This document shows positions 1 through 64,000 of a stretch of 64,000 nucleotides of DNA, in pieces. The stretch spans positions 152,514,919-152,578,918 of the forward strand of contig NC_073306.1 of the NCBI RefSeq assembly GCF_027595985.1. Reading direction: 5' to 3'. The translations under genes were made by a program, and so were the position numbers. This DNA is from Sorex araneus (Eukaryota > Chordata > Mammalia > Eulipotyphla > Soricidae). Position 1 is the stretch's first letter. Each line of letters opens with the position of its first letter. The notes under the pieces were generated by a model. The model saw only the letters and a program-made list of their open reading frames with translations, did no database searches and was not told the DNA's origin.

Positions 1-535
1 ACATAACCCAATAGTAAGTACCTAGAAGGCAAGGAGTGCATTTGGAGCTGATGTTAGTATGTTACCCAGTGCCCTGGAAGCTCTATTGCAGGTTGGATGT
101 GTCTATGTGCTCCAGTGCTACAGGCATTGATTCGCAAGACTATTCCCTGCAACCTTCCCTGGAGGGTTGCCCTTGAGCTAAAAGGACTGGCTTGGAGTTT
201 GTCTCCACTGCAACAGCCAGCAGCCAAAGATTGACCAATGCAAGCACAGAAAAAAACTCTTGCCTTAGAGCTGCGCAAATTCAGTGGTAACAAATTACAC
301 TTGGAAACTTCCCCCAGGATAAAACTGAGGGTAGATTTGGCTTTCCTTAGCATCTTCTGCTCTCTTATCCTTTATTACTCCCTTACAGAGTTCTCCTGAG
401 AGCATGTCCTTCATAAATCACTCACGCATGAGTTCCCTTCTCAAGCTCTGACTCTAGAAAACCTAACAGTTATTTACCAAAATGTATATCGTCTGAAATA
501 TTGAACACAATGGTTGGAACAGAATAGAACTTGGT
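1..535. other. Unrecognised single-copy DNA
   Basis: No repeat family, exon or RNA gene is recognised. The reading frames here are short and show no protein-like composition. Confidence 0.5.
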
Positions 536-547
536 ACTTCTCTATTG

Positions 548-697
548 GGGCTGGAGCGATAGCACAGAGGTAGAGCGTTTGCCTTGCACATGGCCGACTG
601 GGGTTGGATTCCTTGCCCCTCTCAGAGAGCCCGGCAAGTTACCGTTACTGGTGCCCACTCAAGCAAATCGAGGAGCAACGGGATGACAGTGACAGTG
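548..697 (+). mobile_element. tRNA-headed SINE, type B (RTE-like tail), internally deleted
   Basis: The element starts GGGCTGGAGCGATAGCAC with a pol III box A (TAGCACAGAGGTAGAG) and a box B-like GGGTTGGATTCC. It ends in the RTE-like tail (TTACTGGTGCCCACTC, then GATGACAGTGACAGTG) with no poly(A). A perfect 12-bp target-site duplication, ACTTCTCTATTG, flanks it at 536-547 and 698-709. At about 150 bp it lacks roughly 90 bp of the body seen in full copies such as 27,948-28,197. The two parts join at a CG dinucleotide common to both sides. Confidence 0.9.
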
Positions 698-709
698 ACT
701 TCTCTATTG

Positions 710-1900
710 AGTTCAGTGGTGTTGACGTTTGTTAATGTGATATGTATGTATGTAAAAGAATTTACTCTTCTTTTTCCGTATATAGAAATATGTATTTAAG
801 GATTCTTTATTGTTAAGGATGAACACATCTCAGAATAACTTAAATGCAGAAGATAATTTACTGGTCCACATCTCTGAAGAGGCCAAGTGTAGGCTAAAGA
901 ACTGAGTTAATAATCACTTCAGGCACAGCTGAAATCAGCCACTCAGATTAAGCCCTTCTTTGCTGGTTTCCTTATAGGACTAGCATTCTCTAGCAGTGTT
1001 GTTTTGTTTTGTTTTGTTTTGTTTTCTTAAATACCAGTTGTCTTGTTATGGAGAAGCCCAACTAACCAAGTGGAGATGACCATGAAGGGAAAAATAAGGA
1101 CCTGGCTTGAAGCCTCAACTGAGGCCTGGGCCAGCTCCCACAGACCTCATCAATCTTGCTGTAATGTGGGTGGGCCACCTTAGAAAGTGGATCCTCCAGC
1201 CTCATTCTGAGTCATCTCAGCGGATGCTACATGAAGTGTAGATGAGCTGAGCCCTGACACATGGAAATGCTTTCAGCACACCACAAAGCACACCCAGAAT
1301 CTCTGTGTCTCTCTGTCTCTGTTTTACATATATAACACGGGTTGTTGTTGAAATGCTCTTTGTGGAAACAACAGATCAAATTGGACGTATAAACCTATTC
1401 TTGCCAGTAGCAGTTTTAGTTGTAAAAGTTGAAAAAATAAATGCTGGCAATAGCAAAATTAAAAGCTCATGGGGTCATGAGTCAAGAGGAGTCCATTCCA
1501 GCCCCGCCCCCACATTGTCATATCCATGCTTTTCTCAATCTTCTCTTACGGAAATGGAAGCATAGGCTTCAGTCATAGTCACCACCATTAAACTTTCGGA
1601 GTAAAATTAACTTTCAGCACCACATAGTTAAGGAAAATAACTTGTAATTTCACTCATTCGTAGTTTATTGAGGATTTCTGCTAATTATCAAAGTATTTGA
1701 AATTTTTCTGAATATATCACAAGAGATTGAGACTTTGTGATCATTTTATAATGCAGTGTAATGCACTTCCTACCACACACTCAGTGACTTCCAGCATCAC
1801 AAAGTTGTTATCTCATGGATTTAATAAGTCAGGAGTCTGGCTATTGGTCAATTGGCCTGGGAACCTTAGAGGGAAGCTGAAATCTAGGTGTTAATTGGGC
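710..1900. other. Unrecognised single-copy DNA with a short (GTTTT)n run
   Basis: A (GTTTT)5 run lies at 1001-1025. The rest is moderately AT-rich and carries no feature I can name. Confidence 0.5.
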
Positions 1901-2074
1901 TCTTTCTTCCTTTCTTTGATTTTCTGTCCAGAAGTTCTCAGGGCATTCTCCTGGCTCTGTGCTCAGCAATCATTTCTGGCAGTATTCAAGGGCTCACATG
2001 CAGTGCCAGGAATCCAACACGAGTCAGCAGAGTACAAAGCCAGTGCCCTACTCATTGTACTCTCTCCAGCCCCA
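1901..2074 (-). mobile_element. tRNA-headed SINE, type A (poly(A)-tailed), diverged
   Basis: Read on the minus strand it begins GGCTGGAGAGAGTACAATG, keeps a degenerate box B (GTGTTGGATTCC) and the type A body words GAGCCAGGAG and CCCTGAG, and ends in a T-rich (A-rich on the element strand) run near 1901-1920. It is strongly diverged, so it is an older copy. Confidence 0.8.
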
Positions 2075-2121
2075 GGATTCTTGTGCCTGTCACTGAGATT
2101 ACTATCTCTTATACACTGATA

Positions 2122-2325
2122 GCTGCAATTGTCATGTGAACACCTCTACAAGTCCTTTCCACATGACAGTCAATTTCTTCCAGCAGAAGAATCTCTTTTC
2201 AGTCTTTTCGAATTAACATTTTTTTATGATATATCTTTCAGGTAAATATATGTCCAGAAGTGACAAGAGTAATCAGGTAGGGCATTTGCCCAACATACCA
2301 CAGATTCTGGTTCTCAATCTCAAAA
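2122..2325. mobile_element. L1 relic (minus) abutting a type A SINE head (plus)
   Basis: Positions about 2122-2257 resemble the antisense of the mammalian L1 ORF2 3' part, ending ATATGTCCAGAAGTG. At 2258-2320 this switches to a plus-strand SINE head (AGGTAGGGCATTTGCCC, then a degenerate box B TGGTTCTCAATC) that stops before the body. The same L1/SINE switch occurs at 6962. Confidence 0.55.
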
Positions 2326-3485
2326 TATTTTTTCCCAGAAAGGGAGTCCCATTTAAGAACTCATCTAAGTCACTCCTTCCCAGAATAATCCCCTTTTTAA
2401 TGAACTCAAGCTCTATCTATTTGGAAATCTAAATACCTCTGCAAAAATTCCTTCACTATGTCCTATTACCTAACTGGAAGTAAAATCCATCATATTTCAT
2501 CCTCTCTACGTTCAATGAGTATCTATAAGTGGAATTGAAATTTTGGGAGCAGTGCTACCAGATACAATATAGAACACTAAGAGTTTCATATAAGTAATAA
2601 ATATAATTTTAATAATTTTTTCTACAACCTGAGTCTTGAATGCCCTGAATTGTCGCAATTTTTGTGTCTAAAATGACCAGAAAAATCACAAAGGTCAAAC
2701 AGGTGATATGGATGGGAATAGTTCAATTGCGATTTTCACTCCTCTCCCAGGTTTAGTGACCCAACACCTCTTGGTGGCTGTTGCCATGAAAGTTCACAGC
2801 CTAAATGGCCTGAAATTCTGATTATTTTCTGAAAGATTGCACACTTACTTGAATTGTCCCAAAGCTGACAGTAATCCAAATTTTTTATAATTTTTTTACA
2901 GAAAAACATGTTTATAGGTTGTAGTTTGGCCCTTGGAAGTCAGTTGGAGACTTGTAACCCAAGGTTTGTAATCACCAAAAATGAAAACTACAAAATCCTA
3001 CCTTCTTTTAGGATGCAGGCGGGTCTCTCATTGGTGCTGTGTGTGACACTTTTCCATCTAAAACCTCAGTATTTATAGTCCTTTACTTCTCTGCTTCATT
3101 TAGCCACTGAGATTCATGTCTAAAACAAAATTGATGTGCCACATCAGAAAACTGATTTACAAGTCCAACCAGGCAGCCATAATGTCAACAAATCAAGAAC
3201 CAGATTTAAAAATCCTCTAGAATGTATAACAAATGCCAAATAAAAACTTCCAATTTACCAATCTTTATTTGTAGGAAGCATGAATCAAAAAATGGGGATT
3301 ACATGGCACTGGCATCATTTTGATGAAATTTTGAAATTCTGGGGTTTTTTTGTCTTTATTTCCTTTGAACTTTGATCTTCTCTTCATAAGTAGATTTCTG
3401 ATATGAATGATCATTTGAAAACAGCTGTCTCTGTTGTAGCATATAAAAGAAACAAATTATGGAGCCATGGGTTAGGTATTATGGC
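2326..3485. other. Unrecognised AT-rich single-copy DNA
   Basis: No recognisable repeat or exon. The only open frame of any length (2226-2432) overlaps the relic junction and has no protein-like features. Confidence 0.5.
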
Positions 3486-3499
3486 CCATGACATTTTTG

Positions 3500-5784
3500 T
3501 TTTATTTTTGTTCTTAATTTAAATTTTTTTTAATTAGTGAATCACCATGAGGGTACAGTAACAGATTTACACATTTTCGTACTTGTGTTTTCCTCATACA
3601 ATGTTCTAGCACCCATGCCTCCACCAGTGTCCATTCTGCAACACCAGTGAACCCAGTATCCCTCCCACCCCCCAGACCCCCCAACCCCTGGCTCTGTGGC
3701 AGGGCATTCCCTTTTGTTCTCTCTCTCCTTTTGGGTGTTGTGGTCTGTAATAGGTGTATTAAATGACCATTGTGTTCAATCTACAGTCTACTTTCAGCAT
3801 GCACCTTCCCTCCCAAGCAGGTCCTCCAACCACAGTCTACTTGATAGTCTATTCTCTATCTGAACTGCCTTTTTTCCCAGCATGTGAGGCCAGCTTCCAA
3901 GCCATGGAGCCAACCACATGGTACTTATTTCTACTATTCTTGGGTGTTAGTCTCCTACTCTATTATTTTATATTCCACAGATGAGCGCAATCTTTCTATG
4001 TCAGTCTCTCTCTTTATGACTCATTTCACTTAGCATGATACTTTCCATGTTGATCCACTTATATGCAAAATTCATGACTTCATTTTTTCTAACAGCTGCA
4101 TAGTATTCCGTTGTATAGATGTACCAAAGTTTCTTTAACCAGTCATCTATCTGTTCTCGGGCACTCAGGTTTTTTCCAGGTTCTGGCTATTGTAAACAGT
4201 GCTGCAATGAACATATAAGTGCAGATGTCATTTCGTCTGCACTTTTTTGCTTTTCCAGGATATATTCTCAGCAGTGGTATTTCTGGGTCAAATGGAAGCT
4301 CAATTTCTAATTATTTGAGGAGCGTCCATATTGTTTTCCTGAAGGGCTGAACAAGTTGGCATTCCCACCAGCAGTGTAGAAGGGTCCCTTTCTCACCACA
4401 CCCCTTCCAACAGCGATTGCTTTTGTTCTTTTCGATGTGTGGCATTCTCTGTGGTGTGAGGTGGTAACTCATAGTTGTTTTGATCTGCATCTCCCTGATT
4501 ATTAGTGATGAAGAGCATTTTTTCATGTGCCTTTTAGCCATTTGTATCTCTTCTTTGGGAAAGTTTCTGTTCATTTCTTCGCCCCATTTTCTGATGGGGT
4601 TGGATGTTTTCTTTTTGTAGAGTTCAACCAGTGCCTTATATACCCTTGATATAAACCCCTTATCGGATGGGTATTGGGTGAATATCCTTTCCCATTCTGT
4701 AGATTGTCTTTGTATTCTGGTCACTGTATCTTTTGCGGTGCAGAAGCTTCTTAGTTTAATATAGTCCCATTTGCTTATCTCTGTTTCCATTTGGTTGATC
4801 AGTTGCGTGTCATCTTTGAAGATACCTTTAGCTTCAATATCGTGGAGGGTTTTGCCGACTTTATCTTCAATGTACTTTTTTGGATTGTGGTCTGATGTTG
4901 AGGTCTTTAATCCATTTTGATTTGACTTTTGTGCATGGTGTCAGGTCGAGGTCTAAGCCCCTTCTTTTGCGTGTGGTTGTTCAGTTGTGCCAGCATCATT
5001 TGTTAAAGAAGCTTTCCTTGCTCCATTTCACATTTCTTGCTTCCTTATCAAAGATTAGATGATCATTCATTTGGGGTTGTGTGTAGGGATATTACACCCT
5101 GTTCCATTGGTCTGCTGCTCTGCCTTTGTTCCAGTACCATGCTGTTTTAATTGTTACCAGTTTGTAATAAAGTTTATGGTTGGGGAGGGTAATGCCTCCC
5201 ATCATCTTTTTCCCGAGAATTGTTTTAGCTATCCGTAGATGTTTGCTGTTCTATTTGAATTTCAGGATAGCTTGATCCATTTCTTTGAAGAAGTTCATGG
5301 GTATCGTTATAGGTATCACTTTGAATCTGTATAATGCTTTGGGGAGTATTGCCATTTTGACAATGTTGATTCTCCCTATCCATTAGCAGGGGATATGTTT
5401 CCATTTCCTCATGTCCACTTTTATTTCATGGAGTAGCGTTTTATAGTTTTCTTTGTAGAGGTCTTTTACTTCCTTAGTTAAGCTGATTCCAAGGTACTTG
5501 ATTTTCTGGGGCACAATTGTGAATGGGATTTTTTTTTCATGTCCCTTTCCTCTGTCTCATTGTTTGCATATAGGAAGGCCATGGATTTTTGGGTATTGAT
5601 TTTTTAGCCTATAGTTTCTAAGAGCTTCTTAGTAGAGGTTTTAGGCTTCTCTATATATATTATCATATCATCTGCGAATAGTGAGAGTTTTGTTTGTTTG
5701 ATTTCTTCCTTTCCTATCTGTCTGCTCGTAATCTCTTTTTCTTGCCTAACAGCTATTGCAAGTAATTTCAGTACTATGTTGAAT
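3500..5784 (-). mobile_element. LINE-1, 5'-truncated, with 3' UTR
   Basis: On the minus strand the element runs from ORF2 (5784) to a 3' UTR and A-rich end near 3500-3535. The 3' UTR signature (TGGTGATTCA-type end, a G-rich tract opposite the C-run at about 3657-3690) matches the other L1 ends in this window. Flanks form a 14-bp target-site duplication with one mismatch: CCATGACATTTTTG at 3486-3499 and CCATGACGTTTTTG at 5785-5798. At about 2.3 kb it lacks ORF1 and most of ORF2. Confidence 0.92.
4311..4790 (-). pseudogene. L1 ORF2 C-terminal fragment (159 codons)
   Basis: This is an open stretch of the L1 ORF2 protein, the endonuclease/reverse transcriptase that drives target-primed reverse transcription. 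It covers only the region after the reverse transcriptase domain. Recognisable L1 words are KWDYIKL, the segment after [20 protein letters not shown] and [15 protein letters not shown]. The CCHC-like cysteine region follows (CWKGCGEKGTLLHCWWEC). A stop at 4311 interrupts it, where the family continues a few dozen codons further. Nothing suggests a function beyond the dead L1 copy at 3500-5784. Confidence 0.88.
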
Positions 5785-5798
5785 CCATGACGTTTTTG

Positions 5799-6545
5799 GA
5801 ATTTGGAAACCTCAGTAAGATCTTTTAGTGATCATTTCTAACTAATTTTTTGATTACTAAAATGATAGCTTCGTACAACATGCTAAATATCCCAACCCTG
5901 AGCTCTGTACCTTGCTGGGTTTGTTTCACTGTGGTGTTCAAAACTGTCCCAGACCATAACATCCCTTTCTTTGTTGACAATTTTTAATTTTGGTCCAGAA
6001 GCCAATAAGCCTAGCCTCTTCTCAGGCAAGGTGAATGCATTAGCGATGGGAGGGTTCACAGAAAGTCTGGCATAGTGAGAGGGAAGAGCATTTGTTTATC
6101 TCAAGAGTCACCTGGACATCTCAGAGCTGGAGTTTCCATAGTTTTGCTTCTTTTACCTTTTCATCATTATGAAATGGCAAATTTTCAAAGGCTCAGAAAT
6201 ATATAGCACATACATGCATCAGTGAATATCCAGTGGATTCTCCAAGAGGTACTGAGGAGGTCTAGGAGTCCCTTCCAGAAATTTCCGGCCAACCCCTCAC
6301 TGGTGGTTCTATATGAGGACATGAGGTTTCAAGTTACTAAGGCCTCGCTGACTGGGGCCTCCAGGACTTAACCTGCTGATGTCTGTGGGGCCGGGTGGTG
6401 CAAGGGTGCTAAACCAAATGTTCTCTCTTGCAGCCACAGATACGTATGGCAAAATCTGAGTTGGGTGTAACACCAAGCATTTGTTTTGTGTTTTGGCATA
6501 ATAATTATGGCCAAATTAAATAAAAATATTGCTTTAATAAAAAAA
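5799..6545. other. Unrecognised DNA
   Basis: No feature is supported. At 6546-6597 the minus strand faintly resembles a SINE head (GGAGAGATCATATAAGGG), but it is too short and diverged to call. Confidence 0.45.
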
Positions 6546-6867
6546 TGTGCATTCAAGACACGCACTTTAACCCTTATATGATCTCTCCAGGCTCATCAGT
6601 AAATATTTTAAAGGGAAAGGAAAATGGCAGACAAAAGAGACGTGTTCAAAGCAGTGCTCTTCCTCAAGGCACTTCAGTTACAGCACAAAATCTCCTGGCA
6701 AAGAGATGACACAAAGAACCTCTGACCTGCTTTTCCTGCTCATTGGGGTCAATGTCTCCATCTACATTGTCTCGAGAAGCACACTTTGATCATTTTAATA
6801 GCAAAGTACTTATCTGGTATCTGGACAAGTTTATGCAGCCATCTGTCGAGGCGATTTTGACTGAACT

Positions 6868-7330
6868 GCAGTGAATAATGCTGCTATAAGCAGGAAGGTG
6901 CAAAAACCATTTTGAATTAATATTTTTTTCATAACACTTCAGCTAGATATATGTCCAGAAGTGGCCAGAGCAATGGTGCAGCAGGTAGGGCATTTGCCTG
7001 GCATACTGCAGACTCTGGTTTGACCCCCGGTACCCCATATGGTCCCTGGAGCTCTACCAGGAGTGATCCCTGAGTGCAGATTCAGGAATAAGCCCTGAGC
7101 ATTACCACGTGTGACCCCAAAATCATAAAAAAGAATTATCATTACAATTTTTTAAGAAATTGCTATATTGTCCACAGAGACTATACTATTTATACTGCTA
7201 CCGAAGTGTACAGAATTCCATTCTTTATATAGCCTCAGCAACACTCACATTACCAGTGTGAAGAACTATTTCCCTGTGGTTTAGATTTGCATTTCTCTAA
7301 TCATAAGTGAGATTGAGCAGAAATTTTGTT
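6868..7330 (-). mobile_element. Old LINE-1 ORF2 relic split by a SINE
   Basis: Plus-strand words such as GCAGTGAATAATGCTGCTAT (6868 on), ATGTCCAGAAGTGG, the spaced CAGCAACACTCACATTACCA and GATTTGCATTTCTCTAATC follow the order of the antisense of L1 ORF2 in mammals. The relic is interrupted by the SINE at 6962-7132. No frame survives. Confidence 0.7.
6962..7132 (+). mobile_element. tRNA-headed SINE, type A
   Basis: Head GGCCAGAGCAATGGTGCAGC, box B TGGTTTGACCCCC, body CCCATATGGTCCCTGGAGC and CAGGAGTGATCCCTGAGTGC, end GTGTGACCCC plus an A-rich tail. It sits inside the L1 relic at 6868-7330 and is therefore younger than it. Confidence 0.88.
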
Positions 7331-7587
7331 TTGTTAATGCATTTTGGTTGTGAAAATTCGAAGCAAGAAGAACACTTCTGTGAATTTGGCATCAATGTTC
7401 ATTTGACATGGAGTGGTATGTATGAGTGGTTTACTCAGACTATAGATTCAGTTTGTGTGTGGGTTTTCTTACCTGCAAATTCCCTCCTTCAGTTCCCCAC
7501 TCCCCTCCTGCCTCTGTTCCAGTCTATAATTTCACTCACCTAATCAGGAGTACATAGGTTCAATAATTTATTTTTAAAATACATATC

Positions 7588-7684
7588 CGATATTCCAAAA
7601 ACAGTAACAAGTCTCACAATGGAGATGTTACTGGTCCCTGCTTGAGCAAATCAATGAGCAATGGGATATCAGTGATACAGTGAT
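7588..7684 (+). mobile_element. Type B SINE, 5'-truncated (RTE-like tail only)
   Basis: Only the 3' part is present: CCAAAAACAGTAACAAGTC, then GGAGATGTTACTGGTCCC, GAGCAAATCAATGAGCAATG, and the terminal repeat CAGTGATACAGTGAT. The head and first body half are missing, as expected for 5' truncation during target-primed reverse transcription. Confidence 0.82.
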
Positions 7685-7685
7685 C

Positions 7686-7800
7686 CTGGGACTAGAAAAA
7701 ATAACAAGTGGGTTAAGATGCTTGCTTAGTACCATCAAAAGCAAACCCTGGGCACAAAGCTAACGGTAGCCCTTTATCACCACTGGGTATAGGTCAAATC
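7686..7800 (+). mobile_element. Possible degenerate SINE head and body
   Basis: GTTAAGATGCTTGCTTAGTA and the later CACTGGGTATAGG loosely resemble an old tRNA-headed SINE in the right order. The match is weak and could be chance. Confidence 0.3.
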
Positions 7801-7810
7801 TTTCTATCTA

Positions 7811-8407
7811 ACCTCCCAAAAATCTATCCGCATCTACTGTATCTAAGGTTTTATGTTCAGGCACTTAGTGTGCACTTGTATAATTAAATGAGAAAAGAAG
7901 AGATTAAAAAATATATTTCCCAGAAGTTTTTATTTTAGAAGGGAAAATGGATTCAGTTGTGAGTTGTTTCTCGAGCAATTACTTTTCTAACATTCAATTT
8001 AAAGATTTTTGCCAATTATCCTCTTTTTTAACTAACAAATAAGAGTGGAGTCTACTTTCTTTGGCAATTTCACTCTGGGCCTTTGGTTGAGAGAATAGGA
8101 GAAAAGTTGGGTAATTGTAGATAATACCTATGTATTTCTTGAATATAGAATATTGGACACAAACACATTGTGTTATAACTCTTTATGGTAAATTACCAGG
8201 AAAAAAATGCAAGAAAGACTGCTGTGTAGGATTGGGAGAGGGTGGAATTCTAAGAGCACATGCCAGTCTTCACTGGGCATGGCTGACAGGCTCACGGAAA
8301 CGCTAGTGAATGAAGCACCTCTTCAGTCTGTTAAATACTAGCCAGAATTGGGTAGGGTTTTTTTTCTATAAGTTTTATAACAATGATGCTGCACAAAATA
8401 ATTTCAG
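7811..8407. other. Unrecognised AT-rich DNA
   Basis: No repeat, exon or structured RNA is recognised. Confidence 0.5.
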
Positions 8408-8565
8408 CATTTTAGGGTGCTAGCCTTGAATGCAGCTAACCCAGTTTTGGATCCTGGTATCCCATATGGTCGAACAAGCCCACCAGGGGTGATTGCTGAA
8501 TGCAGAGCCAGGAGTAAGCCCTGAGCGCCAGAGGGTGTGGCCCTCAAACAAAACCAAAAAATAAA
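8408..8565 (+). mobile_element. tRNA-headed SINE, type A, missing the first bases of the head
   Basis: It begins inside the head (TAGGGTGCTAGCCTTGAATG) and keeps a degenerate box B (TTTTGGATCCTGG), CCCATATGGTCGAAC, GAGCCAGGAGTAAGCCCTGA and the end GTGTGGCCCTC with an A-rich tail (AAACAAAACCAAAAAA). Confidence 0.85.
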
Positions 8566-9575
8566 GAGCAAGTGAATTTGGGGACAGTATTAAAGAGAGC
8601 AGGGTAAAGGTGAGAGAAAGAAAAAGTGAGACTCCTGGGAGATAAATGATGTACAAGGAATATGTACAAGGAGCCTGAGTCGTGCTCAGGGTGGTGCCTG
8701 CAGAGTGAGGCGGGGGGAGTTGCAGGGTATTGGTGGCCTGCACTGTGCCCCCCAGAGAATCACTCAAGAGGTAAGTGGAGGCTGAGCTAAGACAAGAGGA
8801 GGGCAAGGGTGGAAAAGATGGGGAGAATGGTCACAGGAAGAGCCTGAGAAATGACAGCAGGGGCGCCACAGTCTGGGGACAGGGACAGATCTGAATATGC
8901 CGCCACTGTTTCCTGTCAGAACAAGGCCCCGCTTAGCAAGAAGGCAGGAAATGAGTGTAGGATGGCTTCCTCCCAGATTGTTATCACTTACGCTTCCCTT
9001 CCCACTTATTGGTATTAAAATCATAATGTCACATGATGATGATGTTTTTCTCTGGGTGCCTGAAAGCTGCAAGTCTAAGTGCTCATAAATATCTTTGGGA
9101 ATGGATGAACCGGAGAGTATGAGAAAGGACTTTCAGAGTCAGTTATTTACAGCACTTGGGCTTAACTGGAGGCCTCTTACCACTGGCACTTGTAGAGAAA
9201 CATTTCTGTGCAGTTCATTTGTTGCCATCAAATAAAAAATAGTCCATTTATACAGGCAGGTTGATGGGATTTTAATTCTCCTTGTTTTGAAGGCCTGAAT
9301 AACTCGAAATCTAAGAGTTCCAACAAATATTGATGATGAAAGAGGAGAAAGCAAAAGGGAGCACAGGGGACACCATTTTATTTTTTTCTGCCTGATATCC
9401 ATCTTTGTTTCTTCCTTAAAACCCACATTTTTCTTGAAAATCGTGATTTTCCCTAGAAAACATGTGCACACACATGTGTATACACACACACACAAAATTA
9501 TGTTATTCTAACTTGACTTGGCGTATAGTCAGACTCCCTTTTCCCTTCAGACATTTGTTCTGGAGCCTGTGTTGT
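8566..9575. other. Unrecognised DNA
   Basis: GC content rises somewhat at 8,690-8,950. The overlapping open frames at 8,420-9,088 on both strands extend partly from the neighbouring SINE and have no consistent protein features. A short (CA)n run lies at about 9,482-9,494. Confidence 0.45.
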
Positions 9576-9582
9576 GTCTGTC

Positions 9583-9616
<34 letters not shown>

Positions 9617-9686
9617 CCTATCTCTGTCCCTGTCTCTCTGGGTCTCTCTGTCTCTTTCTCTCTCTCTCTTTCTCTCTCTCTTTCTC
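9576..9686 (+). repeat. (CTGT)n/(CT)n microsatellite
   Basis: About ten CTGT units are followed by CT-rich sequence to 9,686. It directly abuts the minus-strand SINE head at 9,687-9,755, so it may have grown from that element's 3' end. Confidence 0.9.
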
Positions 9687-9755
9687 AATGACTTGGATCC
9701 AACTCAAGTCCCACACATGTAAGGCATGTGTTTTACTGTTGAGTTATGTCCCCAG
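9687..9755 (-). mobile_element. SINE head fragment (tRNA-derived)
   Basis: On the minus strand it reads CTGGGGACATAACTCAACAG, GCCTTACATGTGTGGG, then a box B-like GAGTTGGATCC. The body is absent and the simple repeat at 9,576-9,686 takes its place. Confidence 0.6.
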
Positions 9756-10128
9756 ACTCAGATCAGATCAAAGGTCCTTGCTTTTGCTTCTCCCAAAGCC
9801 CCTTCCCTGATACCCATCTCCCTCACGAGCTGCACAGGATACTGTTTCCCATTAGAGTGAGAAAAGAGCAAAGAGACTGTCAGGTGAAAGCTCCCTTGAC
9901 AATCTTGTCATTGAATCCCCCAATGTCTGGGAAAACTCAGTCTCCAGGAAATCATTTTTCTAATTTTATATGGAAAAAATTAAAAGATTAGAATTCAGAT
10001 TGAACAGTGAACTATAAGGATCTTTCCCACAGTCTTTCTTTTTATTTGCTGTGTTTGTGTCTTTGGTAATCACAATTTAACTTGGTGCAATAAGCTCAGC
10101 ATTAAATTTTTAGAAAGGTGGCGAAAGT
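9756..10128. other. Unrecognised DNA
   Basis: No feature is supported. Confidence 0.45.
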
Positions 10129-10470
10129 AGGAAGGAAGGAAGGAAGGAAGGAAGGAAGGAAGGAAGGAAGGAAGGAAGGAAGGAAGGAAGGAAGGAAGGA
10201 AGGAAGGAAGGAAGGAAGGAAGGAAGGAAGGAAGGAAGGAAGGAAGTGAGGGAGGAAAGAAGGAAGGGAGGGAGGGAGGGAGGGAGGAGGGTAAAGGAGG
10301 GTGGGAGGGAGGAGGGAGGAGGGTAAAGGAGGGTGGGAGGGAGGAGGGTAAAGGAGGGTGGGAGGGAGGGAGGGAGGGAGGGAGGAAGGCAGGGAGGGAG
10401 GGAAGAAGAGAGGGAGGGAGGAAAGAAGGGAGGGAGGGAAGGAGGGAGGGAGGGACGGAGGGAGGGTGGA
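10129..10470 (+). repeat. (AAGG)n array grading into a GGGA minisatellite
   Basis: Almost uninterrupted AAGG (about 29 units) runs from 10,129 to 10,246. It then changes to G-richer GGGA/GGAA sequence. Three near-identical copies of a unit containing GAGGGTAAAGGAGGGTGGGA lie at about 10,285-10,372. One strand is nearly all purine throughout, with many runs of three or more G. Confidence 0.95.
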
Positions 10471-10633
10471 AGACTTGATGTCTCTTGGAGTTTGTTGGCA
10501 TGGAAACAAGATATAGTTCTCAATATTTAGTACTGAGAAGATTCCATTAATGTTGCAATACCATCATGTATCAATCCAACAAAATAAGTGCTAGATAGGG
10601 ATCACAAAACAGTACCAAGGAAATATAAGCTGA

Positions 10634-10816
10634 GGGACTAGATTGATAGTACAGCAGGTAGGACATTGGCCTTGCACACCTCTGACCCAGGTTCAAAACC
10701 AGCATTCTGTATGGTCCCCTGAGCTCCATCAGGAGTAATTCCTGAGTACAGAACCAGGAGTAACCCTGAGCATCACCAGGTGTGACCCAAAAAGCAAAAG
10801 AGGAAAAAAAAAAGAG
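10634..10816 (+). mobile_element. tRNA-headed SINE, type A, with target-site duplication
   Basis: Head GGACTAGATTGATAGTACAG, box B CAGGTTCAAAACC, body GTATGGTCCCCTGAGCTCC and CCAGGAGTAACCCTGAGC, end GTGTGACCC with an A-rich tail. The 13-bp duplication (one mismatch) is AAATATAAGCTGA at 10,621-10,633 and AAATACAAGCTGA at 10,817-10,829. Confidence 0.93.
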
Positions 10817-11108
10817 AAATACAAGCTGAAGGGAAGTTGAGGTAAAAACTTTGAGAGCTATTCCCTGGAAATTCAGAGAGGTATACAGGCCCAAAGGTGA
10901 AGTAACAGATATGAGTCTCACTCAGTTCAGCAGTACGGGGAGGTTTTGTCTCCTCAGGCTTAGTCGGCAGATATCGGGCTGACTAAGTAAGAGATGACCT
11001 GGAGTAAGAGATGACTCTTCCCTTCCATCTCCCACACAGAAACACCAAGTCTATAAGCACAGCAATATTCCGCAGGTAAAGCCACACCGAGACCATGGGG
11101 CCCTCTTT

Positions 11109-12134
11109 ATTTTTTTTTTGTTTGGCTTGAGGGTTTCACTTTTTTTTAAATTTTATTGAATCACTGTGAGATAGTTATAAGCTTTCATGTTTGAGTTACA
11201 ATCTCACAATGATCAAACACCCATCCCTCCACCAGTGCACGTTCCCCACCACCAATATTCCACCAATATCCCCTCCCTCTTTTCCACCCTTCCCCTGCCT
11301 CCATGGCAGACAATATTCCCCATACTCTCTCTCTACTTTTGGGCATTGTGGCTTGCAACACAGACACTGAGACGTCATCATGTTTGATCCATTATCTACT
11401 TTCAGCATCTTCCATCCCAACTGGTTCCTCCAGCCATCATTTTCTAGTGATCCCTTCTCTATTCCATCTGCCTTCTCCCCTACGTTCACAAAGCAGGCTT
11501 CCAGCTATGGGGCAATCCCCCTGACCCTTGTATCTACCGTCCTTGGGTGTCAACCTCATGTGATGCTACCCTATGCTCCACAAATGAGTGCAGTCCCTCT
11601 ATGTCTGTGCCTCTCTTTCTGACTCATTTCACTTAGCATGATGCTCTCCATGTTTATCCACTTACAAGCAAATTTCATGACTTCATCTCTCCTACCAGCT
11701 GCATAGTATTCCATTGTGTAGATGCACCAAAGTTTCTTTAACCAGTCATCTGTTTTAGGGCACTCGGGTTGTTTCCATAATTTGGCTATTGTGAACAGTG
11801 CTGCAATGAATATATAGGTGCAGATGTCATTTCTACTGTGCTTTTTTGCATCCTCGGGACATATTCCCAGAAGTGGTATTGCGGGGTCATATGGAAGTTC
11901 AATTTCTAGTTTTTGAAGGACTGTCCATATTGTTTTCCAGAAAGGCTGAACTAGTCAGCATTCCCATCAACAGTGAAGGAGCATCCCTTTTCCCCCACAT
12001 CCACGCCAGCACTGGTTGCTTTTGTTCTTTTGAATGTGTGCCAGTCTCTGTGGTATGAGATGATATCTCATTGTTGTTTTGATTTGCTTCTCCCTGATGA
12101 CTATTAATGTGGAACATTTTTTCATGTGCCTTTA
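11109..12134 (-). mobile_element. LINE-1, 5'-truncated, with a short 3' transduction
   Basis: The C-terminal part of ORF2 is near 12,134 and the 3' UTR ends near 11,140 on the minus strand. A perfect 12-bp target-site duplication GGGGCCCTCTTT lies at 11,097-11,108 and 12,135-12,146. On the element strand, the usual TGATTCAATAAAATT end and its A-run are followed by about 20 nt of other sequence (11,120-11,139) and then a second A-run. No intact frame remains. Confidence 0.93.
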
Positions 12135-12146
12135 GGGGCCCTCTTT

Positions 12147-12247
12147 CTTTGTGATTCCACCCCTCTCTACCTCTAATTGCTCTCTATCTCTCTTTAATTG
12201 GGAGCTTTTGTTTGATTGGTTCATTTTGGGCGGAAGGACAAACTAAG
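12147..12247. other. Short unrecognised spacer
   Basis: No feature is seen between the L1 and the next SINE. Confidence 0.45.
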
Positions 12248-12390
12248 TGATGCTCAGGGGTTACTTCTGGCTCTGCACTCAGCAGTCACTCCTGGCTGTG
12301 CTCGGGAGACCACATGGTATGCCAGGGATGGATCCTGGGTCTGCCTGCTGCAAGGCAAGCACCCTACCTCTGTACTATCAACCCAACCTC
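12248..12390 (-). mobile_element. tRNA-headed SINE, type A
   Basis: On the minus strand: GGGTTGATAGTACAGAGGTA, GCTTGCCTTGCAGCAGGC, box B CCAGGATCCATCC, and body GAGCCAGAAGTAACCCCTGA. The A-tail is poorly preserved. Confidence 0.85.
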
Positions 12391-13510
12391 TGTCGAGCTG
12401 CTCTTGTGCACAATTGAGTTCTCAGTGCGCCTGTTCAGAGTGCAGGAGGCATAGTTACACTTCTCACAAACCTAATCAAGGACAGTTATTGTGCCTGGGC
12501 AAAGGAAGAGACCTTCCATCTTGAGTAAGCCGCTCAGTAAGCTGGAAAGCAGTTTGGCTGAGGAAAATTGTCAGAAATACCTGTGAAAAGCAAGAGCCAC
12601 ACAAACTAACATTATAATCATCACTGCAATAGAGACAACCTCACACTTGTAGGTAGCAAGTAGAGCTGCCTGTTCACATGGGTTTTAACAGATAAAATAC
12701 ATAAAACTGCCAACTCTCATGATTCTAATGAAGTGGAACTATTCAACTTATAAATAAATATTAAGCTCTAATTCGCCTGCCTTTATAAAAACTTGTCAAC
12801 AAAACACCAATATGAGCTCAAGGACATGAAAGTATCAAATATATACAGATTGTGATCCCCTATAAAAGGGCATGTTGACTTACAAAGGCTGAATCAGGAC
12901 AGAAAACTACAGAATTTGTGGGAGCTCAAAGGGTCATTTAAGATTGCTACAAAGGCCTGGGGCAGAAAACTACATCAATCATTTGGGGAATAGTGATTGA
13001 TTCAAGAACCAGATTGGAAATATGAATATTCAGAGAAGCAAATAAATGCAAATATGAATTCTGGAGTAAGATAATAGTATTTCAGGTCATTTGAATGTTA
13101 TTTGAATATTACATAAGCAGTGGGGTGTTAAAGAAAGGTTTTGGAGTCGAGAGAGTTCTAATCAGATGTGTACTTTTTGGAAAGTTGCTTTTAAGACTTC
13201 ATCTTAGCATAAAACCCAGTGCAAGCATATGAGAGGGTCAACTTTTCTAATATGACCTGTTCTAAACTTTTATGGGAAATCGGCTGTTTTATGCAAATCA
13301 CTGGGAGAAAGAGTGAGCAGGAGAAAAGACAGAGTCTTCTATGGCAGAGGTTCTTATATCTTTGCACTTTCAGGTAAATAGAAAGATTAACCTTGTTCGA
13401 CTTCACTGCAGACAGATGGAAGACTCAAAATTTCGTTTTGAAGAAAAACTAGGAAGGAAAGGGAAATTAGTGTTGATTGAAGGCCGAATGACATGAATTC
13501 TGTCCTTAAA
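12391..13510. other. Unrecognised AT-rich single-copy DNA
   Basis: No repeat, exon or RNA gene recognised. Confidence 0.5.
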
Positions 13511-13514
13511 CAGC

Positions 13515-13690
13515 CTGTCTTCAATTCCCAGTCCACTTCCTGTGTGAGCAACTTCACTGTGCCTCAGTTTCCTCATCTCTAAGCTGGAAATGGCAATAAA
13601 AATTGTCCCTACCTCAAAAGGGCAGAGGTGGGGCTGGGGGAAGAGTCAAAGTGGGAAGCTGTACAGGGTGTTTGGAACAGACCCTGGTGT
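13515..13690 (+). mobile_element. MIR (ancient mammal-wide SINE) fragment
   Basis: The MIR core order is visible: GTGTGAGCAACTTCACTGTG, CCTCAGTTTCCTCATCTCTA, then an AATGGCAATAAAAATTGTCC segment in place of the usual 'aatggggataataata' and CCTACCTCA. Divergence is high, as expected for this old family. Confidence 0.7.
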
Positions 13691-13699
13691 AAATATGAA

Positions 13700-14072
13700 G
13701 GGCATCATAAGTGATGGAGACTATTCTTAGGTGCCCTTGGGCTACTTTGTTGAGGTGGGGTAGGGGTGCAGAATCAGGATGTTCCACCAGTAATTTGCAA
13801 AGCCTCATTTAAAAAAGGGAGTTTCCCAAAAGAAGAGTATGATCAGGGGCTCAGCACTCGGGCAGATCACACAGAGAGGGGACTATTGCCTCCAGAGGAA
13901 GAAATGAAAATCACCACTGAGTCACCTGGTGACAGTTGTGACTGAATGAGTATTCCATTTCTCAGTCTCCACTCTCCTGGAAACAAATTGATTCTCTGCT
14001 TTCTAGTTCCTTTAAGCATCCTGGAAGAGGATATCTCTGGTTCTGGGTCATGTGAGTCTTCACAGTAAAAGC
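13700..14072. other. Unrecognised DNA
   Basis: No feature is supported. Confidence 0.45.
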
Positions 14073-14230
14073 ATGGGGCCAGAGAGAGAGTACAGTGGAT
14101 GGAGTGTTTGCCCTGCATGCAGCTGACCCAGGTTCCATCTCATGCCCCCCATATGGTACCTGGACCACCACCAGGAGTGATTCCGGGATGCTGAGTACCA
14201 TGGGTGTGGCTCAAAAACCAAGAAAAGTAG
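14073..14230 (+). mobile_element. tRNA-headed SINE, type A, internal deletion
   Basis: Head GGGGCCAGAGAGAGAGTACA, box B CAGGTTCCATCTC, CCCATATGGTACCTGGACC, CAGGAGTGATTCCGGGATGC and end GTGTGGCTCAAAAACC. The middle of the body between TTCCGGGATGC and the end is shortened by about 15-20 bp compared with full copies. Confidence 0.88.
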
Positions 14231-14374
14231 CAATTAAAACTCTAGCTAACCTATAAATCTGCCACCAGTGGAGAAAGTCCCACCCTAATCAATGCACTGA
14301 GGTTTGGGGGCGGAGATGGAGAGTCTTTCCTGAATGCCAACCACCGCAGGGCAAGAATGCAGGGTGTATGAATT

Positions 14375-14450
14375 CTCACCAAACAGAATGATTATTTCAT
14401 TTGAGCTCACAAAGCCCTGTGAGGTAGGTACTAAGGTCCCTGTTTCAAAA
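14375..14450 (+). repeat. Possible ancient mammal-wide repeat fragment
   Basis: CCCTGTGAGGTAGGTACTAA followed by CCCTGTTT resembles the widespread 'ccctgtgaggtaggtact...ccc attttacag' repeat. I am not sure of its family name. The match is short. Confidence 0.35.
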
Positions 14451-14807
14451 AGCATCCCTAAAGGCAGGCTTTTTCCAGGGTGCTAACACCCAAAGTAGGA
14501 CATTTCTTGAAATCTGAACTTGGAAAGAGTTTATATTTCCTAAGGGACCCAATTCTGATGTGTTTCTAACTCACTAATCCCTAAATACGCAAAGAGACAG
14601 AAACTATAGAAACGCCTATGCCATTTTAATTTTTATTCTGTATTCTTGATTTTATCATCACCTTTCCTGATCAAGAATAAATATATATTCATTCAAAAAA
14701 AAAAGAATGGGACTCAGATGGGAAAATAAAGCAATAAGAGGATTCCTTTAAATGGAATTTCCCAAATTAGGCACACATACAAGACCCCTGGGAAGTCTCT
14801 TTTCAAA

Positions 14808-15375
14808 ACTACTTTGTTGAGGTGTATTTTTAATTCATATAACATAAAATTTACTCATTCCAGGTGTAAATTGAAACCCTTTTTTAGTAAATTTATTCAT
14901 CTCACAAGTTCATTTCAATTCAGTTGTGACATTTTTGTCACCCCAAAATTTTTCCCCATACCAAATATGCCTTTAATTTTAATTTTGCCATTAGATCACT
15001 TTGTTTTCAAATTACAGAGGAAACCACTGTTCACGGTATGAAGTATAATTTTCCATCGTTTTCTCAGAGCATTTATCCCCTTACATAACAAGCAAACAAT
15101 AACTCCCATAGGTCAGATGTTTTAAAATACATGGTACCATATTGTATGTTCTCTCCCAATGACCTTCATTTTCAGTTAAAAAAAATGTGTTGCTGAGATC
15201 TTTTCTAATAGGTTTGTTTTTCTCTTTCTCTTGGAATGTCTCCCAAGTATTGCAGAGTCTAAATATAGCATTGTTCTTTTGGCTACCCTTCTGTCTTTGA
15301 TAAAAATGTAGGTTGCTCCTAATTTTTTCATTTAGATGCAATAAAATTGCATCTAAATAACACGTATTGTGCATT
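14808..15375 (-). mobile_element. Old LINE-1 relic (3' end)
   Basis: ACTTTGTTGAGGTGTATTTT, then CATAACATAAAATTTACTCA, AGTTGTGACATTTTTGTCAC and TTTCCCCATACC follow the order of the antisense 3' end of older mammalian L1s. Degraded ORF2-like sequence continues to about 15,375. Heavily decayed. Confidence 0.55.
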
Positions 15376-16870
15376 TATATGCTATTGCTCTCTGGCAGAC
15401 TCTTAGAGCAACAATTCTTAATGGTTAAATGGTTAATTTTTTTAAAAAGACATTCTAATACTCATTCTTTCTAAGCTAAACCATCAAGAGATTTGATTGA
15501 TTGAACTAGGTCTTGTTTCTTTTCTTTTGCCAAACTCCATCGCTGGGGATTCAGACATAGCCAGCCTGGAACCATCTGCAGCCTCCATGAGATGGTACCT
15601 TGCTTCAAGGAGGGAACAGTGATTTGGGAATAAGAGAAAATATAGGGTCTGTCACTGCAAGTGATAGAACCTTAAATACCACTCACTCCTCCCACATGTA
15701 TTAAATAAGTATTAAAGATTATGTAATGTTCCAAGGTAATTCTAGTAAGCAAGGGAGAATCAACTAATCAATTGATATAACAAAACACCATGGCTTTTAT
15801 AAAGTGGAGGCAAGCCTGCAGCATGTCCAGAGATGGACAACTGGAGAAATTTGAAATAACTGTAGTAGAAACATAGGGTGAACGCTGAAAGAGAAGTGGA
15901 GGATGCTGTTGCTTAGTGAATGGTGCCAGAAGAAACAACACTGGCAAAGGTATGGATTGTCAGGTTTCAGGATTTCATAAAATCCCGGGTGGGGACTGAA
16001 ACCAGCACAAAGGATCAATTATGGCAGACTTTATAGCGCGTGCTCAGATCCTTCTGAACAGTTGATACGGGGGTGTTCTCTGGCTGTGTGTATTTAAGGA
16101 AGTTTCCCTGGCAGTGTGTGAGGAGGGTGATGGGGCGTCTTCAGGGAGGCTCAGGTGATAGAGTCAGCTGTATGTGACTTTGTACTCACCCGCCCGCTGT
16201 GCACCGTCCACACCAGACACTGTGGAGAGAACGGGCTGATGATTATTATCCCAGTTTTAATCCATCTACACTACTGTAGATATCTAGGTAGATAGAATTT
16301 ATCCTATCAGTTCTGCTTCTTAGCAATGAGACAGAAGAAACAGTAGTCTGGCTAGTAGCATGCTAGGAGAGACAATTGGAGGTTCTCTCTGGCATTAGAA
16401 GTATCCCAAGATCCTAAGAGAGCGACCCTCATGAGGAGTGCAGAATAGGACTCTCCCTGCCTGCTACGGGAACCTTCCAGGAACCTCCTGACAGTCCATT
16501 TCAAGGAGGAATAAAGCAAGTTCCAAGTGGGATTCTAACCAGATCTGGGGAGATGCTGCAACTGAGTCATCCCAGCTAGTTCTGGTCTTCAAACTGAGAT
16601 CTCTGGAGCCAACTCTGGATGGGGGTGGGCTGCACCCCTTTTCGGTAGACCAAAAGGCCAGTGCCCCACCTACCTGACTTCCTCTGGCATACGAATGGCC
16701 CAGTTCTATGACTAATCTCCAAGAGGTATCAAACTGATAAATCATCCCAGTTTCACAACTCCTGGAGTTTCACAGACCTAACGGCCTCGTAGGAGCTTTG
16801 CAAATTAGATAGGGAAAGTTGTGTAGAGGCCACTAAACACAATGAGCAAAAACAGTAACACAGAAGCCTC
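15376..16870. other. Unrecognised single-copy DNA
   Basis: No repeat or exon is recognised. The 93-codon minus frame at 16,464-16,745 has no family resemblance that I can see. Confidence 0.45.
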
Positions 16871-16879
16871 AACTGTCAC

Positions 16880-17157
16880 CGAATAGTTCAGTAAATCCTC
16901 AGACAATGACTTTAGCAACAACATTGCAATGTATATGTTGTAACAATCAATATAAAGTAAATATTTTGTGTCTGCTAGCAGGACAGGCTTGTGTATGTGG
17001 GGGGGGTGGGAAACTGGGTCATTGGGGTCAATGGTGGAGGGAAGGTCACACTGGTGATGGAATTGGTGTTCTAACATTAAATATCTGAAACATTTCTACT
17101 ATGAACAAGTTTGTAAATCAAGGCATTTAAATAAAGTTTCAAACATTTAAAAAAAGA
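16880..17157 (+). mobile_element. L1-like 3' UTR fragment
   Basis: The end shares the layout of other L1 3' ends here: a G-rich tract (GTGGGGGGGGTGGG at about 16,998), then GGTCACACTGGTGATGG, GTTTGTAAATC, a polyadenylation signal AATAAAG at about 17,130 and an A-run. It is diverged and 5'-truncated. Confidence 0.65.
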
Positions 17158-18867
17158 AAAGTTGGAATTGGGAGAAATACTAAAGCTGCTCCCTGCCCCC
17201 CCCCAAAAAAAAATGGTGTAGGGAGAGAGATTCTAATGAAACCTGAGAGTTTCAGGGCTCCTAGATAAACAATCTAGGGACATAATCTATCTCTCTGCAA
17301 ACAAAACTCTTCTTAGCTCCATGCTGTACAAAACTCTCACCTGAAGTTTTTCCTGTTTTCTCCCTATCTTTCTCCAAGACCTAATTGTGGTCTGAATCTG
17401 CCCAGAATGCTGCTTTGTCTGTTTTTTATGTTTGTTTGTTTGTTTGCTTTTATGTTTGCTTTTGTTCTGTTTCAGTTATTCACAGTCATCCAAATCTCAG
17501 GTGGGATCCATCCACATGTAGGAAGTTCCTCATCCTTCTAAAGCAAAAGTAGTAATATTGATGCTTTATTTTTAGTATCACTTTATCATTAATGAAAGTG
17601 TTAGGTATAGTTGATCTACTTTCCTCAGTTATAAGACTTATACATTATAATAAAATATTATACGGGCATATTAAGAAAATTAAAGCATTATAAATATGTA
17701 CTTTTTATTGATAATACTACATACAGTGTTCTACTATAAGGATTAAATGAGAATATGCATGTCCAGTGCTTAGCAGAATGCAGGGCATTTAAGGGCTACT
17801 GTTTTTGCCCTCCATTAATTCCTATGATGATTGCAATGTCTCTGAAGCAGATAAGATGTGATCAATTAATCCTATTTCATAAATAAGGAAACTGTGGCTT
17901 GGAGGTAATAGTACCTTACGCAGATGAGAAGAAAAGTGAGAAGTTGAATGGAGACCCTCTGACTTCTTGCTCTTGAGACTGTGCACAATCAGCTTATAAA
18001 GCACAACCATTGACACTGAGAAAATACACATACACATAAAAGCCTGTGCAGATCGATGAATAAAAATTGTGCATTGCAGCAGTTTCTACAGCATGCCAGA
18101 TGAATAATAAGTGCTGAATGATAAGTATTCAACAAAGGGGAAAACCCTCAAACAGTTCTCGCTGAATTTCCCTGCAAAATCTTGAGCATATCAGTAATTT
18201 CTCAAATGCCCAGTAATTTGAAGACCTATATGCTGTCCCCTCAGCTTTTAGGATCTCTCCTAACCTGGGAAGCCTGGGTCTTCAGTCCTGTCTTTTATGA
18301 AACTCGTGGTCAGCATCCTGATGCTGCCTCTCCCTTCTCCATCACCATGCTCGTAGCCCACCCTTCTTCACTGTCACATCTGATGCCAGTTCTCCTCACC
18401 CTGACTTTTCAATATGACCTGGGAGCCTCTCCAGTAAAAGGCAGTGTCTACAACTCGAATATGGATTAGTCTTATATTTTCTTTGGTCAGCAGAACATTG
18501 GAGTAAAAGATTCTTGCTCACTTTGCTCTCTAGGACCTCTAAGTCTCCATGAGGGTAAGTAAGGGTTAGCCAATGGAGAGCAGTCAAGGTAGCCTAATCA
18601 CTCCAGCAAAAGGACCATTGCAGAATCAGCTGAGTCCCTCATTAACCCAGGGATTCATGAGTAGCAGTAAAGCCCACTGCTCTAAGGGTTTGTGATCATT
18701 ATGCACCATTATTGTGACCTTAGAGCACTAATGTAAATTCTTGTGGAACTACCAAATCTTATTATTAGTGCATCTCTTAGTTAACCAATAGGATTATCAT
18801 TGCTTTATTGGTATGACTTCACTAGCTCATTTCACTAGTACATTTATTCACTTATTCATTTATCTAC
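17158..18867. other. Mostly unrecognised DNA with MIR-like scraps
   Basis: 17,728-17,790 (AAGGATTAAATGAGAATATG, then CAGTGCTTAGCAGAATGCAG) resembles the 3' part of MIR. 17,870-17,920 (TAAGGAAACTGTGGCTTGGA) resembles the 'gaggaaactgaggc' ancient repeat. A short TTTG-rich stretch lies near 17,430-17,470. The remainder shows nothing. Confidence 0.4.
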
Positions 18868-18877
18868 TTTTTCAAAT

Positions 18878-19406
18878 CCGGCCGCCGGGAGCTCTGCTTG
18901 GGGTGGGGAGGGAAGCTGGAGCCCATCCCCTCTGAGGGGCCCGGGGAAGACAGCCAGGCATTGGAGCAAGAGACTCTCTGCCGAAGACCCCCGGAACCTA
19001 GCTACAGCCATGCTCGAGGCCCCTCTCCACACGTTCGGACAGGCCTCATGCATGAAGGTACCGGCAGAGGAACCCAGGTGTGTGTAATCCCATCAACGGC
19101 CAACATCCAGAGAAGACTTAAAAGCAAGCTCTCAGAAGCGATCTCTTGTAGCCTACTTCTCCCTCTGGGAGAAACTGGCAAGCTTCTGAGAGTTTCCTGC
19201 CCACATGGAACAGCCTTGCAAGCTTCCCATGGTGTATTCATATGCTAAATCCAGTAACAAGCTGGATCTCATTCCCCTGACCCTGAAAGAGCCCCCAGTG
19301 GGACATCCATTGTTGGGAGAGTTGAGAAAGGACAAAATCAGAAGTTACTGAGCCGCTCAAGAAATCAATGATTAACAGAATTTCATGATCGTGATGGTAA
19401 TCGTGA
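18878..19406 (+). mobile_element. Type C element: long RTE-tailed non-autonomous retroelement
   Basis: About 530 bp. The GC-rich 5' half begins CCGGCCGCCGGGAG. It is followed by AACGGCCAACATCCAGAG, the type B body (GGCAAGCTTCTGAGAGTTTC and a GTGTATTCATATGC motif), and a segment absent from type B (GGATCTCATTCCCCTGACCC). A decayed RTE-like tail ends in ATGATCGTGATGGTAATCGTG. There is no tRNA head and no poly(A). A 10-bp duplication with one mismatch may flank it: TTTTTCAAAT at 18,868-18,877 and TTTTTCAGAT at 19,407-19,416. It shares this architecture with 31,514-31,994. Confidence 0.75.
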
Positions 19407-19611
19407 TTTTTCAGATATGTTCTGTCTTTTATATATTGGGCACTGTTCTAGATATATAGGCTTAAAATAAAGATTATATGATATTTTGGCCTATCAATGA
19501 AAGTCAGTAAGATGATTGATATATCTCTTTTCTCCTTGAATAGCTCTAGAGAAAACTTGTCTAACTGCTCCTTGCAGCTGATTCTAACATTTACTGTCTC
19601 AGACAAATCCT

Positions 19612-19850
19612 CCAAGGACCAGAGCACAGCGGGTAGAGCATTTGCCTTGCACACAGCCGACCCGGGTTTGATTCCTCAGTCCCTCTTGGAATCTACTGAG
19701 AGTATCCTGCCCACACAGCAAAGTCTGGCAAGCTACCCATGGCATAATATTGCCAAAAACAGTAACAACAAGTCTCACAATGGAGACATCACTAGTGCCT
19801 GCTCGAGCAAAATTGATGAACAACAGGACAAGGGTGCTACGACAGTGCTA
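19612..19850 (+). mobile_element. tRNA-headed SINE, type B (RTE-like tail)
   Basis: Head GAGCACAGCGGGTAGAGC, box B GGGTTTGATTCC, body TACTGAGAGTATCCTGCCC and GGCAAGCTACCCATGGC, AACAGTAACAACAAGTCTC, and tail CACTAGTGCCTGCTCGAGC ending in CGACAGTGC. No poly(A). The first dozen bases of the head are altered or missing. Confidence 0.9.
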
Positions 19851-20468
19851 TGTTTGAACTCTCATCTTCCCATTTAGGTGTCCACAAACCTGGAGAATGC
19901 AATGCAGCATTTTCCTTATCAAAACTCTTTTGAAACTTAAATTTAGTCATTAAGTCAAGGAAACAGTTAAGTCATTTTACATGTGCTGAAGATTTTATTT
20001 TGGGCACTGTAGGAAGGGATGTTGGGGATTAATTGAGCTTTCTGGATATCTGCACATGAGAACCAGAATTTTATATATAGAATGAGAACACCTGATCACA
20101 GCACCTGCAAAGAAAGAGAAATTACTCATTTAACCTCTCGAACTCCAATCAGAGAAAGAAATATGCTGGGGCTCCAGTAGAGAGTCCGATGACTGGGGGG
20201 GTCAGCCCTCTGAGATGGAACCTTCCAGAGATTCCATCTTGCACTCTTCTCTCTCTAGTCCTCTCCCCTTTTCTTTCACTATCATGTTCTGCTTAAGACC
20301 CACTCTCCCATTCTCCAAATATTCTCTCATTTCTCTAGATATTCTCTTCTCTAACTTAAGGGATTAATTTTCCTAAAGTTTTTAAATACTATAAAGGGAA
20401 ATCTATTTGTCTTTTTCATTTTTCCTTCCAACATAGAATTTAGAAAATCATTGCCTGTGTAGAGGTTT
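19851..20468. other. Unrecognised DNA
   Basis: No feature is supported. Confidence 0.45.
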
Positions 20469-20482
20469 AATAAATATGCACT

Positions 20483-20674
20483 GGACTGGAGCGATAGCAC
20501 AGCGGGTAGGGCGTTTGCCTTGCACTCGGCCGATCCGGGTTCGATTCCCAGCATCCCATATGCTCCCCCGAGCACCACCAGGAGTAATTCCTGAGTGCAT
20601 GAGCCAGGAGTAACCCCTGTGCATCTCTGGGTGTGACTCAAAAAAGCAAAAAATAAAAGAATAAAAATAAATAA
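20483..20674 (+). mobile_element. tRNA-headed SINE, type A, young copy
   Basis: This copy has a near-ideal pol III head (TAGCACAGCGGGTAGGGCG) and box B (GGTTCGATTCCC). The full type A body follows (CCCATATGCTCCCCCGAGC, CAGGAGTAATTCCTGAGTGC, GGTGTGACTC) and an AATAAA-rich tail. The 14-bp duplication (one mismatch) is AATAAATATGCACT at 20,469-20,482 and AATAAATGTGCACT at 20,675-20,688. The good preservation suggests a recent insertion. Confidence 0.95.
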
Positions 20675-20919
20675 ATAAATGTGCACTTTCCACTTTCTAC
20701 AATCTGGAAATGAATTAGTTCAAGTCCCTGTTCTAAACTGCCCTGTTTATGAAGAACTTTCGTAACCAGTCTCTCTAGACATACACTGGCACTCTCTTGC
20801 TCCTTTGTTCTTTATAACCCTGGTAAAATTGACTTCAATTTGTCTATGTTTTTAAAATATGTTTTCCCCTACAAAATTTGGAAATTTGTTTTGCTTTGTA
20901 CCTAAACTTTTCAATTTTT

Positions 20920-22205
20920 ATTACAGTGTACCTTTTATTTAATGTAGAACTCCATGAGACTGACAATTACATAGTAAAATAACCATTATCACAATCAGGA
21001 TATAAAACAGTTCTATCATCCCCCCAAAAAAACTACCCGTGCCTCTTTGCAGCCAGCCCTTGCCACCCCCAAGTCCCTGGAAAACAGAAATCTGTTTCTT
21101 CAACCTCTAGTTTTGCCTTTTCCAGACCAGAATATAAGCAGATCCTTAAAGTCTGTAGTCTTCATGCCTTCTTTCACTGTACATAAAATATTTTGAGATT
21201 TATCCATGTTGTTGCATTTATAAGCAACTTTTAATGCTAAGATATATGATGTTGGGGGGATTTTACCGCAATGCTTTTACCCATCCATCAGTTTCAGGAC
21301 ATTTGGGTTGTTTTGGTTTGGGACTGAGATATAAAGTTGATATGAATATTGGCATACACATCATTTTATAAACAAAAGCTCTAGGATTTTAGGTGTATAC
21401 TTAGTATAGTGATCTTTGAAGCCATATTAAGTGTATGTTCGATTATATAAGGAAGTCTCTAATTGGATTCCAGAATTTTCGTACTAGTTTCTTCTCTTAA
21501 CAGCATTAACAGAGCCTTTATCACTCCACATCTTTGCCAGCATTTTGTAATAGTGTTAGTCAATGTTAGTTTTGATTACCATTAGAATTTGCAAGTGGTG
21601 ATATCTTGGAGTTTAATTTCCATTTCCCTAGTGACAAATTATACTGAGTAACTTATTATAAACATAGTTACTGTCTTGTTTTGTTATTTGGTGAGATGTC
21701 TATTTAAATTCTTCACCAAGCTGTAACTGAGGTATTTTTTACCTTATTATTTATTATCACTTTTGAGAGTTCTTTATATATATAGACCCAAGACTTCATC
21801 AGAAATATGATTTGTACATATTTTCTACCATTCTGCAATTTCTTCTATTTCCTTAGTGGCATATACCAAATATCATAAGTTCTTATTTCTTATAAAGAAC
21901 TATTTGTCATTTTTAATAGACTGTGCTGGTGTTACATCTAAGAAATTTTTACCAAACCTAAGGTTACTCAGGATTTCTACCATGTTTTATTTTACAAGAC
22001 TATAGATCTAAATTTTATTTTATGAATATTATCCAGGTTGGGTTAAATATTATATATGGTGAATGTATGGTGTATATGTAATTGTATGGTACTCATGACT
22101 GGGTATCAATTATTTCAATACCATTTGTAATTAGAATCTGTCTCTATACTGAAGTATCCCATTACTTAAAATTAGGTGAGGCATATAAAAGGCATCCAGT
22201 AAATT
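20920..22205 (-). mobile_element. Old LINE-1 relic (3' UTR and part of ORF2)
   Basis: The plus strand follows the antisense of an older mammalian L1. It begins with the 3' UTR (ACAATCAGGATATAAAACAG, CCACCCCCAAGTCCCTGG, TTTGCCTTTTCCAGACC). It continues with ORF2-derived words such as TTATCCATGTTGTTGC, GGACATTTGGGTTGTTTTGG and CTCCACATCTTTGCCAGC. Many indels; no open frame. Confidence 0.75.
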
Positions 22206-22361
22206 TTCACAATTAAAATCTAATTAAATTAATTTTATGTATTTAATTATTTAACTCATCTAGAATTTGTTTTGGAAGGCAATGAGTATTAGTAATTTAT
22301 TTGAAAATTATTTCCATTATTCCAGCATTACTTATTAAGTTACACCAAATATTCTTCCTGT

Positions 22362-22592
22362 AATCACTGTCATCACTGTCATCCTGTTTTTCATTGATTT
22401 GCACAAGTGGGCACCAGTAAGGTCTCCATTGTGAGACTTGCTACTGTTTTTGGCATATTGAATACTCCATGGGTAGCTTGCCAGGCTCTGCTGTGTGGGT
22501 GAGATACTCTCGGTAGCTTGCCAGACTCTCTGAGAGGGGAGGAGGAATTGAACTCAGGTTGGCTGCATGCAAGGCAAATGCCCTATGCTTCT
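22362..22592 (-). mobile_element. tRNA-headed SINE, type B, lacking the 5' end of the head
   Basis: On the minus strand it starts within the head (TAGGGCATTTGCCTTGCATG), has box B GAGTTCAATTCC, the body (CTGGCAAGCTACCGAGAG, CAATATGCCAAAAACAGTAG), GAGACCTTACTGGTGCCC, and ends GATGACAGTGATGACAGTGA. No poly(A). The first 25-30 bases are missing. Confidence 0.9.
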
Positions 22593-22720
22593 TCTTAGAA
22601 AGATAAATTATTTCACATAATTCTTTCATTCACCATATATTTCACTCACCAAACCTGAACAAGAAACAGATTGACACTAAGAAAGGAATTTGTTTTACAG
22701 TTTGAAGAGGTCTGTGAATT

Positions 22721-22804
22721 ATGCCAAAAACAGTAACAAGTCTCACAATGGAGACATTACTGGTGCCCACTTGAGCAAATCGATGAACAATGGGATGACA
22801 GTGA
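22721..22804 (+). mobile_element. Type B SINE, strongly 5'-truncated
   Basis: Only 84 bp remain: ATGCCAAAAACAGTAACAAG, GGAGACATTACTGGTGCCC, GAGCAAATCGATGAACAATG, GATGACAG. The 8-bp TGAATTAT occurs at 22,715-22,722 and 22,805-22,812, a plausible short target-site duplication overlapping the element edge. Confidence 0.8.
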
Positions 22805-22812
22805 TGAATTAT

Positions 22813-24908
22813 TTTCTTACATTAATGCACTTAAATGCATAAAATAAATATGCAGGATTGAGAAAAGAAGCAAACGTTATTGGAATGCAGTTTTCAAAAA
22901 GTTTTAATTGTGACAGTAATGCATATATATATTTATACATATGAGCATAACACAATCAGGTAGTAAGTTTAAAACTATGATTGTGTGAGAGTAGTGATCA
23001 AGTTGAAATATTTTGAAATGTCCATAATAATATGTAAAATGACATAGAAACATCTAGGAATTCTACTGGTGGCAAAGTCAGATTGTCATCAGCATCAATT
23101 ATAGATGGGCATGCTAAATTTCTGCTGGAGATAAGTGAAAATAAAGACTTGTTCTGTTTCCATTCAAATTCCCTGTCCCATGAATTTCAAGTCTACTTTA
23201 AAACTCATGAGCTGGAGAGATACATGGAGGAATAAGATGAAGTCCCTGTCCCTAAGAGAAATTACATTCCAGGGAGAGACAAAGATACATGAATAAGATC
23301 TTCTGTGAGAAGCCAAATTACATTGAAGCTGGCTGAGAGTTTGGCAAATGGTTGACAAAGATGGAAATGGTACTCACCAGCCTAGAGGGAGATCATAAAT
23401 TCTGTGGTTGCAAAGGGACAAATAACTATGACTACATACTCAAGAGTCGGGGAGAAGGGAGAGAGGAAGAACATGCATCTCATTCTGCCTCAGCCTTCAT
23501 CACCCAATGATCAGAAGTAATCTTAACTTTGAAAAGTTTTGTCATGGGAAAACAAAGCAGACGATACCTTGTCTGGGGTAGATAGTATACAGGACAAGTT
23601 CTTATCCAGGCTCTAGAAAAGTGTTTCCTTCCTAAAGAGAGAATTGATAATACCCTGGAGTTGTGAGCTAAATTCTGGCCCCCTTGCTGGAATGGGGCTG
23701 GTGAAAAAGGGTCAGTGTAATGGGAAGTGGACTTTACCTGCAGCCGGAAGCCCATACAGGTTGCTTCTCTATGATTTGAATAAATAATGTCATCTGACTC
23801 AGGTTTTTCTAAAGGGGATGATTTTTATACCACCACAGTAATTTCCACAGAGGAAAGGGGAGTGAGAAGACCCCAGAACAATAGGGCACCCCGTAAGGAA
23901 TATACTCATTTGGGGACTGTGTGTACACAGTTCTCTTTCCTTGTAGCTTCTTTGGAATTAGCAATAAATACACACACATTCTTGTTCTTCCACGTGGTAA
24001 GTCATCAGGGACAGCTCTTGACCCTGAAAGAGAAAGAGTAGACACACAGTGTCTGTACTTATTTATCCGCTCTACCTGGCGTGTGTGTTTGCATGCATGC
24101 ACGTGTATGTGATGTGTCAAAGTGCATTCAAGGGACAGAAATCATCCCAGCTATTTGAAAAGAGGGAATTTAATATGAAGAATCACTAACTAGGTATAAA
24201 CCTGTTGCCTAGGAAACAGAATGGATAAAAGAGAACTCAAGAGTAACACAGAAAAACAACTGGCAGAAGTAGCTAGCACCCAAAGGGCTGGGAAAAGAGA
24301 GGAAGGAAGAGAAATCAGGACGACTCACAAGTTAGATGTGAGTTATCTTCCCACCCATGGCACTGGGAAGCAGCCCTCGCTCAGCCAGTGGTGCTGGGAG
24401 ATGGTGGTTGGGTGGGAAAGAGGGATGTAATGAGGATGCTTCTCAGGGTTTGAATAGGTTGTGAACAAGAGGCCCCATCACAGGATGAAGAATCCAGGTT
24501 GGGTGATGCCTACATACTAAATCAGAAGTTAATAAATAAGTACCCTCTTTTCTTTCCATCGTCTTCTCTTTCCTGTGTCACCTATTGGTAGATCTCAACA
24601 AGAAGCAGCGACACAAACCTGCCTGCAGCACCACAGTGATGAACATCCAAAGGTGAATTGAGAGCCAAAGAAAATAGTAATAGGTTACCTGTAAAATAGT
24701 GACCTGTAATTGGCTGTGTGCATCTGTGTGAGTGTGCGTGAGAGGGAGAGAAACAGAGGTAGAGAGAGACAGAAGAAAAGAGAACAGAAATGAATAGCAG
24801 AAAGCTCACCTCAATGTCTAGTGCAATTTACGATGGTTCTTACCACGTTATTCTTTCTGTTATTTTCTATTTCTCAAAAAGTTAAAATCTTAAAGAACAT
24901 CCTTATTT
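22813..24908. other. Unrecognised single-copy DNA
   Basis: No repeat family or exon is recognised. A short TA run lies near 22,924-22,934. The small frames at 23,480-24,120 on both strands look like chance openings. Confidence 0.45.
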
Positions 24909-24909
24909 A

Positions 24910-25052
24910 GGAGCCAGAGAGATAGTACAGGAGGTAGGGTATTTGCCTTGTATGCAGTTAACTCATGTCCTGCACCCCAAATGGTCTACCTAAGCACAGA
25001 GCCAGGAGTAAATTCTGAGCACCACTGGTGTGGTCCACAAACAATAAATAGA
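24910..25052 (+). mobile_element. tRNA-headed SINE, type A, internal deletion
   Basis: Head GGAGCCAGAGAGATAGTACA, GGTAGGGTATTTGCCTTG, then CACCCCAAATGGTCTACC, GAGCCAGGAGTAAATTCTGA and GGTGTGGTCC with an A-rich tail. Part of the body before GAGCCAGGAG is missing. Confidence 0.87.
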
Positions 25053-25109
25053 TAACTAAAAACAATAGTAACAATAGGCTTTTATTACTATCAAAAAAAC
25101 ATAGAGAGA

Positions 25110-25281
25110 GGCTGGAGCGATAGCACAGCAGGTAGGGCGTTTGCCTTGCACATGGCCAACCCGGGTTTGATTCCCAGCATCCCATATGGTCCCCTGAGCA
25201 CTGCCAGGAGTTAATTCCTGAGTGCATGAGCCAGGAGTAACCCTTGTGCACTGCTGGGTGTGACCTAAAAAGAAAAAAAAA
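25110..25281 (+). mobile_element. tRNA-headed SINE, type A, well preserved
   Basis: Head GGCTGGAGCGATAGCACAGC, GGTAGGGCGTTTGCCTTGC, box B GGGTTTGATTCCC, CCCATATGGTCCCCTGAGC, GCCAGGAGTAACCC and GTGTGACC plus an A-tail. It lies about 60 bp after another type A copy in the same orientation. No clear target-site duplication was found. Confidence 0.93.
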
Positions 25282-27300
25282 GACCTAGAGATCCCCTATC
25301 TATGAATCATTTTCTGTGAGAATAAATGTAAAATGCATAAGAAAAATGCCTAATAAAGTTCCTTGCACATAGTAGGAATTCACAAAATCTTGTTCCTTAC
25401 CTTTCTCCCTAACAAGAGTGACACATTAGGTAGAGAAATTTCTACAACAAAATAATTAGTTATACTAATAAAAATCAAAGAGTTGATAATTAATGTTTAT
25501 AAAAGGTCTTATTTAGCCTTACCAGAATCATACAATATACTCATTACTATTTGACAAACAAGAACTCAGAGAAATTAACTAATATATCATACTTCTGTAT
25601 CAGTCTTTCTGACATATGATCCTCCAAATGCTTGAGTTAGATGCACCTTTGACTTTTGTTAAAATGCAACTTCTGAACTTTTCTAAATCTATGTATTCAA
25701 AATACGTTTTTCTGGGACTTTATGTTTTACCAGTTCTAAAATAATTGCAATGCCCAATAAAGTTGGAGACTCATTGTTCTAAACTATAGTTTCTCTAATT
25801 AGCAATAAATGATATATCCTATCAAAGGCTCTTTATTGATTCCCTGACAACTAAGATTCTATATCTGAATTAATTTTTAAGACTTCTGTATATTTAAACA
25901 TTAGTCATTCTCAATAAATAATTCCCATAATTGCATTCCTCCCCTTGACTAAATTTCCTCAATTCCCTGACCTACTTCCCTTTCATTGTTTTAAATCTTG
26001 AAAAATCCCAGTAGTGATTGTAGCTAATGTTCTACTAACTCTAGGCTAGTACACACATAGCCAAACATTGCCAAGAGAGAACTTAATCCATCATAACTGG
26101 TAGTACTTTAATGGAACATGGGAGGTTCTAAGTGGATATTGGGCTAAAATCTAGGTAGAGGCATTGATTGGAAACACAATTGACTCTCAATTCAGCAACC
26201 ATTACTCTTCAGAAAGCAATTGATGTCTCTGAGTCTCAGATTTTAATGTGTCAGGAAAAAGTGGAATTATCTAATTTAAGAGGTGTGAGGTTTATCAAAA
26301 GAGTATCAAATCCTGGTATAAGAATTTGTACTTGGAAACTTGGAAAACAGTAACCACAGTGATAATTACAATCTTAACATGGAATCCGGAAATTTCAGAC
26401 CTGACAAGTAAGCAACACCTGGGAATTTGTGGAAATAAAACTCTTGAGCTTCATCCCAACTTACTGAAATCAGAAACTCTGGGAGTTTGGCTCAGCCTGG
26501 CTTCCAGGTAACTCTGATGCACATTCAAGTTTGAGAACTCTGTGGCAACAGTGATGTGGAGAACATATGGATGTTTAATGAGGTACCCAGAGAGATATCC
26601 AGTGTGTCATCAAAACACTACACTCAGGTCACATCTTGGCTTCTTTAGGTGTTCCTCTTCCTTAGATTATTCGTCTACAGAAGAGCTTCTTAAACTTTTC
26701 CCCATTCATTACCCCTTTCCACCTGAGAAATGCAACAGGGGAGAGCACTGCCAGAAAGAGCTCAAATTAATTCAGAATTGGTTTTTAATTAATTAGTTTT
26801 TGGTTTTTGTACACTAATAAATGCTTGCTTTTATCAAATTTTACATGTCCCCACATTTGGTTATATGACTCCATGTGGGGTCATCACCCACAGATTAATC
26901 TAGGACCTAGAAAACTTTACATAGTTGTAGACAGAAGCACCCATTGCCTAGAAATAAAATAACCAAAAGTTGCATCTGTCCTACAGTTTGACCTTAAAAC
27001 CCATCACCATCTTTATACATAACTACAAACAGAATTCATTCTGCTTCATTAAACCATCTGCTCATCAGTCTTTCTCAGGCCACTAGACTCTGACACTCTC
27101 AAGGGCAGAGATAATGTTTTATATATCTGATGCTTAAGCACACAGTAAGGATCTGGCAATAAAACAATAGTGGGTCAATAAATGAATGAGGAAATAATTG
27201 AATGATGACTAAAGTCTTCTAAACATGAACTATTGCAATCATCACAATTGCTTATTGACTATTTAGAGACGAATCCCTTCATCATGAACCCTTGAGTGCA
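25282..27300. other. Mostly unrecognised AT-rich DNA
   Basis: Short resemblances to ancient repeats occur at 25,350-25,385 (CCTTGCACATAGTAGGAATT) and 25,490-25,580. The rest is unrecognised; the 84-codon plus frame at 26,542-26,796 has no identifiable family. Confidence 0.4.
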
Positions 27301-27440
27301 CTACTAATTTAAACTTCCCAATGGCATCAGGTATTACTGTCTTCTTTTTATAAAGGCAAAGACAGAGACTAGGCAAGTTACAAAGGACCATGCAAGAAGT
27401 AAGTGACCACGCTGGGGACTTGAGGTCGGCTCTACATAGC
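27300..27440 (+). repeat. Ancient mammal-wide repeat fragment
   Basis: CAGGTATTACTGTC, AAAGGCAAAGACAGAGAC, GGCAAGTTACAAAGGACCA and GGGGACTTGAGGTCG keep the order of the widespread 'gaggaaactgaggctcagagaggtt...gtggcagagctgggattcgaacccaggtc' repeat. Its family name is uncertain to me. Confidence 0.4.
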
Positions 27441-27489
27441 CCATTTTAATCAGTGCACTATATAGCCATAGGCATTAGAACAATTAGAG

Positions 27490-27615
27490 GCTGATCTGAT
27501 AGGATCTAATCTTAGTTCTGGCTAAGCAAACTCTTGATAATGTAAGACAAGTAATTTCTCTTTCTGGGTCCCAGTTTTGCTATTTGCAAAGTGAATTTGT
27601 GTGATCTTAACAATG
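27490..27615 (+). mobile_element. Possible MIR fragment
   Basis: GATAATGTAAGACAAGTAAT, CTCTTTCTGGGTCCCAG and TTTTGCTATTTGCAAAGTG follow the MIR core order ('ggcaagttacttaacctctctgagcctcagtttcctcatctgtaaa'). Confidence 0.45.
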
Positions 27616-27764
27616 ACTTGAATCATGGCTTTCAAATTCCTGGAAGTCTTAGGTGTACTAAAGACATCAATAAATGAATCTATATGCCAAACATTATCTC
27701 AGGAGGTATTCCTATATGAAGCAGTATTCTAAAATTAATAGAGAGAAGGTAGTGAATCATTCAT

Positions 27765-27900
27765 CTCCCCAAAATATTTAATAAGTACCTATTGTGGTCC
27801 GAGCCCTGAGCTAAGCACACAGAATACAGAGCAAGTAACTCAGTCACTAACCCCTCCTTCAAGAACTTGACAAGGAAAGCAGGAGATGACCAAGAACACA
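27765..27900 (+). repeat. Ancient repeat fragment ('tattgagcacctactatgtgccagg' type)
   Basis: ATATTTAATAAGTACCTATT, GAGCCCTGAGCTAAGCACAC and CAAGAACTTGACAAGG fit the common 'tatttattgagcacctactatgtgccaggcactg...' mammalian repeat. I cannot name the family with certainty. Confidence 0.4.
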
Positions 27901-27947
27901 TAATAACAAGAAAGAGAAATAAAATTTTCTGGGACTGGTATGAAGAG

Positions 27948-28197
27948 TCCCAGCCCAATAGCACAGCGGGTAGGGCATTTGTTTTGCACGCAGCCGACCC
28001 GGGTTTGATTCCTCTGCTCCTCTCGGAGAGCCCGGTAAGCTACTGAGAAAATTGCGCCCACATGGCAGAGCTTGACAAGCTAACCATGGCGTATTCTATA
28101 TGCCAAAAACAGTACAAGTCTCATAATGGAGACTTTACTGGTACCCGCTCGAGCAAATCAATGAACAACGGGATGACAGTGACAGTAACAGGTATGA
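27948..28197 (+). mobile_element. tRNA-headed SINE, type B, full length, with perfect duplication
   Basis: This is the best reference for type B here, about 250 bp. Head: CCCAATAGCACAGCGGGTAG; box B GGGTTTGATTCC. Body: CTCGGAGAGCCCGGTAAGC, ATGGCGTATTCTATATGCC, AACAGTACAAGTCTC. Tail: TTTACTGGTACCCGCTCGAG, GATGACAGTGACAGTAACAG. No poly(A). A perfect 11-bp duplication GGTATGAAGAG lies at 27,937-27,947 and 28,198-28,208. Confidence 0.94.
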
Positions 28198-28208
28198 GGT
28201 ATGAAGAG

Positions 28209-29752
28209 AGTTATCTTCCCATAAACAATACTGGGGAGGTGGAGGTGGGGGATGCGGAGGCACCTTTATTCGACTGGTGCTCAGGGAGATCTCTCTATAA
28301 CAGCAAAGATGACTCTCTATAACTGAGAAATGAATAGGAGCCAGCAAGCTATGTGGGAGAATATTTTCCAAACAGGAAAAGTCAGTATGAATACCATGCC
28401 ACAAGACTATTTAGTTTAAACACACATTTCCCTAAACACTAGAAATACAATTATTTACGGTCAGAGATCATTTTTGGAGATTAAAAAAAAACCACACGTA
28501 CATTTTCTCAAGGTAAGTAAAATTAGTTCCTGTGATTAATAAGCTTCACCTTGGTGGTATAACACTGAGTCTTTCTGTCACTGCAGTCATAGGCTAAAAC
28601 AAGTCCATAGGAAACTCTGCTCCATGCAGTGATTCTGAAATCTAGCTTCTTTCCACCATGCAGTTCCAGTCCCACGCCACCTTCCCTCAAGCCACTGCTT
28701 TCCTGGAAGTGACACAGTTTCATCCACTTACACTCAGTTGCCAAGAATAGCCACTTGGTCCCACTTAGAAACAAAAGATCCAGATAAATGTAGAAATTAT
28801 TAGAAATATTTGCCTCAACATGTCACCTGATGACAAGAGAATGTCAAATTGTTGAGAATTATAGGAAAATGTTTATCAAAATAATAAGCCAGGAAAATAT
28901 GCATAAAGGTGAAAATGATATGAATTTTTTCCTTTATCAAACTAACCAATTTTTAATTGCCAAAAATAGTAAATGTGTCAGATAAAATACCCATGACGAT
29001 GAACCTCTTTAAAGAATTATGACACATTAAATCTATAGAATTCTATAGAACCTTTTTGAACATCATCTTCGGGGACTTCCACTGAGAGACTTTTGAATTA
29101 AATTTTTAGGGACAAACAGGAAAGCAGCAATAGAATGTCTTGTTTGTAATAGAACACTGGAAATAATTGCACTATCTAGCCGCAGCTCATAAGTAGACCC
29201 AAATACAATTTGTGTATTTAAAACAAACCATATTAGAATTTCTGGTGGTAGTTTCTATTTAGTAGGTAGGCTTTAAATTAAAATCTCATTTTTAGTAAGT
29301 TCAAAAATGCCTAGTGTGCTATAAAATATGTAAGTAGAAGGTATAAAATGCATGAACATGCAAGATATATTTAATGTCATACATTTAATGGAACAAGTGT
29401 ACATGTTTGTATGTATATATATATAATATAGTCAGAGTGAGAGGTATAGAAAGATATAATTTATCATCTTTTTATAGTAGAAAGTTATAATTTATAGCTA
29501 GATATGGAAAGATATAATTTATAGTAGACTTTCCCAGGACTTCATGTCTTCTTGGGATAGGACAAAGCAAGGAGATGACAGTAGCTTCTGGTACAATCAA
29601 GAGGCACTTTTCATTTGTTGAAAGAAGGTAGATTTCCAAACAAGCTGTTGAGTGCTTTTTTTCTGAAACGGGGCCAGAGGGCCAAATAAATTTAGAGGAA
29701 ATCTGCTGTACAGAGACACGAGGAAGCCCACTAGTTAAAAAGGTTGAGTACC
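28209..29752. other. Unrecognised AT-rich DNA
   Basis: No repeat or exon is recognised. A short TA run lies near 29,417-29,430. Confidence 0.45.
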
Positions 29753-29755
29753 ACC

Positions 29756-29816
29756 AAAGATGTAGCTCAGTGGTAAAGTTCATATCATGCATGCATAAGA
29801 CTTTGATCCTTGGCAC
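29756..29816 (+). pseudogene. tRNA-Ala-like sequence (decayed tRNA or tRNA-derived fragment)
   Basis: AAAGATGTAGCTCAGTGGTA matches the 5' half and box A of tRNA-Ala, with the D-arm intact. The middle (CATGCATGCATAAG) keeps a possible TGC anticodon. The B box (CTTTGATCCTTGG) is degraded and the variable/T-arm region is shortened by several bases. It differs from the SINE heads elsewhere (TAGCTCAGTGG rather than TAGCACAGCGGG). It is not a functional tRNA gene. Confidence 0.55.
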
Positions 29817-30449
29817 CCCTCACACACATATGCACATCCCCCCAACACATACAAAATTAATAGACAAAGTCCAAATATTAGAATTTAACATTCACAGGTA
29901 ATTATCTTGTTAGCGGTTGTTTCAGCTAAAATTTAATACTCCTAAAAAACGGTTCTCTAAATATTTACCAGAAGTTTGCTAAAATTATCTGTCTTTCAGC
30001 TGCTGCTTCTTAATTATAAAACACTGCAATTCTGATAAACCCCAATTAGACAAAAATAAGTCAGAATTACCCTTAAGTGAGAAATATCTTTTTGTTAAGA
30101 ATATTTTAATGCCAAGTATGAAGAACAAATAATAAATACCAAAGAGATGTAGAAAGAATTGAAATTTTTAGATAAATAAATTTTAGTGCATTGGCAAATA
30201 ATTCATCAATATGCTTAAGACAAGCCAGATTTAGGCAGATTGACCTATTTTTATCTTTTATTTTCTTCTTTCTACTCCATTACCAGATTCTATCTGTTTC
30301 TTTCCTTTCTTCCCCCATCCTTCCTCCATTCTTTTTCTTCCTTATCTATACTTTCCAATTTTTCTGCAGAAATACGACTTTAATAATCAAGTAAAAAGAG
30401 GAAACTGTTCTTTGAATAATTAAAGAAGGTTCTCAGATTCACGAAATGT
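29817..30449. other. Unrecognised AT-rich DNA
   Basis: No feature is supported. Confidence 0.45.
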
Positions 30450-30699
30450 GTGAACTCTCAGATACAGACAACTACAACATCCTTCGAAAACCTCGACAAG
30501 CTCCGTCTGCCTGCAGCCCACTGTGAGTCCTTCGAAGGCATGCCATATGAGCATACCTCCCTGGCCCTGAGCCTGACTGTAGCACCACGAGGGTGGCAAA
30601 CCCCTTCTCCCATTGCTGCCGAAGTCCTGGATTGGTGGTCAGCCCTGGGGAGTGCTAAGTCTGCCCATAGCATCCATTTGGCTGACAGCGTGCTGACTT

Positions 30700-30810
30700 C
30701 TACAGCTTCTACTAGGAATCTGGGAGTCATTATATATCCCTCATTAGCATTGAAAAACCATCTGGTGGTCATTAAAACGCAAACATTACATATAATACAT
30801 TAGGCCCGAG
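30700..30810 (+). mobile_element. L2/CR1-like LINE reverse-transcriptase relic
   Basis: The open frame at 30,450-30,803 ends in TRNLGVIIYPSLALKNHL. This matches the conserved 'NLGVilDssLsfk.HI' motif near the end of the reverse transcriptase of L2/CR1-type LINEs. The DNA word AGGAATCTGGGAGTCATTAT fits the L2 version. The first two thirds of the frame (30,450-30,690) is not recognised, so the 117 codons are probably not a gene. The relative openness for an old family is unusual. Confidence 0.5.
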
Positions 30811-31483
30811 AAACAATTTAATTAACATCAAGGTCTAGTCAAAATCCTCCAAATAAGGGGGATTCCCAGATAAGGGGCAACATTGCTTTTTCTATTTATC
30901 CCTTGAACATATGAGGAATTATGTCAGGCTGTAGTCCTGCTGGCTCCAAGCAATGCCTCCTGCAGATTCAATCAGCTCAATTCTGAGGTCATTGGCCAAA
31001 TGGCCATCTCTTTAATAACATTGTGAAGCTGAATTTAAAACAACAACAACAACAAAATAAAACTTTTGATAGCTTTGGTTTGTAGTGTAAAATTCCCAGA
31101 CACCCTGAAAATATTACAGTGACATACAATGACTCATTCTACCCTAGGTCATAATGGTGTTTTACTCTGGGATTCGGTGTGTTTCAGTTGAAAGAGTTCT
31201 AAACTGGAAAAGAGAAAATTGTATTTGGTTTAAAGCAACTCATTCTTAGTGGGATCTTAGGCAACTTGTTAGATTTTGCAGAGACTTCCCTACCCTTCCC
31301 TGTTGCATAAATTATCTCGCTGGGAGTGGGATGAGGGGCTTGTGCATTCTAAACGAAGCATATTGGCAAACCAGTATAGCCCAAATAATGTGCTGCTAGA
31401 GCCCAAATAGCCCAGATTCCACTTGGCTTCTGCAAAACAGTCTCATAATATGGGGGCATGAATTCAAGAAAAACAGTTCACGT
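30811..31483. other. Unrecognised DNA with a short (ACA)n run
   Basis: An (AAC)n run lies near 31,040-31,056. 31,180-31,260 faintly resembles MIR. Confidence 0.4.
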
Positions 31484-32177
31484 CTAATACTTTTTGTGTT
31501 GTGTTGTTTTGGTCAACACAACAGATCTCCAAGCCTGCTCAGATCGGGAATGGGCCTCCTCCACCAAGATCCCCCACTTTCCAGTAGCTAGGCAGTCACA
31601 TCCACAAACTGCCCCAGGCGCCATATGACTCCATAAACGGCCAAGATCCAGAAACTATAAAACAAAGCTCTGGGAAGAGAGCGACACAGTCGCCTGCCCT
31701 GTGCCTGGCTGTCTTCACCAGGGCCCCTTGGCGGGGGCGGAGGGAGGGCACGGTTTAAGTCGCCCCCCCTCCCTGAACGGCAGAGCCTGGCAAGCTCCCT
31801 GTGGTGTATTTGATATGCCAAAAATAGTAACAATGATGGGTCTCATTCCCCTGACCCTGAAAGAGCCTCCAAAGCGGCACTGTTGGGAAGGATGAATAAA
31901 GAGAGGCTGCCATAACCTCAGGGCTAGGACGAATGGAGACATTACTGACACCTGCTCGAGCAAATCGATGGGATGACAGTGATACAGTGATATAGTGTTG
32001 TTTTGGTGTGGACTGGTTTGGCAAGTAAGCCCTTGCCTGTGTCAGAGCTTACTCTGGATTCCGCACTAAGGGAGCATTCCCGGCAGTGCTCAGAGGACTA
32101 TACAGGGAGCCAGGGATTGATCTCAGGTCAGCCGTGTGCAAGCCAAATGCCCTACCTGCTCTACTATCTCTCCAGCC
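31484..32177 (-). mobile_element. tRNA-headed SINE, type A, split by a nested type C element
   Basis: The minus-strand head is at the right end (GGCTGGAGAGATAGTAGAGC, TAGGGCATTTGGCTTGCAC). Then come box B GAGATCAATCCC and the body GTCCTCTGAGCACTGCCGG. Its T-rich tail (A-rich on the element strand) is interrupted at 31,514-31,994 by another element. The SINE parts are 32,008-32,177 and the tail near 31,484-31,513. Confidence 0.8.
31514..31994 (+). mobile_element. Type C element: RTE-tailed non-autonomous retroelement, intact
   Basis: 481 bp. A GC-rich 5' half contains AACGGCCAAGATCCAGAA and GGGCCCCTTGGCGGGGGCGG. The type B body follows (CAGAGCCTGGCAAGCTCCC, TGATATGCCAAAAATAGTAA). Next is a segment missing from type B (GGTCTCATTCCCCTGACCC, TGTTGGGAAGGATGAATAAA). 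The RTE-like tail is ATGGAGACATTACTGACACC, CTCGAGCAAATCGATGGGAT, GACAGTGATACAGTGATA. A perfect 13-bp duplication GTGTTGTTTTGGT lies at 31,501-31,513 and 31,995-32,007. No tRNA head and no poly(A). It inserted into the A-tail of a type A SINE. Confidence 0.88.
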
Positions 32178-32211
32178 ATGTTCAAAGATTCTTTTATCAT
32201 TTTAAAATATT

Positions 32212-33870
32212 TGTATTTTATTAAAGCACCATGATTTACAAAATTATTCATAGTTGGGTTTTAGATATACAATGTTCCAGCACAAATCCTGCCACCAGTG
32301 CCAACTTCTCTCCACCAGTATTCCCAGGGTCCCTTCCTACTCCACCAAGTGCAGCTTGTCATCTTGACAGGCACCTTTTTTAAGTTTGGTTGTTGAAGCG
32401 TGAGTCTCATTATTTCAGAGTCGTTGACTCTGTGGTTTGGATATTTAGTTCTATCATTCCTTTTAACATGTACCTGAATTTACCTTAACCCTCGACCCCT
32501 GTTGCTTCTCATCTGTCTCTTCTCTCCCCCTCCACTCAATTTTTTCCTTCTCTTCCCTATACTCTGGGACCAAGGTTTATCTAGGCATATCCCCTTTAAA
32601 CAATTGCATTTTCTCATCCAGTTATTCTAAACACCACATATCCTTCTTTTACTGACTTTCTTTATTTAACATTATATCTTCCAGTTCCATCCATATTGTA
32701 CTGAATTTCATGAGTTCATCATTCCTTGCAGTATTCGATTTTGTATATTTACTATATTTTCAGGATCCAATTATCAATGTCGTTGGATATCTAGTTTGAT
32801 TCCAAATCTTAGCTATTGTACTGAGTGCTGTTTTGAATAATGGTTTGCATATGTGCTTTTGAGTAAATATTTTCCCAACGTTTGGGGGTAAAAATTCAAA
32901 AGTGAAATTGCTGGGTCATATGGCAACTCAATTTAAGTTTACTGAGAACTATCCATACTGTTTCCCATAGGGGTTGAACCAGATAACTTTTCCACCAGCA
33001 GTGGATGAGAATTCCTTTTTCACCACATCACTGCCAACACAGATTGTTCCTATTATTTTGGGTATCTGTCATTCTCACTGTTGTGAGATGGTATCTCACT
33101 GTTGTCTAGATTTGGATTTCTCTAATAATAAGTGCTAATGAACACTTTTTTGCCTATTGGTCTTCTTCAGAGAAGTGTTCATTTCCTCTTCAATGGAGGT
33201 TTTGGAATTTTTGAGGTTGATCTTTGTGAGTACTTTGTATATCCTGGATATCAACCCTTTTTCTTATGTGTTGACTACCAATATTTTCTCCTATCCAGTT
33301 ATCTGTCTTTTACTTTTATCTGCATTTTTTGACATTCAGAAACTCTAATTTGATGTAGTCTCATTTATTTGTTTTTGTTTATTTTTTATTTTTTAGGTTC
33401 TGTCATCTTTGCCAGTGGCAGTGTATCATTGAAGACACTTTTGAGGTCCAGATTTTGGACCATTCTACATATATTTTACTCAATGTATTTTATAGATTCT
33501 GGTCTGATCTCAAGGTCTTGTTCTACTTTGAATTGACTTTTGTGTAAGGTGTGAGATATTGATTCAGCTTTAATTTTTTTACATATGGTTATCCAGTTTT
33601 GCCAGCATCATTTGTTGAAGAGGCTGTTTTTACTCCATTCCATGCTCTCAGTTCCTGTATTCAACTCCCTCCCAATCTGTGTTAGGATTTGTTTTTGAAT
33701 ATTCTATTCTGCAATAAGTGGTCAGAGAGTCTTCTTATTCCAATACTGTTTTGATCACTATGACTTTAAAATAATGTTTAAAGATAGGTGATTAGATACT
33801 CCTCATTTCTTGTTTTTCAGTATGGTTTTGGCCATTTGGGGTCTTTTATGATACAGTAAAATCAAGGATT
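32212..33870 (-). mobile_element. LINE-1, 5'-truncated, moderately old
   Basis: On the minus strand ORF2-derived sequence leads into the 3' UTR, ending near 32,212 (plus-strand TTTATTAAAGCACCATGATT; element end AATAAAAT). Recognisable antisense words include GAAATTGCTGGGTCATATGG, CCACCAGCAGTGG and GATGGTATCTCACTGTTG. It is more diverged than the copies at 3.5 and 11.1 kb. No clear target-site duplication. Confidence 0.87.
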
Positions 33871-34840
33871 GTAATGATGCATTTCAGGAGGCATTTCCCA
33901 GCATTCAGTTTGGGGGCATTCCAAAGAAGTTCCATTTCAAGTCTGTGCCTCGTCTGTCCTCAAGATGCAAGCCATGCAGGCTGAGGGAATCTGTTTGGGG
34001 CTATAGCTGAGTGCAAGGACCCAGAACAGACATCAGGCTACACCAAGAATTCCCACCCCTAGCCAGTCTTAGGGTTTCTGACTGTCCCACACAGAGGCCA
34101 TAGTTCATTTGATTCTTTCCTTCTCTTCCTCAGGCACGAATACTGGGTTCCTGTGAATGCTACTCTCTTCTCTATTCAGTTCACCGAAAGGAAACATTTG
34201 AGCACCTTCTGTGTTAGTATCAGGAATATAGACGCTTAGTACCTGGTTCCTTTTCTTAAGGAATTTACCTGTCAGTGAGGAAGATCAGTAAACAGGAAAT
34301 CTCAACTTAGTACAATAATTTCTGAGATGAAAGAAAAATCACAGTACTATCTTTCACCCAAATGTGGGCCCGGCGAGCCGAGCAGCAGCTGCAGAGGAAA
34401 GCGTGTCAGAAATGCAGAATCTTGGGCCCCATCAGATCTTCTGAAACAGTCTGGACTCTAACATTCAAGCTCCAGGAGCATGAAAACGGGAAGTGAAAGT
34501 GGGTAAAACAACTATCCTGCTTTTGCAGTTCTATAATCAGGACAGCCTCAGGCACACCAAAAAGTTAAGTCTTTTTAAACAGAGAGCTACTGCACTATGC
34601 TTGAGGGACAAGAAGCAACTCTGAGAAACACAAGAATCCAAGATAACGATCAAGAAGCGAGGCAAAGGGAGAAAGCCAAGGAAGACCAGTGTTCACTGAT
34701 GGTCTTCTCCCCAGAGATCTAGCTTACCATGTTAATACCCTAGAAACTGCCAGATGTTGAGCGAGTGAGTCCCACAATACACAACTCAATACCTTCCACA
34801 CACAGTTCAACAAAAGCACCATGTACTTTAATCATTTATG
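33871..34840. other. Mostly unrecognised DNA
   Basis: 34,190-34,320 (GGAAACATTTGAGCACCTTC, then CTTAAGGAATTTACC) resembles the ancient 'tattgagcacctactatgtgcc' repeat. The rest is unrecognised. Confidence 0.4.
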
Positions 34841-34849
34841 TATTTACTT

Positions 34850-35355
34850 ATTTTTTTATTAGTGGATCACCATGAGGTACAACTATAGAGCTATAACTTC
34901 CGTGCTTGCGTTCCAGTCACACAATGATCAAGTACCCATCCCTCCACCAGTGCCTATTCTCCACTACCAATAATCCCAGTATCCCTCCCATCATCCCCAC
35001 CTATCCCCCCCACCCCACACCACCCCGCCTCTGTGGCAGGGAATTCCCTTTTGTTCTCTCTCTCCTCTTGGGTGTTGTGGTCTGCAATAGAGGTATTGAA
35101 TGGCCATCATGTTTGGTCTATAGTCTACTTTCAGCACATATCTCCCATCCCTAGCTGGTCCTCAGAACACCCTTTACCTGGTGTTCCCTTCTCTATCTGA
35201 GCTGCCCTCTCACCCAGCATGTGAGGCCAGGTTCCAAACCATGGAGCTAACCTCCTGGTACTTATCTCTACTATTCTTGGGTGTTAGTCTCCCATTTTGT
35301 TACTTTATATTCCACAGATGAGTGCAATCTTTTTATGTCTGTCCCTCTCTTTCTG
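34850..35355 (-). mobile_element. LINE-1 3' UTR fragment
   Basis: On the minus strand it is an L1 3' end closely related to the 3.5-kb copy: GTGATCCACTAAT-type end with T-rich flank, C-rich tract 34,980-35,025 (G-rich on the element strand), and CCAAACATGATGGCCATTC. AATCATTTATG at 34,830-34,840 and AATAATTTATT at 35,356-35,366 may be a diverged target-site duplication. Confidence 0.85.
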
Positions 35356-35366
35356 AATAATTTATT

Positions 35367-35835
35367 TTTATATTAGGGATTCTGTTAAATGTTCATGCCT
35401 GCACATCCCAAAATATTATACTGTTATTTAAAAATTTTAGTTTGAGATCCTCTATTGCAAGAAGAAAGGGAAAGCTTTATAATTATGACGTTGGTTGGAA
35501 TCTAAGTGTGAGTAGAATTGTCCAATTCTGGTCTTACAATTAGCTGGAATTAAAAAAAAAATTTCACACAGTGAAGCTTTTTAGCGAACTGAAAGGAACC
35601 ATACCAAAATCACTAAAGGTAATAGATGAATCAGAAAAGGTGGTTCATGAGAGACAGATGTAAGGCTCCAGTATCATTTCTTGGGGATATACTCAGAGAG
35701 CACCAACACTAATGTCTCCAACACAAACTGTCACAACAGGTTTGTGAGAGAATCCCGCCAAGCCTGTGTTGAGGGATTTTTGGGTGGAGATCATTAATGT
35801 TAGTAATTTGACTGATCATAATGTTTTAGAAGAAC
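35367..35835. other. Unrecognised DNA
   Basis: No feature is supported. Confidence 0.45.
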
Positions 35836-36649
35836 TTGTGTATTTTCTTGCACTGATTGAAATTACAGTGATTGTATATCAACATCACCAAAAATACAAT
35901 TATTCTACAAAATAATTCAAGTATTATATTTATAAGAATATTTAAAAATACAATGCAGTTATGAATGGTTGTCAAATGACAGTCAAATGACTGATCATAG
36001 TCACTTGCTCAGTCTTTCCTCCTTCAGGTGTTCAACTCATATGGACTAGGCACCAGAATTAAAAATAGGCACTTAACCAGAATCATATATTTTGGCATAA
36101 ATGATCTAGGATGGCTTTTATGGACCAAGACCAAGATACACAAACACACTTTCACCAAGCAAGATCTCCCAGGGATTCCAAGCTTATCCTCCAGAGGAGC
36201 CAACAAAGTGCCTTAAGAATATGCAGAATTTGAACACCCCAAATCTAGACATGGAGATAACTTTGGACTTCCAAGGATCGATATCTATATTCGGACATAA
36301 AACATGCTATATGCATAAGGAAGCGTTTACCCATTATCTAAATAAAAAAATACTTGTACCCAAATCTTTGCTGTACATTCCTTAGCTTCACACACTTTTC
36401 CTTTCCACAGAGGCATGAGGCATCCAGCTCCTTTCGATGAACAAATATCCATGGAAAGTGTCTCCTCCAAGAACCCTTTACTCTTTACCCCATACTGATC
36501 TTTCTCTCTCTAGCAACCACTAATAGCTGCATTCTATTTTTGAATATTCTTATAAATATAGTATTGAATTATTTTGTAGAATAATTGCATTTTTGGTAAA
36601 GATGATATACAATCACTGTAATTTCAATCAGTGCAAAAAATACTCACAC
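35836..36649. repeat. Long imperfect inverted repeat (about 136-bp arms, 542-bp spacer)
   Basis: The left arm at 35,836-35,971 is the reverse complement of the right arm at 36,514-36,649, at about 90% identity by eye. It includes a perfect 32-nt match (35,850-35,881 against 36,603-36,634). The right arm starts in sequence resembling the antisense 3' end of an old L1 (CTCTAGCAACCACTAATAGC). The spacer is single-copy. No terminal motif or duplication typical of a DNA transposon was found at the outer edges. Confidence 0.85.
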
Positions 36650-38126
36650 AAAAATAAATATCACCACAAATGATTACATCTAAAATGAGCCATCAATCTT
36701 TTGTGAATATTGTTACATGTTTCTACTATTCACAAATACAGATAGTTGATAGATTTACAGATGTTTTTCTAAAGCTAAAATGATGATATAAGCATTATTA
36801 TTCATTAAAGGGCTTAATTTTATTTGAATGTACCAAAACAAAGAAATGAAAATGAAATGGAATTGCTAATTGTGAAATAAATTTTTTACCATAATAGATA
36901 TTTTAAAACACTGTGATGTTAAGAAATAAAATGATGAAGATCATAATTAGAGGCATTAGGTGTCTTTAAAGTACAAGTTTCAGTTCGAGGCAGCATTGAT
37001 TGACTCCCACAAAGGATGAATCCATTAGCACTCTCTGCATTCCTCCTCCATTCCCTCCCACCCACGACCTCCTGATTTTTGTTAGTCAGAGCTTCAGGGT
37101 TTTTTTTATACTTTCAAGGCTCATAGTATCTGCATGCTGCTGGGTAAGAGTAGTTCCTACCATTATCAGCATCGGGTCTATAGAAAACTTGACTCAATCC
37201 TCACTGTGACCACATCCTCCATTCCTGAGTGGCATGCTTTGAGTCATCTCTCAAGTGACTTGATTTCATTTTTAAGTAATTTTTTTTCCTATAAGAGCTC
37301 AGCAGTACAATATTTCCTGAGTAATGTGAGTCATTTAAGAATAGCTGTTTGTTGCCCTTTTCTTGAACAACATCATGGTGTTATAGGATATTCTTGACTT
37401 ACTTTTTTTTTTTACAGAAAATGTAGTCACTGGCCTATTAACTACAACTATTGAATAATGCTGTGGTCAGCCTTGTGTCTCCTTCCTATGTGACTTGCTT
37501 TTTCTTCCTGGATGTCTGAAAAAGGCTCATTCTTTATCCTTGAACTTCAGCATCTGTATCAGGACATGGCTTTGCATTGTATGCTTAAGTGCGCTGCACT
37601 TAAAATTTTGAAACAAAGTAAGATCTTTTAATCTACATATTCTGGAACTTTCATTTCATTATATCCTTGAATAATTTTTCTATTCCCTGTGTTGCATGCT
37701 CTACATCAAGGAATTCAACTTTTCGTTGATAACTCACACATTTATATTATAAAGTAGACCTCTCCTTGAAATTCCAAAATTAGATATTCAACAACCCCCT
37801 GAACTAAAAGGAATACTTAACCCATTCAAAAACCAAGCTCTGGTTTCTGCAAACCTGCTCCTACCAGTTTTCCCAGTGCCATTGATTGTAGGATAACATG
37901 AGGTTTGTCCTTTTAGCCTTGCCATAGGGAACTTAGTTTACCTTAAAGCAATGTCCTTTCTGTATGGACACAAGAAGACAGTTAATATTATGTTTTGTAA
38001 CTTGGGAGCTGATTGACTCCAATAATATTTACTCCTGGGCATCTGCTTTCTCAACTCAGTTGCCCTTAGTTCTTAGCACCCCAAAAGCAGGGTCCTGACA
38101 AGGGACGGAATAGACCCAGGGCAAGC
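36650..38126. other. Unrecognised AT-rich DNA
   Basis: No repeat or exon is recognised. Confidence 0.45.
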
Positions 38127-39063
38127 TGTGAGATATCCTGGCATCAAAATGGGCCAGGCCAAAGCGCCACAATACTCAACTATAAGTTGAGAACATGGTC
38201 ATAGACAAAATGCTGTCATGATCCAAAAGTAGCAACGAGACTAGGACCCTGATGGGGTTAGGAAGACTAACCTGGCCTGAGGATTATGGTCTAGAAAATA
38301 TAGTGAGATGTCCTCAGAAAGAACCAAACTTTATGTTTGATACATCTCTTACTGTGTTCATACAGAATGACATTGCTAGAAATATTAGAAGTAAATTTAC
38401 TATAACTATTTAAGTGAATTACTAGCTGAAGGTGGAAGAAATCGATACACCCTTGTTTGGATCCCACTCTTTAGCAGATCTCCTAGTAATCTGGAGTAAT
38501 CTCCTTAGATGAGATTTTGTTCATCTCGTGGAGAAATGGTCTTACCCTTCTTTGTTGATTTGTTAATGTCAATCCATCTTTGTGTCACCGCCCTATGTGA
38601 TTGCTATATAAACTAAGACTGTGGGGGAAGAGATGGAGACAGCAGAGACAGAGGCAGCAGGACACAGACAGAGGCAGCAGGACACAGACAGAAGAAGACA
38701 CAGCAAGGAGAAGACACAGAAGCAAAGGAGAAAGACAGAGGCAATACAGAAGCAGCAGAGAAGACACAGAAGCAAGAGAGAAGACACAGAAGCAAGAGAG
38801 AAGACACAGAAGCGGAGACAGAGAGAGGTCAGAAGAGACCAGAGGAGAGACTACAGTGAAAGAGACAGAGATAGAGAAACAGACAGAAGAGAGCACAGCA
38901 GCACACACAGAAGCAGAGCACAAGGAGGAGCCATCCTGATCCGGTCCATAAACAGCGACTCAAGAGCACAGAATACAAGCAGCACGCGAGAGAGAACTGC
39001 CCCAAGAGCCCGAGAACAACAGAACACAACAGACACATCATCACCCCCTTCAGCGATGGTGCA
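38127..39063 (+). mobile_element. Possible solo LTR of an endogenous retrovirus-like element
   Basis: The segment could run from TGTGAGATATCC (38,127) to GGTGCA (39,063). It holds a clear TATA box (CTATATAAAC at 38,604-38,613). About 15 bp downstream a polypurine/ACAG-rich minisatellite begins. It ends with GC-richer sequence (GAGCCATCCTGATCCGGTCC). No retroviral genes, no matching second LTR and no convincing target-site duplication are present, and the edges are guesses. It could also be an unrelated promoter-like segment. Confidence 0.35.
38640..38880 (+). repeat. ACAG/AGAA-rich minisatellite
   Basis: Two copies of a 20-nt unit AGGCAGCAGGACACAGACAG start the array. About three copies of GAAGACACAGAAGCAAGAGA follow at about 38,762-38,815. 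Flanking sequence is purine-rich. Open frames on both strands across this segment are low-complexity by-products. Confidence 0.85.
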
Positions 39064-39128
39064 CCCTTTGTAATTTTTTTACAATTGATGAGAACTTCAT
39101 CCTAGATGTTCAGGTCAAAAATCTTGGA

Positions 39129-39306
39129 GCTGGTGAAAGAGATAGTACAGGGGATAGGGCACTTGCCTTGTGCATGCCAACCTGAATTCACTTCTCAGCA
39201 CTCCATACTGTTCCTCAAGTCGTACCAGGAGTGATCGCTGAGTGCAGAGCCAGGAGTAAGCCCTGAGTACCACCAACTGTGACCCAAAAACAAAACAAAA
39301 AAACTG
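39129..39306 (+). mobile_element. tRNA-headed SINE, type A, with target-site duplication
   Basis: Head GCTGGTGAAAGAGATAGTAC, GATAGGGCACTTGCCTTG, diverged box B TGAATTCACTTC, body CCAGGAGTGATCGCTGAGTG, GAGCCAGGAGTAAGCCCTGA, end TGTGACCC with an A-rich tail. The 10-bp AAATCTTGGA is at 39,119-39,128 and 39,307-39,316. Confidence 0.92.
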
Positions 39307-39417
39307 AAATCTTGGATCTTTCCATGACTCCTCTCTTTCTTATACATCCCATGTCTGATATTTTTGCAAATTCTACTTCCTCAACCTCCCTTCAATGTAC
39401 TCAAAATCTGAGGACTT

Positions 39418-39591
39418 GGGCCGGAGTGATAGCACAGTGGGTAGGGCGTTTGCCTTGCACACGGCCGACCCAGGTTCGATCCCCGGCATCCCATATGGTC
39501 CCCCAAGCACTGCCAAGAGTAATTCCTGAGTGCAAAGCCAGGAGTAACCCCTGAGCATCGCTGGGTGTGACCCCCAAAAGCAAAAAAAACA
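39418..39591 (+). mobile_element. tRNA-headed SINE, type A, young copy
   Basis: Head GGGCCGGAGTGATAGCACAG, GGTAGGGCGTTTGCCTTGC, box B AGGTTCGATCCCC, CCCATATGGTCCCCCAAGC, GCCAGGAGTAACCCCTGAGC, GGTGTGACCCCC and an A-tail. The 16-bp duplication has one mismatch: CAAAATCTGAGGACTT at 39,402-39,417 and CAAAATATGAGGACTT at 39,592-39,607. Confidence 0.95.
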
Positions 39592-39607
39592 CAAAATATG
39601 AGGACTT

Positions 39608-42600
39608 TCTGCCATCTCCCCTTTCACTCTGATCTCTTTATCTTCTCTAACCTTGGTGATGGCAACACCTCAGAAGAGGTATCTTCTTCCACCTTCACTC
39701 CGCTACAGTCTATTCACAAAGCATTGAGAGGTATTCTGTTTTTATTTTTTTCTGATGATTGAATTCTGATTGTTCTGCTCAAAACAATCTATCAAATTAT
39801 TCATACCCTCCCAATTCAAAATGGCTTACATGGTGATATAAATCTTTCCCCTGCCACTTCCCCCACTTCATCTCCTAGTACCCTCCCCACTCCAGTCCCC
39901 CCAACACCTCTTGATGCTCAATATAAGACTTCTTCTTGTTCGCAACAGTGTCTTTCTCTAAGCTCTGGGATGACTCTTCCTTCCTTTAAGTCTACCTCAG
40001 ATTTCCCAATAAGAGAGGTTTTCTTCAATGGGCCTTTAGAAAATTAACATCTCCCACCATCCTCAGCATCATATCCTTTACCTTACATTTCCCCTTAGCT
40101 GACATATTGACTTGTTTGTCTATTATCTATAAAGACATTAAAGACAGAGTCTTGTCTTCATAAAAAATACTTCATAATATATGTTTAAATGAATATGAAT
40201 AAATGTCAGATTTATCTTTTCCTGCCCTCCCTATTAGCATCTATTGATTGCTTTCTTTTCTCTTCTTAATCTGCCTTCACAGTGTTATCTTCACATCTCT
40301 TCACATTTTCAGTAATTGAATTTTCAGCAGTGTCTGTTCCTTTCCTTATGTTTTTAATTTTATTTTTTAGTTCTGTAATGAAAGTATTTTATTCTTCCAT
40401 TTTTCTTCCTTAGGGCTACAATGTCTCTTTTCATCATGTTCTATCGCTTTATAATCTCATCTGTGAGCACTTGTTTTTATTGAATTCTACTCTTATTAGG
40501 TTGCTCAATAACTAGAAACACTGGTGGGGAATTACCTTCTGTTCCTTGGGTTGTGTTTTCTTCCAGACTGGATTCTCTGTCTCTATTTTACATGATTGTT
40601 TTCTTTATATTTTTTTTCTGTACTGTATTTTTGTAGATGTCATGTTCTTCTTTGCTCTTTTTCCTCCCATTTTCTTCTCTTTTATTCACTAGCTCTGCAT
40701 TGAATCTCTGTCCTCTCATGTTCTACTAGATATCTTATTATCTTTTAAGCCTAGTTTATTTTCCTCTCAAAGGCACCCTTTGAGAATAACTATTGTGTAT
40801 TCTCTCAGTGTATCTTTTCAGGAGTCTAAGGCCTTAAATGGGAACTCAGCTGACCCAAATGCAAACTTCTATTAGACAAGAATGGTTAAAATTCCCCTTG
40901 ACTCTTCTCACTGTGAGATAGTGTTCAAGTGCTTTTCCGGTGTTTGGTTATTTAGAGGATGGGAGGGAGTATGCTACTGGGACAGCATTATCCTTTGATT
41001 TCCTCTCTCTAGTTCATGGCTGAATCCTTAGGCTTTTCACACTACCACAGCTCCTGGCTCTTCCCAAAGCCTTGATTCTGTAGCTCACCCAACCAGTGTT
41101 TCTATTCCCAATTAGAGAGATGTTTGTATCTCCCTAGACTTGTACAGGGAATAATTATTATATTAGAGCTAGAGTTAATACAACAGGTGGCATGCAATTG
41201 AGATATTTTCTCATCATTCTTTGAGGCAAGAAGACCAAGATCAAGTTGCCTATAGAGTGGGGTCTTGTGAACTCACTTCTGGTCTTGCAGAAGTCTGACT
41301 TACTCTGGATTCTCTAATGGTCTTGCTTTTATGCATGAGCTTCTCAGGTGATTCTTTCTTGTCTATAAGATGTACCTTGTTGAATTGAATTAAGGTTCAT
41401 TTTTAGTGGCTTTATTTTAGCTTATTCACTCCCTTCAAGATGCTTTAGGTAAATACTAATATATAAATTTGGGAGAACACAATGTGACTCAGAAAAATTC
41501 TTGAAATTAAGTCAACATCCTGAGGTGAGACTCCGGTTAGGTGTTAGCACCTCACCGTAGCATTTGTTCCACATGACTGAACTCTTTCCTGGGTTCATGT
41601 CACTGGACTGTGCTTGAATTGCTCTCACTGATTATTTCATTAAGAACTTGTAGCATGTGCAAAGTTAAATTGAGCACTGAGTTCTGATGCAATCGAGATT
41701 CATTCCCTGCTCCGATCTAAGGACTAAGGACTTACTAAGAACAATGATGTTATGTCTAGAGTTGAGACACAGCATCAAGAAGACCACCCCAGCCACCTGC
41801 ATTTTCTGCCTTCCAACTTTTCTCTACAACCTGACCTTTGTCTAGTAAAGGGAAATTTCCACATCTTCTTACCTGCCTCCATGCATAGCCCAATTAGTTG
41901 ACATTATGGGAATGCACTAAAAAACAACATAGAAAAAAATTCTTTTGAAAATTCAATCTTATTTGTTCTTAAAACCAAAGAAAGAGAGGGGGAAAAAAAC
42001 ATTTTCTTTTTCTGTTTCAAAGGGGGGGATGAAGAAAAGATTCACATCTGGCCAAGTTTTAGTTCTGAACATTTTGCATAATCACTAAGAAACTCTTTGT
42101 TAGAGGGCCAGATGGTTGTTGTACCCCAAAAGGAAATTAAGTATGTAGGCAGTAGCAGTTGAAGGAATTAGAAATTCCTTTCTAAAGAGAAAGGACTTCG
42201 TCTGGAGCTGCCCTGTAGGTGTGGTTAATAGTGGCCATTGGTTTCCTAGCAACAAGCCCTTTCCCTTTCAGAACTATTTCAGTGTGGTCTTCCACTGTTT
42301 TCTGTAGAAACTGGAGGATGCACCCAGAACCCAAAATACTTTTCAAGAGACCTAGAAAGGTTAGACTAATCGGGGTGGAAGTGGTACCAGGCTAAGAGAG
42401 GGTGAGTTCCTGCCCTTCCATGGCCCAACTTTACTTTGCACTTGTTGTTCCCTACCTATGGAATCAGACCCTCTATTTTTCAGTCTTGCTTTGCAGGGCT
42501 GTGGAGTATAAGATTCAGGACTCTGTAATTGCCTCTTAACACCAGGATTTTTTTGAAGCAAATTCACGAGTTTTTGTGTTTGTAACTCAAAGCTTCCCTA

Positions 42601-43100
42601 ATCACAGTAGAGCAACTCTCTCTCTCCCTCTTTTTCTCTCCCTCATCCTCCCCAAATATTTCCCTTCTTTAGTCTATCTTGCTCATTGCAACTAAAGTTG
42701 TCTTTGAGAAGGGAGATCTAGTTGTGTTAGTCCATGCTTACTTCCTTCTGTCCCCATGAGGTCTTTTGTCATGTGGCTTGTGCTTCATTCGCTAGCCCAC
42801 TGAGGTCCCCCTAGGTATCCGTTGGTAGAGACAGACCATGCTATTTTGCTAATTTGAACATTCTCTAGCTGCTTCATATTCTTGTATTGGGTGGAGCACG
42901 CGTTTATACTTCCACAGGTTTCCCCTATTGTCAGTTCTAAAATTGCTCACTTTCTTTTTGTCTATTAAGATTCAGTTTATGTGTAGTAATCTCTTAAAAG
43001 AAGTCTTCGATTCCATCTTTCTATTTTTATGTCTGCTTTCTATGTTCTCCTCTCTAATCCTACAGGACATATCTGAGGTCATAAATAAAAACAAGGGTAA
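39608..43100. other. Long unrecognised single-copy stretch
   Basis: About 3.5 kb with no recognisable repeat or exon and mostly pyrimidine-rich plus strand. A (CT)n-rich run lies at 42,618-42,645. Such a gap between dense repeats might hold old, unrecognisable elements or regulatory DNA, but nothing specific can be shown. Confidence 0.45.
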
Positions 43101-43129
43101 GGACTTCTTTATTCTTTTCCAAATTTTCC

Positions 43130-43205
43130 ACATCCAGCATAGGGCATTCACCACACCTAGCACAAAATAGATGTTCCATTATGGTGTACTGAATGAATGA
43201 ATAAA
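43130..43205 (-). repeat. Ancient repeat fragment ('gtgcctggcacatagtaggtgctcaataaat' type)
   Basis: On the minus strand the order of CATCTATTTTGTGCTAGGTG and of the ATTCATTCATTCAGT flank fits a very common ancient mammalian repeat whose family I cannot name with certainty. Confidence 0.4.
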
Positions 43206-43519
43206 TAGAGGAGTCAGTATGACTAAACCTGCTTAAACTTTTCTATATCCTTTTCCAGTTCATTTCTAGACTGGAGTTCTGATTCTATGTGATGTTAGCA
43301 GAACAGTGTAGAAAGTATATATAATAGTTTAAAACTCCAAACATGTCCATATATAAACTTTCATTCTAACATTCTTGATTTTAAAGAGTTCATTAGCAAG
43401 AAATTAACCAAAACTTTCTCGTCGGATTGTTTAGGAAGAAATGAGATATAAGATATGATCTCTAATATATTGCAAAAGGAGTTTCTTTAGACATGATCTA
43501 GAGATCTATGTCAGTATCT

Positions 43520-43928
43520 TCCCTATCCATGAACACTGAATTCTGACAGAAACTTAATTAGAGATTGGCCTACATAACTTAGCTCATCACCAGAAAATTG
43601 AATCTGTACACTGTATTTCCCTTCAGGTAACAACACATTTCCTTTACCACTGGATGAATCCTGCTTCACCATGTCTTCCTCATCTTGGACTGAACTGTGC
43701 CCTATGGAGCAATCCAAGAGAAGAAATTTTGTCTTTGCATTACGAATCAAAGAAGAAAAGACCACTGCTTGCTTTTCCTTGGTCTATTGTACTATTTTCC
43801 TCTGGGCTGAAATCTTTGGATTCCTTGAACTCTTCATAAGGTTTTTGGTTTTTGTTGGGTTTTTTTTCAGATATTTTATCATACTGGTCATCATCCTTTG
43901 TATTTTTGATGACACAGATCGTGCATAA
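43520..43928 (-). pseudogene. Possible decayed coding sequence of unknown origin
   Basis: Two adjoining minus-strand frames look protein-like. One is open from 43,928 to a stop at 43,740-43,742 (62 codons) and is charged, rich in K, E and D; it contains DDDQYDKISEKKPNK and EEFKESKDFSPEENS. The other is open from 43,765 to 43,523 and contains EEDMVKQDSSSGKGN and PEGKYSVQIQFSGDEL. A frame change separates them. This is what a processed pseudogene or dead exon would look like, but I recognise no gene, and no poly(A) tail or duplication was identified. Chance is a real alternative. Confidence 0.3.
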
Positions 43929-44980
43929 TTAATTCTGCACCAAACACAAATCATCTCCTCCTGACTCTAGTGCTATAAGACTTTACATACTTTGCAGTCT
44001 AGCCTGCAACCATTTTCTGGAAGCCAGCGAAATGTAGGGAGATAAGGACATCCATAATAATGGTATGCATGTTAATCTACTAGTTCCTATACATGCATGT
44101 TTTTCTACTAGTTCCCCAAGCCCCTTTCCTCCAGAAAGTTCTAGAAAAGGCTGGGGACTGACTGGACTCGCATTGTGGAGAAGGAATAACAAAATTATGA
44201 AACACCATCCTTTGTAACGGAGTGTATGTAAACCTCCCCAGTCTTTGCTGTAAAGGGAGATATTTTCTTCATCTCTTACTTACTTTACAAATTTGCCTGG
44301 AAACTTAGTTCAGAATGAAAGGTGGCAAAAACCTTTACTTTGAGATGTAAAAAAAATGCCAGAGCTCACCTATGGCAGAGACCAGCAATCAGGAGGTGAG
44401 TCAATTCTATGGCTATAACTGAACCATACAAAAGAATTCAACTACAAAGAGCTCTGGTCTCCAGAAACAGCATGTCAACACCCTTCAGGTACACAAAGCA
44501 AAGGATCTGAGCCTCAAAGAACAGAGCATTAAATTAAGAGGACGGTTATCAGAGAGCACACATGCAGTTATTCATTGTTTATGAGCACTTTCCTTGCTCC
44601 ATTTAAGTGTACACTTAGTGAAACAGGCATCAGATGTCATGAAATCCAACCCACCCACTCCCCACCTCCCCTGTCAGGCGTAGTTTCTGGACCTCAATTT
44701 TAATGTATTAATTTAATTATGCTTATTGTAATAATCCAACAAGACCAAACAAAGGATTTAGTCTATGCCCATGAAAAATGGGTTAATTATGGAAATTGTT
44801 GGTGATTTTTGTGAACATCACACACTCAGCTTAATTCTAATAGATGTCATGGATGATAACATGTTGGCCAGAATTCTGAGATCCCTTCAGCAAATTTCAT
44901 GTTTCTGGTCTTCATAAGGAAGGACTTGGGTTTTAACTAGTGTAAGCAGGTGAGCCTAACTGTCAGTAATTTTAAAAATG
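43929..44980. other. Unrecognised DNA
   Basis: No feature is supported. Confidence 0.45.
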
Positions 44981-44984
44981 AATG

Positions 44985-45130
44985 CTAGGGAGGTGGTGGG
45001 GAGAAAGCGGGGGGATCATTGGTGAAGGGTGTAAGGTCACTCTTACACTGGTTCGGAGGTGGAACACTTATGCCTGAAATTGTTATCAACAATTTTGTAA
45101 ACCATGTGAATAAATATAAAATGAAAACAT
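44985..45130 (+). mobile_element. L1-like 3' UTR fragment
   Basis: A G-rich tract (GGGAGGTGGTGGGGAG at 44,989) is followed by TCATTGGTGAAGGGTG, TTTTGTAAACCATGTG, the signal AATAAATATAAAA and an A-rich end. The order matches the other L1 ends in this window. Confidence 0.7.
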
Positions 45131-45139
45131 GAAACAACC

Positions 45140-45290
45140 TGGCCTTTATTCATTTACATTTATTCAACAGATATTTGAACTGAATCAGGCACAGTTAGAG
45201 GTTCTGAAGATAGGATAATGAGAAACAGATCCAGCCCACCTGCATGGAGCTTACATCCTATCAGGGGTCAACAAGAAAATGAACATGAAT
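45140..45290 (+). repeat. Ancient repeat fragment ('ttcaacaaatatttattgagc' type)
   Basis: TTTATTCAACAGATATTTGA, AATCAGGCACAGTTAGAGGT and GCATGGAGCTTACATCCTAT follow the order of a very common ancient mammalian repeat. Confidence 0.45.
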
Positions 45291-45689
45291 GTCTGTCAGT
45301 AAATGCAACAACAACCAAAAAATAAAAGGGAAAGAGAATAAGGGTGATTGAGACGCTGAATAATGATGACAGAGGACCTGCTGAGAGAAGATCTGAAGAA
45401 ATGAGGAAGGCTTGCCCACCAAGAAGAGTCCAGGTGAAATAAATAGCAAGAATTCAGCTTGTCTGAGAGAAAACAAGAATGAAAGGTGCAAGGGTGGTTG
45501 CAGATGTGCTTTACCTTTTCCAGAACAGTTTATTTTATAACCCATGGAAAATCTGAGCTTTTTCTCCTAGTACAAGATTTTATCCCATTGTCACTATATT
45601 TATCCTTAAAAATAAATGGACATATAAAAATGCCTTGAGGTGGGACTTTTAAATTTCATTCTCTTAACAACTTTCAAAAAATTTTTAAT

Positions 45690-45875
45690 TTTTTGGAAAC
45701 AATTTGCAGTATTTTTTGACTACATTCGCCAAGTTGCACAAGAACCTGGGTATGGTGACAGATGTAACACACCATAGGTGGTGACCACTTTACAAAGTAT
45801 CCAATTATTAAATTGTTATGCTGTACACCTAAAAGAATATAATATTATATGTTGATTATACCTTTTTTAAAAAAA
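45690..45875 (+). mobile_element. Old LINE-1 3' UTR fragment
   Basis: ACACACCATAGGTGGTGACC, AAATTGTTATGCTGTACACC, TAAAAGAATATAATATTATA and TGTTGATTATACC match the 3' end of older mammalian L1s ('gtggtgaccatttc...gttgtacacctgaaactaatataatgttatatgtcaattat'). Confidence 0.75.
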
Positions 45876-46800
45876 GCATGAGGATAATGTTATAATTTAG
45901 ATCATTTCCTAACACTCCCATGTTTTAAATTTTCAGTGATTATTATTAATTGACACATAAATCAAGAACATTTATATTTGAAAATCTATTTAGCCAATTC
46001 TCCACCTCATTGTTCATGTGGTACCTACCACCCTTCTACCATTGGATTCAGCCTTAACAAAACCCTTGCAGGTTGTACAATGAGACACCATAAATCATTC
46101 CTCCTGTGGGTGCCTCTTTCTTCCTGCAGTGTTTTTCTCTTTTCATCTCACCATTATATCCCAGAGATCTTTCGAGAAGGAGTTGGGATATCACAGCTCT
46201 GGTAGCACTACTTCAATCCTCAATTTGATTAGGGAAATTTCTGCCATCTTTACTTCTATACTTTATCTTTCTAGTCTCAGCTGCAATTGCTTCCTTATTG
46301 TGCATCACATTTGACTCAAGCTTCCTGAGGAAATTGAACTGTAAGTGTTATCATTATATCAGTATATATACACAAATTTGTATGTATCCAATAATATTTT
46401 TGACAGAATAGACACATGAATTAATGCATGGATATACTGTGTTAAAGAACTTATCTATTAGTAGGAAACATTTTAAATCCATTCCTTTGGAACACTAAGC
46501 CACTACTTTAATCACATTTACATTTGAGCTGCTCAGAATATAATTCAGTAAATTGTTTTAAATCTATAATGTATTGATCAATCACATTTCAAAAAGTTCA
46601 CAATGCTACTGTTCTCATAATCTCAACTCACTGAAAAATAATCATCTTGTCTCTCTTCCCATCTTAAGAATTAAACTACTACTTGTCATTCCAAGAAAGA
46701 TTGTATATCTCATACACTAAGAATTCACAAAGCCTCTAGAAAAATGTAACTTTTCTTTAAAAAATTTCTCCAAGTACTATAAAGAGAACTTAAGTCTTTA
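45876..46800. other. Unrecognised AT-rich DNA
   Basis: No feature is supported. Confidence 0.45.
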
Positions 46801-47105
46801 ATGTCTACAATTTCACTTATATTTGGAGTACTTTTTAAAGTTGTATAGTAATAGAAAGTAGATCAGTAGTTCTTAGAGGCTGACATGAGTTAAATGGCCA
46901 ATGGTTTCCATGGACTCTAGGAAGAGGGTCATGGAAAATTACCTTTAGTGCATAGAAAGTTTCACTTTTATATGAGAAGCATTCAGGAGTTGTATGTGGT
47001 GATGGTCAAAAAACAATATGAATATCCTTAATGTCACTGAACTGTATACCTAAAATGGTTAAGATTGTACATTTTATGTGATATCTATTTTATCACAATT
47101 AAGAA
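46800..47105 (+). mobile_element. Old LINE-1 3' UTR fragment
   Basis: TAGAAAGTAGATCAGTAGTT, GGTGATGGTCAAAAAACAAT, CACTGAACTGTATACCTAAA and GATATCTATTTTATCACAAT follow the 3' UTR order of old mammalian L1s. Confidence 0.6.
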
Positions 47106-50100
47106 GCAGAGGTAAAATAAAATTCATAGTTCTTGTCAGTGTATCTCACAGAAGAGCGTGTTAAACGGTTAAATGAGCATCCCTGGTCTTCTGCCACCTG
47201 AAGAATGAGTCATGTCTGCTTTAATTTTGGTCAACTCACAAGCAGTTCCTGAAACAACTTTTTGAATGAGATTATTTATTTGGGGCAAATAAAATAAGAA
47301 AGAGGAAATGGGTGACCAAAAAGTGTGTTGTCAGCCAACTACCCTGATAACTGCTTCATCCTGGGGGAATCTCTGGGAAATTTTGAAAAATGCTAGTATC
47401 TCATAGATGCTGTTCAAGGAGAGAGGGAGCCTCAGTATTATCCTATCATATGTAGAAGTCCCTGAGTGAAGGTGACTTGTTAATTTCTGGGCACTTCATG
47501 CTTGTCTCGGCATCTGGAAAAGAGAAGCAAGCTCCAAGACAAATAGATGCCAGCAAATAGGTGGACAGAGAGGGGTATAATAAATGCATCGATGATTTCT
47601 ACTCCAGCATGATCAATCAGAAAATACAATTTCTCTTTCCTGGTTCTACAAAACAAGGGACTGCAGTTTAAGCTCACACCTCTGAGAGCTCTCCTATCCA
47701 ACAAATGAGAATCAACGTCCACCCACACCACCTCTCCCTTCACCCATGATATCAGGCAGGACTCAGGACTCGGGTTAAAAAAGGTTATAACAGAGCAAGC
47801 AAACAAAAGCCTATTCTAGAGTTTAAAAGAGAAAGAAAGGAAGAAAGGCAGGCAACCCAAATTTTACAGAGCATATCAAAGGCAAGAAAAACTGTAATAA
47901 AAATAAATTGACACCATCTTTGCTCAAAATGAACAGCGATTAATCACAGAGTAATAGCTGAGAATAAAATCAGTGGCACAAGATGTTAGAGTGCTCACAC
48001 CTGGAGATCAACTGAAGGTGGTAGGCAGAAGAGGGGCAGGGGGATAGGAACAAGGAATCTAAGCCAAGCCTGAACACAAGGTGAAATGCTTTCTTGGCCC
48101 AATTGGAAAACGTTACCTCTGGTTCCTTACAAAGCATGACACACGCATTTATATTTTCATCCAATCACCTGTTTTTGATCCACCTTTAATCTCAGTTTGT
48201 TCAACTAATCCTTTCATTGTTTTTTATAAAATCCTAGAAGGTTGCTGTATTTCGATATCAGGCTAGGAACATTCTGCACAATCTTTGCTAGATCAAGAGT
48301 TGAACATTCAGATGTAAACCATGAAAGCACCCCACATATACACATACATACATATACACACACATGTTTCTATTGGAGATGCTGGCTGCACATCACAAAA
48401 TGTCTGCTGAACAGCAGGAATTTTAATTAAATCAGGAGAAATCTAATTTGGCCTAAATTGGCTTGCAACAAAAGGTGTTAAGAGGAAGAAAAATTGTTCT
48501 GCAATGTGGATGTTTGTGCAAAGGATGAGCTCAACCCATTGACAACTATAATAAAAAGTGATGTTGGAAATATAAAGCCTACTGAAGAAGAGAGAAAGGC
48601 AAAAAATGCGCCTCTGTAATATGCTGATTACAAAAAGAAATTTATTGTAAGCATTCATCCAAGAGACTAATTGCATCTGAGGATACAACAAATATTGGAA
48701 GTTGATCCCAGGCCGCCCTGGAAGGAAATAATGTAGGATAAGGAAGAGGAAAAGATGAGTATTATCCATTATTATACAGATCTGTAGAGGAAATGCAAGT
48801 TTCTCAGTAGTTTGAACAGAGAAAACAGTATTTTCCTTCCTCCTTCCAAGCAAAAGATTTACTACACTGACAAGAAGACCTTTACTATTAGGAGTGAAAG
48901 GGGTATGGAGGAGGGAATAGAGCAGAAATGACTAAAAGTAGTAAAAGTGTAAAAGAATTAGAAGTTTAAGGATGCCAGTAACAGGTACTTGTGTGCCATG
49001 GAAGCTGGACTGGGGTGGGGAAGAAAGGAAGGTGGGAAGAAAAGGGAGAGCTGAGCCATGAGAAGTGTAGAGGTCTTGATATGCTAAAGAATCAGAAGCT
49101 TGTAAGCAAAGGAGTAGGCTGAAAGGGAAAGCACTTAGCCTCTTCAGGAAGTTTACATTCTAATGGGTGGGTCCTTCCCGACAGTAGCCAGGGTCTAGGT
49201 GATGGTGGTGATATTGGGGGTGGGATGTGACTATAAAAGGCAACTTGGATATTTAGCTATTGGCTCACCTACACAGATGTTGCCCGTGACAACTGAAGGA
49301 ATTGAGGTAGAGAGGAAAACAACTATGTGATTTCCGTCTTTCCGTAGAAGGGAAGATCAGGAGTTAATGGGAAGCAGTAAAGAGTGTTATGGATGCAGGT
49401 CAGTAGCCTTAAAGAGCTTTTATTTCTATGCAATTCAAAGTATAATTGTCTGAAAGCAACTAAGGAGAACTTTCCCCTAGTTTGGGTTTTCAGGAGACAT
49501 AAAATGTGGGGAAAATCTCAGCCTGTCAAGGGGTAAGTGTCCTATAAGGTCCAGCTGCTAGTCAGGTAAACTGCTGTATCCTGTTGGGTCCTGCATGACA
49601 ACATTCCCCAGATGTTACAAAGGCTCAGCCAAAATACATAAAGTAACAGTGTTTATGGTTTAATAAGTTTGAGACATGCTGCCCATACATCTTCCTCCAG
49701 AAGAGTTATGTTGCACAATTCCAGAAGTCGTGTGGACAAGAAAGATGCTTGATCCCACATTCCTCATTTGTATTTGATCACTGAGTTATTGCCCTAAAGG
49801 GGATGCCTAGTAATATTTCAGAAAGTAAAAGTTCTACAGCAATTTGGGGAGTTAAGTTCAGAAGGAAGAAAGATGCCTTCACAAATGTATGCCGAAAAAT
49901 GTTTGTATATGAAGAAATCTAGGGTGGAATTTTAAGTTACCTGCTTGGTCTGGAATTCAGCTAGACATTTCCCAGTTCTCTAAAGCTCGGGCAGGATAGT
50001 TAATGTCTCTCTGCCTTGGGTTTTTGTTGTTTGTTTTTAATCAAGAAGGAAAGATAGAGGAGAAAGAAGAGGAAAGGGGAGAAGAAAAAATCTATACACC

Positions 50101-53100
50101 GAGTAGTGGTAAAAATTAAATGAAATGATATAGAAATATCTAGAAAAAGTCTGTTATATCATATGAGCGCCTCCTCTATGAGAATTAATATTACTGTTAG
50201 AATTTATGTATAATGGAAAAAAACAAGCTGGTTCCAAACAGTGGGATTTAGGAAAGGGAGAAAAGTCCCAAATGAATCTGAATAGGGTAGAAAGGTGGGT
50301 CTCAGAGGCACTCCTCTGGAAACAGGAGTGAGTATGCTACCCCCACACCACAACTTCCGGAACTTGCATTTTAACCATTTCATGACCCATCTCATGTAGG
50401 ATAAAAAGGAAAAGTTGGACATTCCAACAAGCTTATGATCAATTTTCCTTGGACATGAATATTTCACTCCTTTCCTTTGCTCACTTATATACCAGCGTCT
50501 TAAATGACTTTTAATCCAAATGTAAATGGTGTGAGTTCTCCCTACCCTCTCACCCTCTCGCCCTGTCTCCCTCTCTGCCTTTCTCTTTGCCTGACTGAGA
50601 AAAACCTCGAGCCAGTTCCATTCATACTAATAAGGGAGAATATTACCTTCTCAGGGATAATGTCAAGAGGCATAATCAATTCATTTTTAATAAGGCTAAT
50701 GGGTGAGGAACATAGGAGCCTTATGATCAGAGAATCTTCCTTTAGGCCCTGCAACTATTTTCTTCCTTTTTCACTCAATATATCTTCAAATTACTAACCC
50801 ACGACTCTGTCCCCTCTTTTTAGCTGACAGCTTGGAATCAGGAATATTGTGCCGTGTCCACATCTCTGAAATCTAATAAGATAGAACATGTTTTTCCTGC
50901 TCTGGGAGCGTGCAGGGGAAGCCACGGAGGGGAACGCTGTGGGCCACCATCCAGCAACCCCACCTCTTCTCAGAAGTCCTTCTGAGAGGAGATGCCAGCA
51001 ATATTCACTTGTTATTCTGGGCCCAGCCTAAGAAAGCATGGGGAACTAGAGAGGTTGGAAAAAAGAAAATTCAGACCTTCCAAACATTCCTTGTTGGAAC
51101 TTTCCACTCCTGCAGGGCTTCTCTAGTTACTAACCTTGTCATCTTTCCATTGGTTACTTACAATAACCCTGCTTCCACGGCGCAGCTCTGTGTTGACCAG
51201 GCAACACCCAATTTGAATATTTCTATAAATATATGAAAACACCTTAAATGGAATCATTTGCGCCTGAGGCATATGCAGAGAATCAAATACTGTGTTGTCA
51301 TCTGTCACTCCCTCTAGGTCATCTGGAAAATGGGGGAAACCCTAATGAGACAAGAAGGAGGATGTGGTAGAGGACTAGGAAGGAGCGGGAGAAAGGAAAG
51401 AAATTCAAGGACAGTAGAGACAAGAGCCAGTAGAACTGCTCCACAGTTTGAAAGCCTGCCTCATGTGCTGGGGGAGACAGCCATTGAATGTTCTATGTTG
51501 GAGCTTAGGATCAGCAGGGCTAACGTAACAGGACTAAGATCCTCACCTACCAAGGCTTTGGAAGGACGTCACACCAGCTCTTCTCACTCGCAATCTGCTG
51601 CCACTCTATGAACAGGAGATGCAGAGATGGAAAGAGGGCATTCAGAGCCCCCTCTCTGATTTTTGACTAATAAGCTGGGTTCTGATCTGGCATATTTACT
51701 GGAGTTCTATGATGTTGTACTACCAAGAACATGATACTGTGCAAACTGTCCCCTCAGTGAAAAAACCCCAATGTCAAGACAGTCTCCTAGGTAAAAGGGA
51801 GCTTTGATCATTTTATGATGGCTACAAACATGCACTCAAGCAGGAAATGTTCTGCTACGCAGAACGGGGGATTGCCATAACTTTAACACTTTACTTTAAG
51901 GTACCTGTTGATTATCACCTTACGGCCACAGCTATGTAAATATTCCAGATTTTGTTCTTAACAGCAGTGTGGGAGCCGAGGGGCACGGGCCGTGCAGACA
52001 TGGCACTAAACAGCTCCTTGCTCGGCGCTGTTCAGGAGATCCTTCTGCGTGGACAGTCATTGTGTTTGAAACATTCTCTGTGACTAACTCCTTTGAACAG
52101 AGTTCAAGGAACTGGTTTGACTGGTTTTATCCTGTAGACTGACCACATAATACCACACCTGAAGTCAACATTTAGAACACTCAGGCCATTACATTGGTCT
52201 GATACAGAGCAACAAAATGACCCCACTGTTAAGAAAAGAAGCAATGATCTACATCACCAACATCAAAATACATTCAAACTCCTTTGAGACACCATGTTTT
52301 GTTAACCAATAGAGAACAAAGGGATTTAAGACGTGGTCCCCATTATCAAAGAAGTTAAAGCTTAGCGGATAATGAGGACAGTTTTGATTGATTTACATGT
52401 GTCCTTAAAATTGCATATTCCACAAGTATGATGGACACTGGAGTCACCTGGAAGTTGATATCCTTCTTGAAGGAACAGGAAGTACAGATATTACCATTAA
52501 AAGGTGACTTTTTTTCTGATTTCAAAAATAGTAATGGAGTATACCACAAATTATTCAGGAGACTTTCCTGTTATGCAAAATACATCCTGATGAGTGACCC
52601 TGGAAGAGAGAAATGTAATTTTAATAATAGCTCGAGGTTTTGTATATGAGCTGTCTTACTCCTTTCTACCCTTAACTCAGGTATAACTTTTTACATTTTG
52701 ATTGAAAGGAACTGTGTTTATGGAGTAAAGTGACAACTCAAGTACCCATGACTGTGTATCAGATCAAACACCTGTGTGTCTTATTAAAAGGCAGGTTAAA
52801 TTCAGTAGGTTTGGGGTGAACCCTGACTTAGTCTCCTTTCTAATTTCTCAATTAAAGCAAATGCAACTGAAGCCCCACTTCTCCTTGAGCAGCCAAACAT
52901 TCTTGGTCAATTACCCTACCTGAGCATCCCAGAATGCACTGAAACTACTGACACATGGACGGGGAGGAAGGCAGGTGTAGACAGGGAATATCGAGGGCAA
53001 GGGTGGGAGTAATTCAGTACTTATGGGATTCTTATAAAATGACTTTAAGACAAAGAGAACAAGCGGATATGAAAATTCAAGATGAATGTTTAAAATCCAG
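47106..53100. other. Long, largely unrecognised single-copy stretch
   Basis: About 6 kb without a recognisable SINE or L1, the longest repeat-poor interval here. A (CA)/(TA) mix lies at 48,338-48,365 and a CT-rich run at 50,535-50,590. 51,965-52,060 is locally GC- and CpG-rich (GGGAGCCGAGGGGCACGGGC). The open frames (for example 48,443-48,853 minus and 50,910-51,236 plus) have no recognisable family. Confidence 0.45.
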
Positions 53101-53114
53101 AGCAGAAGACATTT

Positions 53115-53260
53115 ATTCAGTCTACCCAGAAATATTTATTAAGCACATACTATGTATCAACTCCCATGTGAGATCCTGGGCCCACAACCTTTATGTGGGA
53201 GTCTATTCTAGTGTAAAAGCACAAAAATATTCAATTAGGATACATATGGTAGTGCAGGGA
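53115..53260 (+). repeat. Ancient repeat fragment ('tatttattgagcacctactatg' type)
   Basis: CCAGAAATATTTATTAAGCA and CATACTATGTATCAACTCCC match the common ancient mammalian repeat motif. It accounts for part of the 133-codon plus frame at 52,955-53,356, which is therefore unlikely to be a gene. Confidence 0.5.
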
Positions 53261-53916
53261 AATATAAAAACAAAGTCCCCAGGCCTGGAAAGTCAAGGAA
53301 GACATTCCAAAAACAAGTGCTGCTCAAAGAAATATTTAAACCTGAACAAGACTTAATCAAATGAAGATGGCAGGAGAGGTTTAGATTCTCCCAGCCAAGA
53401 AACATAAATGTGAAGGTCAGCAGGTGGAAAAAGCAAAGCTCAGGAGGAACTGGGTTCAGGATGCCTGGAGCACTGGCAGTGTAAAACGAGAAGGATGCAG
53501 GACTTCAGAGAGAGGAAGCGAAGCTCACCAGCATCATCCTATCAGCAATGTGAAGGGAAGGACATGTTACTGTTCTCCCCTTCTCAGCCTCTCTCCCACG
53601 GAGTGTGCTTGGGGACACACATATGCTAAAATAAGAAACAAAGATCCTGGCACAAGTTCCTTTGATGGGTCTCCATTTCCCAAGGTAAAGTCCCACTCTT
53701 TTTTTTCTTCATACAGTAAAACGTTTTCTTTTGGTATAAGAGAAGTTCTCCTAGAGACTTAAAGTCAAGTAACTTTAGCACAAAAGAACCAGAACTGTTC
53801 TATCAGCCCCATGGCTCTGCTGCAGTCAACTGTCCTCCCTGGTTTTTGTCCCTACCCATCACTGATAACTTTCTTTAGTTTTTCCTCCTTTAAAATATCT
53901 TATAAATGCAATATTT
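53261..53916. other. Unrecognised DNA
   Basis: No feature is supported. Confidence 0.45.
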
Positions 53917-54035
53917 TGGCCACACATCCGACACCCCAATGCTCAGGGATTACCCCTGGCTCTGCACTTAGAATCGCTCCTGGTGATGCTCAAGGGACTG
54001 TATGGGATGCTGGGGATAGAACCTGGGCCAGTAAC
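53917..54035 (-). mobile_element. tRNA-headed SINE, type A, head largely lost
   Basis: On the minus strand: box B CAGGTTCTATCCCC, CAGCATCCCATACAGTCCC, GCATCACCAGGAGCGATTC, GAGCCAGGGGTAATCCCTGA and a degraded end GTGTGGCC. Box A and the first bases are missing. Confidence 0.85.
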
Positions 54036-55058
54036 ATAGAAGGCTAAAACCAAGGAAGAGATTACTAGATTAAAATATTGGGGGAGGGAATGCATAATGT
54101 GAAGCCTTCGACCCCACGTCTTCCACAACTGGGTGCTGTGGCTGAAATGTGACCCTCTACCTAGAGATAAACAAGCCAACCTCAAATGAGAAAGAACTTA
54201 GAAGAAGGATATCCACCAGCTTTTACTGAGCATGTAATTATGAATTCCTGTCAAGTAATTTTTTGGCCTATTATCTTATTTGAACTTCTCCTTAGCTCTA
54301 TATCTTACAGATAAGTGAACAGCTTCTAGAAGAATGATGCTATACTCTAATTTCTTCCATTTTCCTTAGAAACTGAAGAGACTAACTGTGCACCCTGAAA
54401 CCTTTCCTATAAAGATATTAAAAGTGGAAGTTAAACATCTAAAGATTGGTGTGGTGGCAGTCTGCCTTGAACTCCTACGTTAAGGGTCTTAGAGATGTGA
54501 TACACAGTTATTTTGTGGCTAAGAGTCTTTTAAAGTGTCATATGAACCCCAAGAGTGGCAGTCAATATTCATCAATGACCTCACTCAGTGCTAGAAGAGA
54601 GACACACAAAAGGTCTGACATGGGTCCATTCTGAAAGTGGATAAGAAGCAAAGCAGTGTGTATAACAAATTAGTTAGGAAAGAGTGGCTTGACTGTGGCA
54701 ATAGCCCCAGATCCACAAAGATGAGTGCCCTGGTGACTCTGCAGGGCTATTATCCCACAGGGGTCACCACAAACTCCTGGCTGCTGGAAACACACCATCC
54801 TGTGCAGGTATCTTGCTGGATTCAGTAAGGAAGAACCGGACCTCCTGGTAATCACATAGAATTCTTTTCTGTCACCACCCCAAAGCGACATTTTCTACTT
54901 GTGCACTTCATTGGCCATAACAAATACACTGTACTTAGCGGTGAGGTTACTAAGAACATACTTCTTCATTCACCAGCAATAGAAAGAGAATTGGACATTG
55001 ATAGACTGGTCTGCCTATCGCTAGGGCTTCTAAAATTCTCAGTAAATCTCTATACAAT
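54036..55058. other. Unrecognised DNA
   Basis: 54,225-54,320 weakly resembles an ancient 'tttacagataagtgaac' repeat. Nothing else is recognised. Confidence 0.4.
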
Positions 55059-55059
55059 A

Positions 55060-55298
55060 ATGTCACTGTCATCCCATTGCTCATTAATTTGCTTGATCAG
55101 GCATCAGTAAGGTCTCCATCGTGAGACGTGTTGTTACTGTTTTTGGCATATCGAATATGCCACAGGTAGCTTGCCAGGCTCTGCTGTGCAGGCAAAATAG
55201 TCTCGGTAGCTTGCTGGGCTCTCCAAGAGGGGCAGAAGAATCGAACCCAGGTCGGCCACATGCAAGGCAAATGCCCTACCGCTGTACTATCACTCCAG

Positions 55299-55301
<3 letters not shown>
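55060..55301 (-). mobile_element. tRNA-headed SINE, type B, full length
   Basis: On the minus strand: GGGCTGGAGTGATAGTACAG, TAGGGCATTTGCCTTGCATG, box B GGGTTCGATTCT, GAGAGCCCAGCAAGCTACCG, CATATTCGATATGCC, AAACAGTAACAACACGTCTC, GAGACCTTACTGATGCC, and end GATGACAGTGACATT. It sits directly against a TA-rich array on its 5' side. Confidence 0.93.
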
Positions 55302-55343
<42 letters not shown>

Positions 55344-55480
55344 ATGATATTGTATATATAGTATATATACAATGATATTGTATATATATTGTATATATAC
55401 AATGATATTGTATATATTATATATATAATGATATTGTATATATATTGTGTATACATATATATACAATGATATGCTAGATA
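55302..55480 (+). repeat. (TA)n and palindromic minisatellite
   Basis: (TA)n at 55,302-55,332 and (CA)5 to about 55,342 are followed by five imperfect repeats of about 30 bp, each containing ACAATGATATTGTATATAT or a variant. The core CAATGATATTG is close to self-complementary, so each unit could fold. Confidence 0.93.
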
Positions 55481-56440
55481 TTCCACAATCATCTTTCACT
55501 GAAAAATGCTTCCCACCATCTACTGTCAGTGTGGGGTGGGGGTAATCAGTGGATTTTAATTATATCTATTTTGTCATCCCAAGGTTGTAGCTTATTGGAT
55601 CTGTGGCACCTTAGTTTCCTCAGCAAATACAAGTTTTACTCCCAGAATTGAAATAAGACTTTGGGCATCCCTGTATGTGTCCTTAAAGTAAATCTCACTT
55701 TTCCATTAAAGTGAGGTTTATTTATTTCTATTCCTTATGGATTTCATATTAATCACTGTAAATAAGTGGCACTGATAGATAAACTGATAGGGGCTTTTAT
55801 TTAAAGATTCAAGGGAAAAGTTAATAAAGTTGGGATTCACATTACCAGTATACCTCGTTTTATTGGGCTCACTTTATCGCGCAGACAGGTATTTTTAACC
55901 ACTGAAGGTTTATGGCCACCCTGCATTGAAAAGTCTAATAGCACCATTTTCCCAACAGCATGTATATCTCTGTCACATTTCAGTAATTCTCACAATATTT
56001 CAAACTTTTTCATTATTATTATATCTGTTATGTGATCTGTGAGCAGTGATCTTGATGTCACTACTGTAATTGTTTTGGAAGTCACTGCAGATGTGGTAGA
56101 AATAGCAAGAGACCTAGAATTAGGGACGGGGCCTGAAAATACAACCAAATTGCAGCAATCTCCATACAAATTTAACAGAATGAGCAGTTGCTTCTATGGA
56201 TGAACAAAGAAAGTGTTTCTTGAGATGGAATCTGCTTCCGGTAAGATATTAAAAACAATGACAACAAAAGACTCAAAATAGTACAATAAACTTAGTTTAT
56301 AAAGTACTGGCAGGGTTTGGGATGATTGATTCTAAATATGCAAGAAGTTCTACTGTGCAGAAAATTTCATGATACAGAGAAATCTTTTGTGAAATGAAGA
56401 GTCATTGCATGCAACTGACTTTAATTGTCTCATGTTTAAA
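55481..56440. other. Unrecognised DNA
   Basis: No feature is supported. Confidence 0.45.
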
Positions 56441-56444
56441 AATT

Positions 56445-56790
56445 GCCTTAACCAATTGGGATGAAAAAGGGACCTCTAAATCAATTGGATGGTTGGAGAT
56501 ACTACTCAGGATGGGAGATGTGTGCTGAAAGTAGACAAAGGACCAAACATGATGGCCTCTCAGTATCTGTATTGTAGACCATAATGCCCAAAAGTAGAGA
56601 GAGATTAAGAAGGAAAGTGCCTGCCAGAGAGTTACTGGGTGGGGTGGGGTGGGATGGAGTGGGGGTGGTGGAGGGATACTGGAGACATTGGTGGTGGAAT
56701 ATGTACACTGTTGGAGGATGGATGTTCTATCATTGTATGACTGAAACTCAATCGTGAAAGCTTCGTAACTGTATTTCACAATGATTCAGA
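56445..56790 (+). mobile_element. LINE-1 3' UTR fragment
   Basis: GTGCTGAAAGTAGACAAAGG, CAAACATGATGGCCTCTCAG, GCCCAAAAGTAGAGAGAG, the G-rich tract GGGTGGGGTGGGGTGGG (56,639 on), GGTGGTGGAATATGTACACT and CACAATGATTCAGAAAA match the other L1 ends here. The A-rich tail grades into the purine array that follows. Confidence 0.88.
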
Positions 56791-56874
56791 AAAGGAAGGA
56801 AAGAAAGAAAGAAAGGAAGAAAGGAAGGAAGGAAGGAAGGAAGGAAGGAAGGAAGGAAGGAAGGAAGGAAGGAA

Positions 56875-56905
<31 letters not shown>

Positions 56906-56939
56906 GAAAGAAAGAAAGAAAGAAAGAAGAAGAAAGAAA

Positions 56940-57030
<91 letters not shown>

Positions 57031-57032
57031 AG

Positions 57033-57067
<35 letters not shown>

Positions 57068-57070
57068 AAA

Positions 57071-57101
<31 letters not shown>

Positions 57102-57194
57102 AGAAAGAAAGAAAGAAGAAAGAAAGAAAAGAAAGAAAGAAAGAAGAAAGAAGAGAAAGAAGAAGAGAGAGAGAGAGAGAAGAAGAGAAAGAAA

Positions 57195-57243
<49 letters not shown>

Positions 57244-57268
57244 AGAAAGAAAGAAAGAAAGAAAGAAA

Positions 57269-57309
<41 letters not shown>

Positions 57310-57316
57310 AAAGAAA

Positions 57317-57348
<32 letters not shown>
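56790..57348 (+). repeat. Long polypurine array, (AAAG)n/(AAGG)n
   Basis: About 560 bp consists almost entirely of G and A on the plus strand: AAGG at about 56,815-56,880, then AAAG with AGAG patches near 56,980 and 57,165. It starts exactly at the 3' end of the L1 at 56,445-56,790 and so probably expanded from its tail. The long open frames across it (Lys/Glu/Arg on plus, Phe/Leu/Ser on minus) are artefacts. Confidence 0.96.
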
Positions 57349-57358
57349 GGAATTGCCT

Positions 57359-57625
57359 TGGGGCTAGGAGATGGTGTACGACTTAAAGCACTAGCTTTGC
57401 ATGCTCCTGACCTGAATTTGATCCTTGGCACCGTATAACCTCCGAGTATCTTCAGGTTTAGGTTCTGGAAGTCCCACCGAGGTGGTCCCAGCACCACAGG
57501 GTCTGAGTAGCACGATGTCCTCAGATCTCAGCATTGAACCACCATCCTGCTTAGCCAAGAATAACAAGAGAAATCTTTGGACCCCTGAGCACTGCTTGGA
57601 TGTCCCCAATCAAAACCAGCTGCTA
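57359..57625 (+). mobile_element. Older tRNA-headed SINE subfamily with a different body
   Basis: Head GGGGCTAGGAGATGGTGTAC, AAAGCACTAGCTTTGCATGC, box B-like AATTTGATCCTTGG. The body is neither type A nor type B: GTATCTTCAGGTTTAGGTTC, CCCACCGAGGTGGTCCCAGC, CAGCATTGAACCACC, GACCCCTGAGCACTGC. This looks like an older relative sharing the tRNA head. Confidence 0.6.
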
Positions 57626-57836
57626 CAACCACCCCCAACTTCTAGTAACCACTGTCCTGCTCAGTCAGTCCCATCAGCATGAAGGCAGAATGCTCTGCCA
57701 GCAAAACATGATGACTAACAGATGTCTCAGGCGATGCGTTGCAACCCTTTAATAATAATGAAGTGTTTGAAAATTGAGGTTCTTGGAGGACTTCTTTGTA
57801 CAGAATTCTACTTGCACACTTAATATGTTACTGTAC

Positions 57837-57990
57837 AGGTTTAGAAAGGGTGCTTGCTCCTGATGCAGCTGACCCGGGTTCCATTTCCAACATCACTGAT
57901 GGTCCTCAGAGTAAACCACCAGGAGTGATCCCTGAGCACAGAGTTAGAAATAAACACTGAGCACTTGCCAGGTGTGACCCAAAAACCAAA
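57837..57990 (+). mobile_element. tRNA-headed SINE, type A, 5' end of the head missing
   Basis: AGGGTGCTTGCTCCTGATGC, box B GGGTTCCATTTCC, CACCAGGAGTGATCCCTGAG, GAGCACTTGCCAGGTGTGAC and an A-rich tail. Confidence 0.87.
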
Positions 57991-58002
57991 AGTAAAATAA
58001 AA

Positions 58003-58980
58003 ATTCAATGATTACTATGTAGTGTAAGTATTACTGTTATCTGCACCAGGAAGCTGCAAAATTCAAGTGACCTCTTTTTATTGAAGTGATGCAGAACTGA
58101 ATCTGTGGCATTTCTGTGTGGTGACTGTAGACATATTAGTCACTTTCTTCTCCAGAAGTGACTGAGTTGCAAAATTCTATGCCATACTGTCCTCCTTCTA
58201 GATCTTATGATCATGTGCAGATGTCCAAAAATATCTTGCTGAAGAGCTTACTTTTTGCGCATAAGCAGTTCTGTGTATTTCTGATCTGGACACATGCCAG
58301 AGATGCTGTCCTGTAGGTCAGATTCAACATATTAATCTCAATATTATTCAGTAGGCATCACAATTTCAGAATGCAGAACCATCTTGGAAGCATGAGGAAA
58401 TAGCCAGCAGCTCTGAAGGGGTCCAGACCAACCAGCAGCAGAGGCTGATGGCTCCCCAAGTCCCACAGGACTTTCACTTTCACCAACACAGATACTTGAG
58501 TTCTAAGGGGCAAGAAAGAAGTAGGTTTAGATGCCAGATTTCAGCAATCTTTGTTAACCAAAATGGGGTCAGATTATACGATAATCAAAATGCACAGAGT
58601 CTCTTTTCTCCCTCCCCTCCCACCCCTTAAGAACACTTGTGGCTAAGAATAAAGGAGGTCATATCTTAAGTCTCTTCAATGACAATTGCTCACATGTCAT
58701 CAGCATACACTTAACTCCATCTGTCCTTTCTTTGTGCCTCCTTAAGAGGAGTAATTCTATTGCAATCATAATTCAATCACATGAGTTGAGCACCATCTTA
58801 GTGGAATGGGATAGAAATTAAAGACAATCGTCTCAAACAAAAGTTTAACAATTTCTCCTGCTGAAGAACCTAAGGCAATGCAGACAGAAATAGGAATAAT
58901 CAAAAAGTGGCAAAGAGCTATTGGGAATGGTATTTTAACTGGAAAAAAGCTTAGTTTCTTTTTTAAAAAGAAAAAAACTA
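58003..58980. other. Unrecognised DNA
   Basis: No feature is supported. Confidence 0.45.
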
Positions 58981-58981
58981 A

Positions 58982-59119
58982 AATGAGGGTGATAGATAGT
59001 AAAGCAGGTGAACCTACCCTTTGCATCTCATATGGCCCCCCAAGCACCACCAGGAATGATTCCTGAGTGTAGTCAGGAGCATCACTGGGTGTGGCACCCA
59101 AAACAAAGCAAAAAAAGAA
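58982..59119 (+). mobile_element. tRNA-headed SINE, type A, deleted in the head
   Basis: GGGTGATAGATAGTAAAGCA, then CATCTCATATGGCCCCCC, CACCACCAGGAATGATTCCT, CACTGGGTGTGGCACCC and an A-rich tail. The region around box B is lost. Confidence 0.83.
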
Positions 59120-59135
59120 AGAAAAAAACACTAAA

Positions 59136-59694
59136 CAAACATAAAATGTGTGTATCAACAATTATATACATTATATATACATTTTCTGGAGGAAAATAAA
59201 CATATACACCTTTCTCCACTACTGTTTTTATTTTATGTTATGCATTGATTTGTTAAAATAAGAGCTGCTCAGTGTGGAAATTTTACAAAATCCATATTTT
59301 TTAAAAAAGGAAATTAAAATCATCCATAGTTCCATCACCTGAGACACTGTGTTGACTCTGCATACGTATAGCTGGAGGTGACTATATCTAGCATCTTTCC
59401 ACACACTCAATTATTACAAACTTCATTGTCATGTTAAACGCTTAATAGTGCATCTGCAAGATAAGTAATATGAACACTCATCAGTATTCCATTTCTCCCT
59501 ACTTCCAAGCCCTCAAGATGACTTAAAAGGTCAAATATCAGATTGCGTGTGGCCAGTGATGTAGGCAATCAAAATGTGAGTTGAAGAGACCCCTGTCACC
59601 TTAGACTGGAAACATTTGCTTTCCAGCATTAGAGCCCAGAAGCGGAACTCCTCTTTCTCTGCAGGAACATGGAGGTCTTAAAAAATGCAAAATC
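59136..59694. other. Unrecognised DNA
   Basis: No feature is supported except the possible left copy of a target-site duplication at 59,680-59,694. Confidence 0.4.
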
Positions 59695-59849
59695 TCACTT
59701 TACTTTCACTTTGATTGCATACAATATTTCAACAAAACTCACTGTTATTGTTTGGAGAGTCTCTCCCCTAAAGTCAGACCTGCTGAAAAGGAAGCATTAG
59801 ATAATTTGTTTTCTATTGCTGAGGATGAAGAGGTATGAGGTCGAGTGAC

Positions 59850-60180
59850 CACACTTAGCGGCCTCTCAGTTTTGGGTTTCTGTATTTCTGTATTAGTATT
59901 TCTAAAATACTAATACTAATTCTGTATTAGTATTTTAGTAACTAAGTCCAGAGAGATATCTGCCAGAAGTTGCATCGTTGCCAACTTGTACTTCTCAGTT
60001 ACATAGGGGCGTGGGGGGGTTAGGGGTGTGAGGGGGCGGGGGGAGCTATACTGGGATTCTTGGTGATGGAATATGAGCACTGGTGAAGGGATGGGTATTC
60101 GAGCATTGTATAACTGAGATTTAAACCTGAAAACTTTGTAAATTTCCACATGGTGACTCAATAAAAAATTAAAAAAAATA
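59850..60180 (+). mobile_element. LINE-1 3' UTR fragment
   Basis: GCGGCCTCTCAG, G-rich tract (GGGGCGTGGGGGGGTTAGGG from 60,006), GGTGATGGAATATGAGCACT, GGTGAAGGGATGGGTATTCG, CACATGGTGACTCAATAAAA and an A-run. It is followed directly by a second L1 segment in the same orientation. Confidence 0.87.
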
Positions 60181-60381
60181 AATATGGAGATATAGCCAAA
60201 AATAGGAATAGAACTCCCATATAATTTAGCAATACAATTTATTGACATCTTCCACCAAAACACAAAAACAATAATTTAAAAGGATGTATGCACAACTATG
60301 TCATCACAGCACTTTTTGTAACAGCCTAGATTTGAAAACAGCCCCCAGTGCTCAACTTAATGAATAGGCCTCGAATCTGTG

Positions 60382-60383
<2 letters not shown>

Positions 60384-60428
<45 letters not shown>
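60384..60428 (+). repeat. (CA)n microsatellite
   Basis: About 22 CA units, grown inside the L1 ORF2 remnant. Confidence 0.97.
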
Positions 60429-60432
<4 letters not shown>

Positions 60433-60807
60433 GGAATACTATGGAGTTCTGAATGAAATATTTTGTTGCAGCACTGATGGAACAAGAGGATATCACGCTG
60501 AGTGAAAATCAATCAGAAAAAACGGACAATAATTGCACTCATTTGGGGATATATAAAAAAACATAGTATGAGATTAATACTCAAGGAAAGTAGAAACAAC
60601 TAGAAACAAAGGCTAGGAGAACTGGTTCACAGTTGGAAACTTTTATCAAGTGGTGCAGGGAGAAGACAGTTATATACAGAAGGGACCACTATGACAAAGA
60701 TTGTTGGAAATGATCACTCTGGATAAGAACAATGTGCATAAAAGTAGGTAAAGGAGCAAACAGGATAACCTCTCACTATCTGTATTGCAAGCCATCACAA
60801 ACAAATG

Positions 60808-60958
60808 GGGGAGGGAGAGAAAGAGTGAGAGAGGAAGAGAGAAAGAGACAGAGACAGAGACAGACAGAACAGAGACAGAGAGACAAGACAGACAGTGAGA
60901 CAGAGACAGAGACAGAAACTCACAGAGAGAGACAGAGACAGAGAGAGACAGAGAAAGT
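60808..60958 (+). repeat. (GAGACA)n-type purine-rich microsatellite
   Basis: Imperfect GAGACA, GACA and GAGA repeats lie inside the 3' UTR of the L1 at 60,183-61,114, replacing part of its G-rich tract. Confidence 0.93.
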
Positions 60959-61129
60959 GCAAGAAGAAAAGTGCCTGCCATCGAGGCAGGCTGGGAGGAG
61001 GGGTGTGGGGGAAGGAAACTGGCGACATGGGTGGGAAATGTACACTGGTGAAGGGTCGATGTTGAAACATTGCATGATCAAAACTCAATAAAGAACAACT
61101 TTTTTCAAATGAAAAAAAAATGCAAAATC

Positions 61130-61954
61130 AATATGAGTAGAACTGCCCTTGAGAATCACTAGCTCTCTGGAGGTCTTTGTGCAAAACACTGAAAACTTTG
61201 GAACAGTTACTTCAGCATAATCTAGTTTATTCCAACCAATACAATTATCAACATTGTTCTGGCCTTATACTTTATTCCAAAAAATCATTGAAAGGATGAA
61301 TTACATTTCATCATAATTTTAACCAGCCTATTGTAGAATATTTAAATGACTTTCACTTGAACCTTGTAAGGAACAAAGTTTTAGTTACATTTTTGTTCAG
61401 ACTTAGGATTATTTTATTAAATTGCAATTAGAAAAGGGAAAATCATAGTTCAAAACATATATAAAATATATAGAACCATACCTTGTACGAGCTATAAGGC
61501 TGAAATCATTCACTTAAAAAATTGTTGACAGAGCCATCAATGACATGAATCAATGAGTTATTTGATGTGTGGTCTTTTATTTCTAAATTGATTATTTTTA
61601 CACTAGTGAAAAATATTGTCTTTTAAGGGCTATATTTAAAATCTGCATTTTAAAGTTGAACATTGTATCTTATAGTTTATAATTCCAATTCTATGAGTTA
61701 ACTACTTTTGCAATTATTTAGATTATGTACATTTCCTCTTTAGTGAGTTCTCTTCATTTTCTTGATTTAAGATCTCTTCATTTTAGCATTATAATTATAT
61801 ATAATGTATAAAATTATGTATTTTATATATAATGTATATAAAATATATATAAATATATCTGCAATATAATTTCTGATATTAGTGAAGCAATAATACATTT
61901 ATAAAATTAATCATTATAAGCAACGCTTATATTTTTCCAACAATTAATTTGGAT
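61130..61954. other. Unrecognised, very AT-rich DNA
   Basis: AT-rich throughout, with an imperfect TATA/ATAATGTATA-rich patch at 61,790-61,858. No other feature is seen. Confidence 0.5.
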
Positions 61955-61971
61955 TAAAATATTCCACTGTT

Positions 61972-62392
61972 TGGGACCCGGGCATCCCCCAATTCTTTTA
62001 ACCTGTCTCTCTCTCTCAACTCCTCCCTCCTGAGCACAGCGCAGGATCCGCGGCTTTCCTGAGCGCAAAATGGAGCCGGCGATCCAGCTGAAACAGGACG
62101 CTTTCGCGCGCTTGCGGGAGACCCCAGGGGGCGGGGGCGGCGACCCCCGCCCACAGCAGATAGATATTTAAACCCACCTCCCCCACGTGTGCTTCCCTTT
62201 GGATCCGGCTGCGGAGCGAACATGATGGAAGAGCCCAAGGGAGCGCCCTTGGACTCCAGGCAGCCCACTGAACTAACTCCGGCATGGGACCAGAGACCCC
62301 ACGGTGCGCTGAAACAGTGGGACCCGGGCATCCCCCAATTCTTTTAACCTGTCTCTCTCTCTCAACTCCTCCCTCCTGAACACAGCGCAGGA
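61972..62392 (+). repeat. 346-bp monomer plus 75-bp partial second copy
   Basis: The 75-bp segment at 61,972-62,046 recurs at 62,318-62,392 with one mismatch (TGAGCAC against TGAACAC), an offset of 346 bp. Tandem 5' units of this kind are known from mouse L1 promoters. Confidence 0.92.
62222..62347 (+). CDS. Short open frame (41 codons) inside the composite element
   Basis: ATGATG at 62,222 opens a 41-codon frame, MMEEPKGAPLDSRQPTELTP at its start. It ends in the second leader copy at TAA 62,345-62,347. I recognise no family. Its position after a TATA-like sequence in a CpG-rich block makes it the only candidate coding start in the element, but short frames in GC-rich DNA arise often by chance. 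Confidence 0.15.
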   Translation: MMEEPKGAPLDSRQPTELTPAWDQRPHGALKQWDPGIPQFF

Positions 62393-63434
62393 CTTCTCCA
62401 TCTTATGAGCACCATAAAAGGGTAAAAGTTTGTAGTGATGTTATTTCTGGTTGTACTTTCCCTGGACTTTATATAGAAACCCAAAACCGTGCGGCCGCTA
62501 CCGCGGCCGCGCGACCTAATGTCATCTTAGCATCAGCAATATGTAATGGTTCGCTTTTAATGGGTCGGACTTTTGTGGGAGATCCTAACAAGAATAGTAA
62601 GTCTGTTGCTGAAATATTGAAGGCAATCAAAACGGTAGCCATCTCTCTAGACTAAACTAAGCTATATCCCCACGCCAGCTGAGAAGAAATTTTCTTCTTT
62701 CTCGGGAAGAAACGCGGCGTGTCGTCAACTACAGTGTGATGTCCATTAAGCAAACAGACCTGGTGGCGTGGGAATGGGATATAAGGGGAAAAATTATGTA
62801 CATGGAACAGTGGGACGCTGGTGGAATCTCGAGCCGGAGCCGATACCAGCGCAAGACCTTCGGTTCCAGAAACTGCTTCCAGACACTCTACTAGTCTATC
62901 AACTAAGCCAGAGCCCCATGTCTGCTGATGACGGGAAATAACCATCCTTTTCGTTTTTTTCATTTTTTTTTTCCCTTGTCAGGCAGCGTGGCGATTACTA
63001 AACAGGCGTGAACTCGGTGGCGCGGGGCAAGGGGGAAAAAGAAAAGTTATGTAACAAACAGCGGGACTTAATATCTCTATATTCTTAGCAGTGGAGAACT
63101 ATCAAATGCCTCCTTGGCAATAGGACTGCTTTTCTTTTTTGGGGGAAACCCCAACAACGGTAGTGAGTTGTGTGTTGAAACATGGAATGTAATCGAGATA
63201 AGGCATAAATGAAGTGAAACTTATCAAGTACAAGGGTGGGGACTGGGGAGGTGGGAGGGGGCGGCAGGTATACTGGGGGGGTTGGTGATGGAGGATGGGC
63301 ACTGGTGAAGGGAAGGGTGTTTGAGAATTGTATAACCGACATAATCCTGAGAACTATGTAACCCTCCACATGGTGATTCAATAAAATTTTAAAAAAAAAT
63401 AATAAAATAAAATAAAATAAAATATTCCACTGTT

Positions 63435-63682
63435 ACTTATATTTTAATGTATAGATATTTTTGTTTTCAAATACCAGTCTAGTAAAATTTTTCTTTATTG
63501 CTTTTGCCTCAAGTATGATGTTATAAATATTTTCATCACCGTATGTACTTCCCAATTACTCTAATAATTTATGGTTTTTATCTGTATATTTAACTCCTTG
63601 ATTCATGTTGTATTATTGCACAACAAAAGCTATATTTTGTCTGAAATGACTTGTTTTCCTTATATTCTAACATAGGCAATTG
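63435..63682. other. Unrecognised AT-rich DNA
   Basis: No feature is seen between the composite element and the RTE LINE end. Confidence 0.45.
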
Positions 63683-64000
63683 CATCACTTGTATCACTTG
63701 TCATTCCGTTGCTCATCAATTTGCTCGAGTGGGCACCAGTAACGTCTCCATCCATCCCTGTCGCATGCTAGTGTAGCCCAGTGGCATCTGCTCGCTCCAG
63801 GAACACAAAGAAAGAGCCTCAAGCTGTTCATTTAGGGTCTTAGTGAAGAAATCTGACCATCTCATAGGCTGGGCGCTCTTTTGACGTCCCCGTGGAATCC
63901 AGTCAGTAACGGCTCTAGTCCAACGGTAGTCTCCAAATTGCATTACGTATTCAGCCCATCTGATTTTCGACACCTTGACAAATGAGACAGCATCCCTGAT
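63683..64000 (-). mobile_element. RTE-clade LINE, 3' end (continues past the window edge)
   Basis: The minus strand encodes the end of an RTE-type ORF2 (endonuclease/reverse transcriptase). The frame is open from the window edge. It contains SKIRWA, DYRWTRAVTDWIPRG and RWSDFFTKTLNEQLEAL, the conserved 'kWAGHv.R..d.RWT..v..W.PR...R...RW.Df' block of RTE LINEs. A tandem AAAG duplication (63,807-63,814) shifts the frame, after which a second frame carries WRRYW and EQIDEQR and reaches a stop at 63,695-63,697. The element ends just after the stop with two ACAAGTGAT repeats and no poly(A). Position 63,751 leftward is the same sequence as the tails of the type B and C elements. Confidence 0.88.
63695..64000 (-). 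pseudogene. RTE ORF2 C-terminal fragment, frameshifted
   Basis: The coding part of the RTE LINE end described above. The first frame covers roughly the last 90 codons up to the frameshift plus read-through to a stop at 63,716. A 4-bp tandem duplication explains the switch: the expected C-terminal residues continue in the other frame to 63,695. Typical G and H of the family's 'WAGH' are E and Y here (WAEY). The 5' part lies outside the window, so whether the rest is intact cannot be judged. Confidence 0.85.

Follow-up and report, generated by a model that had tools for sequence, protein, structure and literature searches.

The RTE LINE and its derivatives in the window

The window, i.e., the whole 64,000-nt stretch of Sorex araneus DNA analysed here, ends in an RTE LINE that is decayed and of which the 3' part is present, and nine shorter elements were mapped at lower positions. 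Seven were assigned to type B SINEs and two to type C. They are listed below by position.

555..700, plus strand: type B SINE with an internal deletion, 12-bp flanking duplication ACTTCTCTATTG
7584..7684, plus strand: type B SINE, 5'-truncated, only the end of the 5'UTR piece and the 3' end (blastn)
18870..19390, plus strand: type C element, i.e., head, RTE 5'UTR piece (about 19160-19312) and decayed 3' end (19340-19388)
19611..19832, plus strand: type B SINE with a diverged tail
22363..22585, minus strand: type B SINE (blastn)
22720..22805, plus strand: type B SINE, 5'-truncated (blastn)
27945..28185, plus strand: type B SINE, 11-bp flanking duplication GGTATGAAGAG
28048..28114, plus strand: RTE 5'UTR-derived module within the preceding SINE
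31514..31995, plus strand: type C element, i.e., head, RTE 5'UTR piece (31772-31924) and RTE 3' end (31927-31991)
55058..55300, minus strand: type B SINE (blastn)
63683..64000, minus strand: 3' part of the RTE LINE, i.e., C-terminal coding part and terminal repeat GACAAGTGATACAAGTGAT, running on beyond the window edge
63683..63751, minus strand: RTE 3' end common to the SINEs, i.e., end of the coding part and terminal repeat (blastn and alignment)

Two of the seven type B copies are 5'-truncated. The type C element at 31514..31995 was seen by eye to be flanked by GTGTTGTTTTGGT. Two type B copies, 22363-22585 on the minus strand and 22720-22805 on the plus strand, are oppositely oriented and separated by about 135 nt. 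Within the type B SINE at 27945..28185, two potential hairpins with different stems stand in tandem at 28019-28114, their loops (AGAGCCYGGCAAGCTA) being near-identical. On folding, the first forms its hairpin, and the second does not do so in the minimum-energy structure. The stretch of the first was also present in the 5' region of one genomic RTE copy (L050) and in several composite elements.

The C-terminal frame of the LINE aligned with nematode proteins down to their final residues. An 80-residue piece of it matched 21 proteins in a search covering proteins of about 44-140 aa, a length limit that excludes full-length RTEs, whatever the animal. An organism was named for 18 of these matches and all 18 were nematodes, of the order Strongylida, with the top match in Heligmosomoides polygyrus (E 5.5e-18). 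No protein named Bov-B was among the 21, a list confined to the same length range and thus excluding full-length proteins. The 80-aa piece had no match in Pfam. A piece of the consensus of 40 genome copies, its last two residues supplied from the tail reading, was identical to the H. polygyrus protein P0003 at 82 of 102 residues (80%). The two share their endpoint, i.e., DEQRDDK and DDQRDDR, respectively.

The LINE terminates in GAT GAC AAG TGA, i.e., Asp-Asp-Lys-stop, and the stop lies inside the repeat GACAAGTGATACAAGTGA. The 3'UTR is very short and ends in short tandem repeats, as is characteristic of the RTE clade. In longer genomic copies, the peptides GLTETRRHQ (L019) and FADDIVLI (L016) were read by eye and are putative endonuclease and reverse transcriptase motifs. 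Three-frame translation of three RTE copies gave many stops; therefore, these data give no sign of RTE activity.

RTE1_Sar was reported as a LINE of S. araneus that is also present in nine parasitic nematodes, and horizontal transfer was given as the explanation (Dunemann and Wasmuth 2019, PMC6542046). Judged by nearest relatives, the window LINE appears to fit RTE1_Sar: there, too, strongylid nematodes are nearest, with Heligmosomoides first. The word SINE is absent from the text of that paper (PMC6542046).

Downstream of the LINE, at about 63300-63420 on the minus strand, a T-rich run is followed by TTTTATTGAATCACCATGTGG. Because similar stretches also adjoin three other genomic copies (L011, L107 and L108), it looks like a separate interspersed repeat.

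Sharing of the 3' end in the window and in the genome

A sequence-only reading of the window had proposed that the LINE and the nine shorter elements form a LINE/SINE pair with a common 3' end, which would imply that the RTE enzyme mobilises the SINEs. This end was found where that reading had put it, at 63,751-63,696 on the minus strand. By blastn within the window, eight of the nine listed copies were recovered (E 2e-13 to 9e-8). The copies are named here by the start positions of that reading. Its count of 46/53 matches to the RTE tail for copy 27948 was reproduced exactly, and the other ungapped matches were 47/53 for 22721, 44/53 for 548, 22362 and 55060, and 42/53 for 7588. Its statement that all copies align without gaps holds for these six of the nine (42-47/53), but 19612 and 31514 require gaps (30/53 and 32/53 when ungapped) and 18878 is decayed. 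The last copy was missed by blastn and retains only a decayed tail at 19,340-19,388. Its local score was 21, against a best of 15 among 2,486 other 100-nt window segments on both strands.

Searching the genome with the RTE 3' query yielded 7,959 first-look candidates, and scoring of the best among them gave at least 41 matches. Forty RTE 3' ends were taken, i.e., 39 and the window's own (L009); as they were chosen for matching the window copy best, they are not a random sample. The type B tail was present at the terminus of all 40 fetched copies, the window's own included. The type B consensus was built from 24 copies, i.e., 20 from the genome and four from the window. Its tail was identical to the consensus of the 40 RTE 3' ends at 53/53 nt, from AATGGAGACG to GGGATGAC, with the caveat that the pattern used to pick the 20 genome copies fixed some of the compared positions. 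The proposed pair is thus borne out genome-wide. Genome-wide consensus tails that do not align had been named as grounds for giving it up, and all 53 nt agree.

That the segment is instead an unrelated LINE with a type B SINE fused to its end, the other ground named, or that the match is due to chance, has practically no probability left: the window with its single RTE 3' end could not discriminate, but the same ending was found in 39/39 other fetched copies, the shared stretch is the in-frame continuation of coding sequence conserved in nematode proteins and RTE coding sequence reaches the tail, so that the fusion artefact and the chance match are ruled out by the genome-wide copies. A type B tail that equals the consensus of 40 RTE ends is not the product of a single SINE fused to a single LINE.

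A further RTE sample was picked by pattern, i.e., the first 20 copies along contig C1 with one listed place skipped. By reading, 12 of the 20 belong to a second RTE subfamily, in which GAAGATCAA, exact or one change off, replaces GATGAGCAA. Over the 53 positions, the consensus of this sample has three differences from type B. As the 40-copy consensus is identical and the pattern-picked one is three off, the SINE is closest to one RTE subfamily.

The type B junction AAGTCTCACAATGGAGACGTTACTGG had 92,463 genome matches at no more than one mismatch, with 0 for the reversed control. A 30-nt RTE stretch over the same place had 620, with 0 for its control. The ratio of 92,463 to 620 is a guide only, because the patterns are of unequal length and fit unequal numbers of subfamilies. 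Besides the RTE's own, nine tails were counted in the window and 26 in the 40 RTE loci (205 kb). These counts suggest that the genome has, as a rough figure, several hundred thousand tails.

Anatomy, insertion and divergence of type B SINEs

The type B SINEs also carry sequence from the other end of the LINE. The RTE 5'UTR consensus, from eight copies, matched positions 120-184 of the type B consensus at 63/65 nt, and the RTE 3' end follows from position 192 onward. Of 12 fetched RTE 5' regions, 10 have this middle module on the sense strand ahead of the ORF start, and the remaining two (L054 and L060) are without it at that place. Since type B has 65 nt of the RTE 5'UTR plus the 3' end, it is a bipartite RTE-type SINE, i.e., tRNA-like head, RTE 5'UTR piece and RTE 3' end. 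Type C has a longer stretch of the same 5'UTR than type B and belongs with internally deleted RTE derivatives.

The head of the type B consensus has an A-box-like TAGCACAGCGGG and a B-box-like GGTTCGATTCC, which form a putative Pol III promoter. ARAGORN called no tRNA in the window, and Rfam at the gathering threshold gave nothing there. The head is not restricted to type B. SorexSINE primers are given in Table 1 of PMC8608897. The forward primer was exact at 20,543 and 25,169 and had two mismatches at 39,478; matches with one to three mismatches numbered five for the probe and eight for the reverse primer. A 55-nt tRNA-like head is common to type B and the primer-matching SINEs at 20494-20548, 25120-25174 and 39429-39483 (84-87% identity), whereas the body differs. 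With a common head on different bodies, a single head family may be in use on two mobilisation routes. The Sor SINE of shrews is called a T- SINE in PMC8466645. Type B differs from it in body, and the type B head is similar to that of the primer-matching window copies.

Flanking duplications were scored in 25 type B copies, i.e., 20 from the genome and five from the window, with re-paired controls. A score of at least 8 was reached by 11/25 copies, with duplications of 9-13 nt, against 2.6% of controls, and a score of at least 10 by 9/25 against 0.1% of re-paired controls. No duplication scoring at least 8 was found in the other 14 of the 25 copies, and one of the 11 (L113) is of low complexity. 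The tails of 20 sampled type B copies consist of TGACAG/TGATACAG units and not of poly(A).

Divergence from the consensus with CpG excluded was 9.2% for type B (18/20 copies) and 9.3% for the RTE (13/20); since exact patterns were used to pick both sets, the figures serve to compare one set with the other and do not give absolute ages. The copies dropped were two headless type B and seven RTE, i.e., six with little upstream RTE sequence or composite and one (L084) with an internal duplication.

Both-end designs of this kind are known from other hosts. Gogolevsky et al. in 2008 reportedly described Bov-B SINEs that carry both ends of an RTE-clade LINE. Their both-ends design is like that of type B; the shrew LINE resembles nematode RTE and may be distinct from Bov-B. 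In hagfish, SINE1-1_EBu and SINE2-1_EBu with RTE-2_EBu consist of a head, a piece of the RTE 5'UTR and the RTE 3' end, and their authors proposed that promoter heads were fused to internally deleted RTEs (PMC7245038). The design is like that of type B, but host, RTE and heads differ. Bird SINEs mobilised by AviRTE, an RTE also present in nematodes, have a bipartite tail of 5'UTR and 3'UTR fragments (PMC4844689). The RTE is a different one, and the shared 3' part of type B is mostly coding sequence.

Split of the terminal units and probable mobilisation of type B

The LINE and the SINE tails differ by one nucleotide. LINE units are TGACAAG/TGATACAAG and SINE units TGACAG/TGATACAG, i.e., one A fewer per SINE unit, and thus the LINE terminus in its present form is not exactly reproduced in the SINE tail. 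The 9-nt unit TGATACAAG has an in-frame TGA in every unit, and the AG form is without a stop at the position of the LINE's in-frame TGA. At the exact junction, 16,421 type B tails read GATGACAGTGA and 55 read GATGACAAGTGA (total 16,476). Behind the upstream RTE coding junction, 900 tails were AAG and 447 AG.

Sets of 20 AG and 20 AAG copies were taken, the first along C1 with two and one listed places skipped, respectively. In the AG set, 18/20 proved to be composites, with RTE 5'UTR upstream and junctions of several kinds; the remaining two (L071 and L079) are too short to classify. In the AAG set, about 98 nt or more of upstream RTE coding sequence was present in 19/20, and in L085 only about 30. 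One of these 19, L089, is a composite that has RTE 5'UTR upstream and keeps the LINE-type AAG tail, and it is a possible intermediate. Terminal units were unmixed in all parsed runs: the AAG set gave 38 AAG units and the 40 RTEs gave 70, whereas type B gave 43 AG units and the AG set 28. The pattern dictated the first unit in every set except the 40 RTEs, and later units were free. This split between LINE and non-autonomous tails is a new detail.

An autonomous AG-tailed RTE subfamily, hinted at by the 447 matches, was considered as the source of the SINE tail and rejected, because 18/20 fetched copies proved to be composites. In L061-L078, the 500 bases upstream of the tail showed composites with several different junctions between 5'UTR and 3' end, suggesting repeated internal RTE deletion or module shuffling.

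Very probably, type B arose from an internally deleted RTE joined to a tRNA-like promoter and is mobilised by the RTE enzyme via the common 3' end. The RTE transcript would have lost its interior with both ends kept, as in type C and the further composites, and a tRNA-like promoter would then have been fused onto the deleted element. LINEs of the stringent kind, including RTE, are held to recognise the 3' end of their template. The RTE reverse transcriptase would accordingly read the last ~60 nt, i.e., coding end and tandem repeat, and target-primed reverse transcription would insert type B, yielding 9-13-bp duplications and some 5'-truncated copies. Mobilisation in trans is what we infer here by analogy; the duplications, the tails without poly(A) and the similar divergence of LINE and SINE (~9%) support it. 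Pieces of both RTE ends in type B would explain how the SINE could spread.

Most mammalian SINEs are mobilised by L1, and the RTE-derived parts of type B could in principle be passengers on that route. The tRNA-like head of type B does occur in the three window copies with the published shrew SINE body. The sampled tails, however, are 20 of 20 made of RTE-like units and are not poly(A) or A-rich. L1 prefers the target site TT|AAAA, but by reading none of the 11 duplications begins at such a site, and 18/20 sampled AG-tailed composites also retain both RTE ends. Mobilisation of type B by L1 is therefore very improbable.

A path that keeps the RTE enzyme and changes the origin of the tail fares much better, and its chances are evenly balanced. 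One derived tail would be common to the non-autonomous elements, and type B would have taken it from a type C-like element by recombination or template switching, and the LINE would not have been its direct source. AG units are common to type B, the type C element 31514 and composites with several junctions, and they occur in 16,421/16,476 exactly matching type B tails. The LINE-type tail of composite L089 speaks against this path, as loss of the A may have occurred repeatedly or may postdate the formation of a first composite.

The loss of the A may have consequences for the RNA. Predicted ensemble energy was lowered by 2.9-3.2 kcal/mol with two short units and by 2.6-2.9 kcal/mol with a short and a long unit, each in three core backgrounds. 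Among six different single-base deletions of the unit in two backgrounds, only the loss of A was stabilising, and several substitutions equalled or exceeded it. Mean predicted folds were -15.9 for type B, -14.7 for the AG set and -10.9 for AAG (20 each, related copies with flank included). Against shuffles, neither tail was remarkable (z -1.4 and +0.2). Tentatively, coding and template signals may be in conflict at one sequence of the LINE: its 3' recognition sequence would be the coding end with the stop in the repeat, so that the LINE could not freely optimise the signal. The SINE would win, as the stop disappears with the A and a predicted GUUACUG/CAGUGAC stem becomes longer, which would give a better RNA template than the LINE's and help the SINE to outnumber it. 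This is a doubtful proposal, for which the folding predictions are only suggestive.

The LINE and its horizontal transfer are already published, as is the bipartite design in other hosts. The shrew pairing of LINE and SINE was not found in the open-access papers searched, and Repbase or Dfam may list it. It is a further case of RTE SINEs bearing both ends of their partner. The split between AAG, with the stop kept, and AG, with the stop lost, gives a testable handle on what an RTE reverse transcriptase reads. The mobility signals of type B, a very common shrew SINE, appear to come from a LINE that others have shown to be horizontally shared with parasitic nematodes. With the LINE shared in this way, one transfer would have seeded both the LINE and a far larger SINE family.
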